Source of the DNA: Sanguibacter suarezii NBRC 16159
GTDB lineage: Bacteria > Actinomycetota > Actinomycetes > Actinomycetales > Cellulomonadaceae
Direction of reading: 5' to 3'
Assembly: GCF_001552735.1 (NCBI RefSeq)
Contig: NZ_BCRT01000001.1
Location: forward strand, 1-64,000
Length of the DNA: 64,000 nt
Part shown: positions 1 to 64,000 of the stretch, in pieces
Position numbering within the stretch: position 1 is the stretch's first letter
How the letters are laid out: every line of letters begins with the position of its first letter
The notes under the pieces: generated by a model
What the model was told of the DNA's origin: nothing
Database searches by the model: none
What the model saw: the letters and a program-made list of their open reading frames with translations, nothing else
Translations under genes and position numbers: made by a program

Positions 1-174
1 CCCCTTGACCTTCACAGGGCGCGACGCGGCGGGAATGTTCCCCTACGCCGTCGGCGCTACTACCGGTCTGGAGTGTGCAGTTAATACACGCGTAGTGGGG
101 GTATCGTCTGATCCAGACGCCATTGCCACCTTTAGCAGATCGCTCACGTTCTGATGTCGGGGAAGGGTCACGCT

Positions 175-807
175 ATGCGCAGGACTAGGAAGACAGTGGT
201 TCTCACCGGATCGTTGGTGGTGGTCGGAGTCGTTGGCACTATCGGGGCGATCGGCGCCGTTGCGGACCGGTCGCCGGCCGAAGTTGCTGCGACCAGCAAG
301 CGGGACATCGTTGTCCAGGAGAACATCTCACAACTCGAGCAGAACTTGACGGAGATAGCCGCCCAGCAAGAGATCGAGCGCACCGAGGGGGCAGCGGCAT
401 TCGCGCTGCCTCCAGGGACGTCGTTCGCCGCCCCAGAACCTCTCGACGAGATCAAATCTCAGATCAGCAACCTCGAGGCTACTGAGCGAAGTAAGTCCAT
501 TCCGGCCTCAGCAGTCGAGGACCCGACGCTCTACTCGTACGAAGACGGATTCTTCACGTCGCTCATGGCAATCGATTGGAAATGTGCATGGCTCTCAACT
601 GGAGTCGCACAGGTCGACGCTGGCAAGATGGATGAGGTCGCTGAGACCGTAGAGATTCTGCACTCGTTCACCTCGACCGAGTACGCTTTGTCATTTCCTG
701 ACTATGACGTGTTTCTGACGAATCACGTCGACCCGCTCCTCAAGGGCGATACTGCGGGAGCGCACCAGTACTTGCCGAACTGCCTAGCCTCGACTCTCGT
801 CGACTGA
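175..807 (+). CDS. Hypothetical membrane-anchored or secreted protein
   Basis: 210 residues, no family recognised. The N-terminus (MRRTRKTVVLTGSLV...) has a basic n-region followed by one hydrophobic segment at about residues 9-30, so the remainder is probably outside the cell, either anchored or cleaved. The soluble part is polar and probably helical early on (a Gln/Glu-rich stretch around residues 45-70), with two cysteines in the C-terminal half (WKCAW and PNCLA) that could form a disulfide. The ATG at 175 is preferred over the in-frame ATG at 154, because GGAAGG at 161-166 lies 8 nt before it. Base composition and codon use are visibly more A/T-rich than the rest of the window, which suggests recent acquisition or relaxed selection. 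No operon partner is visible to the right; the left side is outside the window. Confidence 0.7.
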   Translation: MRRTRKTVVLTGSLVVVGVVGTIGAIGAVADRSPAEVAATSKRDIVVQENISQLEQNLTEIAAQQEIERTEGAAAFALPPGTSFAAPEPLDEIKSQISNLEATERSKSIPASAVEDPTLYSYEDGFFTSLMAIDWKCAWLSTGVAQVDAGKMDEVAETVEILHSFTSTEYALSFPDYDVFLTNHVDPLLKGDTAGAHQYLPNCLASTLVD

Positions 808-994
808 AGCAACTGACCGTCCAGCTCGACGGCGCTGAAGATCGTCACGAGGACCGGCGGGGCCCGCGCCTCCCTGGATACTGCCGCACGCACACACGAC
901 GCGCCCGCCCGGGTGTCCCCGGACCCACCATCGCGGCGACGGGTCATGGCTGGACTTCAAGGGGGCTGCGGCGTCCGGTGCAGCACCGGGGCGT

Positions 995-2074
995 CTACCG
1001 CCAGACGGCTCGCACGTATTGCGCCGGCCAGCGCGCCTCGTCGTCGGGCAGCCCCAGGGCGTGGGCGGCGCGCAGTGGCCAGTGCGGGTCGCGCAGGCCT
1101 TCGCGGCCGAGCATGACGGCGTCGGCCGAGCCGTCGGCGAGCACCTGCTCTGCCTGGGCCGGGTCGGTGATGAGCCCGACGGCGCTCACCGCGGTCCCGG
1201 CGACCGCGCGCACGTCGCGGGCGGCCGGGACCTGGTAGCCCGGGCCTACCGGGATCTGGGCGGGGGCGTTGCCGCCGGTGGACACGTCGACGAGGTCCAC
1301 CCCGTGCTCGCCGAGGATCTTGGCAACCTGCGCGACGTCGTCGACCGAGAGACCGCCCGGCAGCCAGTCGGTCGCCGAGACGCGGACGAAGAGCGGCTTG
1401 GACTCCGGCCATGCCGCGCGGACCGCGTCGGTGGTCTCCACGAGCAGCCGGGCGCGGTTCTCCAGCGACCCGCCGTAGGCGTCGGTGCGGGTGTTGGACA
1501 GCGGGGACAAGAACTCGTGCAGCAGGTAGCCGTGGGCGGCGTGGATCTCCACCACGTCGAAGCCGGCCGCGTCCGCGCGGCGGGCCGCGGCGGCGAAGGC
1601 CGCGGGAATCTCGGCGATCTCGGCGAGGGTGAGCGCGTGCGGCTCGACCAGACCGGGGAACGGCTCGGGCGAGGGGCCCACGGTCTCCCAGCCGCCGTCG
1701 GGCACGGGGACTGAGCCCTGGACGGGCGACCAGGGACGGAAGGTCGACGCCTTGCGTCCGGCGTGGGCGAGCTGGATGCCGATCGCGGCACCCTGGCTGC
1801 GGACGAAGTCCACGATCGGCGCCCAGGCCCGGGCCTGCTCGTCGGACCAGATCCCGGCGTCCTGCGGGGAGATCCGGCCCTCGGGGACGACGGCGGCCGC
1901 CTCGGTGAGGATCAGCCCGAACCCGCCCTGCGCGCGGGCGCCCAGGTGCACCATGTGCCAGTCGCCGGGCAGCCCGTCGGTGGCCGAGTACTGGCACATC
2001 GGGGCCAGCCAGATGCGGTTGGGGACGGTTAGGGCGCGCAGCGTCAGGGGCTCGAAGAGCAGGGGGCGTGTCAT
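995..2074 (-). CDS. NADH:flavin oxidoreductase, old yellow enzyme family (YqjM-like)
   Basis: 359 residues, the usual length for the compact OYE/YqjM class. FMN-dependent TIM-barrel ene-reductases of this class use NAD(P)H to reduce activated C=C bonds. Visible features are APMCQYS near residues 25-30, carrying the Cys that tunes FMN in YqjM-type enzymes; the substrate-binding HAGRK at about 104-108; VEIHAAHGYLLHEFLSP in the barrel core; and the FMN-phosphate region near the end (ADAVMLGREGLRDPHWP). It stands alone on the minus strand, divergent from the FNT channel across about 140 bp. The physiological substrate cannot be read from sequence; a role in detoxifying reactive enones or nitro compounds is inference from the family. 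Confidence 0.93.
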   Translation of the reverse strand: MTRPLLFEPLTLRALTVPNRIWLAPMCQYSATDGLPGDWHMVHLGARAQGGFGLILTEAAAVVPEGRISPQDAGIWSDEQARAWAPIVDFVRSQGAAIGIQLAHAGRKASTFRPWSPVQGSVPVPDGGWETVGPSPEPFPGLVEPHALTLAEIAEIPAAFAAAARRADAAGFDVVEIHAAHGYLLHEFLSPLSNTRTDAYGGSLENRARLLVETTDAVRAAWPESKPLFVRVSATDWLPGGLSVDDVAQVAKILGEHGVDLVDVSTGGNAPAQIPVGPGYQVPAARDVRAVAGTAVSAVGLITDPAQAEQVLADGSADAVMLGREGLRDPHWPLRAAHALGLPDDEARWPAQYVRAVWR

Positions 2075-2214
2075 GCCCAGTCCAACGGCGCGGGCGGGCC
2101 AGCCATTCCCGGCGCAAGCGCTGGTCGGGCGGCTGCGGGCGGCCCGCAGACATCTCCGGCGCGTCGGGTCATTGGTCCCACGACTTGGGGGTGGGACACC
2201 GTGATGCTTAGTAG

Positions 2215-3060
2215 GTGCTCACCATCCCAGAAGCAATGGAGTTCCAGCGGGCCGCGGCCCGGACCAAGGTCGAGTCGACCCGTCGTCCGATCGCCTACAC
2301 GGTCCAGTCGATGCTCGCCGGCGCGTACATCGGCGTCGCGGTCGTCCTCATGGTCTCGGCCGCGGGGCCGTTCCTCGCCGCCGGGTCCCCCGCGACCAAG
2401 CTCGTCTCCGGACTGGTCTTCGGCGTCGCACTGACCCTGGTGATCATCGCCGGCGGTGAGCTCGTCACGTCCAACATGATGACCTTGACCCAAGGGGCCA
2501 TCGGCGGGCGCATCTCCTGGCGCGAGGGCGGCGTGACGATGCTGTTCTGCTTCGTCATGAACATCGTCGGGTCCTTCGCCTTCGCCGCCTTGGTCCACTT
2601 CTCCGGGGTCCTCGGCCCCGAGACCCCGGGCGGCACAATGATCGCCAGCATGCTCACGGCCAAGGGCAGCGAGTCCACGACCGAGCTGTTCTTCCGGGCG
2701 ATCCTGTGCAACATCCTCGTCTGCCTCGCTGCCTGGTCCGCGGTGCGCCTCACCTCCGAGGGCGCCAAGCTGGCCGTCATCTTCTGGTGCCTGCTCGCCT
2801 TCATCACCTCGGGCTTCGAGCACGTCGTGGCGAACATGACGACCTTCGGCCTGGGTCTCATCGGCGGGCTGCCCGAGGCCAGCTGGGGCGAGTTCGCCCG
2901 CAACATGGCCGTGGTCGGACTGGGGAACCTCGTCGGCGGCGGCCTCATCGTGGGCCTGGGCTACGCCGTCATCGCCGGCCCGCTGCGCCCCCGCCTCCCC
3001 CTCGTGCCCGACGCCGCCAGCGCGCCGGCCGCGACCGAGCCGGTCGCAGTCCAGGCCTGA
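2215..3060 (+). CDS. Formate/nitrite transporter (FNT) family channel
   Basis: 281 residues with six predicted membrane helices, matching FocA/NirC-type pentameric channels that pass small monovalent anions such as formate or nitrite. The glycine-rich helical breaks are visible (FGVALTLVIIAGGELVTSNMM, about residues 65-85, and NLVGGGLIVGLGYAV near 240), together with the cytoplasmic N-terminal helix (AMEFQRAAARTK). The start is GTG at 2215; an in-frame ATG lies seven codons downstream. No formate dehydrogenase or nitrite reductase gene adjoins it, so formate cannot be told from nitrite. The gene ends just before a strong bidirectional hairpin shared with the convergent FMN reductase gene. Confidence 0.92.
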   Translation: MLTIPEAMEFQRAAARTKVESTRRPIAYTVQSMLAGAYIGVAVVLMVSAAGPFLAAGSPATKLVSGLVFGVALTLVIIAGGELVTSNMMTLTQGAIGGRISWREGGVTMLFCFVMNIVGSFAFAALVHFSGVLGPETPGGTMIASMLTAKGSESTTELFFRAILCNILVCLAAWSAVRLTSEGAKLAVIFWCLLAFITSGFEHVVANMTTFGLGLIGGLPEASWGEFARNMAVVGLGNLVGGGLIVGLGYAVIAGPLRPRLPLVPDAASAPAATEPVAVQA

Positions 3061-3079
3061 CCTTCCCCTGACGCTTCCT

Positions 3080-3117
3080 GAGACAACCCCGGCTCAGACC
3101 TGAGCCGGGGTTGTCTC
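3080..3117. terminator. Bidirectional hairpin terminator inside the 3' end of the FMN reductase gene
   Basis: Perfect 17-bp inverted repeat (3080-3096 and 3101-3117) with a 4-nt loop, GC-rich. It lies 20 nt after the FNT stop codon and overlaps the last codons and stop (3094-3096) of the convergent reductase gene, encoding its C-terminal ETTPAQV. Confidence 0.85.
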
Positions 3118-3708
3118 ACGTCCAGCCGCGCGTCCCCGCGCCTTGGTCACCAGCGCGGCGAGCCGGTCCCTCAGGTCTGCCTCGTCGGGTGCCAGCACGG
3201 CCGCCGGGCTCAGCAGGTGGTCGTCCGGGCCGTAGGCGTCCTTGGGGATGTAGACGCAGATGCCCGGCTTGACGAGGTCCACCCCGACGCGGTCGAGCAC
3301 CTGGGTGATCTGGTCGTAGCACTTGGTCCCGCCGTGCGTCCCGTAGGTGACCAGCAGCCCCGGCAGCCCGCGCCACTCGGCGAAAAGGTAGTCGATGGCG
3401 TTCTTCAACGGCGCGGGGTAGCCCCAGTTGTACTGCGGGGTGAGGACGATCATGGCGTCCAGGTCGGTGATCGTGGCCGCCCAGCGACGGGTGTGCTCGT
3501 GGACGTAGCCGCCCAGGGAGGCCATCCGCGGTTCGTCGAGGAAGGGCAGGGCGAGCTCGCGGAGGTCGATGGTGACCACCTCGACGCCCAGGTGGTCGCC
3601 CTCGATGATCTGGGTGAGGTGCACCCCGAGCTGGCCACCGACCCGGACGGGTCGGGTGCTGGAGACCACCAGGGCGACCCGTGGCGCTCGTGCCGCCTCC
3701 GGTGTCAT
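3094..3708 (-). CDS. NADPH-dependent FMN reductase family flavoprotein
   Basis: 204 residues, flavodoxin-like fold. Near the N-terminus, VVSSTRPVRVGGQLGVHL is the FMN phosphate-binding loop. LTPQYNWGYPAPLKNAIDYL (about 95-115) is the isoalloxazine-side motif of this family, and YGTHGGTKCYDQ follows. Such proteins reduce FMN, quinones or azo and nitro compounds with NAD(P)H. The ATG at 3708 is chosen because the longer in-frame extension reads as untypical low-complexity sequence and the fold begins soon after MTPEAARAPR. It converges on the FNT gene, and its last codons form the shared terminator hairpin. Upstream lie about 260 bp before acs on the opposite strand. Confidence 0.9.
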   Translation of the reverse strand: MTPEAARAPRVALVVSSTRPVRVGGQLGVHLTQIIEGDHLGVEVVTIDLRELALPFLDEPRMASLGGYVHEHTRRWAATITDLDAMIVLTPQYNWGYPAPLKNAIDYLFAEWRGLPGLLVTYGTHGGTKCYDQITQVLDRVGVDLVKPGICVYIPKDAYGPDDHLLSPAAVLAPDEADLRDRLAALVTKARGRAAGRETTPAQV

Positions 3709-3970
3709 GCGCTCGCCGTTGCCATGGGCCCATTCGACCACCGAGCACCACCACACACCCGTCGGAGATCTCCCTCCTCAAACCCTGAAGACGCGGTGAC
3801 AGGCCGCCCCGCGTTGATAGACAGGGCCTGGCACCACCCTCGCCCCGCAACTTCATGACACATCCGCGCCGACTATGTTTTGTGTCCTCCGGTGTGGCCC
3901 AGAGCACATTAGACTCCCGATGGGACGAAGGTCCCACTCGCAACAGCGTCGATGCGTACCGGAGGTAGTC

Positions 3971-5971
3971 GTGCCCCAGGACAACCAGACCACAGGCCTG
4001 GAGAACCTTCTCCACGAGAGCCGGTCCTTCCCACCCAGCCCGGAGTTCGCCGCCCAGGCCAACGCCCAGCCCGAGATCTACGCCCGCGCCGCCGCGGACC
4101 CCACCGGTTTCTGGGCCGAGCAGGCCCGGGAGCTCCTGTCGTGGAAGACCCCGTTCACCCAGACCCTGGACTGGTCTGACGCCCCCGTCGCGCGCTGGTT
4201 CGCGGACGGCACGCTCAACGCCGCCTACAACGCCGTCGACCGTCATGTCGCCGAGGGACGCGGCGAGCGCGTCGCCCTGCAGTTCGAGGGCGAGCCCGGT
4301 GACACCCGCAGCGTCACCTACGCCGAGCTCCAGCGTGAGGTCTCCCGAGCGGCCAACGCCCTCTCGGCCCTCGGCGTGGAGAAGGGCGACCGCGTCGTCA
4401 TCTACCTGCCGATGCTCGTCGAGTCCGTCGTCGCCATGCTGGCCTGTGCCCGGATCGGCGCCCCGCACTCGGTGGTCTTCGGCGGCTTCTCCGCCGATGC
4501 CCTGCGCAGCCGCATCGCCGACGCCGAGGCCAAGGTCGTCATCACCGCCGACGGCGGCTACCGCCGCGGGGCCGCCACCGCCCTCAAGCCGGCCGTCGAC
4601 GAGGCGGTCGCCCCGCGCGAGGGCACCCCGGCGTCGAGCGTCGAGCACGTCCTCGTGGTGCGCCGCACCGGCCAGGACGTGGAGTGGACCGAGGGCCGTG
4701 ACATCTGGTGGCACGAGGCGCTGGAGACCGCGGACGTGCAGCACACCCCCGTGTGGGTCGACGCCGAGCACCCGCTGTTCATCCTCTACACCTCCGGGAC
4801 CACGGGGAAGCCCAAGGGCATCTTGCACACCACCGGCGGGTACCTCACCCAGGCTGCCTTCACCCACAGGAACGTCTTCGACCTCAAGGCGGAGACCGAC
4901 GTCTACTGGTGCACCGCAGACATCGGCTGGATCACCGGGCACACGTACGTCGTCTACGGGCCGCTGGTCAACGGCGCGACGCAGGTGATCTACGAGGGCA
5001 CCCCCGACTCCCCGCACCAGGGGCGCTGGTGGGAGATCATCGAGAAGTACAAGGTCTCCATCCTCTACACCGCTCCGACCGCCATCCGCACGTGCATGAA
5101 GTGGGGCGAGGAGATCCCCGGCCGCTACGACCTCAGCTCCCTGCGGGTGCTCGGCTCGGTCGGTGAGCCCATCAACCCCGAGGCGTGGATGTGGTACCGC
5201 CGGGTGATCGGCGGGGACCGGACCCCGATCGTGGACACCTGGTGGCAGACGGAGACCGGGGCGATCATGATTTCCCCGCTGCCCGGGATCACCGCGACCA
5301 AGCCCGGCTCCGCACAGACCCCGCTGCCGGGGATCGCGGCCGACGTCGTCGACGACGAGGCCCACCCCGTGCCCGACGGCGGGGGCGGCTACCTTGTGCT
5401 CACCCAGCCGTGGCCCGCGATGCTCCGCGGCATCTGGGGGGACCTGGAACGCTTCAAGGACACCTACTGGTCCCGCTTCCCGGGCATCTACTTCGCCGGG
5501 GACGGCGCCAAGAAGGACGAGGACGGCGACATCTGGCTGCTCGGCCGGGTCGACGACGTCATGAACGTCTCGGGTCACCGGTTGTCCACGACCGAGATCG
5601 AGTCCGCTCTGGTCTCTCACGAGATGGTCGCCGAGGCCGCCGTCGTGGGCGCCTCGGACGAGATGACCGGCCAGGCCGTGGTCGCCTTCGTCATCCTGCG
5701 GTCCTCCTTCGCGGCCGGCGCCGACCCGGAGGAGGTCCAGACCGCGCTGCGCAACCACGTCGCCAAGCAGATCGGCCCGATCGCCAAGCCGCGCCGGATC
5801 CTCGTCGTCTCCGAGCTGCCCAAGACCCGCTCGGGGAAGATCATGCGACGCCTGCTCCGCGACGTCGCCGAGAACCGTGCGGTCGGTGACGCCTCGACGC
5901 TGGCTGACTCCTCCGTCATGGCTCTCATCTCGAGCGGCCTTGCCACACCGGTGGCCTCCGCTGAGGGATGA
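3971..5971 (+). CDS. acs: Acetyl-CoA synthetase (AMP-forming)
   Basis: 666 residues, the normal length. It activates acetate to acetyl-CoA through acetyl-AMP in the cytoplasm. The adenylation motif [11 protein letters not shown] lies at about residues 275-285, followed by [20 protein letters not shown] and [10 protein letters not shown], which are characteristic of Acs rather than of other acyl-CoA ligases. The C-terminal lid contains [16 protein letters not shown] and ends with [14 protein letters not shown], whose lysine is the usual regulatory acetylation site. The start is GTG at 3971 because GGAGGT at 3961-3966 lies 4 nt before it; the open frame upstream to 3875 has no better site. A small SseB-like gene begins 8 nt after the stop and is probably cotranscribed. 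Confidence 0.96.
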
Positions 5972-5978
5972 TTGACGC

Positions 5979-6872
5979 ATGACTGACACGAACACCTCGG
6001 ACCCCGCCGTCATCGACGATCTCGCCCGGACCGCGGTCCGGGTCGGTGACGGTGCCTCGACCGAGGAGATGAACATCCGGTGGGGTGCCCTGTGGCGGGT
6101 CGTGCTGGGGCTCAACCGCTGGTTCTTCGTCCGTGACGACTCCGAGTCGCTGCGCCCGGGGACGGTGACCTTCAACGGCCAGCCGGCCGTCCCCGTCTTC
6201 ACCGACATCCAGCGGGCCATCGCCTTCGCCGACGGCGGTCGGGGCGGGGCGAACAAGGTGTTCGCCTCTCCCCCGGGTGCCCTGCTCGACGCCGCGGACC
6301 AGCTCGACGCGGCGGGCGTCGCGCTGCTCGCCTTCAACGTCGAGGACGCGCCGTTCTGCGCGCCGCCCAGCGTCGTGGCGTCCCTGGCCAAGGACCTGGC
6401 GCGGCTCAACGCCCAGACGGCCGAGCGGCGCACCAACCCGACGCTGGACCCGAACGAGGAGTCCATCCTCGACGCCCTCGCCGCCAACGCGCGCGAGAAG
6501 CCCACCGAGAACGCCGCCCAGGCCGCCATGTGGCAGGAGGTCTTCGCGCTGGAGAACTGGTTCTTCATCCCGCGGGGCAGCCAAGGGGGCTTCAACCCCT
6601 ACGCGATCACCATGGACCTCGGTCCGGCGGTCCTCGCCTTCACCACCCCCTCTCGGGCTGCGCACTTCGCTCAGACGCAGGGGCTGGAGGGTGCGGACCA
6701 GGTGCTGGGCGTCCCGGCGCACGCAGCCGCGGCGGCCCTCGGTGACCTCGCTGCGGCCGGCATCGAGCTGGTGCACTTCGACCCGCAGAACGGCGCCTTC
6801 ACCACCCGGCTGAGCGACCTGCAGATGATGCTCGGCTACGTCACCGGCAAGCCCTCCGCCCCGACCGCCTGA
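5979..6872 (+). CDS. SseB-like protein with two tandem copies of the domain
   Basis: 297 residues, no signal peptide or membrane segment. The sequence is an internal duplication. Residues about 30-120 (LWRVVLGLNRWFFVRD ... PVFTDIQRAIAFAD ... LLDAADQLDAAGVALLAFN) and about 180-285 (MWQEVFALENWFFIPRG ... AFTTPSRAAHFAQ ... ALGDLAAAGIELVHFD) align over their length and resemble the SseB N-terminal domain. SseB-type proteins in actinobacteria are uncharacterised, so no biochemical role is assigned. The gene follows acs by 8 nt and is followed by a strong terminator, so acs and this gene probably form a two-gene operon. Confidence 0.8.
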   Translation: MTDTNTSDPAVIDDLARTAVRVGDGASTEEMNIRWGALWRVVLGLNRWFFVRDDSESLRPGTVTFNGQPAVPVFTDIQRAIAFADGGRGGANKVFASPPGALLDAADQLDAAGVALLAFNVEDAPFCAPPSVVASLAKDLARLNAQTAERRTNPTLDPNEESILDALAANAREKPTENAAQAAMWQEVFALENWFFIPRGSQGGFNPYAITMDLGPAVLAFTTPSRAAHFAQTQGLEGADQVLGVPAHAAAAALGDLAAAGIELVHFDPQNGAFTTRLSDLQMMLGYVTGKPSAPTA

Positions 6873-6918
6873 CCTCCCAGCACACCGCACCTCCCGGCTC
6901 CCAGGAGCCCGCTGCACC

Positions 6919-6956
6919 CAGGACCTCGCGCCCACCAGGACGGGCGCGAGGTCCTG
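6919..6956 (+). terminator. Hairpin terminator after the acs operon
   Basis: 15-bp perfect inverted repeat (6919-6933 and 6942-6956) with an 8-nt loop, between the SseB-like gene and putA. It separates putA transcription from acs. Confidence 0.8.
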
Positions 6957-6971
6957 TCGCAGGATGGAGGC

Positions 6972-9900
6972 ATGAGCTCTGCTCCGGACAGCCTGCTCGA
7001 CGACGCGGTCGCCCTGGCACGGTGCTGGCTGGCCACCGCGCAGGAGGAGCCTGCCCGGGCCAGCCGGTCCACCCGCCGCCTGACCGACCTCGTCGCCGAC
7101 CCCGATGGCCTCGACCTGGCCATCCGCTTCGTCGACCGGGTGGCCCGGCCCGAGGACGACCGCGTCGCCGCTCGGGAGCTCGCCGAGCTGCGCGGCCCGG
7201 TCCGTTCCGCCCGGGCCTTCCTCGGTCCGCTGGACCAGTCCTTGCTGCAGGCCGGCGCGGTGCTGGCCCCCGCCCTGCCCGGCGTCGTCGTGCCCGCTGC
7301 CCGGGCCCGGTTGCGCCAGCTCGTCGGCGATCTCGTGGCCGACGCCGGTCCGGACCTGGCCTGTCACGTCGCGCGGCTGCGCGCGGAGGGCTTCCGCGCC
7401 AACATCAACCTGCTCGGCGAGGCGGTGCTCGGTGAGCACGAGGCCGAGGACCGGGTGCGGCGCCTGCGCGAGCTCATCCAGCGCCCGGACATCGACTACG
7501 TCTCGATCAAGACCACCGCGGTGGTCAGCCAGCTCTCCGCCTGGGACACCGCCGACGCCGTGCACCGCATCACCGCGACCGTGCGCCCGCTCTACCTCTG
7601 CGCCGCCCGGCACGACACCTTCCTCACCCTGGACATGGAGGAGTACCACGACCTCGCGCCCACGCTGGGCGTCTTCCTGCGCCTCATGGCCGACCCCGAG
7701 CTGGCCGCATCGCCGATGGGCGTGGCGCTGCAGGCCTACCTCCCGGACGCCTCCGCCGCCCTGGACACCGTCACCCGTGCGGCCACCCGGCGTCGCGCCG
7801 AGGGCGGCGCAGCCGTCAAGGTCCGGCTGGTCAAGGGCGCCAACCTCGCCATGGAGCGGGTCGACGCCGAGCTGCACGGCTGGGCCCAGGCTCCCTACCT
7901 GACCAAGGCCGACACCGACGCGCACTACGTCCGCCTGCTCGACCACGCCCTGAGCCCCGAGCGCACCCGGTCCGTGCGGATCGGGCTGGCCAGCCACAAC
8001 CTCTTCGACGTCGCCCTCGGTCATCTGCTCGCCCGCCGCCGCGGGGTGCGCTCCGGCCTCGACGTGGAGATGCTCCAGGGCATGGCTCCCGCGCAGGCTC
8101 GCGCGGTGCGGGACACGATCGGCCCGCTCGTGCTCTACACACCGACCGTCGCCGGGCAGGACTTCGACACCGCGGTGTCCTACCTGGTCCGGCGGCTGGA
8201 GGAGAACGCCGCCGGGGAGAACTTCCTGCACGCCCTGACCTCGGCGCCACAGGCGATGGCAGGCCAGGAGCGTGCCTTCCGGGAGGCCGTCGCCGCAGCT
8301 GCGACGGTCGCCACCACCCCCCGGCGCACCCCTCGGCCCGCCCCTGCTCCGCCTCCTCCCCGCCCCTTCGCCAACTCTCCGGACACCGACCCGGCGCTGG
8401 CAGCGAACCGTGAGTGGGCACGGCGCATCGTGTGCCCGGCCACCGCCCGCGAGCTGCTCGCCGACCTGCCACCCACCCAGGCGGTGGGCACGGCGGACGA
8501 GGCGCACGCGGTCGTGGCGCGCGCCGTCGGCCAGGTGCCCGGCTGGGGCCGCACGACGCCGGCCCAGCGGTGGGAGGTGCTGCGCACCGCGAGCCGGCTG
8601 CTCGAGGACGCTCGCACGGACCTCGTCGCGACGATGGTCCACGAGGCGCACAAGACCGTCGCCGAGGCAGACCCCGAGGTCAGCGAGGCGGTCGACTTCG
8701 CGGCGTACTACGCCGAGCAGGCCCTGGCGCTGGACTCGGTCCCTGGGGCCGTGTTCAGCCCGGAGGGGGTCACCCTCGTCACGCCGCCGTGGAACTTCCC
8801 GGTGTCCATCCCGCTCGGCTCCGTGCTGGCGTCCCTGGCCGCCGGAGCGCCGGTGGTCATCAAGCCCTCCCGCCTCACCCCGCGGTGCACCGAGGTGGGG
8901 ATCCGCGCGGTGCGCGCGGCCCTGGCAGCCCATGGTCACGACCCCGACGTGGTGCAGGTGGTGCGCGCCCTGGACGACGACGCCGGACGCGCTCTGGTCA
9001 CGGACCCGCGCGTCACCCGGGTGCTGCTCACCGGGTCCCTGGAGACGGCCCAGCGCTTTGCCCGGTGGCGTCCGGAGCTCGCGGTGCTGGCGGAGACCTC
9101 GGGCAAGAACGCGATCATCGTGACCCCGGCGGCGGACATCGACCTGGCTGTCGCGGACGTCGTCCGCTCGGCCTTCTCCCACGCCGGCCAGAAGTGCTCG
9201 GCGGCGTCGCTGCTCGTCCTCGTCGGCTCCGCGGGGCGCAGCAGGCGGTTGCGCCGCCAGCTGGCCGATGCGGTGACCTCCCTCGCCGTCGGGCAGGCGA
9301 CCCGGCTGGCCACGACGATGGGGCCGCTCACCGGCCCGCCCTCGGACAAGCTGCTGCACGCCCTGACCACGCTGGAGGCCGGTGAGCAGTGGCTGGTGCG
9401 CCCCCGCCGGGTGCCTTCCCTGGTGCCCGGCGACGCCGAGAACCTGTGGACGCCCGGGGTCAAGGTCGGCGTGCGGCCCGGGTCCGCCTTCCACCTCACC
9501 GAGGTGTTCGGGCCCGTGCTGGGGGTGATGCGGGCCGACACCCTCGACGAGGCGATCGATCTGGCCAACGCTGTGCCCTTTGGCCTGACCAGCGGGCTGC
9601 AGTCCCTGGACGAGCAGGAGATCGCGCACTGGACGGACCGCATCGAGGTGGGCAACGCCTACGTCAACCGGCACATCACCGGTGCGATCGTGGGTCGCCA
9701 ACCCTTCGGCGGGTGGAAGGCGTCGGTCGTGGGCCCCGGTGCCAAGGCCGGCGGCCCCGGATACGTCGCCCAGCTCGGCGCCTGGCACGACGACGGCGAC
9801 GTCCCCGACCGCGAGAGCGCACCGCGAGCGTGGCTCGCCTGGGCGCTGGCCGACGACGCCCGCTGCTGGTCCGCCCTCCGCGAGGGCCGCGAGCTGGCCG

Positions 9901-10289
9901 GGCTGCGGGCGGAGTCGAACGTGCTGCGCTACCGCCCGCTGCCCACTGTGACGGTCCGGGAGGGCGCCGGCGCGCTGGCGGTGGAGGTGGACCGGGTGCT
10001 GGCCGCGGCCACCCGGGTGGGGACTTCAGTGACCATGAGCCGGGCGAGCGCCGAGGACGACGCGACCTTCGCCGCCCGGGTGGCCGACGGGACGGTGACC
10101 GGGCGCATCCGAGTCGTGGGGAGCGCGCCGGGGCTGCGAGCCGCGGCGGCGGAGCGCACCGGGTCGGTGACCGTGCTGGACCAGCCGGTCGTGGCGAGCG
10201 GGCACCGCGAGCTGCTGACGATGCTGCGTGAGCAGGTGGTGTCCAGGACCGTGCACCGGTTCGGGCACGTGCCCGGCGCCGACACCTAG
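6972..10289 (+). CDS. putA: Bifunctional proline dehydrogenase / L-glutamate gamma-semialdehyde dehydrogenase (PutA)
   Basis: 1105 residues. It oxidises proline to P5C (FAD domain), then glutamate semialdehyde to glutamate (NAD domain). There is no N-terminal ribbon-helix-helix, so it should not act as its own repressor as in enterobacteria. Proline dehydrogenase barrel: RLVKGANLAMERVDAELHGW, RIGLASHNLFDVALG and VEMLQGMAP (about 280-375). Aldehyde dehydrogenase: TPPWNFPVSIPLGSVLASL, ETSGKN (catalytic-face Glu near 707), SHAGQKCSAAS (nucleophilic Cys near 742) and QPFGGWKASVVGPGAKAGGP. About 140 further residues form the C-terminal extension seen in longer PutA types. Many actinobacteria carry the two enzymes as separate proteins, so the fusion is noteworthy. 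GGAGG sits directly before the ATG. Confidence 0.95.
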   Translation: MSSAPDSLLDDAVALARCWLATAQEEPARASRSTRRLTDLVADPDGLDLAIRFVDRVARPEDDRVAARELAELRGPVRSARAFLGPLDQSLLQAGAVLAPALPGVVVPAARARLRQLVGDLVADAGPDLACHVARLRAEGFRANINLLGEAVLGEHEAEDRVRRLRELIQRPDIDYVSIKTTAVVSQLSAWDTADAVHRITATVRPLYLCAARHDTFLTLDMEEYHDLAPTLGVFLRLMADPELAASPMGVALQAYLPDASAALDTVTRAATRRRAEGGAAVKVRLVKGANLAMERVDAELHGWAQAPYLTKADTDAHYVRLLDHALSPERTRSVRIGLASHNLFDVALGHLLARRRGVRSGLDVEMLQGMAPAQARAVRDTIGPLVLYTPTVAGQDFDTAVSYLVRRLEENAAGENFLHALTSAPQAMAGQERAFREAVAAAATVATTPRRTPRPAPAPPPPRPFANSPDTDPALAANREWARRIVCPATARELLADLPPTQAVGTADEAHAVVARAVGQVPGWGRTTPAQRWEVLRTASRLLEDARTDLVATMVHEAHKTVAEADPEVSEAVDFAAYYAEQALALDSVPGAVFSPEGVTLVTPPWNFPVSIPLGSVLASLAAGAPVVIKPSRLTPRCTEVGIRAVRAALAAHGHDPDVVQVVRALDDDAGRALVTDPRVTRVLLTGSLETAQRFARWRPELAVLAETSGKNAIIVTPAADIDLAVADVVRSAFSHAGQKCSAASLLVLVGSAGRSRRLRRQLADAVTSLAVGQATRLATTMGPLTGPPSDKLLHALTTLEAGEQWLVRPRRVPSLVPGDAENLWTPGVKVGVRPGSAFHLTEVFGPVLGVMRADTLDEAIDLANAVPFGLTSGLQSLDEQEIAHWTDRIEVGNAYVNRHITGAIVGRQPFGGWKASVVGPGAKAGGPGYVAQLGAWHDDGDVPDRESAPRAWLAWALADDARCWSALREGRELAGLRAESNVLRYRPLPTVTVREGAGALAVEVDRVLAAATRVGTSVTMSRASAEDDATFAARVADGTVTGRIRVVGSAPGLRAAAAERTGSVTVLDQPVVASGHRELLTMLREQVVSRTVHRFGHVPGADT

Positions 10290-10323
10290 CCGGCGCGGCT
10301 GAGGCTGTCAGCAGCGCAGCCGG

Positions 10324-10926
10324 TCAGAGACCGTCCGTGAGGGCAATCACCGCCGCGAGCACCTCGTCGAAGCTGCGCTCGGGCTGGAAGACCAGCCACT
10401 CCAGCCCGGCCACCAGGGTGGCACCGAAGACCGCAGCAGCCAGCAGCGAGACGTCCGCGCCGGGCCGGGCCTCGGCCAGGGCGACGGCGTAGAACTCGAT
10501 GACCTCGGCACGGATGTGCCCGACGGTCTCCTGCCACTCCCGTCCCACCCGGAACACCTCGGCGGCGAGCAGCTTGGCAAAGTTCGGGTGGTTGCGGATC
10601 TGCTCGAGGAGCTCGGCGATCAGCGCGACGAGGGCTTCCTTGCCCACCAGTCCCGCGCGGGCCGCCTCCAGGGTGCTGGTGAGACGTTCCAGGCCGCCGG
10701 CCAGCACGGCCTCGAAGACGTCGCTCTTGGACCCGAAGTTGTAGTAGACGCTGCCCTTGGCCACGCCGGCTGCCGCCGCGATGTCGTCGACCGACGTCGC
10801 GGTGAACCCTTGGTCGGCGATGAGGTCGACCGCCGCGTCCATGATCTGCTGGCGGGTCCCGGCGCGACGTGCCGCGAAGGCCTTCTCCCGCGGGGTCCTC
10901 GAGGCTTCGGTGCCCACCATTCCCAC
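10324..10926 (-). CDS. TetR-family transcriptional regulator
   Basis: 200 residues counted from the GTG at 10926; an ATG two codons in (10920) is an equally good start. The N-terminal helix-turn-helix is canonical: IMDAAVDLIADQGFTATSVDDIAAAAGVAKGSVYYNFGSK (about residues 29-68; the recognition helix is the GVAKGSVYYNF part). A ligand-binding helical domain follows. It is the last gene of a minus-strand cluster after a YhgE-type membrane protein and an ABC-type ATPase, and a palindrome typical of TetR operators (14391-14404) stands at the head of that cluster. Autoregulation of the cluster, with an inducer exported or sensed by the membrane protein, is the likely reading but is inference. It converges on putA. 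Confidence 0.93.
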   Translation of the reverse strand: MGMVGTEASRTPREKAFAARRAGTRQQIMDAAVDLIADQGFTATSVDDIAAAAGVAKGSVYYNFGSKSDVFEAVLAGGLERLTSTLEAARAGLVGKEALVALIAELLEQIRNHPNFAKLLAAEVFRVGREWQETVGHIRAEVIEFYAVALAEARPGADVSLLAAAVFGATLVAGLEWLVFQPERSFDEVLAAVIALTDGL

Positions 10927-10986
10927 CTGTTCCGCTCGTCGTTGCTCGTCTCGTCCTGGACGTGGCCTGCTGGCCGGGCCGGCCGG

Positions 10987-11014
10987 GGGCCGGGCTGGTC
11001 ACCCAGCCCGGCCC
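10987..11014 (-). terminator. Intercistronic hairpin between the YhgE gene and the TetR gene
   Basis: 12-bp perfect GC-rich stem (10987-10998 and 11003-11014) with a 4-nt loop, 18 nt after the YhgE-type stop codon (minus strand). It probably attenuates read-through into the TetR gene, lowering regulator expression relative to the two upstream genes. Confidence 0.55.
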
Positions 11015-11031
11015 GCCGGTCGGCGGTGCGC

Positions 11032-13533
11032 TCAGATCTCCAGCGCGGGGTGCAGCCGGTCCAGCGTCCAGGTGCGCATCCGTCCTGCCCGCCAGGCGGT
11101 GATTGCCAGCGACCCTAGCAGCACGGCCACGAGGTAGATGATGGCGATGCCCAGTCGGCCGTCGACCCCTCCGGTGATGACCTGGCGCAGTCCGTCCACC
11201 GCGTAGCTCATCGGCAGGATCGGGTGGATCACCTGGAAGAACGTCGCCGTCGTCTCGACGGGGTACGTGCCGCCGGAGGAGGCGAGCTGGAACATGAGCA
11301 GAGCCAGGATCGCCACCTTCCCCGCAGCCGGGCCGAGCAGCGCGATGAGTGCCTGCTGCAGCGCCAGGAAGGTCGCTGCGACGAGCATCGTGAAGGCGAT
11401 GGTCCCCACGACGTGCTCCATCTGCAGGCCCACACCGAAGTGGATGACCGCGAGCATGACCGCGACCTGCGCCACGCCGATGGCCAGGGCCGGCAGGTAC
11501 CCGGCGAGCATGGTCCGCCATCCGGCAGCGGGGGTGGCCAGCGCCCGGGTGGGGATCGGCCGCAGCAGCAGCCAGGTGATGAGGGCACCCACGAAGAGGG
11601 CCAGCGGGATGAAGAACGGTGCGAAGCCCTCGCCGAAGCCTTCGGCCTGGGCGATGGACGTGTCCTCGACCGTCACCGGTGCCGCGATGACCTCGGCCCG
11701 CTGCTCCTGCAGGGAGGTGGAGTCGTCAGGCAGGGCCTCGGCTCCGGAGGTGAGCGCGTCGGTGAGGGTCTGTGCCCCCTCGGTCAGGCTGGTCGTGCCG
11801 TCGGCGACCTGGGTGGCGCCGTCGGCGAGCGTGGTGGTCCCGGTGGCCAGCGACTGCGCCCCGGTGGCGGCGGTGCCGGCGCCGGTGGCGAGCTGCTGGG
11901 TGCCCGAGCTCAGGCTCGTGGCACCGGTGGCCAGGTCCCAGGCACCCGCGCTGAGCTGGGTCGACCCGTCGGCCAGGACGTGCGCCCCGGCGTCGAGGGT
12001 GGTGGCGCCGGTCGCGAGCGTGCTGGCTCCCGCGGTGAGGTCACCGGTCCCCTGCGCGAGGGAGGAGGCCCCGGTGCTGAGGGCGGTCAGTCCGTCGGTC
12101 AGGCTCGACGCTCCGGCGGCCACCTGGTCGACGCCGTCGCGCACGGTGGGTGCGGAGGTGCCGGGCTGCAGCTGGGCGTTGATCGCGGCGGCTCCGGCTG
12201 AGGCCTTCTGCACGCCGGCTGCCAGGGCCGGCAGGCCGGAGGTCTCGCTCGTGGCGAGCTGCTTCGCGCCGTCGACCAGGGCCTGCAAGGAGGTCGCGGA
12301 GGCGGCGAGGTCGGCGTCGGTGGGCAGACCGGCCAGCGTCTGGCGGTTGGCGTTGAGCAGCGCGGTGGTCTCCGGCGAGGTCGGCAGCGCCTCCAGGGCG
12401 GTGATGTTCGACTGCACGAGCTGGCGCAGCGCGGGCACGCTGCCGGCGAGGGTGGAGACCTCGGTCTGGGCCTGGGCGACGCCGTCAGACAGCGCCTGGG
12501 CGCCGGTCACGGCCGTGCTCATGCCAGCCACGAGGCCGCCGTCGGCGGTGAAGCCGTCCGCGAGGGACTGCGCGCCGTCGGCGAGCTGGTGGAGGCCGTC
12601 CTGGGTGGTCGCCGCTCCCTGGGACAGGGTGGTCGCGCCGGTGAGCGCGTCTGCGGCACCGGTGGCCAGGGCCTGGGCGCCGGCCGCGGCGCTGGAGGCG
12701 CCTGCGGAGAGGGCGTCCGCGCCGGCGGCGAGGTCGGAGGTCCCTCCGGCGAGGGTCTGCGCACCGGTGCTCAGCGAGGACCCGGCCGAGGCGAGGGTTC
12801 CTGCGCCGTCGGCGAGGGTGCCGGCTCCGGTGGCGGCGGCGGTCGCGCCGTCGGCGAGCTCACCGGTCCCGTCCGCCAGGGCGGCTGCGCCGGCCGCTGC
12901 TGCGTCCGCGCCGTCGGAGACCTGGCCCGCGCCGTCGGCGAGCAGGCTGCTCGCCGCGGTCAGGGTCAGCGACCCGTCACTGGCCTGGGCAAAGCCGTCC
13001 TGAGCACTGCCGAGACCCACGAGCAGCGTGTTCACGGCCTGCGTCCCGATCTGCTCGCGGACCGCGCTCTCGATCTGGGTCATCGCGCTGCCGCCGAGGG
13101 TCGTGGCGAGGAAGGAGTTGGCGTCGTTGTAGGTGACCATGAGCTGGGCCGAGCGTGGTGCGTCTGAGGCGGCGCTGGCCACGGACTCCGAGAAGGTCTC
13201 CGGGACGGTCACCGCGAAGTAGTACGTGCCGTCACGCACGCCCTCGTCGGCCGCCTCGGCGTCCACCCGGTCCCACTTGAGGTCGCCGCTGTCCACCAGG
13301 CTCGTGATCACCTGGTCGCCGAGGTTGACCGCCTCGCCGTCCATCTCGGTGCCGTCGTCGGCGTTGACGATCGCGACGGGCAACTTGTCGAGGTTCCCGG
13401 TCGGGTCCCAGAACGCCCACAGGTACATGGCCCCGTAGAGCAGGGGGATGAAGATCATCGCCCCGATCCCGAGCTTGGGCAGCAGACCGCGGCGGAATCT
13501 CCGCAGCTCGGTCCCGGTGGAGGCAAAAGACAT
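11032..13533 (-). CDS. YhgE/Pip-type membrane protein with long Gly-Ala repeat region
   Basis: 833 residues. One N-terminal membrane helix (GIGAMIFIPLLYGAMYLWAFW, about 22-42) leads to the conserved extracytoplasmic segment LPVAIVNADDGTEMDGEAV. Then come roughly 400 residues of tandem x-x-G-A type repeats (LADGAGQVSDGADAAAAGAA..., many copies of ADGAxxLxxGA). Five or more C-terminal helices follow, of ABC-2 permease type (FAPFFIPLALFVGALITWLLL onward). This is the architecture of YhgE/Pip family proteins, related to phage-infection proteins and to EsaA-like and MmpL-adjacent transport factors. Its transport substrate is unknown. ATG 13533 follows GTG 13536; neither has a strong ribosome-binding site. 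The ABC-type ATPase gene lies 36 bp upstream, so the two probably form an exporter. Confidence 0.9.
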   Translation of the reverse strand: MSFASTGTELRRFRRGLLPKLGIGAMIFIPLLYGAMYLWAFWDPTGNLDKLPVAIVNADDGTEMDGEAVNLGDQVITSLVDSGDLKWDRVDAEAADEGVRDGTYYFAVTVPETFSESVASAASDAPRSAQLMVTYNDANSFLATTLGGSAMTQIESAVREQIGTQAVNTLLVGLGSAQDGFAQASDGSLTLTAASSLLADGAGQVSDGADAAAAGAAALADGTGELADGATAAATGAGTLADGAGTLASAGSSLSTGAQTLAGGTSDLAAGADALSAGASSAAAGAQALATGAADALTGATTLSQGAATTQDGLHQLADGAQSLADGFTADGGLVAGMSTAVTGAQALSDGVAQAQTEVSTLAGSVPALRQLVQSNITALEALPTSPETTALLNANRQTLAGLPTDADLAASATSLQALVDGAKQLATSETSGLPALAAGVQKASAGAAAINAQLQPGTSAPTVRDGVDQVAAGASSLTDGLTALSTGASSLAQGTGDLTAGASTLATGATTLDAGAHVLADGSTQLSAGAWDLATGATSLSSGTQQLATGAGTAATGAQSLATGTTTLADGATQVADGTTSLTEGAQTLTDALTSGAEALPDDSTSLQEQRAEVIAAPVTVEDTSIAQAEGFGEGFAPFFIPLALFVGALITWLLLRPIPTRALATPAAGWRTMLAGYLPALAIGVAQVAVMLAVIHFGVGLQMEHVVGTIAFTMLVAATFLALQQALIALLGPAAGKVAILALLMFQLASSGGTYPVETTATFFQVIHPILPMSYAVDGLRQVITGGVDGRLGIAIIYLVAVLLGSLAITAWRAGRMRTWTLDRLHPALEI
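11740..12990 (-). repeat. Degenerate tandem coding repeats (x-x-G-A) within the YhgE-type gene
   Basis: Coding repeat of roughly 21 nt periodicity. It specifies seven-residue units such as LADGAxx and LATGAxx, repeated dozens of times with an interruption around 12100-12520. Units are divergent at DNA level, so this is an old protein repeat rather than a slippage-prone microsatellite. Confidence 0.75.
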
Positions 13534-13569
13534 CACAGGTGTAGATCCGTTCGTGAGGAAGAGGGGCGG

Positions 13570-14352
13570 TCAGGCCGCGACCGGCTGCGGGCCGGTCGTC
13601 AGGGAGACCAGGGTCGGCGGCGTGGACCAGCGCATGGCGGCCACCTCACCGGCGGAGGCGACGGAGCCGACGACGGTCACCCCGGTCGCGGTGATCGCGT
13701 CGAGGCGGTCCCAGACGAGCTGGCGGCGGGCACTGTCGTGCACCTGGTCGAGGTCGTCGACGAGGAGCATCGCGGGGTCCTGGGCCATGGCGAGCATGAT
13801 CCGCAGCAGCATGGCGTCGACCTCGTCGAGGTCCCACACCAGGGTGTCCAGCGCGGGGCGCGTGCGGGGGCCGAAGACCGGGTCCGCGAGCGCGGTGTAG
13901 ACCTCGTCGGTGACGGCCGGCGTGCGCCGGTACCACGGGGCGAGCCAGGTGAGCCGCTCACGGATCGTGTCACCGACCGTGACGGCGTCGTCGAGCTCGT
14001 CGATGCCGCTGAAGCCCGCGATGGCGACCTCGCGCTGGACGGCGCGGCGTGCGCCGTGCCCGCGGCGGACCGGCAGGACCGTGCCCAGGACGGTGAGCCG
14101 GCTCACGGCGTCGGGCATCATGCGGCCGGCGAGGGTGAGCAGCAGGCTCGAGCGACCAGCACCCTGGGGGCCCTGCAGCACAACGAGGTCGCCGGCCTCG
14201 ATGTCCAGGTCGAGCGGGCCGTAGACGAGCCCGCGCGGGCCGTTGAGGGTGAGGCCGCGGGCGCGGACCGCGAGCGGGATCGCGCGGGGCGTGGCGATCG
14301 TGCGGGTCGCCTCGGCCGCAGGGCTGGCGTGCTGTGCGACGGGCTGGGTCAT
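13570..14352 (-). CDS. Degenerate ABC-type ATPase paired with the YhgE protein
   Basis: 260 residues. The fold order of an ABC ATPase is present (LNGPRGLVYGPLDLDIEAGDLVVLQGPQGAGRSSLLLTLAGRM...), but the catalytic motifs are altered. The Walker A reads GPQGAGRSS with Arg in place of Lys. No LSGGQ signature is visible. The Walker B reads AMLLVDDLDQ, lacking the catalytic Glu of LLDEP. The family may still bind nucleotide but is unlikely to hydrolyse it in the standard way. The ATG at 14352 has GGAGG 7 nt upstream; the open frame extending to 15087 is antisense to mycothiol synthase and is not coding. It is the first gene of the TetR-controlled operon. Confidence 0.85.
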   Translation of the reverse strand: MTQPVAQHASPAAEATRTIATPRAIPLAVRARGLTLNGPRGLVYGPLDLDIEAGDLVVLQGPQGAGRSSLLLTLAGRMMPDAVSRLTVLGTVLPVRRGHGARRAVQREVAIAGFSGIDELDDAVTVGDTIRERLTWLAPWYRRTPAVTDEVYTALADPVFGPRTRPALDTLVWDLDEVDAMLLRIMLAMAQDPAMLLVDDLDQVHDSARRQLVWDRLDAITATGVTVVGSVASAGEVAAMRWSTPPTLVSLTTGPQPVAA

Positions 14353-14390
14353 GGGGATGCCTCCGGGAGTCTGCCTCCGGCCACTTTTAG

Positions 14391-14404
14391 ACTGACCGGT
14401 CAGT
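14391..14404. promoter_or_regulatory. Palindromic TetR-type operator
   Basis: ACTGACCGGTCAGT, a perfect 14-bp palindrome 39 bp upstream of the ATPase start codon. Its sequence and placement match operators of TetR/AcrR-type repressors. The only TetR-family gene in the window lies in the same operon, so it is the natural ligand. A possible -10 (TATCTT on the minus strand) lies just upstream of it. Confidence 0.75.
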
Positions 14405-14502
14405 ACGAAGATACGCCTCGAGATCCGCTCGCACCAGCGCGACCACCCCGCTGACCCTGCGATCTGCGTCACGCGCCCGGCGAACCGTGATGCAATTGCC
14501 GG

Positions 14503-15411
14503 GTGGATGACACCGAGATCGCGGTCGTGACCGGCCCCCTGTCCGACGCCGACGCCCAGGCCGTGCACCGGCTGGCGCGCGCCGCCCAGCACGTCGACGG
14601 CGTGGCGCCGCTCTCCGAGCAGCCCCTGCTCTGGCTCACCGACCCGGCCGCACGCGTGGCCCACCTTTTGGTGCGCGCCGCGGACGACTTCGCCGGCTAT
14701 GCCCAGGTCGACCTGTCCGTCGCCGCGGTGGCCACCGCCGAGCTCGTCGTGCACCCCTTCGCCCGCCGCCACGGCGTCGGCTCCGGGCTGCTCGCCCGGG
14801 CCCAGCTGCTCGCCGCCTCCGGGCGGCGCTCCCTCTCCGTCTGGGCGCACGGCGACCTGCCGGCCGCCCGCTCCCTGGCCACCCGGGCGGGCCTGGTCGT
14901 GGTGCGCGAGCTGTGGAAGATGGCCCTCGACCTGACGACCTACACCCCCACCCCCGTCCACCTGCCCGACGACGTGCAGCTGACCGCCTTCCGCCCCGGC
15001 ACCGACGACGAGGCGTGGCTCGCGGTCAACGCCCGGGCCTTTGCGAGCCACCCCGAGCAGGGCCGCCTCACCGCCGCTGACCTGCACGCCCGCATGGCCG
15101 AGGACTGGTTCGACCCCGAGTCCTTCCTGCTGGCCCGCCGGGGCGAGGAGGTCCTCGGCTTCAGCTGGCTCAAGGTGGTCGGCGGCGAGCAGGCGAGCAC
15201 CGGGGAGATCTACGCCCTCGGCGTGGACCCCTCCGCCCAGGGCATGGGACTGGGTTCAGCCCTCACCCGGGCGAGCCTCGACCGGCTGGTCGGGCTGGGG
15301 CTGTCCACCGCTGACCTGTACACCGAGGGTGACAACACAGCGGCCATCCGCACCTACACGGCGGCGGGCTTCACCCGGGTCGCCCTGGACGTTCAGTTCG
15401 GTGTGGCGTAG
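14503..15411 (+). CDS. mshD: Mycothiol synthase (two GNAT domains)
   Basis: 302 residues from GTG 14503. MshD transfers acetyl from acetyl-CoA to Cys-GlcN-Ins, the last step of mycothiol synthesis. Two GNAT domains are visible. The N-terminal one (about 15-140) contains [20 protein letters not shown]. The C-terminal, catalytic one (about 155-300) has [26 protein letters not shown], the acetyl-CoA loop, and [22 protein letters not shown], a signature that separates MshD from other GNATs. Mycothiol is the actinobacterial glutathione substitute, so this gene supports the taxonomic placement. It is followed after 38 bp by ppk1 on the same strand. Confidence 0.92.
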
Positions 15412-15449
15412 GACACCCAAAATTCATCCAGGGATGTCACGATGAACCT

Positions 15450-17767
<2,318 letters not shown>

Positions 17768-17771
<4 letters not shown>

Positions 17772-18799
17772 GCGTGACCTCACCCACCGGGTCGCGGTTC
17801 TGGGTGCGTGGGACGACCGGAGTGAGCGACCCCGCGACCGACAAGACGGCCGTCATCGAGTCCGCTGGCGCGCTGGTGTGGCGGGTGCGCAAGGACAAGC
17901 TGCAGGTCCAGCTCATCCACCGCCCCCGCTACGACGACTGGTCCTGGCCCAAGGGCAAGCTCGACCCAGGTGAGACCCTGCCGGTGACGGCTGCGCGCGA
18001 GGTCGTCGAGGAGACCGGTCGCCCGGTCGTGCTGGGCGTGCCGCTGCCTGGCCTGCAGTACCTGACCCCGGAAGGCGCGGTCAAGCGTGTCCACTACTGG
18101 GCGGCCACCCGCGCCGAGGACGGCCCGTCCCTGGCTGCCCGCGCCCCCGTGCCACCGGTCAACCCGGGCGAGATCGACGACTGCAGGTGGTTCTCGGTGG
18201 ACAAGGCCGCCGAGAAGCTCACCCGGGCCGCGGACCGCATCCCCCTGGCCGCCCTCGTCGAGGAGTACGAGCACGGGCGCCTGGCCACCAAGGCCCTCGT
18301 CGTCGCCCGCCACGGCAAGGCCTTGTCCCGCAACAACTGGCATGGGAACGAGACGGACCGTCCGCTCACCCCGACCGGGCACGCGCAGTCGGTCGCCCTG
18401 GTGCCGGTGCTCGCGGCCTTCGGGATCGACGCCGTCATGACCAGCCAGTGGCGCCGCTGCGCCGACACGATCGAGCCGTACACCCGCGCCGCGGGCCTCG
18501 TGCCGATCAGCAGCGAGCACCTGAGCGAGGTGGACCACGAGCGCTCACCGAGCCGGGTGGCAGCGGTCATCCGCACGCTGCTGGAGTCCGGGACGCCCAC
18601 CGTGCTGTGCACGCACCGACCCGTCCTGCCCACCGTGCTGGACGTGCTCGGGCAGCACTCCCGCCGGGCGGTCGCGGCCGCGCTGCCGACCAAGGACCCC
18701 TTCCTGGAGCCCGGCGAGGCGCTGGTCACGCACGTCGCGCAGAGCTCCAAGGGGCCGCGGGTGGTGGGCGTCGAGCTCATCCGACCGACGCTGCACTGA
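17768..18799 (+). CDS. mutT1: MutT1-like Nudix hydrolase fused to a histidine-phosphatase domain
   Basis: 343 residues. The N-terminal Nudix domain has the full box ([22 protein letters not shown], about residues 60-81, continuing with G at 60, E at 66 and the REVVEE core). The C-terminal domain is a histidine phosphatase of the SixA/phosphoglycerate-mutase type ([50 protein letters not shown]). In mycobacteria this fusion, next to ppk1, hydrolyses 8-oxo-(d)GTP and dinucleoside polyphosphates; the same neighbourhood here supports that function. It starts at GTG 17768, overlapping the ppk1 TGA. An in-frame GTG at 17822 is an alternative. Confidence 0.92.
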
Positions 18800-18825
18800 C
18801 CGGCCGCGCCCCTTAGGCTCAGGCC

Positions 18826-19446
18826 ATGGCCAGATACTTCGACGTCCACCCGCTCAACCCGCAGCCGCGCACCATCGCGCAGGTCGCGGACATGCTGCGC
18901 GACGACGCACTCATCGCGTACCCGACCGACTCGTCGTACGCCTTCGGCTGCTCCCTGGACAGCCACACCGGCGCCGACCGTATCCGCTCCATCCGCCATC
19001 TCAGCGACAAGCACCACTTCACCCTGGTGTGCGCGGACTTTGCCCAGCTGGGCCAGTTCGTCATGCTGGACAACGTCGCCTTCCGCGCCATCAAGGCCGC
19101 GACGCCGGGGGCGTACACGTTCATCCTGCCGGCGACCAAAGAGGTCCCCCGCCGCTTCGCCCACGCCAAGAAGAAGACGGTCGGCGTGCGCATCCCCGAC
19201 CACCCGGTCGCCCTCGCCCTGGTCCGCGAGCTCGGCGGCCCGCTGCTGTCCAGCACCCTCCTGCTCGACGACGCGGCCGACCAGGTCACCGACGGCTGGC
19301 AGATCAAGGAGAGCCTCGACCACGTGCTCGACGCGGTGCTCGACGCCGGGGACTGCGGGACCGAGCCGACGACGGTCGTGGACTGGTCCAGCGGCTCACC
19401 CGAGGTGGTCCGGGTAGGACTGGGCGACCCGAGCCGCTTCGAGTAA
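18826..19446 (+). CDS. YciO/Sua5/YrdC-family protein
   Basis: 206 residues with the YrdC fold. LIAYPTDSSYAFGCSLDSH (about 27-45), IRSIRHLSDKHHFTLVC (KxR/SxN-type nucleotide pocket), ATPGAYTFILPATKEVPRR and TVGVRIPDHPVALALV are all present. The spacing and the KHHFTLVC variant fit the YciO subgroup rather than the tRNA t6A enzyme TsaC/Sua5, so threonylcarbamoyl-AMP synthase activity should not be assumed. It has its own short intergenic gap (26 bp) after mutT1 and is probably cotranscribed with it. Confidence 0.85.
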   Translation: MARYFDVHPLNPQPRTIAQVADMLRDDALIAYPTDSSYAFGCSLDSHTGADRIRSIRHLSDKHHFTLVCADFAQLGQFVMLDNVAFRAIKAATPGAYTFILPATKEVPRRFAHAKKKTVGVRIPDHPVALALVRELGGPLLSSTLLLDDAADQVTDGWQIKESLDHVLDAVLDAGDCGTEPTTVVDWSSGSPEVVRVGLGDPSRFE

Positions 19447-19497
19447 CGAGCCCGAGGAGCGGGCCGGGCAGCTCCCCCGCCCCGCCCTGGCTCAGGC

Positions 19498-21417
19498 TCA
19501 GACCGTGGCGTCGAAGGAGCTCGCCTCACGGTCCAGCAGCATCGCGTACGCCCCGCCGGCCGCTAGCAGCTCGGCGTGGGTGCCCTGCTCCACCACGCGC
19601 CCGGCGTCGAGCACGACGAAGAGGTCGGCGTCGGCGATGGTGGCCAGGCGGTGCGCCACGACGATGACGGTGCGCCCGGCCCCGGCCTCACGCACGCCGG
19701 CGAGCACTCGCGCCTCGGCCGCGGCGTCCAGGTGGGAGGTGGCCTCGTCCAGGACGAGCACCGGGGCGTCGCGCAGCAGCGCGCGGGCGACCGCGAGCCG
19801 TTGCCGCTGGCCGCCGGAGAGGCGTTCGCCCATCTCCCCGACCACCGTGGCGAGGCCGTCGGGCAGGGCCTCGATCACCTCGTCGAGGGCGGCGCGCCGG
19901 CACGCGGTCGCGATGTCCTCGGCGCTGGCGTCGGGCCGCGCCATCCGCAGGTTCTCCTCGATCGTGGTGTTGAACAGGTACGGGCGCTGCTGGGCGACGG
20001 TGACCGTGGCCCGCAGGTCCTCCAGGGCGAGGTCGCGCACGTCGGTCCCGTCCAGGCGCAGCGCGCCGGAGTCGGTGTCCCAGCACCGCACGAGCAGCGA
20101 GGACAGCGTCGACTTCCCCGAGCCGGACGCGCCCACCAGGGCGGTGGTGGTGCCAGGGGCTGCGGTGAAGGAGACGCCGCGGACGGCGGGCTCCGAGCGG
20201 GCGCCGGCGGCGTCGGCCCCGACCGGGTAGGTGAAGGTGACGTCCTCGACGGCGACGGTGGGCGCCGTGCGCGGCGCCGGGACCGGGCGGGCGGGCTCGG
20301 GCACGACCGGGGCGGCGTCGGTGACCTCGAAGATGCGCCGGGCCGAGGCGTAGGCCTGCTCGAGGTCAGCGGCGAAGTCCTCGACCGCGAGCACCGGACC
20401 GAAGGCACCGGCGGTGATCGCCAGCACGACGGCGGCGGTCTGCCAGGTCATGGTCGCGGCGTCGACCATCGAGGAGACCAGGGCGAGCTCGGCGACCAGG
20501 GCGAGGGCCACCAGGACGGTGTTCGCCCCGCGGCGCAGCGCGATCCATCCCCCGATGCCGCGCAGCGAGCGGGCGGCGCGCGCGTCGAGCTCGGCGAGCT
20601 CGCGCTGGCGGGCGTCCTCGTGGTTGAAGGCGAGCACCTCGCGCACGCCCTGGACGGTGTCGGTGACGTGCTGGGCGACGTCGCCCCGGGCGGCACGCAG
20701 GGTGGTCGACGCGCGCGCGGTCGCCGCGCGCCCCCACCACGGGACGACGACGCCGACGGCGAGCAGGAAGGGCGCCAGCACCGCCGCCACCGCCGGGCTC
20801 ACGGCGATCGCGAGGTAGCCCAGGGTCAGCACGGGCACCACGAGGGCCGTGGTGGCTGGGACGAGGGTGTGGGCGAAGAACACCTCGACCCGGTCGACGT
20901 CCTTGGTCACCCGGGACAGCAGGTCACCGGTGCGCCGGCCCTCGACCGCGGCCGGTGCCTGAGGCTCGAGCCGGTCGTAGAAGAAGATGCGCAGCAGCGC
21001 CAGGGCGTGGAAGGCGACGTAGTGCCCCGCGAGCTGCTCAAGGTACCGGCACACGCCCTTGACCAGGGACAGCACCACCATGATGACGATCACCGCACCG
21101 ACCGGCGCGGCGCCGGGGGTCCCGGTGCGGTCGGCCACCACCGCACCGACTCCCCACGCCGCCACGGCCAGCAGCGCGATCCCGATGAGGAGGGCGAGGG
21201 TGCGGAAGATCGCGGAGACCACGAGCGGGGCCAGGACGGGCCGGCCGACGTCGAGCAGCCGGCGGCGCACGGCCGCACGGGTGAGCGGGGTGGCGGGCTG
21301 GGCGGGCGGCTGAGTGGCGGGCTGGGCACCCGGCTGGGCGGCGGGCTGCGTGGTGGGCTGAGTGGCGGGTTGGGCACCCGGCTGGGCGGCGGGCTGCGTG
21401 GTGGGCTGCGTGGTCAT
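19498..21417 (-). CDS. ABC exporter half-transporter, CydC-like
   Basis: 639 residues: six-helix membrane domain (about 60-350) followed by an ATPase domain. GASGSGKST is Walker A, LSGGQRQRLAVARALL the signature and VLVLDEATSHLD Walker B; the H-loop lies in VIVVAHRLATIADAD. With its upstream partner it has the arrangement of CydDC thiol exporters required for cytochrome bd assembly, but no cydAB genes are here, so another heterodimeric exporter function is possible. The N-terminus is unusual: about 43 residues of Gln-Pro-rich repeat (TTQPAAQPGAQPAT type) precede the membrane domain. Its ATG overlaps the partner's stop (ATGA), giving translational coupling. Confidence 0.85.
   Translation of the reverse strand: MTTQPTTQPAAQPGAQPATQPTTQPAAQPGAQPATQPPAQPATPLTRAAVRRRLLDVGRPVLAPLVVSAIFRTLALLIGIALLAVAAWGVGAVVADRTGTPGAAPVGAVIVIMVVLSLVKGVCRYLEQLAGHYVAFHALALLRIFFYDRLEPQAPAAVEGRRTGDLLSRVTKDVDRVEVFFAHTLVPATTALVVPVLTLGYLAIAVSPAVAAVLAPFLLAVGVVVPWWGRAATARASTTLRAARGDVAQHVTDTVQGVREVLAFNHEDARQRELAELDARAARSLRGIGGWIALRRGANTVLVALALVAELALVSSMVDAATMTWQTAAVVLAITAGAFGPVLAVEDFAADLEQAYASARRIFEVTDAAPVVPEPARPVPAPRTAPTVAVEDVTFTYPVGADAAGARSEPAVRGVSFTAAPGTTTALVGASGSGKSTLSSLLVRCWDTDSGALRLDGTDVRDLALEDLRATVTVAQQRPYLFNTTIEENLRMARPDASAEDIATACRRAALDEVIEALPDGLATVVGEMGERLSGGQRQRLAVARALLRDAPVLVLDEATSHLDAAAEARVLAGVREAGAGRTVIVVAHRLATIADADLFVVLDAGRVVEQGTHAELLAAGGAYAMLLDREASSFDATV
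21313..21408 (-). repeat. Tandem 48-bp repeat encoding a Gln-Pro-rich leader
   Basis: Two consecutive 48-bp copies (21313-21360 and 21361-21408) with a single mismatch, followed by a partial third. They encode two copies of a 16-residue unit (QPTTQPAAQPGAQPAT) at the N-terminus of the CydC-like protein. Near identity indicates recent slippage or duplication. Confidence 0.85.
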
Positions 21418-23010
21418 CGGATCGTCCCGTCGGTCAGCGTGAGCACCCGGTCAGCGCCAGCGATGGTCGCCGGGCGGTGCGAGATCATCAGGACGGTGCG
21501 GCCGGCCCCGAGGCGGTCCAGCGTGGCCAGGATCGCGCGCTCGGAGGCGAGGTCCACCTGGGAGGTCGGCTCGTCGAGCACGAGCACCGGGGCGTCCTTG
21601 AGGTAGGCGCGGGCGATGGCCAGGCGCTGGGCCTGCCCGCCCGAGAGCGACAGCCCGCGCTCCCCCACCGCGGTGTCCAGGCCCGCGGGCAGCCCCCGGA
21701 CCACCTCCGCCAGGTCCGCGTCGGCGAGGGCCTGCCAGCAGTCGGCGTCGCTGGCGCCGGGCGCCAGCGACGAGCAGGTTGTCCCGCAGCGTGCCGGTGA
21801 ACAAGAAGGTGTGCTGGGCGACGACGGCCACGTGCTCACGCACCCAGGCGGCCGGGACGTCACGCAGGTCGTGACCACCGAGGGTGACGCGGCCTGCGCT
21901 GGGGCGCAGGGCGGTCTGCAGCAGCGACCCGGCGGTCGTCTTGCCGGAGCCGCTGGCGCCGACCAGGGCCACCTTCTCCCCCGGCGCCACCTCGAAGGAC
22001 ACGTCCCGCAGGACCGGCGGTCCGTCGGGGTAGGCGAAGGCGACGCCGTCGAAGACGATCCCAGCCGTCTCCGGCGCGGGCGGTGCCACGACCCCGGGGG
22101 CGTCGACCACGGCGGGTTCCTCGGCCTGCAGCCGACGGATCTCACGGACCGAGGCCATGCCGCCCATGCCGATGTAGAAGAACTGCCCGATCCTGTCCAG
22201 CGGCTCGAGCAGCAGGGTGGAGAGCAGCACGAGGGCGAGGGCCTCACCGGGCGTGATCGCGCCGTCGGCCAGGCGGTTCATCGCCAGCACGGCCGCGCCG
22301 GTGATCATGGCGAGGGAGAACACGGAGTCCACGACGAGCAGCACCACCTGGTTGCCGGCGAGCATCCGCATGACGTGCTTGCGCACATCCTCGGCGGCCT
22401 CGGCGAGGGTGGCGCCCATGCGTTCCCCGGCGCCGAGCAGGCGCAGGGTGGTCAGCCCCTGGAAGGCCTCCAGGAACCGGGCCGAGAGCAGCCGGGAGCT
22501 AGCCCGGTAGCGCTGGCTGACGGACCGGAATGCCCGCTGGAACCCGCCGACGGCGAGCGGGATGGCGGGCACAGCCGCGAGCAGCCACAACGCCGAGAGA
22601 GGGTCGATGGTGATCGCCACGACCGCGAGCACCACGACCGGGACGGTCATGGAGGCGATCATCGGGCCGATGAACGTGCCCCGGTACGCCGCGGCGCGCT
22701 CGACGCCGTCGGTCGCGGTGGACACGATCCGACCGGCACGCTCCCGGGTGCGCTCAGCCACCCCCAGCGCCAGCACCTGCCCGACGACGCCCCGGCGCAG
22801 GGTGCGCTCCTCGCGCGCCTGCTCGTGGGCACCGAGGGTGGGGACGGCCCACGCGGCGACCCCGGCGGCCAGCGCCAGCAGCACGAGCAGCAGGATCGGT
22901 GGCCCGTCCCCGCCCAGCACGTCGTCCATGGAACGCCCCACCACGAGGAACACCACGGCGAGGAGGAGGGACGAGGCCCAGGAGAGCGCGACGGCTCGTG
23001 CACGGTTCAC
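21414..23010 (-). pseudogene. ABC exporter half-transporter, CydD-like, interrupted by a frameshift
   Basis: The frame running left from 23010 encodes six membrane helices and an ATPase domain through Walker A (GASGSGKTTAGSLL) and the Q-loop (VVAQHTFLFTGTLRDNLL). It then loses homology near 21770. The next frame continues the protein as APGASDADCWQALADADLAEVV, then LSLSGGQAQRLAIARAYL, VLVLDEPTSQVD and the H-loop, ending at 21414. A single one-base shift within about 21757-21771 therefore splits an otherwise complete half-transporter of about 530 residues. The shift lies on a perfect GC hairpin (21751-21767), so a sequencing artefact is as likely as real inactivation. The partner gene downstream is intact and overlaps its stop. 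Confidence 0.8.
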
Positions 23011-23156
23011 GCTGCGACGCTATCGCGAGGATTGTGAGGCGACCTTTACCGAAGGTCCTAGGTTTCTGACGGACCATCAGATACGAGACGACCATCAGTC
23101 ACCTCGTTCGGGCGTCCGAGAAGGTGCGTCAGCCTGCGCTGCGGGGCCTGAGACGA

Positions 23157-23192
23157 CGACGGGCTCCCGGCACAGGTGCCGGGAGCCCGTCG
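23157..23192 (-). terminator. Hairpin terminator after the phosphate permease gene
   Basis: Perfect 17-bp stem (23157-23173 and 23176-23192) with a 2-nt loop, 14 nt beyond the PiT stop codon. Confidence 0.85.
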
Positions 23193-23205
23193 ATCTGTCC
23201 TGTGG

Positions 23206-24210
23206 TCAGCCCAGGATCGGGTGCAGGATGTAGTACATGAGCGCGGCGACCGCGGCCGAGGCCGGGATCGTCAGGATCCACGCGATGCCGATGTTCTTGG
23301 CCACGCCCCAGCGCACCGCGGACAGGCGCTTGGTCGCGCCCACACCCATGATCGCCGAGGTGATCGTGTGCGTGGTGGAGACCGGAGCGTGCAGCACGAA
23401 GGCGTTGACGTAGAGGACCACCGCGGAGACCGTCTCGGCGACAAAACCGCGCGCCGGGTCGAGCTCGATGATCTTGCGTCCCAGGGTGCGCATGATCCGC
23501 CAGCCACCGGCGTAGGTGCCGAGCGAGATCGCAGCCGCCGCAGCGAGCTTGACCCACAGCGGGATGCCCTCGTCCTTGTTGGCCCAGCCGACGGTGAGCA
23601 GCGCCATGAAGATGACACCCATCGTCTTCTGCGCGTCCTGGAGACCGTGCCCCAGGGCCATCGCCGCGGCCGAGGCCGTCTGGGCGACCCGGAACCGGCG
23701 GGTGGTCTTGGACGGGGAGGCGCTCTTGAAGATCCAGAGCACGCCGACCATCACCACGAAGGCGAGACCGAAGCCGACGAGCGGGGAGAAGATCATCGGC
23801 AGGACGACCTTGTCGACGATCGCCGTGCCGTAGATGGCCAGGTTGGCCGCGAGACCAGCACCGACCAGGCCACCGATGAGGGCGTGCGTGGACGAGGACG
23901 GCAGACCGAACCACCAGGTGATGAGGTTCCACGTGATCGCACCGACCAGCGCAGCAACCACCACCACGAGCGATGTATGAGCGGGAGCGTCTTGCAGGTC
24001 GACGATCGAGGTGGCGATCGTCTCGGCCACCTCCGTCCCCAGCAGGGCTCCGACGAAGTTCATGACCGCTGCCATGAGCAGCGCGGCTCGCGGCGTCAGG
24101 GCCCGGGTCGAGACCGACGTCGCGATCGCGTTGGCCGCATCATGAAATCCGTTGGTGTAGTCGAAGCTCAGTGCGAGCGCGACAACAAGAATGACGAGCG
24201 CGACCTCCAC
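23206..24210 (-). CDS. PiT-family low-affinity inorganic phosphate transporter
   Basis: 334 residues with about ten membrane helices. The two inverted PiT signatures are present: FDYTNGFHDAANAIATSVSTRAL near the N-terminus and the C-terminal copy VNAFVLHAPVSTTHTITSAIMGVG. Members import metal-phosphate with protons or Na+. The start is GTG 24210, five nt after the stop of the DUF47 gene, the usual partner arrangement. The pair is likely one phosphate-uptake unit. Confidence 0.94.
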   Translation of the reverse strand: MEVALVILVVALALSFDYTNGFHDAANAIATSVSTRALTPRAALLMAAVMNFVGALLGTEVAETIATSIVDLQDAPAHTSLVVVVAALVGAITWNLITWWFGLPSSSTHALIGGLVGAGLAANLAIYGTAIVDKVVLPMIFSPLVGFGLAFVVMVGVLWIFKSASPSKTTRRFRVAQTASAAAMALGHGLQDAQKTMGVIFMALLTVGWANKDEGIPLWVKLAAAAAISLGTYAGGWRIMRTLGRKIIELDPARGFVAETVSAVVLYVNAFVLHAPVSTTHTITSAIMGVGATKRLSAVRWGVAKNIGIAWILTIPASAAVAALMYYILHPILG

Positions 24211-24215
24211 CGGGC

Positions 24216-24836
24216 TCAGGACTCCTTGAGCGCGATGGTCTCGACCATGTTCGCCACGGTCTCGAAGGCGTCCGCTGCGAACTCGAGGGTCTCGACGACC
24301 TCTTTGAGCTTCATCAGGTGGATCGGGTCGGTGATCTCGTCGAACATCTGGGCGAGAAGCTTGCGGTGGATCTTGTCGGCCTGGTTCTCCAGGCTGTTGA
24401 CCTCGACCCAGTACTCGGTGAGGTCACCCATCGAGCGCAGGTGCGGCATGGCCTCGGCGGTGAGCTCAGCGCAGCGCTGGAGCACCTGGATCTGGTCGGA
24501 GACCCGGGCGGGCAGCTCGTCGAGCTTGTAGAGCACGATCAGGTCACCCGCTTCCTCCATGTAGTCCATGCAGTCGTCGAGCGCCGATGCCAAACCGGAG
24601 ATGTCGTCCCGGTCGAAGGGGGTCACGAAGGTCTGGTTCAGGCGTCGCATGATGGAGTGCGTCGCGTCGTCGGCGGCGTGCTCGGTGTCGGCGAGCTTCT
24701 TGGCGAGGACTTTACGTCCGGCTCGATCGGCTCCGAGGAGCTCGCTGAGCAGGTTCGCGCCGGTCACGAGGTGACCGGCCGAGTCGGCCAGAAGGTCGAA
24801 GAAAGAGGTATCGCGCGGGGTGAGGCGCAGGCGCAC
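24216..24836 (-). CDS. DUF47/PhoU-like accessory protein of the PiT transporter
   Basis: 206 residues, all-helical PhoU-like fold, the usual length for DUF47. Landmarks are RDTSFFDLLADSAGHLVTGANLL, the metal-binding E/D clusters LADTEHAADDATHSIMRRLNQTFVTPFDRDDI (about 55-85) and ALDDCMDYMEEAGDLIVLY. Partners of this family modulate PiT activity. The start is taken as GTG 24836 because homology starts there (VRLRLTPRDTSFF); the in-frame extension to 24950 lies in the promoter region. It is coupled to the permease gene. Confidence 0.92.
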   Translation of the reverse strand: MRLRLTPRDTSFFDLLADSAGHLVTGANLLSELLGADRAGRKVLAKKLADTEHAADDATHSIMRRLNQTFVTPFDRDDISGLASALDDCMDYMEEAGDLIVLYKLDELPARVSDQIQVLQRCAELTAEAMPHLRSMGDLTEYWVEVNSLENQADKIHRKLLAQMFDEITDPIHLMKLKEVVETLEFAADAFETVANMVETIALKES

Positions 24837-25251
24837 AGCAGACTCCGGTTGGGGGGAAGCGATGTTGACTGACAGTGAGAGATACAGAGCAGCAAACAGG
24901 AGTGATCGACTGATCGTTAACAGAGTAGGGCAGCCCTTTGGTGAACACACAACTCCGGGGGTGTCGCACAGTGGAATTCACAGTGAACACATGGCATCGG
25001 GTATACCACGTCCGGACGTGCCACCACTGGGCCGTACAGACCATGCCGTACGCATCGTGGTGACCGCGCAGAGCTAAGACCATCGCAGGCGCTCGGGGAG
25101 TCGGGTGAACAAGAGAGGACGCCGGACCACGCAGCGCCTGACGGCGCGAAGGCCGCTCGTGGCGGCTTTAGGTGGAGCCCGGGGCTACGGTGGCCCGACG
25201 TCGAGATCTACTTTACGCGGCCTGCGCCCTTCGATGAAACCCCCTGGTAGA
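24837..25251. promoter_or_regulatory. Regulatory gap upstream of the phosphate uptake genes
   Basis: About 415 bp without a gene. On the minus strand GTGTTCAC occurs twice (24990-24983 and 24948-24941), and GTTCACCC occurs once (25110-25103). These resemble the core GTTCAcc of actinobacterial PHO boxes, although the spacing (42 bp) is not a multiple of 11. A weak promoter, TTGTGT with TACTCT 19 nt on, could lie next to the proximal element. The far end (25150-25250) contains the 3' side of the neighbouring hypothetical gene and nothing recognisable. Confidence 0.4.
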
Positions 25252-25938
25252 TCAGTCGAGACGGTGGGCCCGCCACAGGTTCGCGGCGTGCTCGAGCTCC
25301 TCCGCCGTGCGCACCAACGACGCCGCGCCGCGCGTCATCTGCGTTGCGTGACCGGCATCGACCACGTCGACGTAGTCGGCGTCGAAGGCGGCACCGACCG
25401 CCAGCACGCGGCAGAAGGCCGCGCCCCGCTCGAGGGCCACGGCGAGGTCTCCTGCGAACACCCCGGAGAGCACGGCGTCGGCGACGTCACGCACGTCGTC
25501 CGGGCCGGTGGGGGTCACCACGCCGGCCACCACCTCGTGCACCGGCACGGCCGCCACCCCCAGGCGGAACCGTTCGGCGATCGTGGCGGGGTCCCGGCGC
25601 ACCCACTCGCGCAGCACGTACAGCCGCCACAGCGCACCGGGCAGGGTATCGGCTGAGCTGTCCGCCCACAGCCCGGCGACGACGTCCAGCCCTTCGTCCT
25701 CGACGAGGCGGACGAGGCGTTCGACCACCTCAGGGTCCTCGCTGGCCCGGGCGCGGTGCACGATCGCCGCCGCTGTGGTGTGCGCAATCTCACCCCGCAG
25801 CGCCGGGTCCAGCTCGCCGGGGATCTCGTCCGCCTCGCGCGGGCCCAACATCGCAGGTCGGCGCGGGTGACGCGGCCTTCCGTGCTGGTCGGAGCCGGAT
25901 GCGGAAGGACTGGACGCGCCGAAGAAGTCACTCATCAT
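25252..25938 (-). CDS. Conserved hypothetical protein, soluble and helical
   Basis: 228 residues, no signal peptide or membrane helix. After a polar leader of about 35 residues, the protein is predicted mostly helical (GEIAHTTAAAIVHRARASEDPEVVERLVRLVEDEGLDVVAGLW, then LRDPATIAERFRLG and GPDDVRDVADAVLSGVFAGDLAVALERGAAFCRVLAVG). It resembles a conserved actinobacterial family of unknown function that often lies near PiT genes. This is recollection, not a search. ATG 25938 is followed directly by a second ATG, and no ribosome-binding site is visible, so the transcript may be leaderless. Confidence 0.75.
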   Translation of the reverse strand: MMSDFFGASSPSASGSDQHGRPRHPRRPAMLGPREADEIPGELDPALRGEIAHTTAAAIVHRARASEDPEVVERLVRLVEDEGLDVVAGLWADSSADTLPGALWRLYVLREWVRRDPATIAERFRLGVAAVPVHEVVAGVVTPTGPDDVRDVADAVLSGVFAGDLAVALERGAAFCRVLAVGAAFDADYVDVVDAGHATQMTRGAASLVRTAEELEHAANLWRAHRLD

Positions 25939-26048
25939 TACAGTGTGGAGGACCGGGTGCCTCAGGCGCCATTAGTGTGTGTGAGGCAAAAATCCCGGCG
26001 CCTCGTGTTTGACGACGCGGGCCCGCAACGATCGTCCGGAGGCGGAAG

Positions 26049-27524
26049 ATGACCGAATCAGCGGAAACACCGACCGACCCATCACAGACTCAAGCCATAC
26101 GTTCAGCCAACCGCAAGGCGATCGGACTGTCTGTCTCGGCCGCGGTCGGAGGCTTCCTCTTCGGCTTCGACAGCTCGGTGATCAACGGCGCCGTCGACGC
26201 GATCGAGGACGACTTCGCCCTCAGTGCCACGGTCACCGGTTTTGCCGTCGCCGTCGCCCTCCTCGGCTGCGCGCTGGGTGCCTGGTACGCCGGCCGCCTC
26301 GCTGACCGGTGGGGACGCCCCCGCGTCATGCTCGTCGGCGCGATCATGTTCCTCGTCTCCTCGCTCGGCTCCGGCTTCGCCTTCGCGGTGTGGGACCTGA
26401 TCCTGTGGCGCGTCGTCGGCGGCATCGGCATCGGTATCGCCTCGGTCATCACCCCGGCGTACATCGCCGAGATCTCCCCGACGGCGATCCGCGGCCGGCT
26501 GGCCTCGCTGCAGCAGCTGGCGATCACCATCGGTATCTTCGCCGCGCTGCTCTCCGACCAGCTCTTCGCCACCACCGCCGGCTCGGTCGAGTCCGGCACC
26601 CCGATCGCCATGGGCGACTCCCTCTTCGGCCTCGAGGCCTGGCGGTGGATGTTCCTCGTCGCGGTGATCCCGTCCGCGATCTACGCCTGGGTGGCGCTGT
26701 CCGTCCCGGAGTCGCCTCGGTACCTCGTGGCCAAGGGCAAGATCGATGAGGCTCGAACAGTCCTGCGGTCTGTGCTGGGCCCGGTCGACGTGGACGCCAA
26801 GGTCACCCAGATCGAGGACACCGTCGCGCGTGACGCCAAGCTGACCAAGCAGGCCTCGCTGCGCGGACCACGCTTCGGCCTGCTGCCCATCGTGTGGGTC
26901 GGCATCCTGCTCTCGGTGTTCCAGCAGTTCGTCGGGATCAACGTCATCTTCTACTACTCCACGACGCTGTGGCGCTCGGTCGGCTTCGACGACTCTGACT
27001 CCTTCACCGTCTCGACGATCACCGCGATCACGAACGTGGTGGTGACCTTCGTGGCCATCGCGCTGGTGGACAAGATCGGCCGCAAGCCCCTGCTGCTCGC
27101 CGGCTCGGCCGGCATGACCGTCTCCCTCGGGATGATGGCTCTGGCCTTCACCCAGGCCACCGGGTCGGGCGACAACGTCACCCTCCCCTCTCCGTGGGGC
27201 ACGGTCGCCCTCATCGCGGCCAACGTGTTCGTCATCTCCTTCGGCGCGTCCTGGGGCCCGGTCGTGTGGGTCCTGCTCGGCGAGATGTTCCCCAACCGGA
27301 TCCGTGCCTCCGCCCTGGCGCTGGCCGCTGCGGCGCAGTGGATCGCGAACTTCGCCATCACGGTCTCCTTCCCGCCCATGGCCGAGGGACTCGGGCTCTC
27401 CTGGGTCTACGCGATGTACGGCACCTTCGCGTTGCTGTCCTTCGTCTTCGTGGCCTTCAAGGTCAAGGAGACTCGCAACCGCGACCTCGAGGACATGGAA
27501 GAGACCGCTCCGAAGCGTTCCTGA
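26049..27524 (+). CDS. Sugar porter family MFS transporter
   Basis: 491 residues, 12 predicted helices. Sugar-porter signatures: GGFLFGFDSSVINGAV (helix 1), DRWGRPRVMLVGAIMF after helix 2, RVVGGIGIGIASVITPAYIAEISPTAIRGRL, PESPRYLV after helix 6, QQFVGINVIFYYSTTLW (helix 7), DKIGRKPLLLAGS and GSWGPVVWVLLGEMFPNRIRA-like AsWGPVVWVLLGEMFPNRIR. It is probably a proton-coupled importer of glucose, xylose or a similar hexose or pentose. A GGAGG-like site lies 8 nt before ATG 26049, and a hairpin terminator follows the gene. No catabolic genes adjoin it. Confidence 0.94.
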   Translation: MTESAETPTDPSQTQAIRSANRKAIGLSVSAAVGGFLFGFDSSVINGAVDAIEDDFALSATVTGFAVAVALLGCALGAWYAGRLADRWGRPRVMLVGAIMFLVSSLGSGFAFAVWDLILWRVVGGIGIGIASVITPAYIAEISPTAIRGRLASLQQLAITIGIFAALLSDQLFATTAGSVESGTPIAMGDSLFGLEAWRWMFLVAVIPSAIYAWVALSVPESPRYLVAKGKIDEARTVLRSVLGPVDVDAKVTQIEDTVARDAKLTKQASLRGPRFGLLPIVWVGILLSVFQQFVGINVIFYYSTTLWRSVGFDDSDSFTVSTITAITNVVVTFVAIALVDKIGRKPLLLAGSAGMTVSLGMMALAFTQATGSGDNVTLPSPWGTVALIAANVFVISFGASWGPVVWVLLGEMFPNRIRASALALAAAAQWIANFAITVSFPPMAEGLGLSWVYAMYGTFALLSFVFVAFKVKETRNRDLEDMEETAPKRS

Positions 27525-27545
27525 CCTGCATCACCGCACTGCCCA

Positions 27546-27581
27546 CGGCGCCCACCCTGTCTCTGGACACGGTGGGCGCCG
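27546..27581 (+). terminator. Hairpin terminator after the sugar porter gene
   Basis: 15-bp stem with one mismatch (27546-27560 and 27567-27581), loop of 6 nt. Confidence 0.75.
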
Positions 27582-27641
27582 TCGTGTCCGGGGCCGGTCG
27601 GTCGCTGTGCGGGCGCGGTGAGGGCGTCTTCCCTCACACCA

Positions 27642-27693
27642 TTTAATGGTTGCAGACTGCAAGCAAGTGATTAAACTAGAACGGTTGAAAGGA
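27642..27693 (+). promoter_or_regulatory. Promoter, MarR-type operator and ribosome-binding site of the efflux operon
   Basis: An inverted repeat TTGCA-GAC-TGCAA (27650-27662) overlaps a probable -35 (TTGCAG, 27650-27655). A -10 (TAAACT, 27672-27677) follows after 16 nt. AAAGGA at 27688-27693 is the ribosome-binding site for the TTG start at 27700. A repressor bound at the repeat would occlude RNA polymerase. Confidence 0.6.
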
Positions 27694-27699
27694 AGACCC

Positions 27700-28188
27700 T
27701 TGGTCATCACCACCCCTGCCGTCCACGACATCCTCCGCGCCTTCGAGGAGTTCGGCCGCGCCCAGCGTGAGATCAGCTCGCGGCTGACCCGCAGCCTCGA
27801 TCTGCCGCGGGCGAGCATCGGCCTGCTGCGCTACCTCAACGCCCACGGCCCGGTGCAGATCGGCTGCGCCGCTCAGCACTTCCGGGTCGACCTGTCGGTC
27901 ACGAGCCGGCAGGTGAGCGCCCTCGTCGACGCAGGGCTCGCTGCACGCGACGTCGATCACGACGACCGCCGCGCCCGCACGGTCATGCTGACCGACGAGG
28001 GACGCGAGAAGGTCGCCCAGCTCGGCAAGGCGGTCGAGTCGATGATGGCGGAGATCTTCGAAGGATGGGACCCGGACGAGCTCCGGCTCGCCACAGCTCA
28101 CATGACAGCGATCGCGCAGACGATCGCAGAACATCCGGGCGAGCAGGCGCACGGCGCCCACACCAAAGAACCTAAGGAACTCGCATGA
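27700..28188 (+). CDS. MarR-family transcriptional regulator
   Basis: 162 residues from a TTG start. The winged helix shows RASIGLLRYLNAHGPVQIGCAAQHFRVDLSVTSRQVSALVDAGLAARDVDHDDRRARTVMLTDEGR, the standard MarR DNA-binding core and wing (about residues 35-105). An upstream in-frame ATG at 27646 is rejected because it lies inside the promoter, before the -10. TTG 27700 is preceded by AAAGGA at 6 nt. It overlaps the DHA2 efflux gene (ATGA), so regulator and pump are made from one message. Autorepression relieved by a pump substrate is the expected logic. Confidence 0.9.
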   Translation: MVITTPAVHDILRAFEEFGRAQREISSRLTRSLDLPRASIGLLRYLNAHGPVQIGCAAQHFRVDLSVTSRQVSALVDAGLAARDVDHDDRRARTVMLTDEGREKVAQLGKAVESMMAEIFEGWDPDELRLATAHMTAIAQTIAEHPGEQAHGAHTKEPKELA

Positions 28189-29909
28189 CCAAAGCCACTA
28201 AAGCACCTGATCACATACCTGATACCGCATCCGCCCACGTCGCCGGTGAACCTGCTGAGATGACCCACCGGGAAGTGATGGTGGCGCTCTCGGGGATCCT
28301 CCTGGGAATGTTCGTCTCCATCCTGGCGACCTCGGTCGTCTCCTCCTCGCTCCCCAAGATCATCTCCGACCTCCAGGGCACGCAGTCCGCCTTCACGTGG
28401 GTGGTCACCGCGACCCTCCTCACCACGACGATCAGCACGCCCATCTGGGGCAAGCTCTCTGACATCGTCAACCGCAAGACGCTCATCCAGATCGCCCTCG
28501 TCATCACGGTGATCTCCGCGGCAGCCGCCGGGTTCGCCCAGAGCTCGGGCACGCTCATCCTCTTCCGCGCCTTCCAGGGCATCGGCGCCGGTGGCCTGAC
28601 GGCGCTGGCCACCGTGCTCATCGCGGACATCATCTCCCCGCGTGAGCGCGGCAAGTACATGGGCCTCATGGGCGGGATCATGGCAGTGGGCATGGTCGGC
28701 GGCCCGCTCCTCGGTGGCGCGCTGACCGACACGGTCGGGTGGCGCTGGAACTTCTTCGTCGGCGTCCCCTTCGCGATCGCCGCGATCATCGTCCTGCAGC
28801 GCACCCTCCACCTGCCGGCCATGCCGCGGGTGAGCGCCCGCCTGGACTACTGGGGCGCGCTGCTCATCGCCGTGGGGATCTCCGGACTGCTCCTGTGGAT
28901 CACCTTCGCCGGGAACAACTTCGACTGGCTCTCCTGGCAGTCCTTCTCGATGGTCATCGGGTCGCTCGTCATCCTCGCGGTGGCCGTGTGGGTGGAGAGC
29001 CGCGTCGAGGCGCCGATCATCCCGCTCACGCTGTTCCGCAACCGCACCTTCGTGCTCGCCGTCATCGGGAGCGCGGCTGTGGGTGTCGCCCTGTTCGGAG
29101 CCTCGGTCTTCCTCAGCCAGTACATGCAGGTGTCCCGCGGCAAGTCCGCGACCGTCTCCGGCCTGCTGACCATCCCGATGATCGCCGGTAACCTCATCGC
29201 CTCGATGGGCGCCGGAGCCCTGATCACCCGGACGGGCCGGTACAAGAAGTTCATGGTCGCCGGTGCCATCTCGCTCGTGGCTGGCCTCGGTCTCATGGGC
29301 ACCATCGACTACCACACGAACATGGTGGTCATCGGCCTCTACATGTTCATCGTCGGCATCGGCATGGGGATGCTCATGCAGAACCTCATCCTGGCCGCGC
29401 AGAACACCCTCGCTCCCTCGGAGATGGGCACGGGAACCTCCGCGATCGCCTTCTTCCGGACCCTCGGTGGTGCGATCGGTGTCTCGGCGCTGGGCGCCAT
29501 CCTCGGCTCCCGCGTGACCTCCGAGATCACCCACGGCCTACGGGACATGGGCATCGACGGCGGCGCGATCAGCAGCGGCGCCATCCCGGACATCAACACC
29601 CTGACCGGCCCGCTCAAGGACCTGGTCGAGATGGCCTACGGGGTCGGGGTCGCTGAGATCTTCCTCATCGCCTCCCCCATCGCCTTCGTGACGCTCATCG
29701 CGGTGCTCTTCCTCAAGGAGATCCCGCTGGGCAACAAGTCCGGTGTCCAGGAGCGGCTCGAGGAGCTCGCTCGCACCGAGGCGCTGGCCGCAGAGCAGCT
29801 CGCCTACATCGAGCCCGCCACAGCCCTCCTGGGTGACGACGACGCCGACGAGGCCGACGCCGACGACGCGGACGCGCTCGGCAAGGAGACGACACGGTCA
29901 GCACGCTGA
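28185..29909 (+). CDS. DHA2-family (14-helix) MFS multidrug efflux transporter
   Basis: 574 residues, 14 predicted helices. Motif A variants are LTTTISTPIWGKLSDIVNRKTLIQ (after helix 2), motif C-like GLMGGIMAVGMVGGPLLGGALTD (helix 5) and WRWNFFVGVPFAI. It exports drugs or other hydrophobic cations using proton motive force. The C-terminal tail is markedly acidic (GDDDADEADADDADALGKE). It is coupled to the MarR gene by ATGA overlap and is followed by a strong hairpin. The substrate is unknown. Confidence 0.94.
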   Translation: MTKATKAPDHIPDTASAHVAGEPAEMTHREVMVALSGILLGMFVSILATSVVSSSLPKIISDLQGTQSAFTWVVTATLLTTTISTPIWGKLSDIVNRKTLIQIALVITVISAAAAGFAQSSGTLILFRAFQGIGAGGLTALATVLIADIISPRERGKYMGLMGGIMAVGMVGGPLLGGALTDTVGWRWNFFVGVPFAIAAIIVLQRTLHLPAMPRVSARLDYWGALLIAVGISGLLLWITFAGNNFDWLSWQSFSMVIGSLVILAVAVWVESRVEAPIIPLTLFRNRTFVLAVIGSAAVGVALFGASVFLSQYMQVSRGKSATVSGLLTIPMIAGNLIASMGAGALITRTGRYKKFMVAGAISLVAGLGLMGTIDYHTNMVVIGLYMFIVGIGMGMLMQNLILAAQNTLAPSEMGTGTSAIAFFRTLGGAIGVSALGAILGSRVTSEITHGLRDMGIDGGAISSGAIPDINTLTGPLKDLVEMAYGVGVAEIFLIASPIAFVTLIAVLFLKEIPLGNKSGVQERLEELARTEALAAEQLAYIEPATALLGDDDADEADADDADALGKETTRSAR

Positions 29910-29922
29910 CCTGAGCTCACGC

Positions 29923-29963
29923 ACGACGAAGGCCTGGACCGATTCGTTCCAGGCCTTCGTCGT
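29923..29963. terminator. Hairpin terminator between the efflux gene and msrB
   Basis: Perfect 16-bp stem (29923-29938 and 29948-29963) with a 9-nt loop; it can serve both convergent genes. Confidence 0.85.
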
Positions 29964-29978
29964 ATGCGCAGCCAGCCT

Positions 29979-30383
29979 CTAGGAGGCGCCGTCCTCGAAG
30001 GTCAGCGAGACCGAGTTCATGCAGAACCGGTCCCCAGTCGGGGTCTGGGGTGCGTCGTCGAACAGGTGGCCCAGGTGCGAGCCGCACTTGGCGCAACGCA
30101 CCTCGGTGCGCACCATGCCCAGGCTGCGGTCCTCGAGGAGCTCGACGGCGTCGGACTCCTTGGGCGCGTAGAAGCTCGGCCATCCGCAGTGGGAGTCGAA
30201 CTTGGTGTCGGAGCGGAACAGCTCGTTGCCGCACGCCCGGCAGCGGTAGATGCCGGTGCGCTTCTCGTCGAGCAGCTCCCCCGTCCAGGGGCGCTCGGTG
30301 GCCGCGCGACGCAGCACCGCGAACTCCTCCGGGCTGAGCTCTGAGCGCCAGTCCTCTTCGGTCTTGGTCACGTCGTACGTCAT
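29979..30383 (-). CDS. msrB: Peptide methionine (R)-S-oxide reductase
   Basis: 134 residues, the usual length. It reduces methionine-R-sulfoxide in proteins. Two zinc-binding CxxC pairs are visible (YRCRACGNELF and VRCAKCGSHLGHLFDD), with the substrate platform HCGWPSFYAP and the catalytic cysteine in GDRFCMNSVSLTF near the C-terminus. A resolving Cys upstream is not obvious apart from the zinc ligands. The ATG at 30383 gives the family N-terminus (MTYDVTKTEEDWR); the frame extends further but without homology. It is a single-gene unit. Confidence 0.95.
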   Translation of the reverse strand: MTYDVTKTEEDWRSELSPEEFAVLRRAATERPWTGELLDEKRTGIYRCRACGNELFRSDTKFDSHCGWPSFYAPKESDAVELLEDRSLGMVRTEVRCAKCGSHLGHLFDDAPQTPTGDRFCMNSVSLTFEDGAS

Positions 30384-30422
30384 CGTCGTCCCTCCGTCGT
30401 CGCTGGTCCTGCTCCGTGAGAA

Positions 30423-30460
30423 CACCGAGGCCCGCCGGATGATTCCGGCGGGCCTCGGTG
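30423..30460 (-). terminator. Distal hairpin terminator after the helicase gene
   Basis: Perfect 16-bp stem (30423-30438 and 30445-30460), 6-nt loop. It forms, with the hairpin at 30481-30505, a tandem pair between the helicase gene and msrB. Confidence 0.75.
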
Positions 30461-30480
30461 GGTGGTGCTGGGGTACGGGT

Positions 30481-30505
30481 CGGCGCCCTCAGTCTGAGGG
30501 CGCCG
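30481..30505 (-). terminator. Proximal hairpin terminator after the helicase gene
   Basis: Perfect 11-bp stem (30481-30491 and 30495-30505) with a 3-nt loop, 17 nt past the helicase stop codon. Confidence 0.7.
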
Positions 30506-30521
30506 TCACCGCGAGGGCGTC

Positions 30522-32156
30522 TCAGCCCTGGCGGCGACGTCCCTGCGTGCTGGAACGACGCGGGCCGCCGCGACCCTCACCGCTGGGAGCGGAGGAGGCC
30601 GGGGAGGACGCCATGCCGGAGCCGGGCGTGGACGTGGAGTACTGCACGGGTGCGCCGCGGCCGGTGCTGCGGCCGCTGCCGCCTGCCCGGCCACCGGCAG
30701 CTCCGCGGGAGGCCGGAGCCCCACCGCGGGAGGAGCCCCCGGTCGAGCCGCCGCGCGAGGACGCGGGGCGCTCGGTCAGCGGGGCGCCGGTCGCGGAGAC
30801 GCCGGAGCGTCCCCCGCGGCCACCGGAGCGGCCACGGCCGCCACCACCGCTGGAGCGCTGCTGCTGCGGCTGCTCGACGACGGGCGCGGGCTTGACGTAT
30901 GCGGCGACCTCGCCGACCAGGCGCGCGATGGCCTCGTCGCCGGGGACGATCTTGCGGGGCTGGGCATTGATCTTCGCCTGGCGGGTCAGGTCACGCACGT
31001 CGCCGCGCTGCTCGGGGAGCATGATCGTGACCACGTCACCGCCGGACCCGGCGCGGGCGGTACGGCCCGAGCGGTGGGTGTAGGCCTTGTGCTCGGCGGG
31101 CGGGTCCACGTGCACGACGAGGCTGACCTCGTCGACGTGGATGCCGCGGGCCGCGATGTCCGTGGCCACCAGCACGTTGACCGCGCCGGAGGAGAAGGCG
31201 GCGAGGTTGCGCTCACGCGCACCCTGGCCGAGGTTCCCGTGCAGGTCCACCGCGGGGACGCCGTCGGCCGTGAGCTGCTTGGCGAGCTTCTTGGCCTGGT
31301 GCTTGGTGCGGGTGAACAGCACGCGCTTGGACGTGCCGGAGGCGAGGGCGTGGATGACGTCGCGCTTGGCGCCGGCGTCGGAGACCTCGAAGATGTGGTG
31401 CGTCATCGTGGACACGTGCGACTCGGCGGAGTCGACGGCGTGGCTCGTGGGAGCGTCCATGTAGCGCTTGACCAGCTGGTCCACGCCGTTGTCGAGGGTA
31501 GCCGAGAAGAGCAGGCGCTGGCCCTTGGCGGGCGTGCGGTCCATGATGCGCTTCACGCCGGGCAGGAAGCCGAGGTCGGCCATGTGGTCGGCCTCGTCCA
31601 GCACGGTGATCTCGACCTCGTCGAGGAAGACCAGCTTCTGGCTGATGAGGTCCTCGAGGCGGCCGGGGCAGGCGATGACGATGTCCACGCCGCCCTGCAG
31701 CGCGGTGACCTGGCGGCTCTGGGCCACGCCACCGAAGATCGTGGTGGTCTTGAGACCGACGAGCTTGGCGAGGGGCTCCATGACCGCGTTGATCTGGTTG
31801 GCCAGCTCACGGGTGGGGCACAGCACGAGGCCGCGCGGGCGGCTCGGCTTGCGACGACCGGAGGACTGCGCGAGGCGGGTCACGGTCGGCAGCGAGAACG
31901 CGAGGGTCTTGCCGGAGCCGGTACGGCCACGGCCGAGCACGTCGCGCCCGGCGAGGGTGTCGGGGAGCGTCGTGGTCTGGATGGGGAAGGGTGCGGTGAT
32001 CCCGGTGTCAGCGAGGTAGCTGATGATCGGGGCAGGAAGCGCAAAGTCCGTGAACTCCGCTGCGGGTGCCGCTGCGGCAGGGGCTGCCGTGGTGCGGGCC
32101 GAGGTGTTCTGGGTACGGGAAGTTGCGGGCGCGCCGGAGCGCTGTGAATTCGTCAA
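30522..32156 (-). CDS. DEAD-box ATP-dependent RNA helicase
   Basis: 544 residues. N-terminal extension of about 35 Ala/Thr-rich residues, then the helicase core: Q motif (ITAPFPIQTTTLPDTLAGRDVLG), motif I GRTGSGKTLA, motif Ia PTRELANQI, GG, motif II VLDEADHM, motif III SAT, and in the second RecA domain ATDIAARGIHVDEV and HRSGRTARAG. The C-terminal tail of about 130 residues is rich in Arg, Gly and Ser (GGGGRGRSGGRGGRSG and similar), an RGG-like RNA-binding tail. RhlE/CsdA-type roles in RNA unwinding at low temperature or ribosome assembly are likely from the family. The start is TTG 32156 with only a weak AAGG upstream. Confidence 0.94.
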   Translation of the reverse strand: MTNSQRSGAPATSRTQNTSARTTAAPAAAAPAAEFTDFALPAPIISYLADTGITAPFPIQTTTLPDTLAGRDVLGRGRTGSGKTLAFSLPTVTRLAQSSGRRKPSRPRGLVLCPTRELANQINAVMEPLAKLVGLKTTTIFGGVAQSRQVTALQGGVDIVIACPGRLEDLISQKLVFLDEVEITVLDEADHMADLGFLPGVKRIMDRTPAKGQRLLFSATLDNGVDQLVKRYMDAPTSHAVDSAESHVSTMTHHIFEVSDAGAKRDVIHALASGTSKRVLFTRTKHQAKKLAKQLTADGVPAVDLHGNLGQGARERNLAAFSSGAVNVLVATDIAARGIHVDEVSLVVHVDPPAEHKAYTHRSGRTARAGSGGDVVTIMLPEQRGDVRDLTRQAKINAQPRKIVPGDEAIARLVGEVAAYVKPAPVVEQPQQQRSSGGGGRGRSGGRGGRSGVSATGAPLTERPASSRGGSTGGSSRGGAPASRGAAGGRAGGSGRSTGRGAPVQYSTSTPGSGMASSPASSAPSGEGRGGPRRSSTQGRRRQG

Positions 32157-32357
32157 GGGGTGCCTTATCTCTATGCGCCGTCGGGCGATTCCCTCGACGC
32201 TCGGCGCGCGTCACTCGCGCTGCCTCTACCCAGTCTCTCATGCCCGAGGAATCGTCCGCATGTTCGAGGGTGTGATCCCCGACTCCCACCCATCTTCCGC
32301 ACGCCGCCTGCACCGCACCTGACCAGGCGCAACCGGTTCGCGGCTGGATGTGGTCGA

Positions 32358-33095
32358 ATGTCTGTCGTGTCGATCCTCTCCGAGATCTGGTCCCGCGCGA
32401 CCGAGCAGCTGCCACCGCCTGAGCAGTGGGTCGTGTGGGCCACGGCTGCCGTCGCCTTCGTCGCCGTCCTCAGCCCGCCGTGGCGCCTGACCCGGCACGT
32501 GGTGACCATCGCCCACGAGGGTGGGCACGCCGTCGTCGCGCTGCTCACCGGTCGCCGGCTGAGCGGGATCCGGCTGCACTCGGACACCTCCGGGCTGACT
32601 GTCTCCTACGGCAAGCCGCGCGGCTTCGGGATGGTGTGCACGGCCTTCGCTGGGTACACGGCGCCCGGCCTGGTGGGCCTGGGGGCGGCGTTCATGCTGC
32701 GCCAGGGCTACGGGATCGGGCTGCTGTGGCTGCTCGTTGCCGTGCTGGCGCTCATGCTCCTGCAGATCCGCAACTGGTTCGGGCTGCTCTCGATCCTCGT
32801 CAGCGTCCTGGTCCTGGGTGCGGTCTCCTGGTACGCCAGCACCGAGTGGCAGACCGCGGTCGCCTACGTCGTCACGTGGTTCCTGCTGCTGGGCGCCCCG
32901 CGCCCGGTCATCGAGCTGCAGGCCTCGCGCCGCGCCGGCAAGGCGCGCAGCTCCGACGCAGACATGCTCGCGAGGCTCACGCCGCTGCCGGGACTGTTCT
33001 GGGTCTTCGCCTTCTTCGTCGTGACGGTCGGCGCGCTGGTGCTCGGGTCGTGGTGGATCGGGGCCTGGTCCATCGAGGACCTGCCGCGGTTCTGA
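32358..33095 (+). CDS. M50-type integral membrane metalloprotease-like protein
   Basis: 245 residues, about six membrane helices. Helix 2 contains VVTIAHEGGHAVVALLTGRRL (about 45-65); HEGGH matches the HExxH zinc motif of site-2 and M50 proteases. The compact length and absence of a PDZ domain match the M50B-like family found in actinobacteria. The second-site Asp ligand (NPxxD/LDG) is not evident, so catalysis is uncertain. The ATG at 32358 is preferred; the open frame extends to 32160 over the divergent helicase promoter without signal. It ends at a perfect two-way terminator. Confidence 0.88.
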   Translation: MSVVSILSEIWSRATEQLPPPEQWVVWATAAVAFVAVLSPPWRLTRHVVTIAHEGGHAVVALLTGRRLSGIRLHSDTSGLTVSYGKPRGFGMVCTAFAGYTAPGLVGLGAAFMLRQGYGIGLLWLLVAVLALMLLQIRNWFGLLSILVSVLVLGAVSWYASTEWQTAVAYVVTWFLLLGAPRPVIELQASRRAGKARSSDADMLARLTPLPGLFWVFAFFVVTVGALVLGSWWIGAWSIEDLPRF

Positions 33096-33147
33096 CGCAT
33101 CTGCTGCGTAGCGCCTGCTTCTGATCCCTGCGCCCATCCTGTGCGGG

Positions 33148-33187
33148 CATGACGATGCCCCCGGTCGCGACCGGGGGCATCGTCATG
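33148..33187. terminator. Bidirectional hairpin terminator
   Basis: Perfect 19-bp inverted repeat (33148-33166 and 33169-33187) with a 2-nt centre, between the convergent M50-like and IscA-fold genes. Confidence 0.88.
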
Positions 33188-33202
33188 TCAGGTCAACCGT
33201 CG

Positions 33203-33496
33203 CTAGGGAGTGACGGTGTCCTGCGGGGTGAGTGTGAACGACGTCGTCTGGCCGGTCGCGTCTGCGTCGAGCGCTAGGTCGGCCAGCGAGGTCGAGGCCA
33301 CCGGCTCCACGAAGACGTGGGTACCTTCGAGGGCAATCACCTCGTCGGTCGGTGGCGCCTCGGTCACCAGGGCCAGGTCGAAGTCACCAGGGGTTCCCTC
33401 AGCCGCGGCGATCCGGAGACCGCCCTCGTCCGGGAGGTTGGCCTGGGTGGCAAGGTCCTGCACAGCGAGTCGGGCGTTGTCAGTCAGAGTAAGCAC
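33203..33496 (-). CDS. Cysteine-free IscA/HesB-fold protein
   Basis: 97 residues from GTG 33496, with GGAG 5 nt upstream. The pattern (VLTLTDNARLAVQDLATQANLPDEGGLRIAAAEG...DFDLALVTEAPPTDEVIALEGTHVFVEPVAS...) follows IscA/HesB A-type iron-sulfur carriers, but the protein contains no cysteine at all. It therefore cannot carry a cluster in the usual way. Such proteins are often misannotated as adhesins or as iron-sulfur biogenesis factors. Function unknown. Single gene, converging on the M50-like gene. Confidence 0.8.
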   Translation of the reverse strand: MLTLTDNARLAVQDLATQANLPDEGGLRIAAAEGTPGDFDLALVTEAPPTDEVIALEGTHVFVEPVASTSLADLALDADATGQTTSFTLTPQDTVTP

Positions 33497-33891
33497 GAGA
33501 TCTCCTCTCGTAGCCGGGCACTCCCTACTCTTCAAGCCACGGGTTACGCGGCTGTGACGAGCACGTCCGGGAGTCATGCGGACTCCCCCACCGAAACAAT
33601 CCCTGGCTCATGCTGCAACCGGGAACGCCCAGATCAGAGGGTCGCGACCTGCGCGTTCACCGATTCTTCCGCCCGAGAGCCGGGCGATCCCGGACCTCCC
33701 AGCAGAATGTGAAGGTCCTGCGAACATGTCAATGCGACGCCTGCTCCGTGGGCCCGCAGGGCACCAGTTACCCGTTCAGGGACGGACCGCGTAATCTGGT
33801 GGCTCGGCGAGTCAGCCCCTCCGACGTTGCCCCTCGTCACCGCAGGCCCACCTGCTCGACGCCGGGCTGCACCGGGGCGGCCAGCGCGCCA
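33497..33891. other. Intergenic region between the IscA-fold gene and tRNA-Lys
   Basis: About 395 bp. No coding frame with convincing composition. TTACCC (33768-33773) and TAATCT (33792-33797), separated by 18 nt and about 95 bp before the tRNA, are a weak candidate promoter for it. Nothing else recognised. Confidence 0.35.
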
Positions 33892-33964
33892 GGGCCCCTA
33901 GCTCAGTTGGCAGAGCATCGGACTTTTAATCCGCGGGTCGTGGGTTCGAGCCCCACGGGGCCCA
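33892..33964 (+). tRNA. tRNA-Lys (anticodon UUU)
   Basis: Full cloverleaf. Acceptor GGGCCCC pairs with GGGGCCC, discriminator A at 33964. D stem GCTC/GAGC. Anticodon loop CTTTTAA with TTT at 33925-33927. T arm GTGGG-TTCGAGC-CCCAC. The outermost anticodon-stem pair is T-C, a mismatch. The 3' CCA is not encoded (sequence continues CCG after the A). Confidence 0.96.
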
Positions 33965-34022
33965 CCGTTTCCCTGGAATCAGGGGGTAGCCGATCCCTTT
34001 CGGTGGGTGGCAGGATGCCATG

Positions 34023-34415
34023 ATGCCTAGTTCTTTGATCGAAGTTCGCCGCATCTATACCCCGCAGCAGCAGGTTGCGCTCATCGATGCCGTGCACGGG
34101 GCACTCGTGGCCGCGTTCAAGATCCCGGCGCACGACCGCAGCATCCGCGTGCTCACCTATGAGCCGCATGCGATGGTGCATGGTCCCGACGCCGGAGTCG
34201 CAGACAGCTACACGCGCGTCACGATCGACTGCTTCTCTGGACGCTCGATCGACGCCAAGCGGAACCTCTACCGCGAGATCGTCGAGCGCCTTGAAGCCCT
34301 CGACATCCCCAGAGACAACGTCTCCATCCTCCTTCGCGAGAGTGCGCCGGAGAACTGGGGGCTCGGCGGCCGTGCAGCCTGCGACCTGGACCTCGGCTTC
34401 GACATCAACGTGTGA
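34023..34415 (+). CDS. Tautomerase-superfamily protein
   Basis: 130 residues. Tautomerases use the N-terminal proline exposed after Met removal; here the second ATG (34023) gives MPSSLIEVRR, so it is chosen over the ATG at 34020, which would bury the proline. The rest (YTPQQQVALIDAVHGALVAAFKIPAHDRSIRVL, then FSGRSIDAKRNLYREIVERLEAL and ILLRESAPENWGLGGRAACDLDLGFDINV) fits the longer tautomerase_3-type proteins, which are fused pseudo-duplicates of the 4-oxalocrotonate tautomerase unit. The substrate is not predictable. Confidence 0.88.
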   Translation: MPSSLIEVRRIYTPQQQVALIDAVHGALVAAFKIPAHDRSIRVLTYEPHAMVHGPDAGVADSYTRVTIDCFSGRSIDAKRNLYREIVERLEALDIPRDNVSILLRESAPENWGLGGRAACDLDLGFDINV

Positions 34416-34447
34416 CCGCGTGCGAGCCCAAGCACCACAATGGCCTC

Positions 34448-35053
34448 ATGACCTCCCCGAACCTTCAGCAGCAGTTCGCTCACATGGCCACCGGCGCGCC
34501 CTACGACGACCTCACGGCCGAGCTCGTCGCGGCGCGGCAGGCAGCCGTCCTGGCGACGAACACCTACAACGCCTCCTACGGACGACCGCAGGCTGAGCGG
34601 GAGGCCCTGCTGCGCGAGGTGCTCGGCGCGGCCGGGGAGGGTGCGAACTTCGAGCCGACCTTCCGGTGCGAGTTCGGCCGGAACATCCGCGTAGGCGACC
34701 GGTTCTGGGCGAACTTCGACTGCGTCATGCTCGACGGCGCAGCGATCACCATCGGTGATGACGTCCTCATCGGCCCCAAGGTCGGCATCTACACCTCCAA
34801 CCACGCCTTCGACCTCGGCGAGCGGATCGCTGGCGCGTGCGACGCTCGCCCGGTGACCATCGGCGACGGCGTCTGGATCGCCGGTGGGGTGACGATCCTG
34901 CCCGGGGTGAGCATCGGCGCCGGGTCGATCATCGGCGCGGGCAGTGTCGTCACGCGCGACGTGCCGGCGGGCGTCATCGCCGCGGGCAACCCTGCGCGCG
35001 TGCTGCGCACCATCACCGAGGCAGACCGCACGGGCTACGTCCCCCAGCACTGA
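34448..35053 (+). CDS. Maltose/galactoside O-acetyltransferase-like (left-handed beta-helix)
   Basis: 201 residues. The N-terminal Mac-type helical region (MATGAPYDDLTAELVAARQAAVLATNTYNAS) precedes a hexapeptide-repeat beta-helix: GRNIRVGDRFWANFDCVMLDGAAITIGDDVLIGPKVGIYTSNHAFD, then GDGVWIAGGVTILPGVSIGAGSIIGAGSVVTRDVPAG. The catalytic His is in the SNHAFD segment. It transfers acetyl from acetyl-CoA to sugars. ATG 34448 is chosen by homology. A short hairpin follows the stop. Confidence 0.92.
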   Translation: MTSPNLQQQFAHMATGAPYDDLTAELVAARQAAVLATNTYNASYGRPQAEREALLREVLGAAGEGANFEPTFRCEFGRNIRVGDRFWANFDCVMLDGAAITIGDDVLIGPKVGIYTSNHAFDLGERIAGACDARPVTIGDGVWIAGGVTILPGVSIGAGSIIGAGSVVTRDVPAGVIAAGNPARVLRTITEADRTGYVPQH

Positions 35054-35510
35054 GCCGCCGCCTGCGCCGACCGCCGTCACACTGACGGCGTAGGCGTGAC
35101 CTATTGACGAGGGCGACCGCGAGAAGCGCCAACAATAGCCTCCTTGACGACCTGCGAGCATTAATTCCATCACTGGTCGCCACATTGTTCCCGGGCGCTT
35201 TAGGGCGTCTCGGAATAACGACAGCGACAGGCGACCCAAGCGCTGCCGCGCACCACGACGGGACCGGACACACCGGGCGGCCTCCCGGCCTCGAGCGCCC
35301 CATCCGCGCCTGTGACGTGCCGCAACGCCGCCGCACCGTCTCACCTAGTGGATCCCCGACAGGCCAGGAACTCCACCGGATCTAGCGCGACAACCTCCCA
35401 CTCCGCCGCGCGCAGATACACGAGCAGGCAGGATTTGGCAAGGCGTTTGAGCGCCAGATAGAAACTTTAGGCGGCGTGATCATTCCCCGCCACATTAACA
35501 TTCAAACGCC
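35054..35510. other. AT-richer intergenic region with an 8-bp-stem terminator
   Basis: About 460 bp. It opens with a hairpin (35072-35079 and 35083-35090, 3-nt loop) that probably terminates the acetyltransferase message. The middle part (35100-35230 and 35430-35510) is much more A/T-rich than the surroundings and has no convincing gene; small frames there lack ribosome-binding sites and homology. TTGGCA (35435-35440) with TAGAAA (35459-35464) is a weak candidate promoter for the following gene. Atypical composition suggests a remnant of transferred or deleted DNA. Confidence 0.5.
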
Positions 35511-35516
35511 GGGAGG
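35511..35516 (+). promoter_or_regulatory. Strong Shine-Dalgarno before a non-canonical ATC start
   Basis: GGGAGG lies five nt before an ATC codon at 35522, where the signal peptide of the C69-type peptidase begins. No ATG, GTG or TTG occurs in this frame between the upstream stop (35477) and 35585. Confidence 0.6.
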
Positions 35517-35521
35517 CACTT

Positions 35522-37390
35522 ATCCTATTTCGACGTACGGCCTCGGCCGGTATCGCCATTGTTCTAGCGGGGACGGGCGCTCTTGTGCTCGCCCCCAGTG
35601 CGTCAGCATCCCCCGCAGTCCCGCAGCTGCGGGGAAGTGCGGAGACCGACACCCCGTCCGCGGAGACCCGTGACCCGGACAAGAGCATCGCCTTCTACAT
35701 CGGCAAGAATCGCACGGCCTCAGGCCACACGATCCTCGGCGGGTTTGGCCACGAGCCGTCGAGCCACTGGCTCGAGGTGGTCCCTCGCCAGCAGCACCCC
35801 GCCGGCTCGATGATCACCGTCGGCGCGACCGAGGCTGCCGAGATGCCGGGAGTCCTCACCGAGATCCCCCAGGTGGGAGAGACCGCGCGGTACATCACCT
35901 CCAACTACTCCGAGTTCGCCGGGTTCCCGGCTCCGTTGACCAACGGCGGGCTGAACGAGCACGGCGTCGCCGCCCGCGACGTGTGGTCCAACTCGCGCGA
36001 AGAGCTGTGGGACATGACTCCCACGGACCAGACCGGCCCGAGCTACTCCGACCTGTCCCGCATCGCCATGGAGCGCGCCACGAGCGCCCGCGACGCCGTC
36101 GACATCCTCGGTGAGCTGATCGACGAGCACGGCTTCACCACCTACGGCGGCAATTCCCACCTCTTCGCCGACGAGAACGAGGGCTGGGTGTTCGTGGAGT
36201 TCTCCGGCGGCGCCGGGCTCTGGGCTGCCGAACGGCTCAGCGCGGACGACATCCGCGTGTCCTACCCGGGATACATCCAGGACTTCCCGGTCGACGCGGT
36301 GGGCGGGGACAACCCCGACTACGTCAGCTCCCCGAACCTGCTGGACGTCGCGACCGAGCAGGGGTGGTGGACCCCCGGTGGCGACTCGATCAACCTCCAG
36401 GAGGTCTACGGCCAGGACTTCCCGACCGCCTCCTTCGACGTGGGCGTGACTGCTGACCCCACCGACCCCTCGCCCTACCGCAACCCAGTCTCCCTCGAGG
36501 CTGAGCTGGAGTCGATGGACGCCCTGACCCTCCAGGACGCGATGCGCCTGGTGCGCGATCCCCGCTGGTCGGACGACCGCTCCGGCTACGGCCAGGTCGC
36601 CGAGCTCCGCGACGACATCACCGACCCCGCACTGCGCACCCTCTGGGTGGCGCCCACGGCCTCGGTGACCGCTCCGTACATCCCGGTGATGATCGGGACC
36701 GACGACGTGCCGGTCCAGTACTCCCAGCACCGGTACCTCACCGCCGGAGCGTCCGCGAGCTACCTCGCGCCTGAGTACGCCGAGCAGGAGGCCACCGAGT
36801 ACGCCACCCAGACCTACAAGCGTCTGATGTACGCCACGTGCTCGCGCCCCGAGGAGTACCTCGCCGAGGTGACCGACGCCTTCGAGGGCATCGAGGCCAC
36901 CTGGCTCAGCGAGCACGACGAGGCCATCGCCGAGGCTGAGAAGCTGTACGCCGACGGCGACGCCGAGGCCGGCGCACGCGTCCTGACCGCCCTCACGCAC
37001 GAGACGGCCCTGGACGGCCTCGCGCTCGGCGGATACCTGCTCGACGACATCCTCGCGCGCAGCGAAGCGGACGGCGGACTGCGCGCGCCCGACGTCGAGG
37101 TGCCCGACGGCACCACCGCATCGGTCCGCAGCCTGAGCATGGCATTCGAGGGCGCAACCTCACGCGACCGCATGAACTGCGACCTCGGCGGCGGGTGGGC
37201 CGACGGCAGCACCGCCGAGCGCCAGGGCACGTACGGCGACCCGAGCAACGTTCCGGACTACCGCGCGGACGCCGCGGGAACCTCCGCCGACTCCGACGGA
37301 TCCACGATGTGGATCGGACTGAGCGGCGTGCTGGGCCTGGTCCTGGGCGCTGGCGTCGTCTGGATCGTCATGGCTCGACGCTCCGCATAA
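35522..37390 (+). CDS. Secreted C69 (dipeptidase)-like protein, membrane-anchored, nucleophile missing
   Basis: About 622 residues if read from ATC 35522. That start gives a textbook signal peptide (LFRRTASAGIAIVLAGTGAL, ending in APSASA), which any start inside the later frame (GTG 35585) would lose. The catalytic domain has strong C69/Ntn similarity: GHEPSSHWLEVVPR, TSNYSEFAGFPAPLTNGGLNEHGVAARDVWS and YGGNSHLFADENEGWVFVEF. Family enzymes use an N-terminal cysteine just before the strand that here reads DPDKSIAFYIG; no cysteine exists in the first 430 or so residues, so the nucleophile is absent or replaced, possibly by Ser. One C-terminal membrane helix (GLSGVLGLVLGAGVVWIVMA) ends in basic residues. 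Single-gene unit with terminator. Confidence 0.75.
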   Translation: MLFRRTASAGIAIVLAGTGALVLAPSASASPAVPQLRGSAETDTPSAETRDPDKSIAFYIGKNRTASGHTILGGFGHEPSSHWLEVVPRQQHPAGSMITVGATEAAEMPGVLTEIPQVGETARYITSNYSEFAGFPAPLTNGGLNEHGVAARDVWSNSREELWDMTPTDQTGPSYSDLSRIAMERATSARDAVDILGELIDEHGFTTYGGNSHLFADENEGWVFVEFSGGAGLWAAERLSADDIRVSYPGYIQDFPVDAVGGDNPDYVSSPNLLDVATEQGWWTPGGDSINLQEVYGQDFPTASFDVGVTADPTDPSPYRNPVSLEAELESMDALTLQDAMRLVRDPRWSDDRSGYGQVAELRDDITDPALRTLWVAPTASVTAPYIPVMIGTDDVPVQYSQHRYLTAGASASYLAPEYAEQEATEYATQTYKRLMYATCSRPEEYLAEVTDAFEGIEATWLSEHDEAIAEAEKLYADGDAEAGARVLTALTHETALDGLALGGYLLDDILARSEADGGLRAPDVEVPDGTTASVRSLSMAFEGATSRDRMNCDLGGGWADGSTAERQGTYGDPSNVPDYRADAAGTSADSDGSTMWIGLSGVLGLVLGAGVVWIVMARRSA

Positions 37391-37421
37391 GCGCTCCCTC
37401 CGCGGACGCACTCGACAGGCA

Positions 37422-37446
37422 CCTCGCCCGGCTCAGCCGGGCGAGG
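37422..37446 (+). terminator. Hairpin terminator after the C69-like gene
   Basis: Perfect 11-bp GC stem (37422-37432 and 37436-37446), 3-nt loop. Confidence 0.75.
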
Positions 37447-37470
37447 CGCCGTCATGCAGGCAGTCCTCAC

Positions 37471-37500
37471 TTGAAAGTTCGGCTAGCCGAACATTACGAT
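37471..37500 (+). promoter_or_regulatory. Metal-importer promoter with a DtxR/MntR-like operator
   Basis: TTGAAA (-35, 37471-37476) and TACGAT (-10, 37495-37500) are spaced 18 nt. The perfect 16-bp palindrome GTTCGGCTAGCCGAAC (37477-37492) fills the spacer. The central TAG-C half-sites resemble DtxR-family (IdeR, MntR) boxes. Position within the core promoter predicts metal-dependent repression. Confidence 0.7.
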
Positions 37501-37561
37501 GCACTCCTCTCGCTCGCCCACGGCGCACCCTTCCGGTGCACCGCTCGCCGAAGGATGCCTC

Positions 37562-38500
37562 ATGCCGCGCTCCCCTCGTTCCCTGTCTCGCAGCGTCGCG
37601 GCGACGCTTGCGGCATCTGCTCTCGCCCTGTCCCTGACGGCGTGCACCAGCACCGGCGCGGACGACGCAGACGCCGACGAGCGCCCGGTCGTGCTGACGA
37701 CCTTCACCGTCCTGGCAGACATCGCCGCGAACGTCGCTGGCGAGCACCTGCAGGTGGAGTCGATCACCAAGGTCGGTGCCGAGATCCACGGGTACGAGCC
37801 GACCCCCGGTGACATCCGCCGGGCTGCGGGGGCAGACCTCATCATCGACAACGGGATGAACCTCGAGGCGTGGTTCACGCAGTTCGTCGCCGACCTCGAC
37901 GTGCCGCACGTCGTCGTCAGCGAGGGCGTCGAACCCCTCGACATCAGCGACGGCGCCTCCACCGGGCTGCCCAACCCGCACGCGTGGATGAGCCCGGTCA
38001 ACGCTCAGATCTACGTCGACAACCTCGTCGACGCCTTCAGCGACCTCGACCCGGACAACGCCGGTGCCTACGCGGCCAACGCCGCGGCGTACGCAGCCGA
38101 GCTGCAGGCCGTCCACGACGAGCTGATCACCGAGCTGTCCGCCGTCCCCGAGAACCAGCGCGCCCTCGTCACCTGCGAGGGGGCCTTCTCCTACCTCGCC
38201 CGCGACGCCGGGCTCACCGAGAAGTACATCTGGGCGGTCAACGCCGAGCAGCAGGCAACCCCGAAGCAGATCGCGTCGGCGATCGACTTCGTCCGCGAGA
38301 ACGACGTACCAGCAGTGTTCTGCGAGTCGACCGTCTCGAACGCCCCGATGCTGCAGGTCGTGGACGCCACGGACGCCACCTTCGGCGGCACGCTCTACGT
38401 CGACTCCCTCTCCGACGCCGACGGCCCGGTGCCCACCTACCTGGACCTCATGCGCCACGACGCCGCGGTCATCATCGACGCACTGACCGGACAGCCCTGA
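37562..38500 (+). CDS. Metal ABC transporter substrate-binding lipoprotein (Mn/Zn type)
   Basis: 312 residues. Signal peptide with lipobox LSLTACTS (Cys at about residue 29). The cluster A-I binding-protein fold is evident: VVLTTFTVLADIAANVAGEHLQVESIT, EIHGYEPTPGDIRRAAGADLII, PNPHAWMSPVNAQIYV and CEGAFSYLARDAGL. The His in EIHGYEP and in NPHAWM, the Glu in CEGAF and the C-terminal Asp in YVDSLSDADGP are the usual metal ligands. The middle ligand set is closer to Mn-type than Zn-type proteins (no His-rich loop). ATG 37562 is chosen over the in-frame ATG at 37499, which lies in the -10; AAGGA precedes it by 6 nt. First gene of a three-gene operon. Confidence 0.92.
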   Translation: MPRSPRSLSRSVAATLAASALALSLTACTSTGADDADADERPVVLTTFTVLADIAANVAGEHLQVESITKVGAEIHGYEPTPGDIRRAAGADLIIDNGMNLEAWFTQFVADLDVPHVVVSEGVEPLDISDGASTGLPNPHAWMSPVNAQIYVDNLVDAFSDLDPDNAGAYAANAAAYAAELQAVHDELITELSAVPENQRALVTCEGAFSYLARDAGLTEKYIWAVNAEQQATPKQIASAIDFVRENDVPAVFCESTVSNAPMLQVVDATDATFGGTLYVDSLSDADGPVPTYLDLMRHDAAVIIDALTGQP

Positions 38501-39240
38501 TGACCGCGGCGATCTCCGTGCAGGACGTCACCGTGCACTACGGCGAGGTCCTCGCCCTCGACCGCGCAACGCTCGACGTCGCGCCCGGCCGGGTGTGCGC
38601 CCTCATCGGGATGAACGGGTCGGGGAAGTCCACCCTGTTCAAGACGATCATGGGCCTGGTGCGCCCTGACTCCGGCACTGTCCGCGTCACCGGACAGAGC
38701 CCGGCCCAGGCCCGCCGCTCCGGAGCCGTGGGCTACGTGCCCCAGAGCGAAGACGTCGACTGGTCGTTCCCGCTGTCCGTGCGGGACGTGGTCATGACCG
38801 GGCGTTACGGTCACATGGGCTTCACCCGCCGCCCGCGCGCAGCCGACCACGACGCCGTCGAGCACGCGCTGACACGGGTCGAGCTCACCGATCTCGCGTC
38901 GCGGCAGATCGGTCAGCTCTCCGGCGGACAGCGCAAGCGCGCCTTCGTCGCCCGCGGGATCGCCCAGGGCGCACGCATCCTGCTGCTGGACGAACCCTTC
39001 GCCGGTGTCGACAAACGCACTGAGGCCACGATGACCCGCCTGCTGCGCGAGCTCGCCGATGACGGGGCCACCGTCCTCGTCTCGACCCACGACCTGCACA
39101 CCCTCCCCGCCCTGGCCGACGAGGCGATCCTGCTCATGCGGCGGGTGCTCCTGCACGCCAGCCCCGCCGAGGTGCTCCAGCCCGAGGCCCTCGCCCTGGC
39201 CTTCGGCCTGGACGTCCTCAACCGCGGAGACGCCGCATGA
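38500..39240 (+). CDS. Metal ABC transporter ATP-binding protein
   Basis: 246 residues. Walker A GMNGSGKST (about 37-45), Q-loop VPQSEDVDWSFPLSVRDVVMTGRYGHMG (typical of Mn/Zn importers), signature LSGGQRKR, Walker B ILLLDEPFAGVD and H-loop STHD are complete. ATG 38500 overlaps the stop of the binding-protein gene by one base, so translation is coupled. It energises the import of the metal bound by the upstream lipoprotein through the downstream permease. Confidence 0.94.
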   Translation: MTAAISVQDVTVHYGEVLALDRATLDVAPGRVCALIGMNGSGKSTLFKTIMGLVRPDSGTVRVTGQSPAQARRSGAVGYVPQSEDVDWSFPLSVRDVVMTGRYGHMGFTRRPRAADHDAVEHALTRVELTDLASRQIGQLSGGQRKRAFVARGIAQGARILLLDEPFAGVDKRTEATMTRLLRELADDGATVLVSTHDLHTLPALADEAILLMRRVLLHASPAEVLQPEALALAFGLDVLNRGDAA

Positions 39241-40115
39241 ACCTCCTCGACCTGCTCCTCGAGCCGCTCACCTACGACTTCATGGTCCGCGCCCTGGCGA
39301 CCGTCCTGGTCGCAGCGATCGTCTGCGCCGTGCTCTCCTGCTGGCTGGTCCTGATCGGCTGGTCGCTCATGGGCGACGCCGTCTCCCACGCGGTGCTGCC
39401 CGGCGTCGTGCTCGCCTACATCGTCGGTGCGCCCTTCGCGCTGGGCGCTGTGGTCTTCGGGTTCCTCGCCGTCGCGCTCATCGGCGCGGTCAGGGACACC
39501 AGCCGGATCAAGGAGGACGCCGCGATCGGCATCGTCTTCACCACGCTGTTCGCCCTCGGGCTCGTACTGATCTCCGTCACCCCGTCCCAGACGGACCTGA
39601 GCCACATCATCTTCGGCAACCTGCTCGGGGTGTCCTGGACCGACCTGGTCCAGGTGATGGTCCTCGGCGCGGTGACGTTCACGATCCTGGTGGCCAAGCG
39701 CCGCGACTTCACGCTCTTCGCCTTCGACCCCACCCACGCCCACGCGATCGGGCTGAACCCCAGGGTGCTGGGGGCGGCCCTGCTCGGTCTTCTCGCCCTG
39801 ACCTCCGTGGTCGCCCTGCAGGCGGTCGGGGTGATCCTCGTCGTCGCGATGCTCATCATCCCGGGAGCCACCGCTCACCTGCTCACCGACCGGTTCGGGC
39901 GGATGCTCGTCATCGCCCCCACCCTCTCCGCCGTCTGCGCGGTGGTGGGCCTCTACCTCAGCTACTACCTCGACGCCGCCTCCGGGGCCATGGTGGTCCT
40001 GGCCCAGGGCGCCGCCTTCGTCGTCGTGTACCTCTTCAGCCCGCGGCACGGGCTCGTCGGGACCCGGGTCATGGCCCGGCGCCGCCGGCGGCCCCTCACC
40101 CCCGCGGCGCCCTGA
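39237..40115 (+). CDS. Metal ABC transporter permease
   Basis: 292 residues, about eight membrane helices, ABC-3 family: WLVLIGWSLMGDAVSHAVLPGVVLAYI, ALAIGAVRDTSRIKEDAAIGIVFTTLFALG-type segment (IKEDAAIGIVFTTLFALG) and VALQAVGVILVVAMLIIPGATAHLLTDRF. Overlaps the ATPase stop (ATGA). The operon lacks a second permease gene, so the permease is likely a homodimer. A strong hairpin follows. Confidence 0.94.
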   Translation: MNLLDLLLEPLTYDFMVRALATVLVAAIVCAVLSCWLVLIGWSLMGDAVSHAVLPGVVLAYIVGAPFALGAVVFGFLAVALIGAVRDTSRIKEDAAIGIVFTTLFALGLVLISVTPSQTDLSHIIFGNLLGVSWTDLVQVMVLGAVTFTILVAKRRDFTLFAFDPTHAHAIGLNPRVLGAALLGLLALTSVVALQAVGVILVVAMLIIPGATAHLLTDRFGRMLVIAPTLSAVCAVVGLYLSYYLDAASGAMVVLAQGAAFVVVYLFSPRHGLVGTRVMARRRRRPLTPAAP

Positions 40116-40133
40116 CACCCGCGGCAGACATGA

Positions 40134-40172
40134 CAGAAGGGCCCGGACGGCGTCACCGTCCGGGCCCTTCTG
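40134..40172. terminator. Bidirectional hairpin terminator after the metal importer operon
   Basis: Perfect 17-bp stem (40134-40150 and 40156-40172), 5-nt loop, between the permease gene and the convergent isocitrate dehydrogenase gene. Confidence 0.87.
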
Positions 40173-40181
40173 CGTCACGGG

Positions 40182-42392
<2,211 letters not shown>

Positions 42393-42429
42393 CGTCGGGC
42401 AGCTCCTTGGCGTCACGCGGGCGAACTTG

Positions 42430-42443
42430 TCTTGATATCAAGA
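42430..42443. promoter_or_regulatory. Palindromic MarR-like operator between icd and a divergent kinase
   Basis: TCTTGATATCAAGA, a perfect 14-bp palindrome, 38 bp upstream of the icd start and about 100 bp from the divergent P-loop gene. TTGATATCAA-type cores are typical of MarR/UrtR-family regulators. TamR in Streptomyces, a regulator of this group, controls isocitrate dehydrogenase (from memory). No such regulator gene is next to it here. Confidence 0.55.
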
Positions 42444-42542
42444 TACAGGGGATGGCTGCGAGACGGGGCGAAGGATCGCCTGGTGCACCGCGAGACACAC
42501 CGCGTCCTGGTCACCCCGCACCTGCCCTACTAGCATCCCCCC

Positions 42543-43040
42543 ATGACCCAGGTGATCTTCATGTGCGGCCCGGCCGGCTCCGGCAAGACCACCGCTTCCC
42601 TGCGCCTGGAAGCCGCCGGCTTCACACGGCTGTCCATCGACGACGAGGCGTGGCGCGACGGCCACCGCGAGCACCCGCTGCCCGACGACGTCGCCGAGCA
42701 GATGCGTGCCCGGGTCCGGGCGCGGCTGATCGAGCTCGTGGCGAGCGGCACCGACGTCGTCCTCGACCTGGCCTTCTGGTCCCGCGCGGTCCGCGACGAC
42801 TACCGGCGCCTGCTGGCCCCGTACGGCGTCGTGCCCGAGACGCACTACCTCGCGACGCCGCGCGAGGTGGTCCTGGCACGCCTGGCCGCCCGGACCAACG
42901 CCGGCCCCGACGAGATCGTCCTGCCGCGGGCCGTCGCCGAGGCGTACTTCGACGGCTTCGAGGTGCCGACGCCGGAGGAGGGACCCCTGCAGATCGTCAG
43001 CGGGACCGCTCCGAGGATCACGGCGCCGACAGAGCCCTGA
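42543..43040 (+). CDS. Small P-loop kinase-like ATPase (zeta-toxin/AAA_33 type)
   Basis: 165 residues. Walker A FMCGPAGSGKTTAS (about 6-19), Walker-B-like VVLDLAFWSRAVRDDY, and a lid arginine pattern (THYLATPREVVLARLAARTNAG). This arrangement is of the AAA_33/zeta-like small-molecule kinases; the substrate is unknown. It has no antitoxin next to it, so a toxin role is not supported. The 3' end overlaps by 23 bp with the convergent GyrI-like gene. Confidence 0.85.
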   Translation: MTQVIFMCGPAGSGKTTASLRLEAAGFTRLSIDDEAWRDGHREHPLPDDVAEQMRARVRARLIELVASGTDVVLDLAFWSRAVRDDYRRLLAPYGVVPETHYLATPREVVLARLAARTNAGPDEIVLPRAVAEAYFDGFEVPTPEEGPLQIVSGTAPRITAPTEP

Positions 43041-43644
43041 CCGGCTGCCGCAGGATCGTCTTGCGCCTGGCCGGCGGTGTGCGGCGGGCGTCGCTGAGGT
43101 AGATCTCGTGGTGGTCACCGTTGAAGGTCAGCCCGTGCGCGGGCATGTACTCCTCGTGCAGCCGCGCCAGGGTCGGCGCCTCGTCGTCGTAGAAGCCGAC
43201 GTGCAGGATCTGCACCGACGTCCCCTCGGTGAGCGAGACGAAGGAGAGCCGGTCCAGCGCCGGCAGGGGCTTCTTCGCCCCGGCGTCCTCGACGGCCGCC
43301 GCGACCATCTCGTCGGTGATCCAGTCGGGTTGGACGATCATCGCCGTCCAGTCCCAGGCGTCCTTGTCCCGCGCCACGAAGGCTCCCAGGTCAGCCGCGC
43401 GCCACAACCCTTCCAGCGGCCCGACGACGAAGTCCCGCCCCAGGGTCTTCTTGCTCGCGAACTTCAGCGTGTACGCCACGGAGTACAGGGCCTCGATCGC
43501 CTCGGCGTAGGCCACCGCGGTGTTGGGATCCCCGTGACCGTCCACCGCGAGGTAGCGCAGCTCAGGCACGTCGATGACCGTGAAGTCGCTCGCGGGCGCG
43601 GAGTAGAGCTCCTTGCGGGCCACCTTGACGTCGTACTTCTCCAT
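43018..43644 (-). CDS. GyrI-like small-molecule-binding domain protein
   Basis: 208 residues, soluble, no HTH. The start is taken at MEKYDVKVARKELYSA (ATG near 43644); the frame extends to 43713 without homology. The body (FTVIDVPELRYLAVDGHGDPN, LYSVAYTLKFASK, WTAMIVQPDWITDEMV, VQILHVGFYDDEAPTLARLHEEYMPAHGLTFNGDHHEIYLSD) follows stand-alone GyrI/SHS2 proteins, which bind hydrophobic ligands; the last segment is family-typical. No enzymatic activity is assigned. It converges on the P-loop gene with overlapping ends. Confidence 0.82.
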   Translation of the reverse strand: MEKYDVKVARKELYSAPASDFTVIDVPELRYLAVDGHGDPNTAVAYAEAIEALYSVAYTLKFASKKTLGRDFVVGPLEGLWRAADLGAFVARDKDAWDWTAMIVQPDWITDEMVAAAVEDAGAKKPLPALDRLSFVSLTEGTSVQILHVGFYDDEAPTLARLHEEYMPAHGLTFNGDHHEIYLSDARRTPPARRKTILRQPVRALSAP

Positions 43645-43731
43645 GGAAGGCTCCCGCCCGTTCGCTCTATCCACCGACCCGCGGTTCCGCCACACTAGCG
43701 CGATGGACACCACACGTCAGGGGCAGTACCG

Positions 43732-44146
43732 ATGAAGACTCGCGGCCGGATCATCGTCGGCGGGCTCGCCTCCGGGGTCGGGCGGGGTGACCGGGAAGTT
43801 CCAGAGCGTCGACGACACCGGCCTGGGCAACCACACGATGGGTGAAGGGACCTTTCTGGTCGTCCCCGGAGTGGTCGTCCAGGACGTGTGGCCGCGGGTG
43901 GAGAAGTTCAAGGACTTGAACGTCTATCCCGATCTCTCGCCCACCGGCCGGGACGTCAACAGGGCGGTCCGAGACTTCGGGGCCGTCGTGGTCGAGGTCC
44001 AGCCGAACGGGCGATTCCGCATCAACGTGGCCGCCGGCCCAGCGGTCGTCTGCCTGCTCACCTACAGCGGCTGCGTCGAGCTGACCCTGCCCGAGAGCGG
44101 TTCAGTGAACGCCTACTGGAGCGTGGGCGGGTTCGACATGGGGTAG
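43732..44146 (+). pseudogene. Small exported hypothetical, apparently frameshifted
   Basis: ATG 43732 opens MKTRGRIIVGGLASGVG, which looks like the basic and hydrophobic start of a signal or lipoprotein peptide, but this frame soon becomes arginine-rich nonsense. From about 43785 the neighbouring frame carries a plausible soluble domain of about 115 residues (VTGKFQSVDDTGLGNHTMGEG ... INVAAGPAVVCLLTYSGCVELTLPESGSV) up to the stop at 44146. A one-base shift in the G-rich stretch 43771-43787 would join them. Alternatively, a short protein of 119 residues starts at GTG 43787. No family recognised. Confidence 0.5.
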
Positions 44147-44168
44147 GGCGTAGACGACGCCCCCGGCG

Positions 44169-45374
44169 TCACTTCCCCGACATCACCGCGAGACGCCACA
44201 ACGAGGTGACCTCCTTGGCGCGCGCCGCGTGCAGCGGGTCGGTGGCGTCGCCCACCCGGGGGTGGGTGGGGCGCGTGTCGAGCCGGTCGACGACCACCAG
44301 GCCGGCGTTCTCGATCGCATCCAGCAGCCACTGCCGGGTGCGCAGGCCCAGGTGCTCGGCGAGGTCGGAGAGCACGAGCCAGCCTTCGCCCTCCGGTGTC
44401 AGGTGCAAGGCCAGGCCGCCGAGGAAGCGCAGCAGCATGCGGCTCTTGGGGTCGTAGACCGCGTTGTCCATGAGCGTGCGCGACGTGGCCGGGACCCACG
44501 GCGGGTTGCACACCACGAGGGAGGCACGCCCGGGCGGGAACATGTCGATCAGCTCGACCTCGACGCGGTCGTCCAGGCCGAGGCGGGCAAGGTTCTCGCG
44601 GGCGCAGACCACGGCCCGCTCCTCGCTGTCGGTCGCCACGACCCGCTCCACGCCACGCTTGGCGAGGACCGCGGCGAGGACGCCGGTGCCGGTGCCGATG
44701 TCGAAGGCGAGGTCGGTCGCGGGCAGCGGAGCCTGGGCGACGAGGTCGACGTACTCGCTGCGCACCGGGAAGAAGGCGCCGTAGTGCGGGTGGATGCTCG
44801 CGTCGAGGGCGTCGACGTGGATGCCCTTGCGGCGCCACTCGTTCGCCCCGATCGCCCCGATCACCTCACGCAGGGACACCAGGGACGGCGCATCGATCTC
44901 GCCGTAGGCACCCGCGAGCGCCTCGCGGATCTCGGGCGGGCGGCGCAGCGGGACGGTGCCGCCGGCGTCGAGCGGGATGAGCAGCATGGACAGGATCCGG
45001 GCGCGGTGCGCGCGGGCCTGGCGGTAGCGGTAGAAGGCCTCGGACGTCGTGCCGCCGGTCGCCCCTTCGGCTGACTCCGCGCGTCGCTCGATGGCCTCGA
45101 GGAGCTGGCGGGCGTTCTGGAAGTCGCCGCGCCACAGCAGGGCCACGCCCTGGGACGCATCGCGGTAGGCCTCTTTGGCGGTGTAGTGGTCTTCGATGAC
45201 CATCAACCGGCTGGGGGCCGGGGCGTCGTTGGCGGAACGCCACCGGGCGGTGTGCTCGACGCCGTTCTCCTCCCAGGCGATGAGCGCGCCGTCACCGGCG
45301 ACGGCATCCAGCTTGCGGACGGGGACAGTGACGGGTTCGACGGTTCGGGCCACGAGAAAACGCTCCAGTTTCAC
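44169..45374 (-). CDS. Class I SAM-dependent methyltransferase (NPPW type)
   Basis: 401 residues. N-terminal domain of about 190 residues of unknown fold (VRKLDAVAGDGALIAWEENGVEHTARWR), then a Rossmann methyltransferase: LAFDIGTGTGVLAAVLAKRGV (SAM loop, about 250), ATDSEERAVVCARENL, and VVCNPPWVPATS, the NPPW motif of enzymes that methylate planar N atoms (N6-adenine of DNA/RNA or glutamine amide). It resembles RlmG/HemK-like tRNA, rRNA or release-factor methyltransferases, but the precise substrate is not determinable. Divergent from the large phosphoesterase gene. Confidence 0.88.
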   Translation of the reverse strand: MKLERFLVARTVEPVTVPVRKLDAVAGDGALIAWEENGVEHTARWRSANDAPAPSRLMVIEDHYTAKEAYRDASQGVALLWRGDFQNARQLLEAIERRAESAEGATGGTTSEAFYRYRQARAHRARILSMLLIPLDAGGTVPLRRPPEIREALAGAYGEIDAPSLVSLREVIGAIGANEWRRKGIHVDALDASIHPHYGAFFPVRSEYVDLVAQAPLPATDLAFDIGTGTGVLAAVLAKRGVERVVATDSEERAVVCARENLARLGLDDRVEVELIDMFPPGRASLVVCNPPWVPATSRTLMDNAVYDPKSRMLLRFLGGLALHLTPEGEGWLVLSDLAEHLGLRTRQWLLDAIENAGLVVVDRLDTRPTHPRVGDATDPLHAARAKEVTSLWRLAVMSGK

Positions 45375-45564
45375 AGGAAGTGATGGAGCCTTGCAGAGGC
45401 GGCACCAGCCTGTCGAGCATATCGCGGCGGCGGGAGCCCGCGCCGCGCCCTCCTCCCGCCGTCACCTGCGCGCTCCCCCGCATTCATGCCCCAGCCACCA
45501 CCGCGTCATCCGCCTCTCATACGTTCGCCGCAACCACGCTTCGAACCGAGAGAAGGTCCTTTCC

Positions 45565-48500
45565 GTGCCACTCCACCTCCCCCGGGCGACGAAGTCTGGG
45601 GTGGCGGCCGTGACGGCCGTCGCCCTGGGCTGCGGTCTGCTGACCGCGACGGCCGCGACCGCCGCGGACGCGGCAGCACCGGTCACCTCGCCCTGGCCGC
45701 TCGTCGTCACCGAGATCGCCCCGGACAACACCGGCTACGACAACTTCGAGTTCTTCGAGGTGGCGAACACCTCGGGGACGGACATCGACCTGTCGGCTGC
45801 CGGGATCACCCTGGCGTACACCTTCACCAACTCCGACGACCGCGCCAAGGACGTCCCGCTCACCGTCCCGGCGGGCACGATCGTCCCGGCGGGTCAGCCG
45901 GTGGTGTTCTGGGTCGACTACACGACGGGCAACGTGGACACCTCGGTCAAGACCGAGGACGACTTCCGCAGCTTCTACGCGGCCGAGACCGGCCAGCCGG
46001 CCGGCACGTACCCCATCGTGCGGGTGACCGGGCAGGCCGGGCTGGCCAACAGCGGCGAGCGCGGCCTCCGGCTCGTTGCCGCCGACGGCTCAGCGATCAG
46101 CTGGTCCTACTACCCGACCGGCTCGGTCGCCGTGGCCCGTTCCGCGCACTTCAAGCTGCCGGGCACCGCCTCGGCACGCGGCCTCGACATCCTGACCGCG
46201 GCGGGGACCCCCAGCCCGGGGACCGTCCTGGCGGAGGCGCTCGTCGTCCCGGAACCTCCCGACCCCGAGCCGACCGATCCGACGCCCGAGCCCACCACGC
46301 CGGCACCGATCCCCACGACGGAGCCGACCCCCACGCCGACCACCCCCGCGCCGGCCGCCGCGACGCCCTCACTGATGATCACCGAGGCCCTCCCGGACTC
46401 GATCAACATGGGCGGCTCGGACGGCTACGAGTTCGTCGAGATCTACAACCCCACCAACCGCTCGATCAACTTCTCCGACTACGTGCTGCGCTACCTCTAC
46501 CCGCTGGAGGACCTGACCAACTCCTCGGTCGTCGACTGGCTCTCCACCCCCACCGACCCGGTCGTCGCCCCGGGCGCGACCCTCGTGCTGTGGATCAAGA
46601 ACGGCCCCAACGACACCCTGACCGCCGCGGACTTCAACGCCGTCTACGGCACGTCCCTGACCCTCGGCACAGACCTCGTCGAGGTGTACTCCGGCGGCAT
46701 GGCCAACGGCAGCCCGCGTGGCCTGGAGATCACCACGCGCACAGGCGTGAGCCTGAACACGGCGTACTACAACCTCGGCGGAGCCAAGGACGTGGTGGTC
46801 AGCAAGGGCCTGCAGTACGCCCACGACCCCGCCAGCCCCGCCCGTCAGGCGCTCACCGGACCGGCGGCCCCGACCCCGGGCACCGTCACCCCGGGTCAGG
46901 TGCCCGCCGCCCTCGTCGTCTCCCCCGCGGACACCTCCGCTCCGCAGGTCACCGACCGCACGCCACCGGCGTTCTCCCTCGACCGGGCTCTCACCGTCCA
47001 GGCCTCCGTCACCGACGACCACCTGACCCGCTCGGTGACGCTCTTCCTCAAGGGCAGCTCGGACGCGGACTTCCAGGCGATCAACCTCACCTCCGACGGC
47101 AGCGACGGATATGCCCACGCTGTCAGTGCCACCGACCTGACCGGCAAGCGCTGGTTCGACTACTACCTCGTCGCCTCCGACGGCACCAACACCACCACGA
47201 CGCCCACCCGCCGCATCGCCGCCGAGGGGGTGGACACCTCCCCCGTGCGACTCAACGTCACCGAGGGCCAGTTCCTCTCCGGCACCACGACGGTGGCCGG
47301 CGCCGCGGACACCTACCCCTCCCCGGTCGAGCTCGCCATCGACGGCACGCCCGTCACCACGCAGGCTGCCCTCGAGGCGGCGCCGGTCTTCGCCTTCGAG
47401 GCGGGGGGCGTCAACACCTTCTTCAAGAACGGCGTGCTCATCGGCACCGAGGTGCTGCACATCTTCGACGACGGCATCTACTCCGGCTTCGAGACCATCT
47501 CCACCCCCGTCCCCCTGACCTCGGTGACGCAGGGGCAGCCCCTCACCCTGAGCGTCTACGCGGGCACCAAGGCCGCGCCGGTCATCGACCTGGACGAGAA
47601 CAACGACGACTTCCAGATCAAGAACCTCCGCCTGGTCCTGCCCGACGGACGCACCCTGCGCCCGGCCGGGTACACGGACCCCGCCAAGGTCCTCAACATG
47701 GGCGACAGCGCCGGCAAGCTCGACTTCTACGACGCCGTCTTCACCCTGCCCGACGACGCGTTCACCGCTCGCGCCGCGAGCTGGGACACCCGGCTGGTCG
47801 CCGACGGCGACCACACCGTCCGGGCGTCCACCGGCACCGACGAGGTGACCCGCCGGGTCGTCGTCGACAACACCGCACCGGCCATCACGAGCCCGCTCGT
47901 GGAGGGCAGGGACTACCAGGGGTCGTTCACCGTCGACGCCACAGCGACCGACGCGGGCTCGGGCGTCGCGTCCCTGACCGCGACGCTGGACGACGACGCG
48001 GTGACCCTGCCGCTCACCACGTCCTCCCTCACCCTGCAGCCGGGGGCGCACACCTTCGCCGCCACCGCCACGGACGCCGCGGGGAACACCACGACGCACA
48101 CGGTGACCTTCTCCACCCCGGTGGAGAAGCCGTCGTCGGGCGCGCTCTCTCCGGGGCACTCCGCCACGGTCGAGGGCCCCGGGGTGGACCTGTCTGCCAC
48201 CGTCACGGACCCGAGCGGTGACCGCCTCGACGTGACCTTCAACGAGGGCTACCGCCTGCTACCCACGGACGCGGCCGTGACCAGCTACTCCGGCACCACC
48301 GGGGTGGCCGGCGGCCTCGACCGCTCCGGCCGCACCGTGCTGACCGGGGAGGACCTCGCCCGGATGTCCACCGCCGACGGCGTCGACGCGACCGTGACCT
48401 CGGACGACGCCTTCCCCTACCAGCTCTTCGAGGTGAGCGTCCCGGAGGGGTCCGGCGAGGACTACCTGGCCCGCGTGAGCTGGGCGGGCACGGCGAATGC

Positions 48501-50133
48501 CGACGCGAAGGTGCTGCTCTACGTCCTGAACACCACGACGGGCACCTGGGAGGAGCTCGACCGGCACGTAACGATCGGGGAGGGCTCGACCGAGTTCACC
48601 CTCACGGGCACCGTCCCGGCCGCCGGGCACGCCACGGACGGCGTCATCCAGGTGCTCGTCCAGCACTCCGAGGGCTTCGCGGGAGCGGACCTGTCCTCCC
48701 GGACCGGCCCCGCCGCCCGCGCGACCGGCGGCACAGACACCCCGCGCTCGGAGTACGACTTCACCCTCGGCTGGGAGTCAGACACTCAGTACTACAACGA
48801 CACCTACTACGACCGTCAGCTCGACATCCACGAGTACTTCCTGGACAACCGCGAGGCGATGAACCTGCAGTACGTCTTCCACACCGGGGACATCGTCGAC
48901 AACCACACCGACCAGCACCAGTGGGACAACGCCACGGCCGCCTACCAGATGCTCGACGACGCCCAGCTCCCCTACGGGGTGCTCGCGGGGAACCACGACG
49001 TGGGCCACAAGGAGGTCGACTACGGGCCGTACTCGACGTACTTCGGTGCGGACCGCTTCTCCGCGAACCCCTGGTACGGCGGGTCCTACCAGGACAACCG
49101 CGGCCACTACGACCTCATCACCGCCGGCGGCCTCGACTTCATCATGCTGTACATGGGGTGGGCCCCCGGCGACGCCGAGATCGCCTGGATGAACGAGGTG
49201 CTCGCGCAGTACCCCGAGCGCAAGGCCGTCATCAACCTGCACGAGTACATGCTCACCACCGGTGGCCTCGGAGAGGTCCCGCAGCGCATCTACGACGAGG
49301 TCGTGGCACCCAACCCGAACGTCATCATGGTCTTCTCGGGGCACTATCACGACGCGTTCACCCGCGTGGACGCCTTCGACGACGACGGTGACGGCGTCGC
49401 CGACCGCAAGGTTCACCAGATCCTCTTCGACTACCAGGGGCTGCCCGAGGGGGGCCAGGCGTTCCTGCGCCTCATGCACTTCGACAACGAGGGCAAGACG
49501 ATCACGTCGCGGACGTACTCGCCCTACCTCGACCAGTTCAACTCGACGGACCCGTCGCTCGACCTGGAGCACCAGGAGTTCACGATGGACTACGCGGACC
49601 TCAACCTCGTGCCCCAGACAAAGTCCCTGGGCACGGACGCGTTCACCGCTGAGATCCTCACGGCCCACACCATCGCGTCCTTCGCCGACGTGGCCAGCGG
49701 CACCACGCTGACCGCCACCTGGCAGGACCCAGGCGCAGGGCTGCACGGGTGGTACGTCACCACGACCGACCCCTTCGGCGCGGTGGACCGGTCGCCCGTC
49801 CAGCTGCTCACCGTGACGGCCGCGCCGGCCGTCCCGACCGACCCGACGACCCCGCCGCTGGACCCTGGCACCCCAGGCCCCGGGGCGGGCACCGGGGGCG
49901 GAGGCGCTGGTGGCAACGCGCCGCCCAGCGCCAGCACACCAGGGGCTGCTGACCCGACGAGGCCGACGACGCCGGGATCGACGGCACCGAGCAAGGCCAC
50001 CGGAGAGCTGCCGCTGACCGGCCCCTCTGCCGGGCTCTTCCTCACCCTCGGTCTGGCACTCGCGCTCATGGCGGTGGGTGCAGTCGCGGTCACCGGCGCA
50101 CGCAGGAGCCGCGAGACCCCGACCCCGGAGTAG
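45565..50133 (+). CDS. Wall-anchored metallophosphoesterase with lamin-tail domains
   Basis: 1522 residues. Signal peptide (residues 1-35, AVALGCGLLTATAATAADA). First lamin-tail domain about 44-180 (VVTEIAPDNTGYDNFEFFEVAN). Pro/Thr-rich linker about 230-265, then a second lamin-tail domain about 268-400 (ITEALPDSINMGGSDGYEFVEIYNP). A long middle region holds Ig-like and bacterial surface-type segments. The phosphoesterase core is about 1068-1300: SDTQYY, TGDIVDN, LAGNHDVG and FSGHYHDAF provide the metal ligands. A C-terminal LPLTG motif (about residue 1480), hydrophobic segment and basic tail are a sortase signal. Likely an exported calcineurin-type phosphatase or nuclease at the cell wall. 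GTG 45565 has AGAAGG upstream. Confidence 0.92.
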   Translation: MPLHLPRATKSGVAAVTAVALGCGLLTATAATAADAAAPVTSPWPLVVTEIAPDNTGYDNFEFFEVANTSGTDIDLSAAGITLAYTFTNSDDRAKDVPLTVPAGTIVPAGQPVVFWVDYTTGNVDTSVKTEDDFRSFYAAETGQPAGTYPIVRVTGQAGLANSGERGLRLVAADGSAISWSYYPTGSVAVARSAHFKLPGTASARGLDILTAAGTPSPGTVLAEALVVPEPPDPEPTDPTPEPTTPAPIPTTEPTPTPTTPAPAAATPSLMITEALPDSINMGGSDGYEFVEIYNPTNRSINFSDYVLRYLYPLEDLTNSSVVDWLSTPTDPVVAPGATLVLWIKNGPNDTLTAADFNAVYGTSLTLGTDLVEVYSGGMANGSPRGLEITTRTGVSLNTAYYNLGGAKDVVVSKGLQYAHDPASPARQALTGPAAPTPGTVTPGQVPAALVVSPADTSAPQVTDRTPPAFSLDRALTVQASVTDDHLTRSVTLFLKGSSDADFQAINLTSDGSDGYAHAVSATDLTGKRWFDYYLVASDGTNTTTTPTRRIAAEGVDTSPVRLNVTEGQFLSGTTTVAGAADTYPSPVELAIDGTPVTTQAALEAAPVFAFEAGGVNTFFKNGVLIGTEVLHIFDDGIYSGFETISTPVPLTSVTQGQPLTLSVYAGTKAAPVIDLDENNDDFQIKNLRLVLPDGRTLRPAGYTDPAKVLNMGDSAGKLDFYDAVFTLPDDAFTARAASWDTRLVADGDHTVRASTGTDEVTRRVVVDNTAPAITSPLVEGRDYQGSFTVDATATDAGSGVASLTATLDDDAVTLPLTTSSLTLQPGAHTFAATATDAAGNTTTHTVTFSTPVEKPSSGALSPGHSATVEGPGVDLSATVTDPSGDRLDVTFNEGYRLLPTDAAVTSYSGTTGVAGGLDRSGRTVLTGEDLARMSTADGVDATVTSDDAFPYQLFEVSVPEGSGEDYLARVSWAGTANADAKVLLYVLNTTTGTWEELDRHVTIGEGSTEFTLTGTVPAAGHATDGVIQVLVQHSEGFAGADLSSRTGPAARATGGTDTPRSEYDFTLGWESDTQYYNDTYYDRQLDIHEYFLDNREAMNLQYVFHTGDIVDNHTDQHQWDNATAAYQMLDDAQLPYGVLAGNHDVGHKEVDYGPYSTYFGADRFSANPWYGGSYQDNRGHYDLITAGGLDFIMLYMGWAPGDAEIAWMNEVLAQYPERKAVINLHEYMLTTGGLGEVPQRIYDEVVAPNPNVIMVFSGHYHDAFTRVDAFDDDGDGVADRKVHQILFDYQGLPEGGQAFLRLMHFDNEGKTITSRTYSPYLDQFNSTDPSLDLEHQEFTMDYADLNLVPQTKSLGTDAFTAEILTAHTIASFADVASGTTLTATWQDPGAGLHGWYVTTTDPFGAVDRSPVQLLTVTAAPAVPTDPTTPPLDPGTPGPGAGTGGGGAGGNAPPSASTPGAADPTRPTTPGSTAPSKATGELPLTGPSAGLFLTLGLALALMAVGAVAVTGARRSRETPTPE

Positions 50134-50157
50134 CTGGGGATCTCAGCAGCAGGACGC

Positions 50158-50194
50158 GGGGCGGGCGGGTGACCACGAGTCGCCCGGCCGCCCC
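50158..50194 (+). terminator. Imperfect hairpin after the phosphoesterase gene
   Basis: GC-rich stem of about 15 bp with one mismatch and one wobble pair (50158-50172 and 50180-50194), 24 nt after the stop. Confidence 0.5.
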
Positions 50195-50203
50195 GTCTGC
50201 GTA

Positions 50204-50243
50204 CTCGGCTAGGTGGCCGTCTGCTCGGCTAGGTGGCCGCCTG
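50204..50243. repeat. 20-bp tandem duplication at the end of the VanZ/RDD gene
   Basis: Two adjacent 20-bp copies (50204-50223 and 50224-50243) differing at one base; the second contains the stop codon of the minus-strand gene (50229-50231). Probably a recent slippage event with no effect on the protein. Confidence 0.8.
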
Positions 50244-51422
50244 CCCTGCCGCGGTGCGCGCGAGCCCTGTGCGGGCGTCGACGATCTCCGCACCGCTCAC
50301 CGCGTAGGACACCCCGCGCCGCCCGCGCGAGAACGGCACCGCGACGACGGCGATCGCCGCGACCAGCCAGCTCAGCCCTCCGGCTACCTCCTGGACCGAC
50401 GCAGGTGCGTCAGGGAACGCCTGCAGGGCGCTCAACGCAGCGAACAGTCCCCCGGTGGCGAGGGCTCGCACGAGCCGGCGGCCGAGCGGGGCAGAGCGAG
50501 CACCGGCGCGGGGCGGGTCCGCGCTCAGCAGGCCGTCGTTCGGCTGCGCCCACTCCGGAGCCAGCCACACCGCCCGCTGACCGAGGGAGGCGCCGCTGCC
50601 CCACAGCGCCGGCAGCACGAAGACGACCACGCCGGGCACCACGGCCGCGAGCGCGAAGTCGGCGAGGTTCCCGTCCGCGGGCAGCGGACGGCCAGCGAGC
50701 ACGAGGGCCACCCGGTAGGTCAGGTCGAGCGCCGCCCCCAGGCCGAGGTAGAGGAAGAGGTCGATCCACATGCCCAGCCACCGCCGCCACACGGTCACCG
50801 GGCGCGGTCGGTAGCGGTCCTTGGCAAGCTCGCTCCCGGTCGGTACCCGGCGCAGCACCACCGGGCCGATCACGGCGCCGATCAGCGTGCCGAGGGTGTT
50901 GGTCAGCACGTCGTCGATGTCCGCCACCCGGTAGGCGCACCCCACCAGGCCCCAGGCGCCGGTGTACTGGGTGGCCTCGATGAGCACCGAGGCCACGAGG
51001 CCGGAGAGCACCGTCACCCCGAGCCCGTGCCCGAGGTAGCGGCGCACGAACACGCCCCACGGTACGAAGAGCAGGACGTTGAAGACGACCTGCAGCACCG
51101 CTCGGCTGCGCAGCGTCGCCTCCAGCCCCAGCCCGGCGGTCTCGCGCCGGATGTCGGCGAGGAAGTGCAGCGGGTGGAGCTGGACGCCGTCGACGGCGTA
51201 GCGGGCGCACCAGGCGGCGGGGTCGGCCGGCAGCGGGAGCAGCGTGTAGGCCACGAGGGCGACCCCGTAGACGGACAGCGCCGCTGCCACGGCCAGCCGC
51301 GGCAGGCTCAGCCGGCCATAGCGCCGGCTCTGCACGAGCAGGATCGGGACGAAGAACGCGAGGAAGACGAGCGTCCCGCCCAGGACGCCCACGTACGCGG
51401 GCCACGTCCACCGATCCCCCAC
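50229..51422 (-). CDS. VanZ-like membrane protein fused to an RDD-type domain
   Basis: 397 residues, about eight to nine helices. Residues about 1-190 are VanZ-like (VAYTLLPLP, LHPLHFLADIRRE, VVFNVLLFVPWGVFVRR, SVLIEATQYTGAWGLVGCAYRVADIDDVLTNTLGTLIG). Residues about 210-340 are RDD-like (RRWLGMWIDLFLYLGLGAAL ... GASLGQRAVWL), followed by a short helical end. VanZ relatives can contribute to glycopeptide tolerance, but no van genes are nearby. RDD proteins are small transport-related membrane proteins. Start GTG 51422. Confidence 0.88.
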   Translation of the reverse strand: MGDRWTWPAYVGVLGGTLVFLAFFVPILLVQSRRYGRLSLPRLAVAAALSVYGVALVAYTLLPLPADPAAWCARYAVDGVQLHPLHFLADIRRETAGLGLEATLRSRAVLQVVFNVLLFVPWGVFVRRYLGHGLGVTVLSGLVASVLIEATQYTGAWGLVGCAYRVADIDDVLTNTLGTLIGAVIGPVVLRRVPTGSELAKDRYRPRPVTVWRRWLGMWIDLFLYLGLGAALDLTYRVALVLAGRPLPADGNLADFALAAVVPGVVVFVLPALWGSGASLGQRAVWLAPEWAQPNDGLLSADPPRAGARSAPLGRRLVRALATGGLFAALSALQAFPDAPASVQEVAGGLSWLVAAIAVVAVPFSRGRRGVSYAVSGAEIVDARTGLARTAAGQAAT

Positions 51423-51560
51423 CGACGCTCCGCTCTGGCCTGTGCCGGCACGTCAGGCGGGTCCTCCGGTCGAGATCCCGCTGTGCCACAGAGGCTATCG
51501 GGCGGTCGCCCGGGCCGCGTGTCCGCGTCGGGTGTCACGGCGACCTCGTACGCTCGGCCC

Positions 51561-52040
51561 ATGACCCCACGTGTGCGCCTGCAAGAGATCGTCGTCGACT
51601 GCGCCGACGTCACCCAGCTCGCTGTGTTCTGGGGTGCGCTGCTCGACGCCCGCTGGGCGGTGCTCGACGACGGTTGGGCCGTCGTGGAGGCAGACCCGCT
51701 GCTGCTCGCCTTCCAACGGGTCCCCGAGCCCAAGTCCTCCCCCAAGAACCGCCTGCACCTGGACATCCTCGTGCCCGACGCCGCCGCGGCGATCGCCCAG
51801 GCCGTCGCCCTGGGTGGGTCCCAGGTGCGCGAGCCGTCCCTCACCGACGGTGACGGCTACGTCGTCATGCGGGACCTGGAGGACAACGAGTTCTGCTTCG
51901 TCATCGACAACCACGGCCACTGGGACGACCAGATCCAGGCGGCCCTCGACGGACGCCGCGGGCACAACGAGCCGGCGGACCTCACTGCGCACCAGGTGGA
52001 CCGGGCGGAGCAGGCTGAGCAGGCGGGCCACTCAGAGTAG
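51561..52040 (+). CDS. VOC/glyoxalase-like protein
   Basis: 159 residues. Single-module vicinal-oxygen-chelate fold: MTPRVRLQEIVVDCADVTQLAVFWGALLDARW, LAFQRVPEPKSSPKNRLHLDILV and VVMRDLEDNEFCFV with the ligand-like His in RLHLD and Glu in NEFCFV. These proteins may bind antibiotics or metals or act as enzymes; the substrate is unknown. The start is ATG 51561; the longer frame upstream is antisense to the VanZ gene. Confidence 0.85.
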   Translation: MTPRVRLQEIVVDCADVTQLAVFWGALLDARWAVLDDGWAVVEADPLLLAFQRVPEPKSSPKNRLHLDILVPDAAAAIAQAVALGGSQVREPSLTDGDGYVVMRDLEDNEFCFVIDNHGHWDDQIQAALDGRRGHNEPADLTAHQVDRAEQAEQAGHSE

Positions 52041-52048
52041 GCGGAGGG

Positions 52049-53596
52049 TCACAGACCGTCTCCGTCGCCCCCGTCCGGGCTGTCGGCGGTGACCCGGGGA
52101 CGGTCGAGGTCGTCGTCCTCGATCCGGTCCATCTGGGCGGTGCGCTCGCGCTCCTCGATGACCTCCTGCCCGGGACCGGCAAAGGCCTTGGATCGTTCCT
52201 CCGCCTCCTGGCTCCCGCTGAACAGTCCCTCGGGGGCGATGACCTGGGTCTCCTCCACCGACGTCGGCGCCTTCGGCGCCGTGACCGCGGGCAGCACCAT
52301 GGTGGCTTCCTCGGCCGGTTCGGGGAACACACCTCGGCCGGGCTCGGACAGGTGCATGCGCAGGCCGGGGCGGGTACGGACCGGAACGCGGCGCGGGATC
52401 GACGGCGGTGCGGCCGGGCTGGGCTCCGCGGGGGCGGGCGCCTTGGTGAGCCCGTCCGTGCGGTGGGAGGGGGTCGGCGCTGCGGGAGCGGCGCCCACGA
52501 GGGCGTCCTCGTCGGTGCCGGCCTCGTCGAGGACCATCTCGACGTCGGGCGCCCCACGCATGAGGCGGGTGCGCGGCACACCCTGCGGGGCGACGCGGTG
52601 CAGCCAGTCGACCAGGCCCTCACGGATGTAGCAGCGCAGGTCGAACAGGGTCCCGGCGTCGGCGGCGCTGGCCAGGGCGCGGACCCGGACGTAGCCGTTG
52701 GTCGCGTCGGTGACCTGCAAGATGCCCACCCGCTTGTCCCACAGCGGGCTCGCCTCGAGCAGGCGCTTGAGCTCGACGCGCATCGGGGCGAGCGGCACGT
52801 CCCAGTCCAGGTCGATCTCGACGGTGCCGAGCAGCTCGGCCGCGCGCCGGGTCCAGTTCTGGAAGGGGGTGTTGGTGAAGTACGTGCACGGCATGATGAG
52901 CCGGCGGTCGTCCCACAGGTGCACCACCACGTAGGTCATGGTGATCTCCTCGATGCGACCCCACTCCCCCTCGAGCACCACGACGTCGTCGACGCGGATG
53001 GCGTCGGTGAAGGCGATCTGCATCCCGGCGAAGACGTTGGCCAGCGACGTCTGGGCGGCCAGACCGGCGACGATCGAGATGAGACCGGCCGAGGCGAGCA
53101 GGCTCGCCCCGGCGGCGCGGGCCTGCGGGAAGGTCAGCAGCACCCCGGACATGGCCAGGACGACGATGAGCGCGACGGTGAGGCGGCGCACCAGCGAGAT
53201 CTGAGTGCGGATGCGGCGGGCGTGGCGGTTGTCCGCGACGTCCGTGCGGTACCGCTTGAGCACACTGTCCTCCACGACGAAGGCCAGCGCCCCGACGAAC
53301 CAGGCGCCCATGATGATGAACAGGACGAGCAAGAAGTGGTCGACCGCGGGCAGCCAGCCCACCGCGGGGTTCGTGACGGCCCGGACGGCGATCCACACCG
53401 CCAGCACCATGAGCAGGCCGCGGGTGGGCCGGCGGACCCGGCGGGCGATGTCCCCCACCAGGAAGCTCCGGCGCCCGATCCGGCGGACCACCCCGGCGAG
53501 CACGGTGGTCAGCACGAAGGCGACCACGAGCGCGAGGATCACGGCGAGCACGGTCACCAGGAGGTTTGTGGCAGCAGTCAGTTCTTCCTCAGGCAT
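52049..53596 (-). CDS. MscS-family mechanosensitive channel with long cytosolic tail
   Basis: 515 residues. Four N-terminal helices, then the pore helix and beta domain (SAGLISIVAGLAAQTSLANVFAGMQIAFTDAIRVDDVVVLEGEWGRIEEITMTYVVVHLWDDRRLIMPCTYFTNTPFQNWTR, about 170-250), as in MscS. About 190 extra C-terminal residues are Pro-, Ala- and charge-rich with acidic ends, predicted disordered, and absent from typical MscS. It likely relieves osmotic downshock; the tail may bind cytosolic partners. Confidence 0.92.
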   Translation of the reverse strand: MPEEELTAATNLLVTVLAVILALVVAFVLTTVLAGVVRRIGRRSFLVGDIARRVRRPTRGLLMVLAVWIAVRAVTNPAVGWLPAVDHFLLVLFIIMGAWFVGALAFVVEDSVLKRYRTDVADNRHARRIRTQISLVRRLTVALIVVLAMSGVLLTFPQARAAGASLLASAGLISIVAGLAAQTSLANVFAGMQIAFTDAIRVDDVVVLEGEWGRIEEITMTYVVVHLWDDRRLIMPCTYFTNTPFQNWTRRAAELLGTVEIDLDWDVPLAPMRVELKRLLEASPLWDKRVGILQVTDATNGYVRVRALASAADAGTLFDLRCYIREGLVDWLHRVAPQGVPRTRLMRGAPDVEMVLDEAGTDEDALVGAAPAAPTPSHRTDGLTKAPAPAEPSPAAPPSIPRRVPVRTRPGLRMHLSEPGRGVFPEPAEEATMVLPAVTAPKAPTSVEETQVIAPEGLFSGSQEAEERSKAFAGPGQEVIEERERTAQMDRIEDDDLDRPRVTADSPDGGDGDGL

Positions 53597-53606
53597 GGTC
53601 TCTAGG

Positions 53607-54503
53607 CTAGGCAGAAGTCCTGGGAGTATCCCGGTCGAGGACGTCCCGAGCTCCGTCGAGCAGCCACTGAGCGATCTGCTCGCCGCCTGTTGCCCCTGCT
53701 GAGAGCGTTATCGCGAGCCCCGGCGTGATCCACGACACGTCGTGCAGCTCCCCGTGCGCCGGGCGGATCGCGGCGGTCGCCGACTCGAGCATCTCGGCGT
53801 CGAGCAGGGAGTCCCCGGCGGCCAGCACGGTGTCCGCACCGACGCGGCGGGCCACCTCGGCGACGGCCGAGCCCTTGCGCAGCTCGTTGGGGACGAGATA
53901 GAGCTTGCGACCCTGCAGCGAGGCCCGCCAGCCGTGCTCGCGTGCCCAGTCGGTGACCTCCTCGACGAAGCCGTCGGGCATCTTCTCCCGCTCGACGACG
54001 GCGTAGCAGAACAGGTCCTCGGCGCTGCGCACCTTCTTGGTCCACTCCGGCTTGAACACCGCGTGCATGTAGCCGTCCACCTCGGCGAAGGGGTGGGAGG
54101 TCTCGGCCAGGACGGTGGCCACCCGGGCCGACCACGCGGCGTCCGCGACGCCGTCGACGAGGAGGAAGCCGCCGTTGGCGGTGACCGCGTACTGCGGCGG
54201 CGGCCCGGGCAGCGTGATGCGGTGGTACTGGGCGCGGGTCCGGGTGGTGGCCGGGACGAGCACGCCCAGCTCGTTGAGCTCGGTGATCGTGGCCAGCGCC
54301 GCACGGGTCACGTGGGAGAGCGGTGCGTCCTTGTACATCTCCACGCAGACGAGGTCTTCGTAGAGCGGGGTGGACTTGAGCTTGGCCCCCGGCGGCAGAC
54401 CGAGCTTGACGGCCTTGCCGGAGTAGATGAGCGTGCGGTCGAGGTCACTCGCCGCGATGACAGGAGTAACCGGGGTGACCGGGGTGCGTCTGTCCCCGCT
54501 CAT
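53607..54503 (-). CDS. HAD-family phosphatase of the Ter-associated biosynthetic operon
   Basis: 298 residues. HAD motif I ASDLDRTLIYS (about 18-28), motif II TTRT within VLVPATTRTRAQYHRI, Cof-type cap, and motif III/IV VLAAGDSLLDAEML (about 230). It removes a phosphate from a small molecule. Start ATG 54503 overlaps the StiP gene stop (ATGA), so it is translated with it. In Ter-associated gene sets a HAD phosphatase is predicted to finish a nucleoside-like product. That role is inference. Confidence 0.88.
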   Translation of the reverse strand: MSGDRRTPVTPVTPVIAASDLDRTLIYSGKAVKLGLPPGAKLKSTPLYEDLVCVEMYKDAPLSHVTRAALATITELNELGVLVPATTRTRAQYHRITLPGPPPQYAVTANGGFLLVDGVADAAWSARVATVLAETSHPFAEVDGYMHAVFKPEWTKKVRSAEDLFCYAVVEREKMPDGFVEEVTDWAREHGWRASLQGRKLYLVPNELRKGSAVAEVARRVGADTVLAAGDSLLDAEMLESATAAIRPAHGELHDVSWITPGLAITLSAGATGGEQIAQWLLDGARDVLDRDTPRTSA

Positions 54504-55726
54504 CGGCTGGCCGTCCCGTCGGCGCCGGTCGCGCCTCGGGTGAACTGCGGGTGGATGAGGCCCACGCAGCTGTAGGGCAGGTCGTCGACCTCGACGATCT
54601 CCACCCCGCGCTGGGTCGCGAGCAGGCGCACGTGCGCCAGCTCGGCGCTCGCGTCGGCGCGCACGAGGATCTTCCACGGCACGCGGCGCAGCAGAACCCG
54701 GGTGGTCTCCCCGACGCCGGGCTTGACCAGGTTGACGTCACCCAGGCCGTACTCGGCGCTGATCGCCTCGACGGCCTTCCAGCCCGCCCAGGTGATCTCC
54801 GGCGCTGGCTCGGCGCGGCGCGCGGCGACCGTCCCGGCCACGCTGGCCGCCACCGTGGAGAACTGCGCGCTGACCATGTCGCAGAACTCCGCGGAGACGT
54901 CCGCCGGGGCGAGCTCGGCGTAGAACTTGGCCCCGTGGAACATCCCCGGGCCGATCAGCGCGTCGTTGAGCACAGTCCGTGAGACCAGGCCGGAGACGGT
55001 GGAGTTCAGGCACGCGGACGGGATGAGGTAGTCCTCGCGGGTCCCGAACAGCTCCGCGCAGTGCCCCGGGTCGGCGAGGACCGCGAGGTCGGAGCGGAAC
55101 CCGGCCCGGGCGCCGTCGGCACCGGTCAGCCCGAGCGCGACGTTCGCCTGCTCGACGGCGGCCGCGAGCTCGCGGGAGATCGCACCCTTGCCGGTCCATC
55201 CGTCAACGAACATGACGTCCTGGGGCCGGTGGTGCTCGGCGAGGTAGGCGAGGGCGACCTGGTCGATCCCGCGCCCGCGCACGATGGACGCTGCGTAGTG
55301 CGGCAGGGTGAGGCCGTGGGCGTAGCTGGCCCAGCGGCGCATGAGCACACCGATCGGTGTACCGGCACGGGCCAAGGACACGAGCACCGCTCGCTCTCCA
55401 CGCTCGGCGATGACGAGGTCGGTGACCACACCGACCGCGTGGGCCAGGCGCACGGCCGACTCGCGCAGCGCGGAGTGGAAGAGGTCCTGGTACTCCTGCG
55501 TGGGCTGGTACTCGACCGGCAACGACTCCGCGTAGTGCGCACCCCCGGACTGGATGGCCTCCTCGCGCTCCTCCGTCGGCGCCTCGAGCTCGACCGAGGA
55601 CAGGTCGCTGAGCAGCCAGGCGACCTCGTGGGAGTCGTAGGAACCGAAGTCCGGGCCGCGCAGCGGCTCGGGCAGGGCAGGCGCCGCCGGCCCGGCAGGG
55701 GTGGCGGTGTCAGGCTGGATGGTCAC
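54500..55726 (-). CDS. StiP-type protein (predicted cysteine protease) with PELOTA domain
   Basis: 408 residues. The StiP region (about 25-270) shows GSYDSHEVAWLLSDLS, SGGAHYAESLPVEYQPTQEYQDLF, LVSLARAGTPIGVLMRRWA and VDGWTGKGAISREL. The C-terminal PELOTA-like RNA-binding domain is the segment VPWKILVRADASAELAHVRLLATQRGVEIVEVDDLPYSCVGLIHPQF (about 340-390). This domain pair is one of the named parts of predicted Ter-dependent metabolite operons. GTG 55726 has AGGAGG 7 nt upstream, overlapping the preceding stop. The catalytic residues of StiP are unproven. Confidence 0.85.
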   Translation of the reverse strand: MTIQPDTATPAGPAAPALPEPLRGPDFGSYDSHEVAWLLSDLSSVELEAPTEEREEAIQSGGAHYAESLPVEYQPTQEYQDLFHSALRESAVRLAHAVGVVTDLVIAERGERAVLVSLARAGTPIGVLMRRWASYAHGLTLPHYAASIVRGRGIDQVALAYLAEHHRPQDVMFVDGWTGKGAISRELAAAVEQANVALGLTGADGARAGFRSDLAVLADPGHCAELFGTREDYLIPSACLNSTVSGLVSRTVLNDALIGPGMFHGAKFYAELAPADVSAEFCDMVSAQFSTVAASVAGTVAARRAEPAPEITWAGWKAVEAISAEYGLGDVNLVKPGVGETTRVLLRRVPWKILVRADASAELAHVRLLATQRGVEIVEVDDLPYSCVGLIHPQFTRGATGADGTASR

Positions 55727-55737
55727 TGGGTGGCCTC

Positions 55738-57135
55738 CTAGGGGCGGTACGCGGGGATGACGACCACGTGCACGTGGTCGCACCACCCGGCGACGCTGTC
55801 GACCAGGCCGCCAGGCATGGAGAGCTCGGCTGTGTCAGCAGGCGAGTCGATGACCACGACGATATCGGTGAATCGACGGGTCGAGTCGTCGCCGGGGGCG
55901 ACGTTGTGGGCAAAACGCGGGCCAGGGCCGTCGTCGGGCGCGTCGTGTGAGGGGAAGGTCACAGTTGTGCGGATCGCGTAGCCCGGGTCGTCGACGGCGA
56001 GCACCGGGGACCGGGTGGTCGTGGAGAACCGCACCTGCGTCCCGGCCGGGACGTCCTCGGCGAGCGCCTGCGCCACGCGCAGCGGGGCGTACATGAGCTC
56101 CTCGAAGCCGAGCACCAGCACGCGCTCCCCCACGAGCTGCTGCCCGACGACGTGGGCGACCTCGCGCGCCGCCGTCACCAGCGGCGCCTCGTGGGCCGGC
56201 TCGAAGCCGTGCCGGCCACCGTCGCGCACCGTGGTGGGCCATGCCTCGACCCGGGTGACCGGGGCAGAGGACGCGGCCGGGCGCGAGGCGGCTGCCGCGG
56301 TGAGCTCGACGACGAGGCGACCCGCCTCGTCGAGGATCCCGTCCGGCAAGGTGATCTCCCCGCTCGCGAGGGTCACCACGTCGATGCGGGTGCCCAGCCG
56401 GGCGGCGACCTGAGCGAAGATCTCGCGGTCGGCGCCCGAGCGCAGGTCGATGAGCGCGGCGACGACGTACCGCCCGCGGGGGCGGTCCGCGTGCAGGGCC
56501 TCGATGGTGTTGAGGGCCGTCTTGCCGGTGGAGATCTCGTCGTCGACGAGCACCACGGTGTCCGCCGCGGCGAGGAAGGTGGGGTCCTCGGGCAGCAGCA
56601 GGTGCTCGGTCGCGTGGGAGTGCTCCTCGGCGAACCCGGCCGCCGGCGCGACGCCCGCCACCGGGCGGCGGGTGGAGTGCAGCGACGGGACAGCGAGCGC
56701 TTCGCCGACGCAGTGCCCCAGGGCCGTCGCGGTCTCGGCGTAGCCGACCACGACCGTTCCGGCCGGGGTGACGGGTGCGTCCTCAGCCAGGGCGTCGACG
56801 GCTGCCAGCAGCTCCGCCGCGGCGCCGGGGACGGCGTCGGTCGCGCGGGCCAGGAGGCCAGCGACCCCCGCCGCGCGGGCCGCCGCGGCGACCCGGTCGG
56901 TGCCGGCCAGCTCACCGGCGGTGAGGACGCCGAGCAGCCGGCCCGCGGCGTAGACGAGGCGCGGGTCCGTCGGCACGTGCTTGCCGAGCACCGTCGAGAC
57001 GAGCAGGTGCGCCCGGCGCGGGTTGCGCCGGATGGCCAGCCCGACGAGGTCGTCGAGACTGATCCCGGCCGCGGACCGGCCCGAGTGGATCCCGACCCCG
57101 AGGCGACCGGCGACCCACGTGCTGGCGACGCTCAC
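55738..57135 (-). CDS. Phosphoribosyltransferase with TRSP domain
   Basis: 465 residues. The PRPP-binding loop VVLVDDEISTGKTALNTIEAL (about 190-212) marks a type I phosphoribosyltransferase; the flexible loop and pyrophosphate segment lie before it (VVGYAETATALGHCVGEAL). The C-terminal half (RVEAWPTTVRDGGRHGFEPAHE, ERVLVLGFEELMYAPLRVAQAL, STTTRSPVLAVDDPGYAI) is the TRSP domain found only with such proteins. It is predicted to attach or remove a base-like moiety on ribose-5-phosphate in the Ter-associated pathway. GTG 57135 overlaps the lyase stop (GTGA). Confidence 0.87.
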   Translation of the reverse strand: MSVASTWVAGRLGVGIHSGRSAAGISLDDLVGLAIRRNPRRAHLLVSTVLGKHVPTDPRLVYAAGRLLGVLTAGELAGTDRVAAAARAAGVAGLLARATDAVPGAAAELLAAVDALAEDAPVTPAGTVVVGYAETATALGHCVGEALAVPSLHSTRRPVAGVAPAAGFAEEHSHATEHLLLPEDPTFLAAADTVVLVDDEISTGKTALNTIEALHADRPRGRYVVAALIDLRSGADREIFAQVAARLGTRIDVVTLASGEITLPDGILDEAGRLVVELTAAAASRPAASSAPVTRVEAWPTTVRDGGRHGFEPAHEAPLVTAAREVAHVVGQQLVGERVLVLGFEELMYAPLRVAQALAEDVPAGTQVRFSTTTRSPVLAVDDPGYAIRTTVTFPSHDAPDDGPGPRFAHNVAPGDDSTRRFTDIVVVIDSPADTAELSMPGGLVDSVAGWCDHVHVVVIPAYRP

Positions 57136-58289
57136 AGCTGGTGGCTCGCGGAGAGCACGTCGACGTAGGTGATGTCCTCGTGGACCACGCCGAAGACGCG
57201 GGCGCGGCGCACGAGCTGCTCGGCCCACGCGCGGTGCGGCTTGGCCTCGTTCATCTTGTTGCGGTACTGGGAGGCGTTGACCCCGCCGGTCGTGGCACCG
57301 AGGATCTCCTGGGCGTCCACGTACTCCTCGTGGGAGACCACCGAGAGGGCGTGCACGGCGGCGACGTGGGAGGGGTGGATCACCGTCTTGCCGGTGAGGC
57401 CGTTCGCCTGGTCCAGGACCACCTCACGGATGAGGCCGTCGAGGTCGGCGTCGATCATCCTCACGCGCAGGGTCCGCTCGTCGTGCTCGGCGAAGGGCGT
57501 CTCGCGCAGCTGGGGCTTGAAGATGCGCTCGTGCTGGGCGAAGTACTCCCACACCGGTCCGGTGATGAGGTACCCGGCCTCCCCCGCCCGGCCCAGGACG
57601 TTGACGATGTCGGAGATGACGTCCGCGACGACGTGGACGTGGTAGATCGTCAGCTCACGGTTGCGGCGCAGGCCGTAGGCCGAGGACAGGTCCGTCGCAC
57701 CGATGCGCACGGCCAGGATGGTGCTGCGGTACTTGCTGAGCACCTGGGCGATCGAGGCCAGCTCGGAGGCGCGCGACTCGCGGTAGGCGAGCTCGGGCGA
57801 CTCCAGGACCGGCATGGCGTAGAGCCGGCGTCCGGCTGCCGCGCTCGCTGCCTCCACGGCGTCGAGGTACTCCACACCGCTCTCGCCGAGGAACTTGGGG
57901 ATGACGAAGCCCGAGAGCACCGACAGGTGCTCGCCGAGCCCTTCGGTGATGAGCGGGATCTGGTAGGCCGCCCGCACCCGGACGAACAGCAGCGGGCCGG
58001 GGGTCTTCATCTGCGCGAAGGCACGCAGCTGCTCGACGACGTTGATCTCCGCGGCGGGCACGTCCTCGTCGGCGATGGAGTCTTCCAGGCACACCACGAG
58101 CGAGACCACGCCGCGCGCGGCCCGCTTGGCGATGTCCTGGGCGAGGGTGGGCCGGGTGCCAGGGCTGTAGAGGGTCGCTCCCAGGGCCATGGCCAGGATC
58201 TGCGGATCGCTGTCGACGGTGAACTGCTCGGGTGCTCGGAAGAACAGACGCTCGATCTCGGCGTCGCCCAAGTACTCAAAATGGCGCAT
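57132..58289 (-). CDS. CitE/HpcH-HpaI-like aldolase or lyase of the Ter-associated operon
   Basis: 385 residues. TIM-barrel aldolase signatures: VVSLVVCLEDSIADEDVPAAE with the Glu-Asp metal pair, PLLFVRVRA, RLYAMPVLESPELAYRE (metal Glu), RIGATDLSSAYGLRRNRELTIYHVHVVAD and GKTVIHPSHVAAVHA. It probably cleaves or forms a C-C bond using a divalent cation. First gene of the four-gene minus operon; ATG 58289 has AGGA close by. The substrate is unknown. Confidence 0.88.
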   Translation of the reverse strand: MRHFEYLGDAEIERLFFRAPEQFTVDSDPQILAMALGATLYSPGTRPTLAQDIAKRAARGVVSLVVCLEDSIADEDVPAAEINVVEQLRAFAQMKTPGPLLFVRVRAAYQIPLITEGLGEHLSVLSGFVIPKFLGESGVEYLDAVEAASAAAGRRLYAMPVLESPELAYRESRASELASIAQVLSKYRSTILAVRIGATDLSSAYGLRRNRELTIYHVHVVADVISDIVNVLGRAGEAGYLITGPVWEYFAQHERIFKPQLRETPFAEHDERTLRVRMIDADLDGLIREVVLDQANGLTGKTVIHPSHVAAVHALSVVSHEEYVDAQEILGATTGGVNASQYRNKMNEAKPHRAWAEQLVRRARVFGVVHEDITYVDVLSASHQL

Positions 58290-58460
58290 TTTTCCTGGCT
58301 CTCTACCTACTCGAACCCGTCGTCGTGACGCGGGTCCCCCGCTCGCCGCACTGAGGAGCAGTTCAAGATAACCGACGCGGACAGGCACCTGGAACCACGC
58401 GCCCTGGGGTGAAGTACCCATGCTGTGCCGGGCACCGCCAGGCTCTGTCACCATGGACCC
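58290..58460. promoter_or_regulatory. Divergent promoter region of the Ter island
   Basis: About 170 bp separate the metabolite operon (leftward) from the two-domain TerD gene (rightward). No perfect palindrome or clear consensus promoter pair was found, but the layout implies that both are controlled from here. Confidence 0.45.
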
Positions 58461-59867
58461 ATGACGCAGATGAGCAAGGGCTCCAACATCCCGTTGTCCG
58501 CCGCCAGGATCCGCGCCGAGCTGGTCTGGGAGACCCGTCCGACGACCCCAGACGTGGACGCGTCGGCGCTGCTGCTGGCCCCGTCCGGGAAGGTCCGGTC
58601 CGACGACGACTTCGTGTTCTTCAACCAGCCGAACCATGCCTCCGGGGCGGTGCGCAAGCTGCCCAAGCAGACCGCGGGGACGCAGGTGCGTGACGCGCTG
58701 GAGATCGACGTGACGCGCATCGAGCCCGAGGTGGACCGCATCGTCCTGGGCTCCTCGGCGGACGGTGGCACCTTCAGCGAGGTCCCCGGCCTGCACCTGC
58801 TCCTCACCGACCTCGCCACGAACACCCAGATCGCGCGCTTCGACATGACGGACGCGACCTCGGAGACGGCGTTCTTGTCCGGGGAGATCTACCGCCGGGG
58901 CGGGGACTGGAAGTTCCGCGCCGTCGGGCAGGGATACGCCTCCGGCCTGGAGGGCCTGGCGACCGACTTCGGGATCACCGTGGACGACGAGCCGGCGCCG
59001 GCGCCGGCTGCTGCTGCGCCCGTGTCCGCACCCGTGGCCACACCGCCGGCAGCCGCGCCGTCGATCGCGTACTCCCGACCCGCCCCTGCGGCACCAGCCG
59101 CTGCGCCGGCACCGATCCAGTACTCCCGCCCGGCACCTGCTCCTGCGGCCCCTCCCGCGCCTCCTGCACCCCCGGCGCCGTCCGCGCCGATCCAGTACTC
59201 TCGCCCCGCGCCGGCGTCGGGCACGGCTGCCCCGGTTCCCGGTTACGCGCCGCCGCCCGTGGGTGCACCGGTCGCTCCGGCGCGTGGGACGGTCAACCTC
59301 GACAAGGGCCGGGTGAGCCTGCGCAAGAACGAGCGGGTCAGCCTGGTCAAGACGGGCGCACCCGCGCTCAACCGCATCCAGCTGGGCCTGGGGTGGGACC
59401 CGGCGGTCGGGTCGAAGTCCATCGACCTCGACGCCTCGGCGATCGTGCTCAACGCAGCGGGCAAGGACATCGACCTGGCCTGGTTCATGTCGAAGAAGGC
59501 CTGCAAGGGTGCCGTCCAGCACCAGGGCGACAACGTCACCGGTCAGGGCGACGGCGACGACGAGGTCATCCTCGTCGAGCTGGACAGGCTGCCCGCCGAG
59601 GCGGCCGCGATCGTCTTCACGATCAACTCCTTCTCCAGCCACAAGTTCACCGACATCAAGAACGCCTACTGCCGGCTCGTGGACACCACGACCCGGGCCG
59701 AGCTGGTCCGCTTCGACCTGACCGACTCCAAGCCGTCCACCGGGGTGTTCATGTGCGTGCTGCGCCGCGCCGGTGCGGCCTGGGAGATGGAAGCCCTCGG
59801 TGCCTTCCACGACGGCCGCACCGTCAAGGCGATGCGCGCCCCCGCCGCCGCCTTCGTCCGCTCCTGA
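58461..59867 (+). CDS. Two-domain TerD protein with YSRP linker
   Basis: 468 residues. N-terminal TerD-like domain (about 5-175: [79 protein letters not shown]). It lacks the acidic GDN..GDGDDE calcium cluster, reading KQTAGTQVRDALE there. A Pro/Ala-rich linker of about 100 residues contains three YSRPAP units. The C-terminal TerD domain (about 285-460) is canonical: NRIQLGLGWDP, IDLDASAIVLN and QHQGDNVTGQGDGDDEVILVELD. TerD domains bind Ca2+ and form membrane-linked stress complexes. ATG 58461; MSKGSN 9 nt on is an alternative. Confidence 0.9.
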   Translation: MTQMSKGSNIPLSAARIRAELVWETRPTTPDVDASALLLAPSGKVRSDDDFVFFNQPNHASGAVRKLPKQTAGTQVRDALEIDVTRIEPEVDRIVLGSSADGGTFSEVPGLHLLLTDLATNTQIARFDMTDATSETAFLSGEIYRRGGDWKFRAVGQGYASGLEGLATDFGITVDDEPAPAPAAAAPVSAPVATPPAAAPSIAYSRPAPAAPAAAPAPIQYSRPAPAPAAPPAPPAPPAPSAPIQYSRPAPASGTAAPVPGYAPPPVGAPVAPARGTVNLDKGRVSLRKNERVSLVKTGAPALNRIQLGLGWDPAVGSKSIDLDASAIVLNAAGKDIDLAWFMSKKACKGAVQHQGDNVTGQGDGDDEVILVELDRLPAEAAAIVFTINSFSSHKFTDIKNAYCRLVDTTTRAELVRFDLTDSKPSTGVFMCVLRRAGAAWEMEALGAFHDGRTVKAMRAPAAAFVRS

Positions 59868-59870
59868 ACG

Positions 59871-59919
59871 ACGACGGGCTCGGTAGGGCGACGCAGAGCC
59901 GCCCTACCGAGCCCGTCGT
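59871..59919. terminator. Bidirectional hairpin terminator within the Ter island
   Basis: Perfect 20-bp stem (59871-59890 and 59900-59919), 9-nt loop, between convergent TerD genes. Confidence 0.88.
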
Positions 59920-59933
59920 GGTCTACGGCGTGG

Positions 59934-60509
59934 TCACAGGTACGGGGTGACCGCCGGGAGCAGCTGGTCGAAGGTGCGGCCCGACGTCGGCGCGCCGATC
60001 GCCGTCATGGACCACCCGGCACCGTCGCGCGCGACCTTCGCCATGACCTGGGCGTTGTGCGTGCCCGAGCCGGAGAGGTTGTAGCGAGCGACCTCGGAGT
60101 TGTCCGTCTCGTCGACGAGGCGGCAGAAGGCGCTCTCGATCTGCGTGAAGTCCTGGCCGGTGAAGGAGTTCACCACGAAGACGACCGTCGAGACGTTCGC
60201 CGGGACCCGGGTGAGGTCGACGATGATCGACTCGTCGTCACCGTCGCCCGCGCCGGTGCGGTTGTCACCGGTGTGCAGGACGGAGCCGTCCTTGCTCTGC
60301 AGCTGGTTGAACCAGACGACGTCCACGAGGTTCCCCGCGGCGTCGAAGAGCAGCCCGGACGCGTCCAGGTCGATCTCCTGCTCCTTCTTCCCGAAGAAGC
60401 CGCGCTTCTTCATCGCGTCCCAGCCCAGCCCCATCCGCACACGGGTGAGCGTGCCTCCGGTCGGCTTGGTGAGGGAGACCTTCTGGCCCTTGGACAGGTT
60501 CACAGACAT
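59934..60509 (-). CDS. terD: TerD/TerZ-family calcium-binding stress protein
   Basis: 191 residues. SVNLSKGQKVSLTKPTGGTLTRVRMGLGWDAMKKRGFFGKK, EIDLDASGLLFDAAGNLVD, VLHTGDNRTGAGDGDDESIIVDLTRVP and RYNLSGSGTHNAQVMAKVARDGAGWSMTAIG. The insertion KKRGFFGKKEQ after the first strand is typical of the TerZ-like subgroup. The acidic loop should bind Ca2+. It follows the TerA-like gene by 67 bp on the same strand. Confidence 0.93.
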   Translation of the reverse strand: MSVNLSKGQKVSLTKPTGGTLTRVRMGLGWDAMKKRGFFGKKEQEIDLDASGLLFDAAGNLVDVVWFNQLQSKDGSVLHTGDNRTGAGDGDDESIIVDLTRVPANVSTVVFVVNSFTGQDFTQIESAFCRLVDETDNSEVARYNLSGSGTHNAQVMAKVARDGAGWSMTAIGAPTSGRTFDQLLPAVTPYL

Positions 60510-60576
60510 GGGAGTCCTTTCGCCGCCGCGGCCTTGGCCGTCGACGTGGTGGGGTCGGTCGAACAGCTGAAGAGGT

Positions 60577-61266
60577 CTACTTGCGGCCAGGGACCCAGCT
60601 CAGGCCCCAGCCGTAGGTCTCGTCGAGGGCCTTGTGCCCGCCCTGGATGTACTTCACCTCGCGGCGTACCTGCAGGCCGGAGGGGCTGTTGGTGATCTCC
60701 GCGATGGCGCAGATCCGCGAGGACGGGTCCGACTCGTCCAGGCGGACCTCGATCTGCGCGCCCGACGGCGGGGTCAGCGTGACCACCCCGTCCGCGGCCG
60801 CCCAGTTGGAGGCGCCCTCGTAGATCATGGCGAAGACCAGCACCCGGCGGAGCGCCGGGGTCTGGCTCAGGTCGATCGTGAGGTTCTCCCCGCCCTGCAC
60901 CTTCCCCGAGCGGTCGTCTCCGTCGAGCCAGATGATGCGGCGCTGGGAGGAACCGTCGAAGGCCTCGAAGGAGTTGCCCAGCGCCTGGACCACGCCCTTG
61001 GTGCCGTCGGTGAACTCGTAGAGGCAGGCCAGGTCGAGGTCGACCGGGCGGGAGGTGAGCTTGGCCAGGAAGCCCTTGGCGGGGGCTGCGCTCTGCCAGT
61101 TGAGGTTGACCCGCAGGACGCCGGAGGAGACCGCCTCCTTGGTCAGCGAGACGCTCGGGGCCGACTTGGTGAGCGTGATCTTGGACAGCGACACCGGTGC
61201 GCCCGTCGGCGCCGCGGCGCTCGGGTCAGGCTGGGCCGGTGTGCGGCGCGTGTAGTCGATCGCCAT
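60577..61266 (-). CDS. TerA-like TerD-superfamily protein
   Basis: 229 residues. N-terminal Thr/Ser-rich leader, then SKITLTKSAPSVSLTKEAVSSGVLRVNLNW, PVDLDLACLYEFTDGTKGVVQALG, IIWLDGDDRSGKVQGGENLTIDL, and a C-terminal KYIQGGHKALDETYGWGLSWVPG, which resembles TerA C-terminal sequences. The Ca2+ loop is variant (DGDDRSGKVQGGENL). Part of the TerA-TerD unit. Confidence 0.85.
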   Translation of the reverse strand: MAIDYTRRTPAQPDPSAAAPTGAPVSLSKITLTKSAPSVSLTKEAVSSGVLRVNLNWQSAAPAKGFLAKLTSRPVDLDLACLYEFTDGTKGVVQALGNSFEAFDGSSQRRIIWLDGDDRSGKVQGGENLTIDLSQTPALRRVLVFAMIYEGASNWAAADGVVTLTPPSGAQIEVRLDESDPSSRICAIAEITNSPSGLQVRREVKYIQGGHKALDETYGWGLSWVPGRK

Positions 61267-61319
61267 GAGGTCCTCCAGGAGAGTGCTGGGCGGGCGGGCG
61301 GTGCGCAGACGATCCTGCG

Positions 61320-61346
61320 CGGGCGGGCCGGTGACCGGCCCGCCCG
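61320..61346 (-). terminator. Hairpin terminator after the TerC-like gene
   Basis: Perfect 12-bp GC stem (61320-61331 and 61335-61346), 3-nt loop, 10 nt past the terC-like stop. It separates this gene from the following TerA/TerD genes. Confidence 0.75.
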
Positions 61347-61356
61347 GTGTGCTGGG

Positions 61357-62490
61357 TCAGGACTCGATCGAGCTCGAGGCGTGGTCGGACGTCGCACCAT
61401 CGCCCTGTGACCGGGCCGAGGGGTGGAGCTTGCGGTAGCGCAGCGAGGACAGGAACGCCGCACCGATGAAGACGACACCGACGAGGCCGGTGACGATCTC
61501 GTTCATGTGGACCTTGATCGAGATGAGCAGGATCGCTGCGAGGGCACCGATGGCCCAGTGCGCGCCGTGCTCGAGGAAGACGTACTCGGCCAGGGTGCCC
61601 TTGCGGACCAGGAAGATCGTGATGGACCGCACGAACATCGCACCGATGAACCCGAGGCCGAGCGCGATGATGACCGGGTCGGGGGTGATGGCGAAGGCGC
61701 CGATGACCCCGTCGAAGGAGAAGGACGCGTCGAGGACCTCGAGGTAGAGGAAGAGGAAGAACCCGGCCTTGCCGGTGGCCTTCGCCAGCTGGGTCGGACC
61801 GGAGGATCCGGTGGCCGGCGCGACGTCGGCGCCCTCCTCCATCTCAGCCTCGAGGTTGCCCTCGAAGAGGCTTCCCAGTCCGTTGACCGCGAGGTAGGTG
61901 AGCATCCCCAGGAGGCCGGAGAGGAGCACGGTGTGCGGGTCCTCGGCGAGGAACTCAGCCGCAGCCACCAGAGCCAGGCCGCCCACGAGCACGGAGAGGT
62001 TCGCGAGCTTGCCCACGCGGGCCAGCGGACGCTCGATCCAGGACAGCCAGCTGATGTCACGGTCCTCGAAGATGAAGTCGAGGAAGAGCATGAGGAGGAA
62101 GAGGCCACCGAAGGCGGCGATCTGCGGGTGTGCCTCGGCGAGGACGTAGCCGTAGGTCCCCGGGACGGAGGGGTCACCCTTCTCCATCGCGAGTTGGAGA
62201 GCTTCGACGGGGCCGAGGTTCGCCGTCACGCTCACGATGAGCAGCGGGAACACCAGACGCATGCCGAAGACGGCGATGAGCACGCCGACGGTGAGGAAGA
62301 TCTTCTGCCAGGCCTCGCTCATCCGCTCCAGGACCTTCGCGTTGACGACCGCGTTGTCGAAGCTGAGGGAGACCTCAAGGACACCCAGGATGAGGCAGAG
62401 GACGAAGGCGCTCCACCCTCCGTAGAAGAAGGCGGTGATCAGTGCCGCGATGGTGACGGCGAATGACCAGCCGAATGTGCGCAGAAACAT
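61357..62490 (-). CDS. TerC-family membrane protein (DUF475)
   Basis: 377 residues, about nine helices, the longer DUF475 branch of the TerC superfamily. Metal-binding-like acidic motifs lie in the membrane: GVLEVSLSFDNAVVNAKVL (about 35-53) and EVLDASFSFDGVIGAFAIT (about 245-263). TerC relatives load or export metal ions and couple to TerD proteins at the membrane. The start is ATG 62490; a terminator of the upstream TerD gene lies between them, so this gene may have its own promoter. Confidence 0.92.
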   Translation of the reverse strand: MFLRTFGWSFAVTIAALITAFFYGGWSAFVLCLILGVLEVSLSFDNAVVNAKVLERMSEAWQKIFLTVGVLIAVFGMRLVFPLLIVSVTANLGPVEALQLAMEKGDPSVPGTYGYVLAEAHPQIAAFGGLFLLMLFLDFIFEDRDISWLSWIERPLARVGKLANLSVLVGGLALVAAAEFLAEDPHTVLLSGLLGMLTYLAVNGLGSLFEGNLEAEMEEGADVAPATGSSGPTQLAKATGKAGFFLFLYLEVLDASFSFDGVIGAFAITPDPVIIALGLGFIGAMFVRSITIFLVRKGTLAEYVFLEHGAHWAIGALAAILLISIKVHMNEIVTGLVGVVFIGAAFLSSLRYRKLHPSARSQGDGATSDHASSSIES

Positions 62491-62532
62491 GCTGTTCCTT
62501 GTCTGGATGATGCACAGGGGGGAGACGTGCGT

Positions 62533-62574
62533 CCAGGGGACGGGCCGGACGAGGTCGTCCGGCCCGCCCCCTGG
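62533..62574 (-). terminator. Hairpin terminator after the first TerD gene
   Basis: 18-bp stem with one mismatch (62533-62550 and 62557-62574), 6-nt loop, 18 nt past the stop codon. Confidence 0.8.
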
Positions 62575-62592
62575 CGGTGGTGCAGCGGTGTC

Positions 62593-63168
62593 TTAGACGC
62601 CGACGCCGAAGTCACGGGCGATACCCGCGAGGCCCTCGGCGTAGCCCTGACCGACGGCGCGGAACTTCCACTCGGCGCCGTTGCGGTACAGCTCACCGAA
62701 GACCATGGCGGTCTCGGTCGAGGCGTCCTCGGACAGGTCGTAACGGGCGATCTCGGTGCCGCCTGCCTGGTTGATCACGCGGATGAACGCGTTACGGACC
62801 TGGCCGAAGCTCTGCGAACGGGTCGCGGCGTCGTAGATCGAGACCGGGAAGACGATGCGGTCGACCTCGGCCGGGACGGCCGCGAGGTTGACGGTGATCT
62901 GCTCGTCGTCGCCGTCGCCCTCACCGGTGAGGTTGTCACCGGTGTGCTGGACGGAGCCGTCGGCGCTGGTCAGGTTGTTGAAGAAGACGAAGTGGCCGTC
63001 GGAGATGACGCGGCCGTTGGTGCCGACGAGGATCGCGCTGGCGTCCAGGTCGAAGTCCACACCGGTGGTCGAACGGGCATCCCAGCCGAGGCCGATTGTC
63101 ACGGCGGTCAGGCCTGGTGCCTCTTTGGTGAGCGAGACGTTTCCGCCCTTGGTAAGACTGACTCCCAC
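62593..63168 (-). CDS. terD: TerD-family calcium-binding stress protein
   Basis: 191 residues, canonical Ter[97 protein letters not shown] and [39 protein letters not shown]. The full acidic Ca2+ loop is present. GTG 63168 with GGAG 5 nt upstream is chosen; the frame upstream to 63483 has no homology. Its C-terminus closely matches the first domain of the two-domain TerD protein, suggesting a local duplication. Confidence 0.94.
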
Positions 63169-63481
63169 GAGTACTCCAACGCTCAGGGCGGGCGCTTTCG
63201 CCCCCGCCGTTTCATTGATCCGCCACCCTGCGGGCGACGGGCCGACTATATCGCCCCGACCTTGACCGACGCTGGGTGATCCCTGACAACCGATGGGCAG
63301 AACTCCCCGTGCGGTCGTCGTGGAACCCGGTGCCGGTGATGGCGGCGCGACCGTGCCGGTCTGAGAGATACAACGCTCGATCACGGCCTCACGTTCCACG
63401 GAGTCCCGCACTCGCCCCACGCTCCCGGGTGAAACGGTTCGGACGTTGGAGCGGGACCGGTCGCCCAGTACCGTTCTTGCC
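63169..63481. promoter_or_regulatory. Divergent intergenic region between TerD and a lipoprotein gene
   Basis: About 310 bp. On the minus strand TATAGT (63250-63245) is a near-consensus -10 for the TerD gene, about 80 bp before its start; no matching -35 was found. No coding frame is supported. Confidence 0.4.
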
Positions 63482-64000
63482 ATGCGTGCTCACCGTCTCC
63501 GCCCCCGTACCGCCCTCGTCCTCGCCGCCCTCACGTGCACGGTGGCGTTGTCCGCCTGCTCCGCCGAGGCCGACGACGCCGCCTACCCCGGCCGCGGCGA
63601 CCTCACCGAGGTCGCCCTCGAGATCGTCGGCGGAGCGGAAGCGGTGACCGTCGTGACCGGTGACACCGACGGCGCCCTGTTCAGCGCGGACGGCTCCTCG
63701 CTCCAGCCCACCACCACCGAGACCGGCCCCGGGCGCTACGCGCTGGAATTCTCCTTCCCCGATGGCTCGCGCAGCGCCGCCACCGTGCGCCTGGACCCGG
63801 AGATCGTGTGGCACCTGACCTTCACCGGGGGCGCCCAGACGCTGACCGTGGACCTGTCCGAGGCCGCCGTCTCCGGCCTCGACTTCACCAGCGGCGCACA
63901 GACCTTCGACCTCACGCTGCCCGAGCCCACCGGCACCGTCCCGATCAACCAGTCCGGCGGCGCCGCGACCTTCGCCGTCCACCTGCCCGCCGACGCCGCC
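63482..64000 (+). CDS. Lipoprotein of unknown function (truncated by window edge)
   Basis: 173 residues read, open at the right edge. Signal peptide with lipobox LSACSA (Cys at about residue 26). The rest is beta-rich with repeated SGAQT-type segments ([11 protein letters not shown] ... [12 protein letters not shown] ... [13 protein letters not shown]), which suggests a beta-helix or toast-rack-like fold. No function recognised. It is divergent from the TerD gene. Confidence 0.8.

What the first reader, a model, noticed from the sequence alone, without database searches (positions are those of the whole stretch)
53607..63168. Ter-type stress island with a coupled metabolite operon but no ATP-grasp gene
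Four minus-strand genes (CitE-like lyase, PRTase-TRSP, StiP-PELOTA, HAD phosphatase) overlap or nearly overlap start-to-stop. They diverge from TerD genes and a TerC-like gene. This matches the predicted Ter-dependent nucleoside-like metabolite system described from comparative genomics, whose chemistry and product are still unknown. In the described systems ATP-grasp enzymes are usual partners; none is present in the whole cluster. Either they lie beyond the right edge or this is a reduced version in which PRTase and lyase work without amide ligation.
Basis: partly seen in the sequence, partly recalled or inferred. Interest (0 to 1): 0.75.

Follow-up and report, generated by a model that had tools for sequence, protein, structure and literature searches.

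The report
Bacterial Ter stress cluster, ATP-grasp elsewhere
This is an ordinary actinobacterial version of a known but poorly understood stress-response gene cluster; the supposedly missing ligase gene is present elsewhere in the same genome beside another gene of the same system, so the pathway looks scattered rather than reduced.

Summary
The core observation holds: lyase, PRTase-TRSP, StiP-PELOTA and HAD genes (53607-58289) form a tight operon beside TerD/TerA-like/TerC(DUF475) genes, with no ATP-grasp in the cluster and no Ter-type one on its contig. "Reduced, works without ligation" is not supported for this genome: an ATP-grasp of the clade found in plasmid and viral Ter operons lies on contig C11, 107 bases from a convergent TerB gene, in 6 of 6 genus genomes. 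Non-adjacency is the actinobacterial rule: 0 of 84 operon loci of at least 20 kb have it adjacent. Strong genome-wide hits: 8 of 16 lyase-positive, 0 of 380 lyase-negative Actinobacteria; the other 8 lack it on re-search, so truly reduced versions exist elsewhere. Extras: an inverted repeat before both Ter transcription units in most genus genomes, and a StiP model closest to phosphoribosyltransferases, not proteases (weak scores). Chemistry and product remain unknown.

The parts
57132..58289 (-). CitE-type C-C bond lyase (PF15617), first gene of the enzyme operon
   Evidence: 8e-125; start; citrate-lyase-type structures are the best solved relatives
55738..57135 (-). phosphoribosyltransferase with TRSP domain (PF15609 + PF12500)
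   Evidence: D198 D199 E200, T203 G204, T206 of the PRPP-type loop invariant in 5 sequences
54500..55726 (-). StiP-PELOTA protein (PF11202 + PF15608); N-terminal domain modelled as PRTase-like
53607..54503 (-). HAD-superfamily phosphatase, last of the four
   Evidence: weak; position and synteny
52049..53596 (-). MscS-type mechanosensitive channel, 10 bases after the HAD gene; possible fifth gene of the operon in this genus
   Evidence: within the locus in 4 of 4 genus loci of at least 20 kb, 1 of 59 named actinobacterial loci of at least 20 kb
58290..58460 (.). divergent promoter region; TATCTT box and degenerate GGGT-N6-ACCC repeat on the operon side
58425..59867 (+). tandem TerD-TerD protein, divergent
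   Evidence: 3.2e-87, two stretches
59934..60509 (-). TerD
   Evidence: 8.5e-50
60577..61266 (-). TerA-like / divergent TerD protein (name TerA recalled from the plasmid gene order)
   Evidence: 0.0026, below cut-off; one search matches L036:7855-9012 at 2e-47
61357..62490 (-). TerC-like DUF475 membrane protein
   Evidence: DUF475 2.3e-126, TerC 5.3e-16
62593..63168 (-). TerD
   Evidence: 2e-86
63295..63308 (.). inverted repeat GGGGAG-NN-CTCCCC with one mismatch, 44 bases upstream of TATAGT before the TerD/TerC unit

Best explanation
The window holds the main locus of a Ter-dependent system of the known kind, as found across Actinobacteria. Shown: family membership, tight coupling, conserved synteny, a similar promoter design before the two Ter transcription units in most genus genomes, and an unlinked ATP-grasp of the same clade as the plasmid and viral Ter ATP-grasps, encoded beside TerB on another contig. 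Inferred: the operon makes a nucleotide- or nucleoside-like small molecule. The PRTase (and probably the PRTase-like StiP domain) joins a base or base-like group to PRPP, the C-C lyase makes or trims the acyl/carbon part, the HAD enzyme removes a phosphate, and the ATP-grasp, supplied in trans, adds an amino-acid-type group by amide ligation. TerD proteins, TerB and the TerC/DUF475 membrane protein sense or use the product in a membrane and metal stress response. The ligation step is an optional decoration: present in this genus and in part of Streptomyces, not found in other operon carriers.
For: Families. ATP-grasp: PF15632 hit on C11 at 7.1e-32; 28% identity in a 328-column alignment to the enterobacterial Ter ATP-grasp; bipartition with L036 and L168 at 99/97 support, leaving out 5 other ATP-grasps; TerB (PF05099 2.6e-22) 107 bases away, adjacent in 4 of 6 genus genomes; ATP-grasp in 6 of 6 and lyase in 6 of 6. 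Phyletic nesting: strong hits in 8 of 16 lyase-positive and 0 of 380 lyase-negative genomes (Fisher 9e-13 by genome, 3.6e-4 by genus). L168, a viral-collection contig, carries ATP-grasp, PRTase, HAD, StiP, lyase and TerB in one cluster. PRTase and StiP matches fall in one ORF in 75 of 80 named loci. Promoter repeat. StiP fold.
Against: The ATP-grasp gene sits near an FMN-reductase (Pfam) and MarR- and luciferase-like genes (by eye) in the genus, and near metallophosphoesterase- and PPTase-like ORFs (by eye) in Streptomyces, so another role is possible. TerB was not found in the ATP-grasp stretch of 2 of 6 genus genomes (L062, L063). The promoter repeat is not found before the ATP-grasp; one genome has it before TerB. 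It is absent at one mismatch before the lyase in 2 of 6 genomes, the window's own included. Within Streptomyces, ATP-grasp and lyase show no association (97 of 232 against 1 of 6, p 0.41), and one lyase-negative assembly has the ATP-grasp. By genus within the family the association is not significant (p 0.12). PF15632 itself is not specific: it also rings at 3.4e-31 for the C2 protein and in well-known control genomes. No product or activity is known.
Confidence: 0.7

Rival explanations
1. Reduced pathway: the operon works without any ligation here, and the C11 ATP-grasp serves something else (for example together with its FMN-reductase neighbours).
For: 8 of 16 lyase-positive actinobacterial genomes lack a Ter-grade ATP-grasp, as do 7 of 13 in the family and 135 of 232 lyase-positive Streptomyces at the cap (8 candidates scored per genome), so the operon can do without it; adjacent ATP-grasp in 0 of 84 loci.
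Against: Clade with Ter-linked ATP-grasps, TerB neighbour, and no strong homologue in 380 lyase-negative Actinobacteria (one weak hit at 6.6e-17) argue that the gene depends on the operon.
Confidence: 0.22
2. The cluster is a general metal/oxidative stress locus in which the four enzymes are a salvage module (recycling damaged nucleotides) rather than makers of a signal.
For: A CitE-type lyase, PRTase and HAD could run salvage; oxidative stress raises proteins annotated as tellurium resistance proteins in a Streptomyces (passages of PMC3912134); no defence-system profile matches the 8 proteins tested.
Against: Sporadic distribution (lyase in 16 of 396 Actinobacteria), though nearly universal in Streptomyces (232 of 238); and the similar promoter design with the TerD/TerC unit.
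Confidence: 0.2
3. An ATP-grasp was lost from this locus and the C11 copy is an independent acquisition.
For: A plasmid and a viral-collection operon carry it first in the cluster.
Against: No actinobacterial locus examined has it adjacent, and it is present in 6 of 6 genus genomes, so the separation is not recent; neither tree nor sampling settles the direction.
Confidence: 0.15

Closest known systems
Ter-dependent stress response systems, nucleoside-like metabolite branch (Anantharaman, Iyer and Aravind 2012, doi 10.1039/c2mb25239b; not held here, known through citing passages and recall)
   Same: Same enzyme families (PF15617, PF15609-PF12500, PF11202-PF15608, HAD) with TerD/TerC neighbours; Pfam describes PF15632 as ATP-grasp in the biosynthetic pathway with Ter operon
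   Different: ATP-grasp and TerB are not in the cluster but together on another contig; TerC is of the DUF475 type; none of the ten proteins typed is TerB, TerF, TerW or TerY
Enterobacterial plasmid ter locus (L036, E. coli IncHI2 plasmid stretch)
   Same: Lyase, PRTase and StiP 30-37% identical; enzyme genes divergent from TerD-type genes
   Different: The two HAD proteins gave no BLASTP match at 1e-3; order ATPgrasp-PRTase-HAD-StiP-lyase against lyase-PRTase-StiP-HAD here; ATP-grasp linked
Streptomyces and other actinobacterial Ter loci (L021-L035, L038, L082-L160)
   Same: Similar gene content: TerD, DUF475, lyase, PRTase, StiP, HAD, usually a TerA-like gene, and no adjacent ATP-grasp
   Different: PRTase and StiP mostly in one ORF; MscS in 1 of 80 named loci; promoter repeat not seen at these promoters in the 27 loci printed

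Membership tests
Ter nucleoside-like metabolite system | PRTase_2-TRSP, StiP-PELOTA, C-C lyase and HAD encoded together | tested here: met
   (HAD weak by profile), for coupling
Ter nucleoside-like metabolite system | linked TerD and TerC-type genes | tested here: met
Ter nucleoside-like metabolite system | Ter-type ATP-grasp in the cluster | tested here: not met
   absent from 84 of 84 actinobacterial loci of at least 20 kb, so it cannot be defining for this branch
Ter nucleoside-like metabolite system | Ter-type ATP-grasp somewhere in the genome | tested here: met
Ter nucleoside-like metabolite system | TerB | tested here: met
   not in the cluster; on C11 beside the ATP-grasp
[quoted passage not shown]
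   needs biochemistry
Cysteine protease (Pfam label of StiP) | conserved catalytic cysteine and protease fold | tested here: not met
   no invariant Cys in A3 (6 rows) or A4 (24 rows; C223, C239, C387 only nearly invariant); none of the 50 listed Foldseek hits (of 1387) is named a cysteine protease
Type I phosphoribosyltransferase (StiP N-terminal domain) | PRTase fold and PRPP loop | tested here: inconclusive
   AF2 pLDDT 79.3, pTM 0.84; PyrR/HGPRT hits with probability 0.91-1.00 but E 8e-4 to 1e-2 and target-normalised TM 0.38-0.55, with aminotransferases and sugar isomerases also listed at lower probability; profile comparison with PRTase_2 negative; PDB sequence search found only L7Ae-type proteins for the PELOTA part
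Anti-phage defence system | match to a PADLOC model | tested here: not met
   0 of 8 proteins

The most novel reading that the evidence does not exclude
The Ter metabolite pathway in Actinobacteria is a two-locus system: a core operon that makes a phosphoribosylated intermediate with two PRTase-type enzymes (PRTase-TRSP and a StiP that is a phosphoribosyltransferase, not a protease), and an optional unlinked ATP-grasp (with TerB in this genus) that decorates it, so that different species make two versions of one signal.
Probability: 0.35. Interest if true: 0.6.

Novelty: new member of a known kind. Interest (0 to 1): 0.35.

Why it matters
The citing passages seen here still call the product of Ter biosynthetic operons predicted or describe it only as nucleoside/nucleotide derivatives. 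A phylum in which the ATP-grasp is naturally unlinked, and found in only about half of the operon carriers sampled (8 of 16, 6 of 13, and at least 97 of 232), gives a natural comparison. Harmless laboratory Streptomyces with and without the ATP-grasp can be compared for metabolites, which makes the role of the ligation step testable. The StiP result warns that the protease label in databases may misdirect work.

Tried and rejected
Rejected: a Ter-type ATP-grasp just right of 64000. Rejected as Ter-type: the other PF15632 hits of this genome on C2 and C13 (the tree, leaves both outside the Ter clade, but both are long branches that the program warns about) and on C11:55548 (an open frame of 1108 aa, probably CarB by length and recall). 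Considered: StiP as a homologue of PRTase_2 by profile comparison; no hit. Considered: the promoter repeat as a signal shared with the ATP-grasp locus; not found except before TerB of one genome. Led nowhere: a viral-contig scan with the single StiP sequence (none of 17 candidates confirmed); paper searches for Sanguibacter with tellurite and for TerD, ATP-grasp, actinobacteria and operon together, one listed paper each, of which I read only the passages (PMC7824862). The founding 2012 paper is not held, so what it says about Actinobacteria and ATP-grasp could not be checked, and I make no claim that the split arrangement is unpublished.

Limits: only part of the ATP-grasp candidates were scored per genome (at most 5; at most 13; 8), so their counts are lower bounds; searches scored all. 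In one search the G002 match ran over one TGA upstream of the start that I used. The TerF column is a cross-match of its TerD domain and was not used. Only Ter-type ATP-grasps were sought genome-wide; other amide ligases were not.
Full report
Observation. Refined starts give an overlap of 4 bases, a gap of 11, and again an overlap of 4. Only a tandem TerD gene is divergent; TerD, TerA-like, DUF475/TerC and TerD genes lie on the minus strand like the operon. An MscS-type gene starts 10 bases after the HAD gene.

Organism. G005, in the same genus as the window genome, has a lyase contig of 88,700 bases, the length of the Sanguibacter suaedae contig of L081. By that inference the window is from Sanguibacter.

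Where is the ATP-grasp? The window is the start of a 234,694-base contig. A search of the whole genome with PF15632 at E up to 1 gave four places, none on this contig. The best, on C11 at about 123117-124241, aligns with the ATP-grasp of the E. coli plasmid ter operon (28% identity, 328 columns), which itself is PF15632 at 1.7e-37. PF15632 is not specific: the C2 protein scores 3.4e-31, and control genomes ring too. So I used other tests. In the ORF set the plasmid protein finds 19 sequences, itself included; after itself and the viral L168 protein come the Sanguibacter proteins, then the Streptomyces ones, then three others (L011, L074, L058). The tree of 17 rows puts the 10 actinobacterial proteins with L036 and L168 at 99/97 and leaves out L011, L012, L058, L065 and L074. 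It is drawn with a midpoint root and has five long branches, L036 and L168 among them.

Its neighbour is TerB. The gene 107 bases downstream, convergent, is TerB (PF05099 2.6e-22; gap). TerB is adjacent in 4 of 6 genus genomes and was not found in the stretches of the other two. The window cluster has neither TerB nor ATP-grasp, so C11 supplies both. Other Ter parts are scattered too: TelA near a TerD on C4, a TerD on C6, and a TerD domain at the end of an exonuclease-BRCT protein on C1.

How general is this? In one even sample of 396 actinobacterial genomes the lyase is in 16 (E up to 1e-30), StiP in the same 16 plus 4 weaker ones, and the ATP-grasp at 3e-79 or better in 8, all among the 16; one lyase-negative genome had a weak hit at 6.6e-17 that falls outside the clade (L058). 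The 8 remaining lyase-positive genomes were searched again with PF15632, all candidates scored: one (G112) had no match and the best was 3.7e-10 (G357). G357 and G176 do pass the Pfam cut-off, but the G357 protein (L065) falls outside the Ter clade and the G176 match is in an open frame of 1151 residues. In the family, lyase 13 of 150 and ATP-grasp 6 of 150, all six in this genus. In Streptomyces, lyase 232 of 238 and strong ATP-grasp (E up to 3e-77) 98 of 238; two further genomes have only weak hits near 1e-16 to 1e-17. One of the 98, G667, lacks the lyase; its assembly has about 780 contigs. Fisher tests: 9e-13 by genome and 3.6e-4 by genus in the phylum sample; 1.2e-7 by genome but 0.12 by genus in the family; 0.41 within Streptomyces. 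Genomes are related, so the genome-level values overstate the case. The gene is found almost only where the operon is, but the operon does not need it.

Adjacency. Among 107 actinobacterial operon loci (80 named, 7 family, 5 genus, 15 phylum) an adjacent Ter-type ATP-grasp was found in none; 84 of these are at least 20 kb, with at least two duplicates. By contrast the viral-collection locus L168 and the plasmid L036 have it in the operon; L037 and L169 gave no hit. In plasmids the lyase occurs in 2514 records (E up to 1e-5) and the ATP-grasp in 2497 (E up to 1e-10); of the ten genera listed in both answers nine have equal counts. I did not check that they are the same records.

Enzymes. The PRTase keeps its PRPP-type loop in 5 of 5 sequences. 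The lyase family's best solved relatives are citrate-lyase-type proteins. StiP has no invariant cysteine in 6 or 24 sequences. Its AF2 model (pLDDT 79.3, pTM 0.84) finds a PyrR structure first, the only hit below E 0.001; PyrR and HGPRT make up most of the 50 listed hits, with L7Ae-type proteins for the PELOTA domain and some aminotransferases and sugar isomerases. Scores are weak. PRTase and StiP matches fall in one ORF in 75 of 80 named loci. I read StiP as PRTase-like, not proven.

Regulation. GGGGAG-NN-CTCCCC with at most one mismatch lies upstream of the TerD/TerC unit in 6 of 6 genus genomes, 44-46 bases before TATAGT in all six. It lies upstream of the lyase in 4 of 6 (G002-G005): 45, 45 and 34 bases before TATCTT in three, with no such box in the fourth. 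It is absent at one mismatch before the lyase of G000, where only a degenerate GGGT-N6-ACCC form is seen, and of G001. These are all 10 hits at up to one mismatch in the window and L016-L020. Shuffles expect none without mismatch and 1.3 with one mismatch per 64 kb. Other hits: L008:16496 in the right flank, L061:1169 before TerB of G003. In one search, 12 of 107 other loci had a hit (1 of the 27 printed, at L026:19703); positions in the 80 named ones, which include the Sanguibacter locus L081, were not examined.

Literature. I saw passages of PMC12054061, PMC8115787, PMC7824862, PMC5512222, PMC7843439 and PMC3912134, not whole papers. They treat the biosynthetic cluster as predicted to make a nucleoside-like metabolite, or report stress regulation, or only cite the 2012 paper; none of the passages shown mentions an unlinked Ter ATP-grasp. 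The primary paper is not held.

Verdict. A real and correctly recognised member of a known system. Its ATP-grasp is not missing but elsewhere with TerB. The wider point, an optional in-trans ligation step across Actinobacteria, is useful and testable but rests on comparative genomics alone.

Noticed in passing
window 63295-63308 and genus loci L016-L020: Inverted repeat GGGGAG-NN-CTCCCC before the TerD/TerC unit (6 of 6) and the enzyme operon (4 of 6), at near-fixed distance from -10-like boxes; candidate operator of an unknown regulator.
   Followed up: partly
window 52049-53596: MscS-type channel gene 10 bases after the HAD gene, present in the 4 genus loci of at least 20 kb (at varying distance); possible link of the Ter response to membrane tension.
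   Followed up: partly
L043:8092-9291 and 9805-10392 (G000 C4): TelA gene near a TerD gene: another Ter-type locus in the genome.
   Followed up: partly
L044:9803-12124 (G000 C1 about 209-211 kb): Exonuclease-BRCT protein ending in a TerD domain.
   Followed up: no
L037 (MT836648.1, unverified phage record): A 15 kb record from human faeces labelled bacteriophage holds TerD genes, lyase, StiP and PRTase matches; may be bacterial DNA.
   Followed up: no
L168, L169 (IMG/VR contigs): Viral-collection contigs with Ter enzyme genes; L168 has ATP-grasp and TerB in the same cluster.
   Followed up: partly
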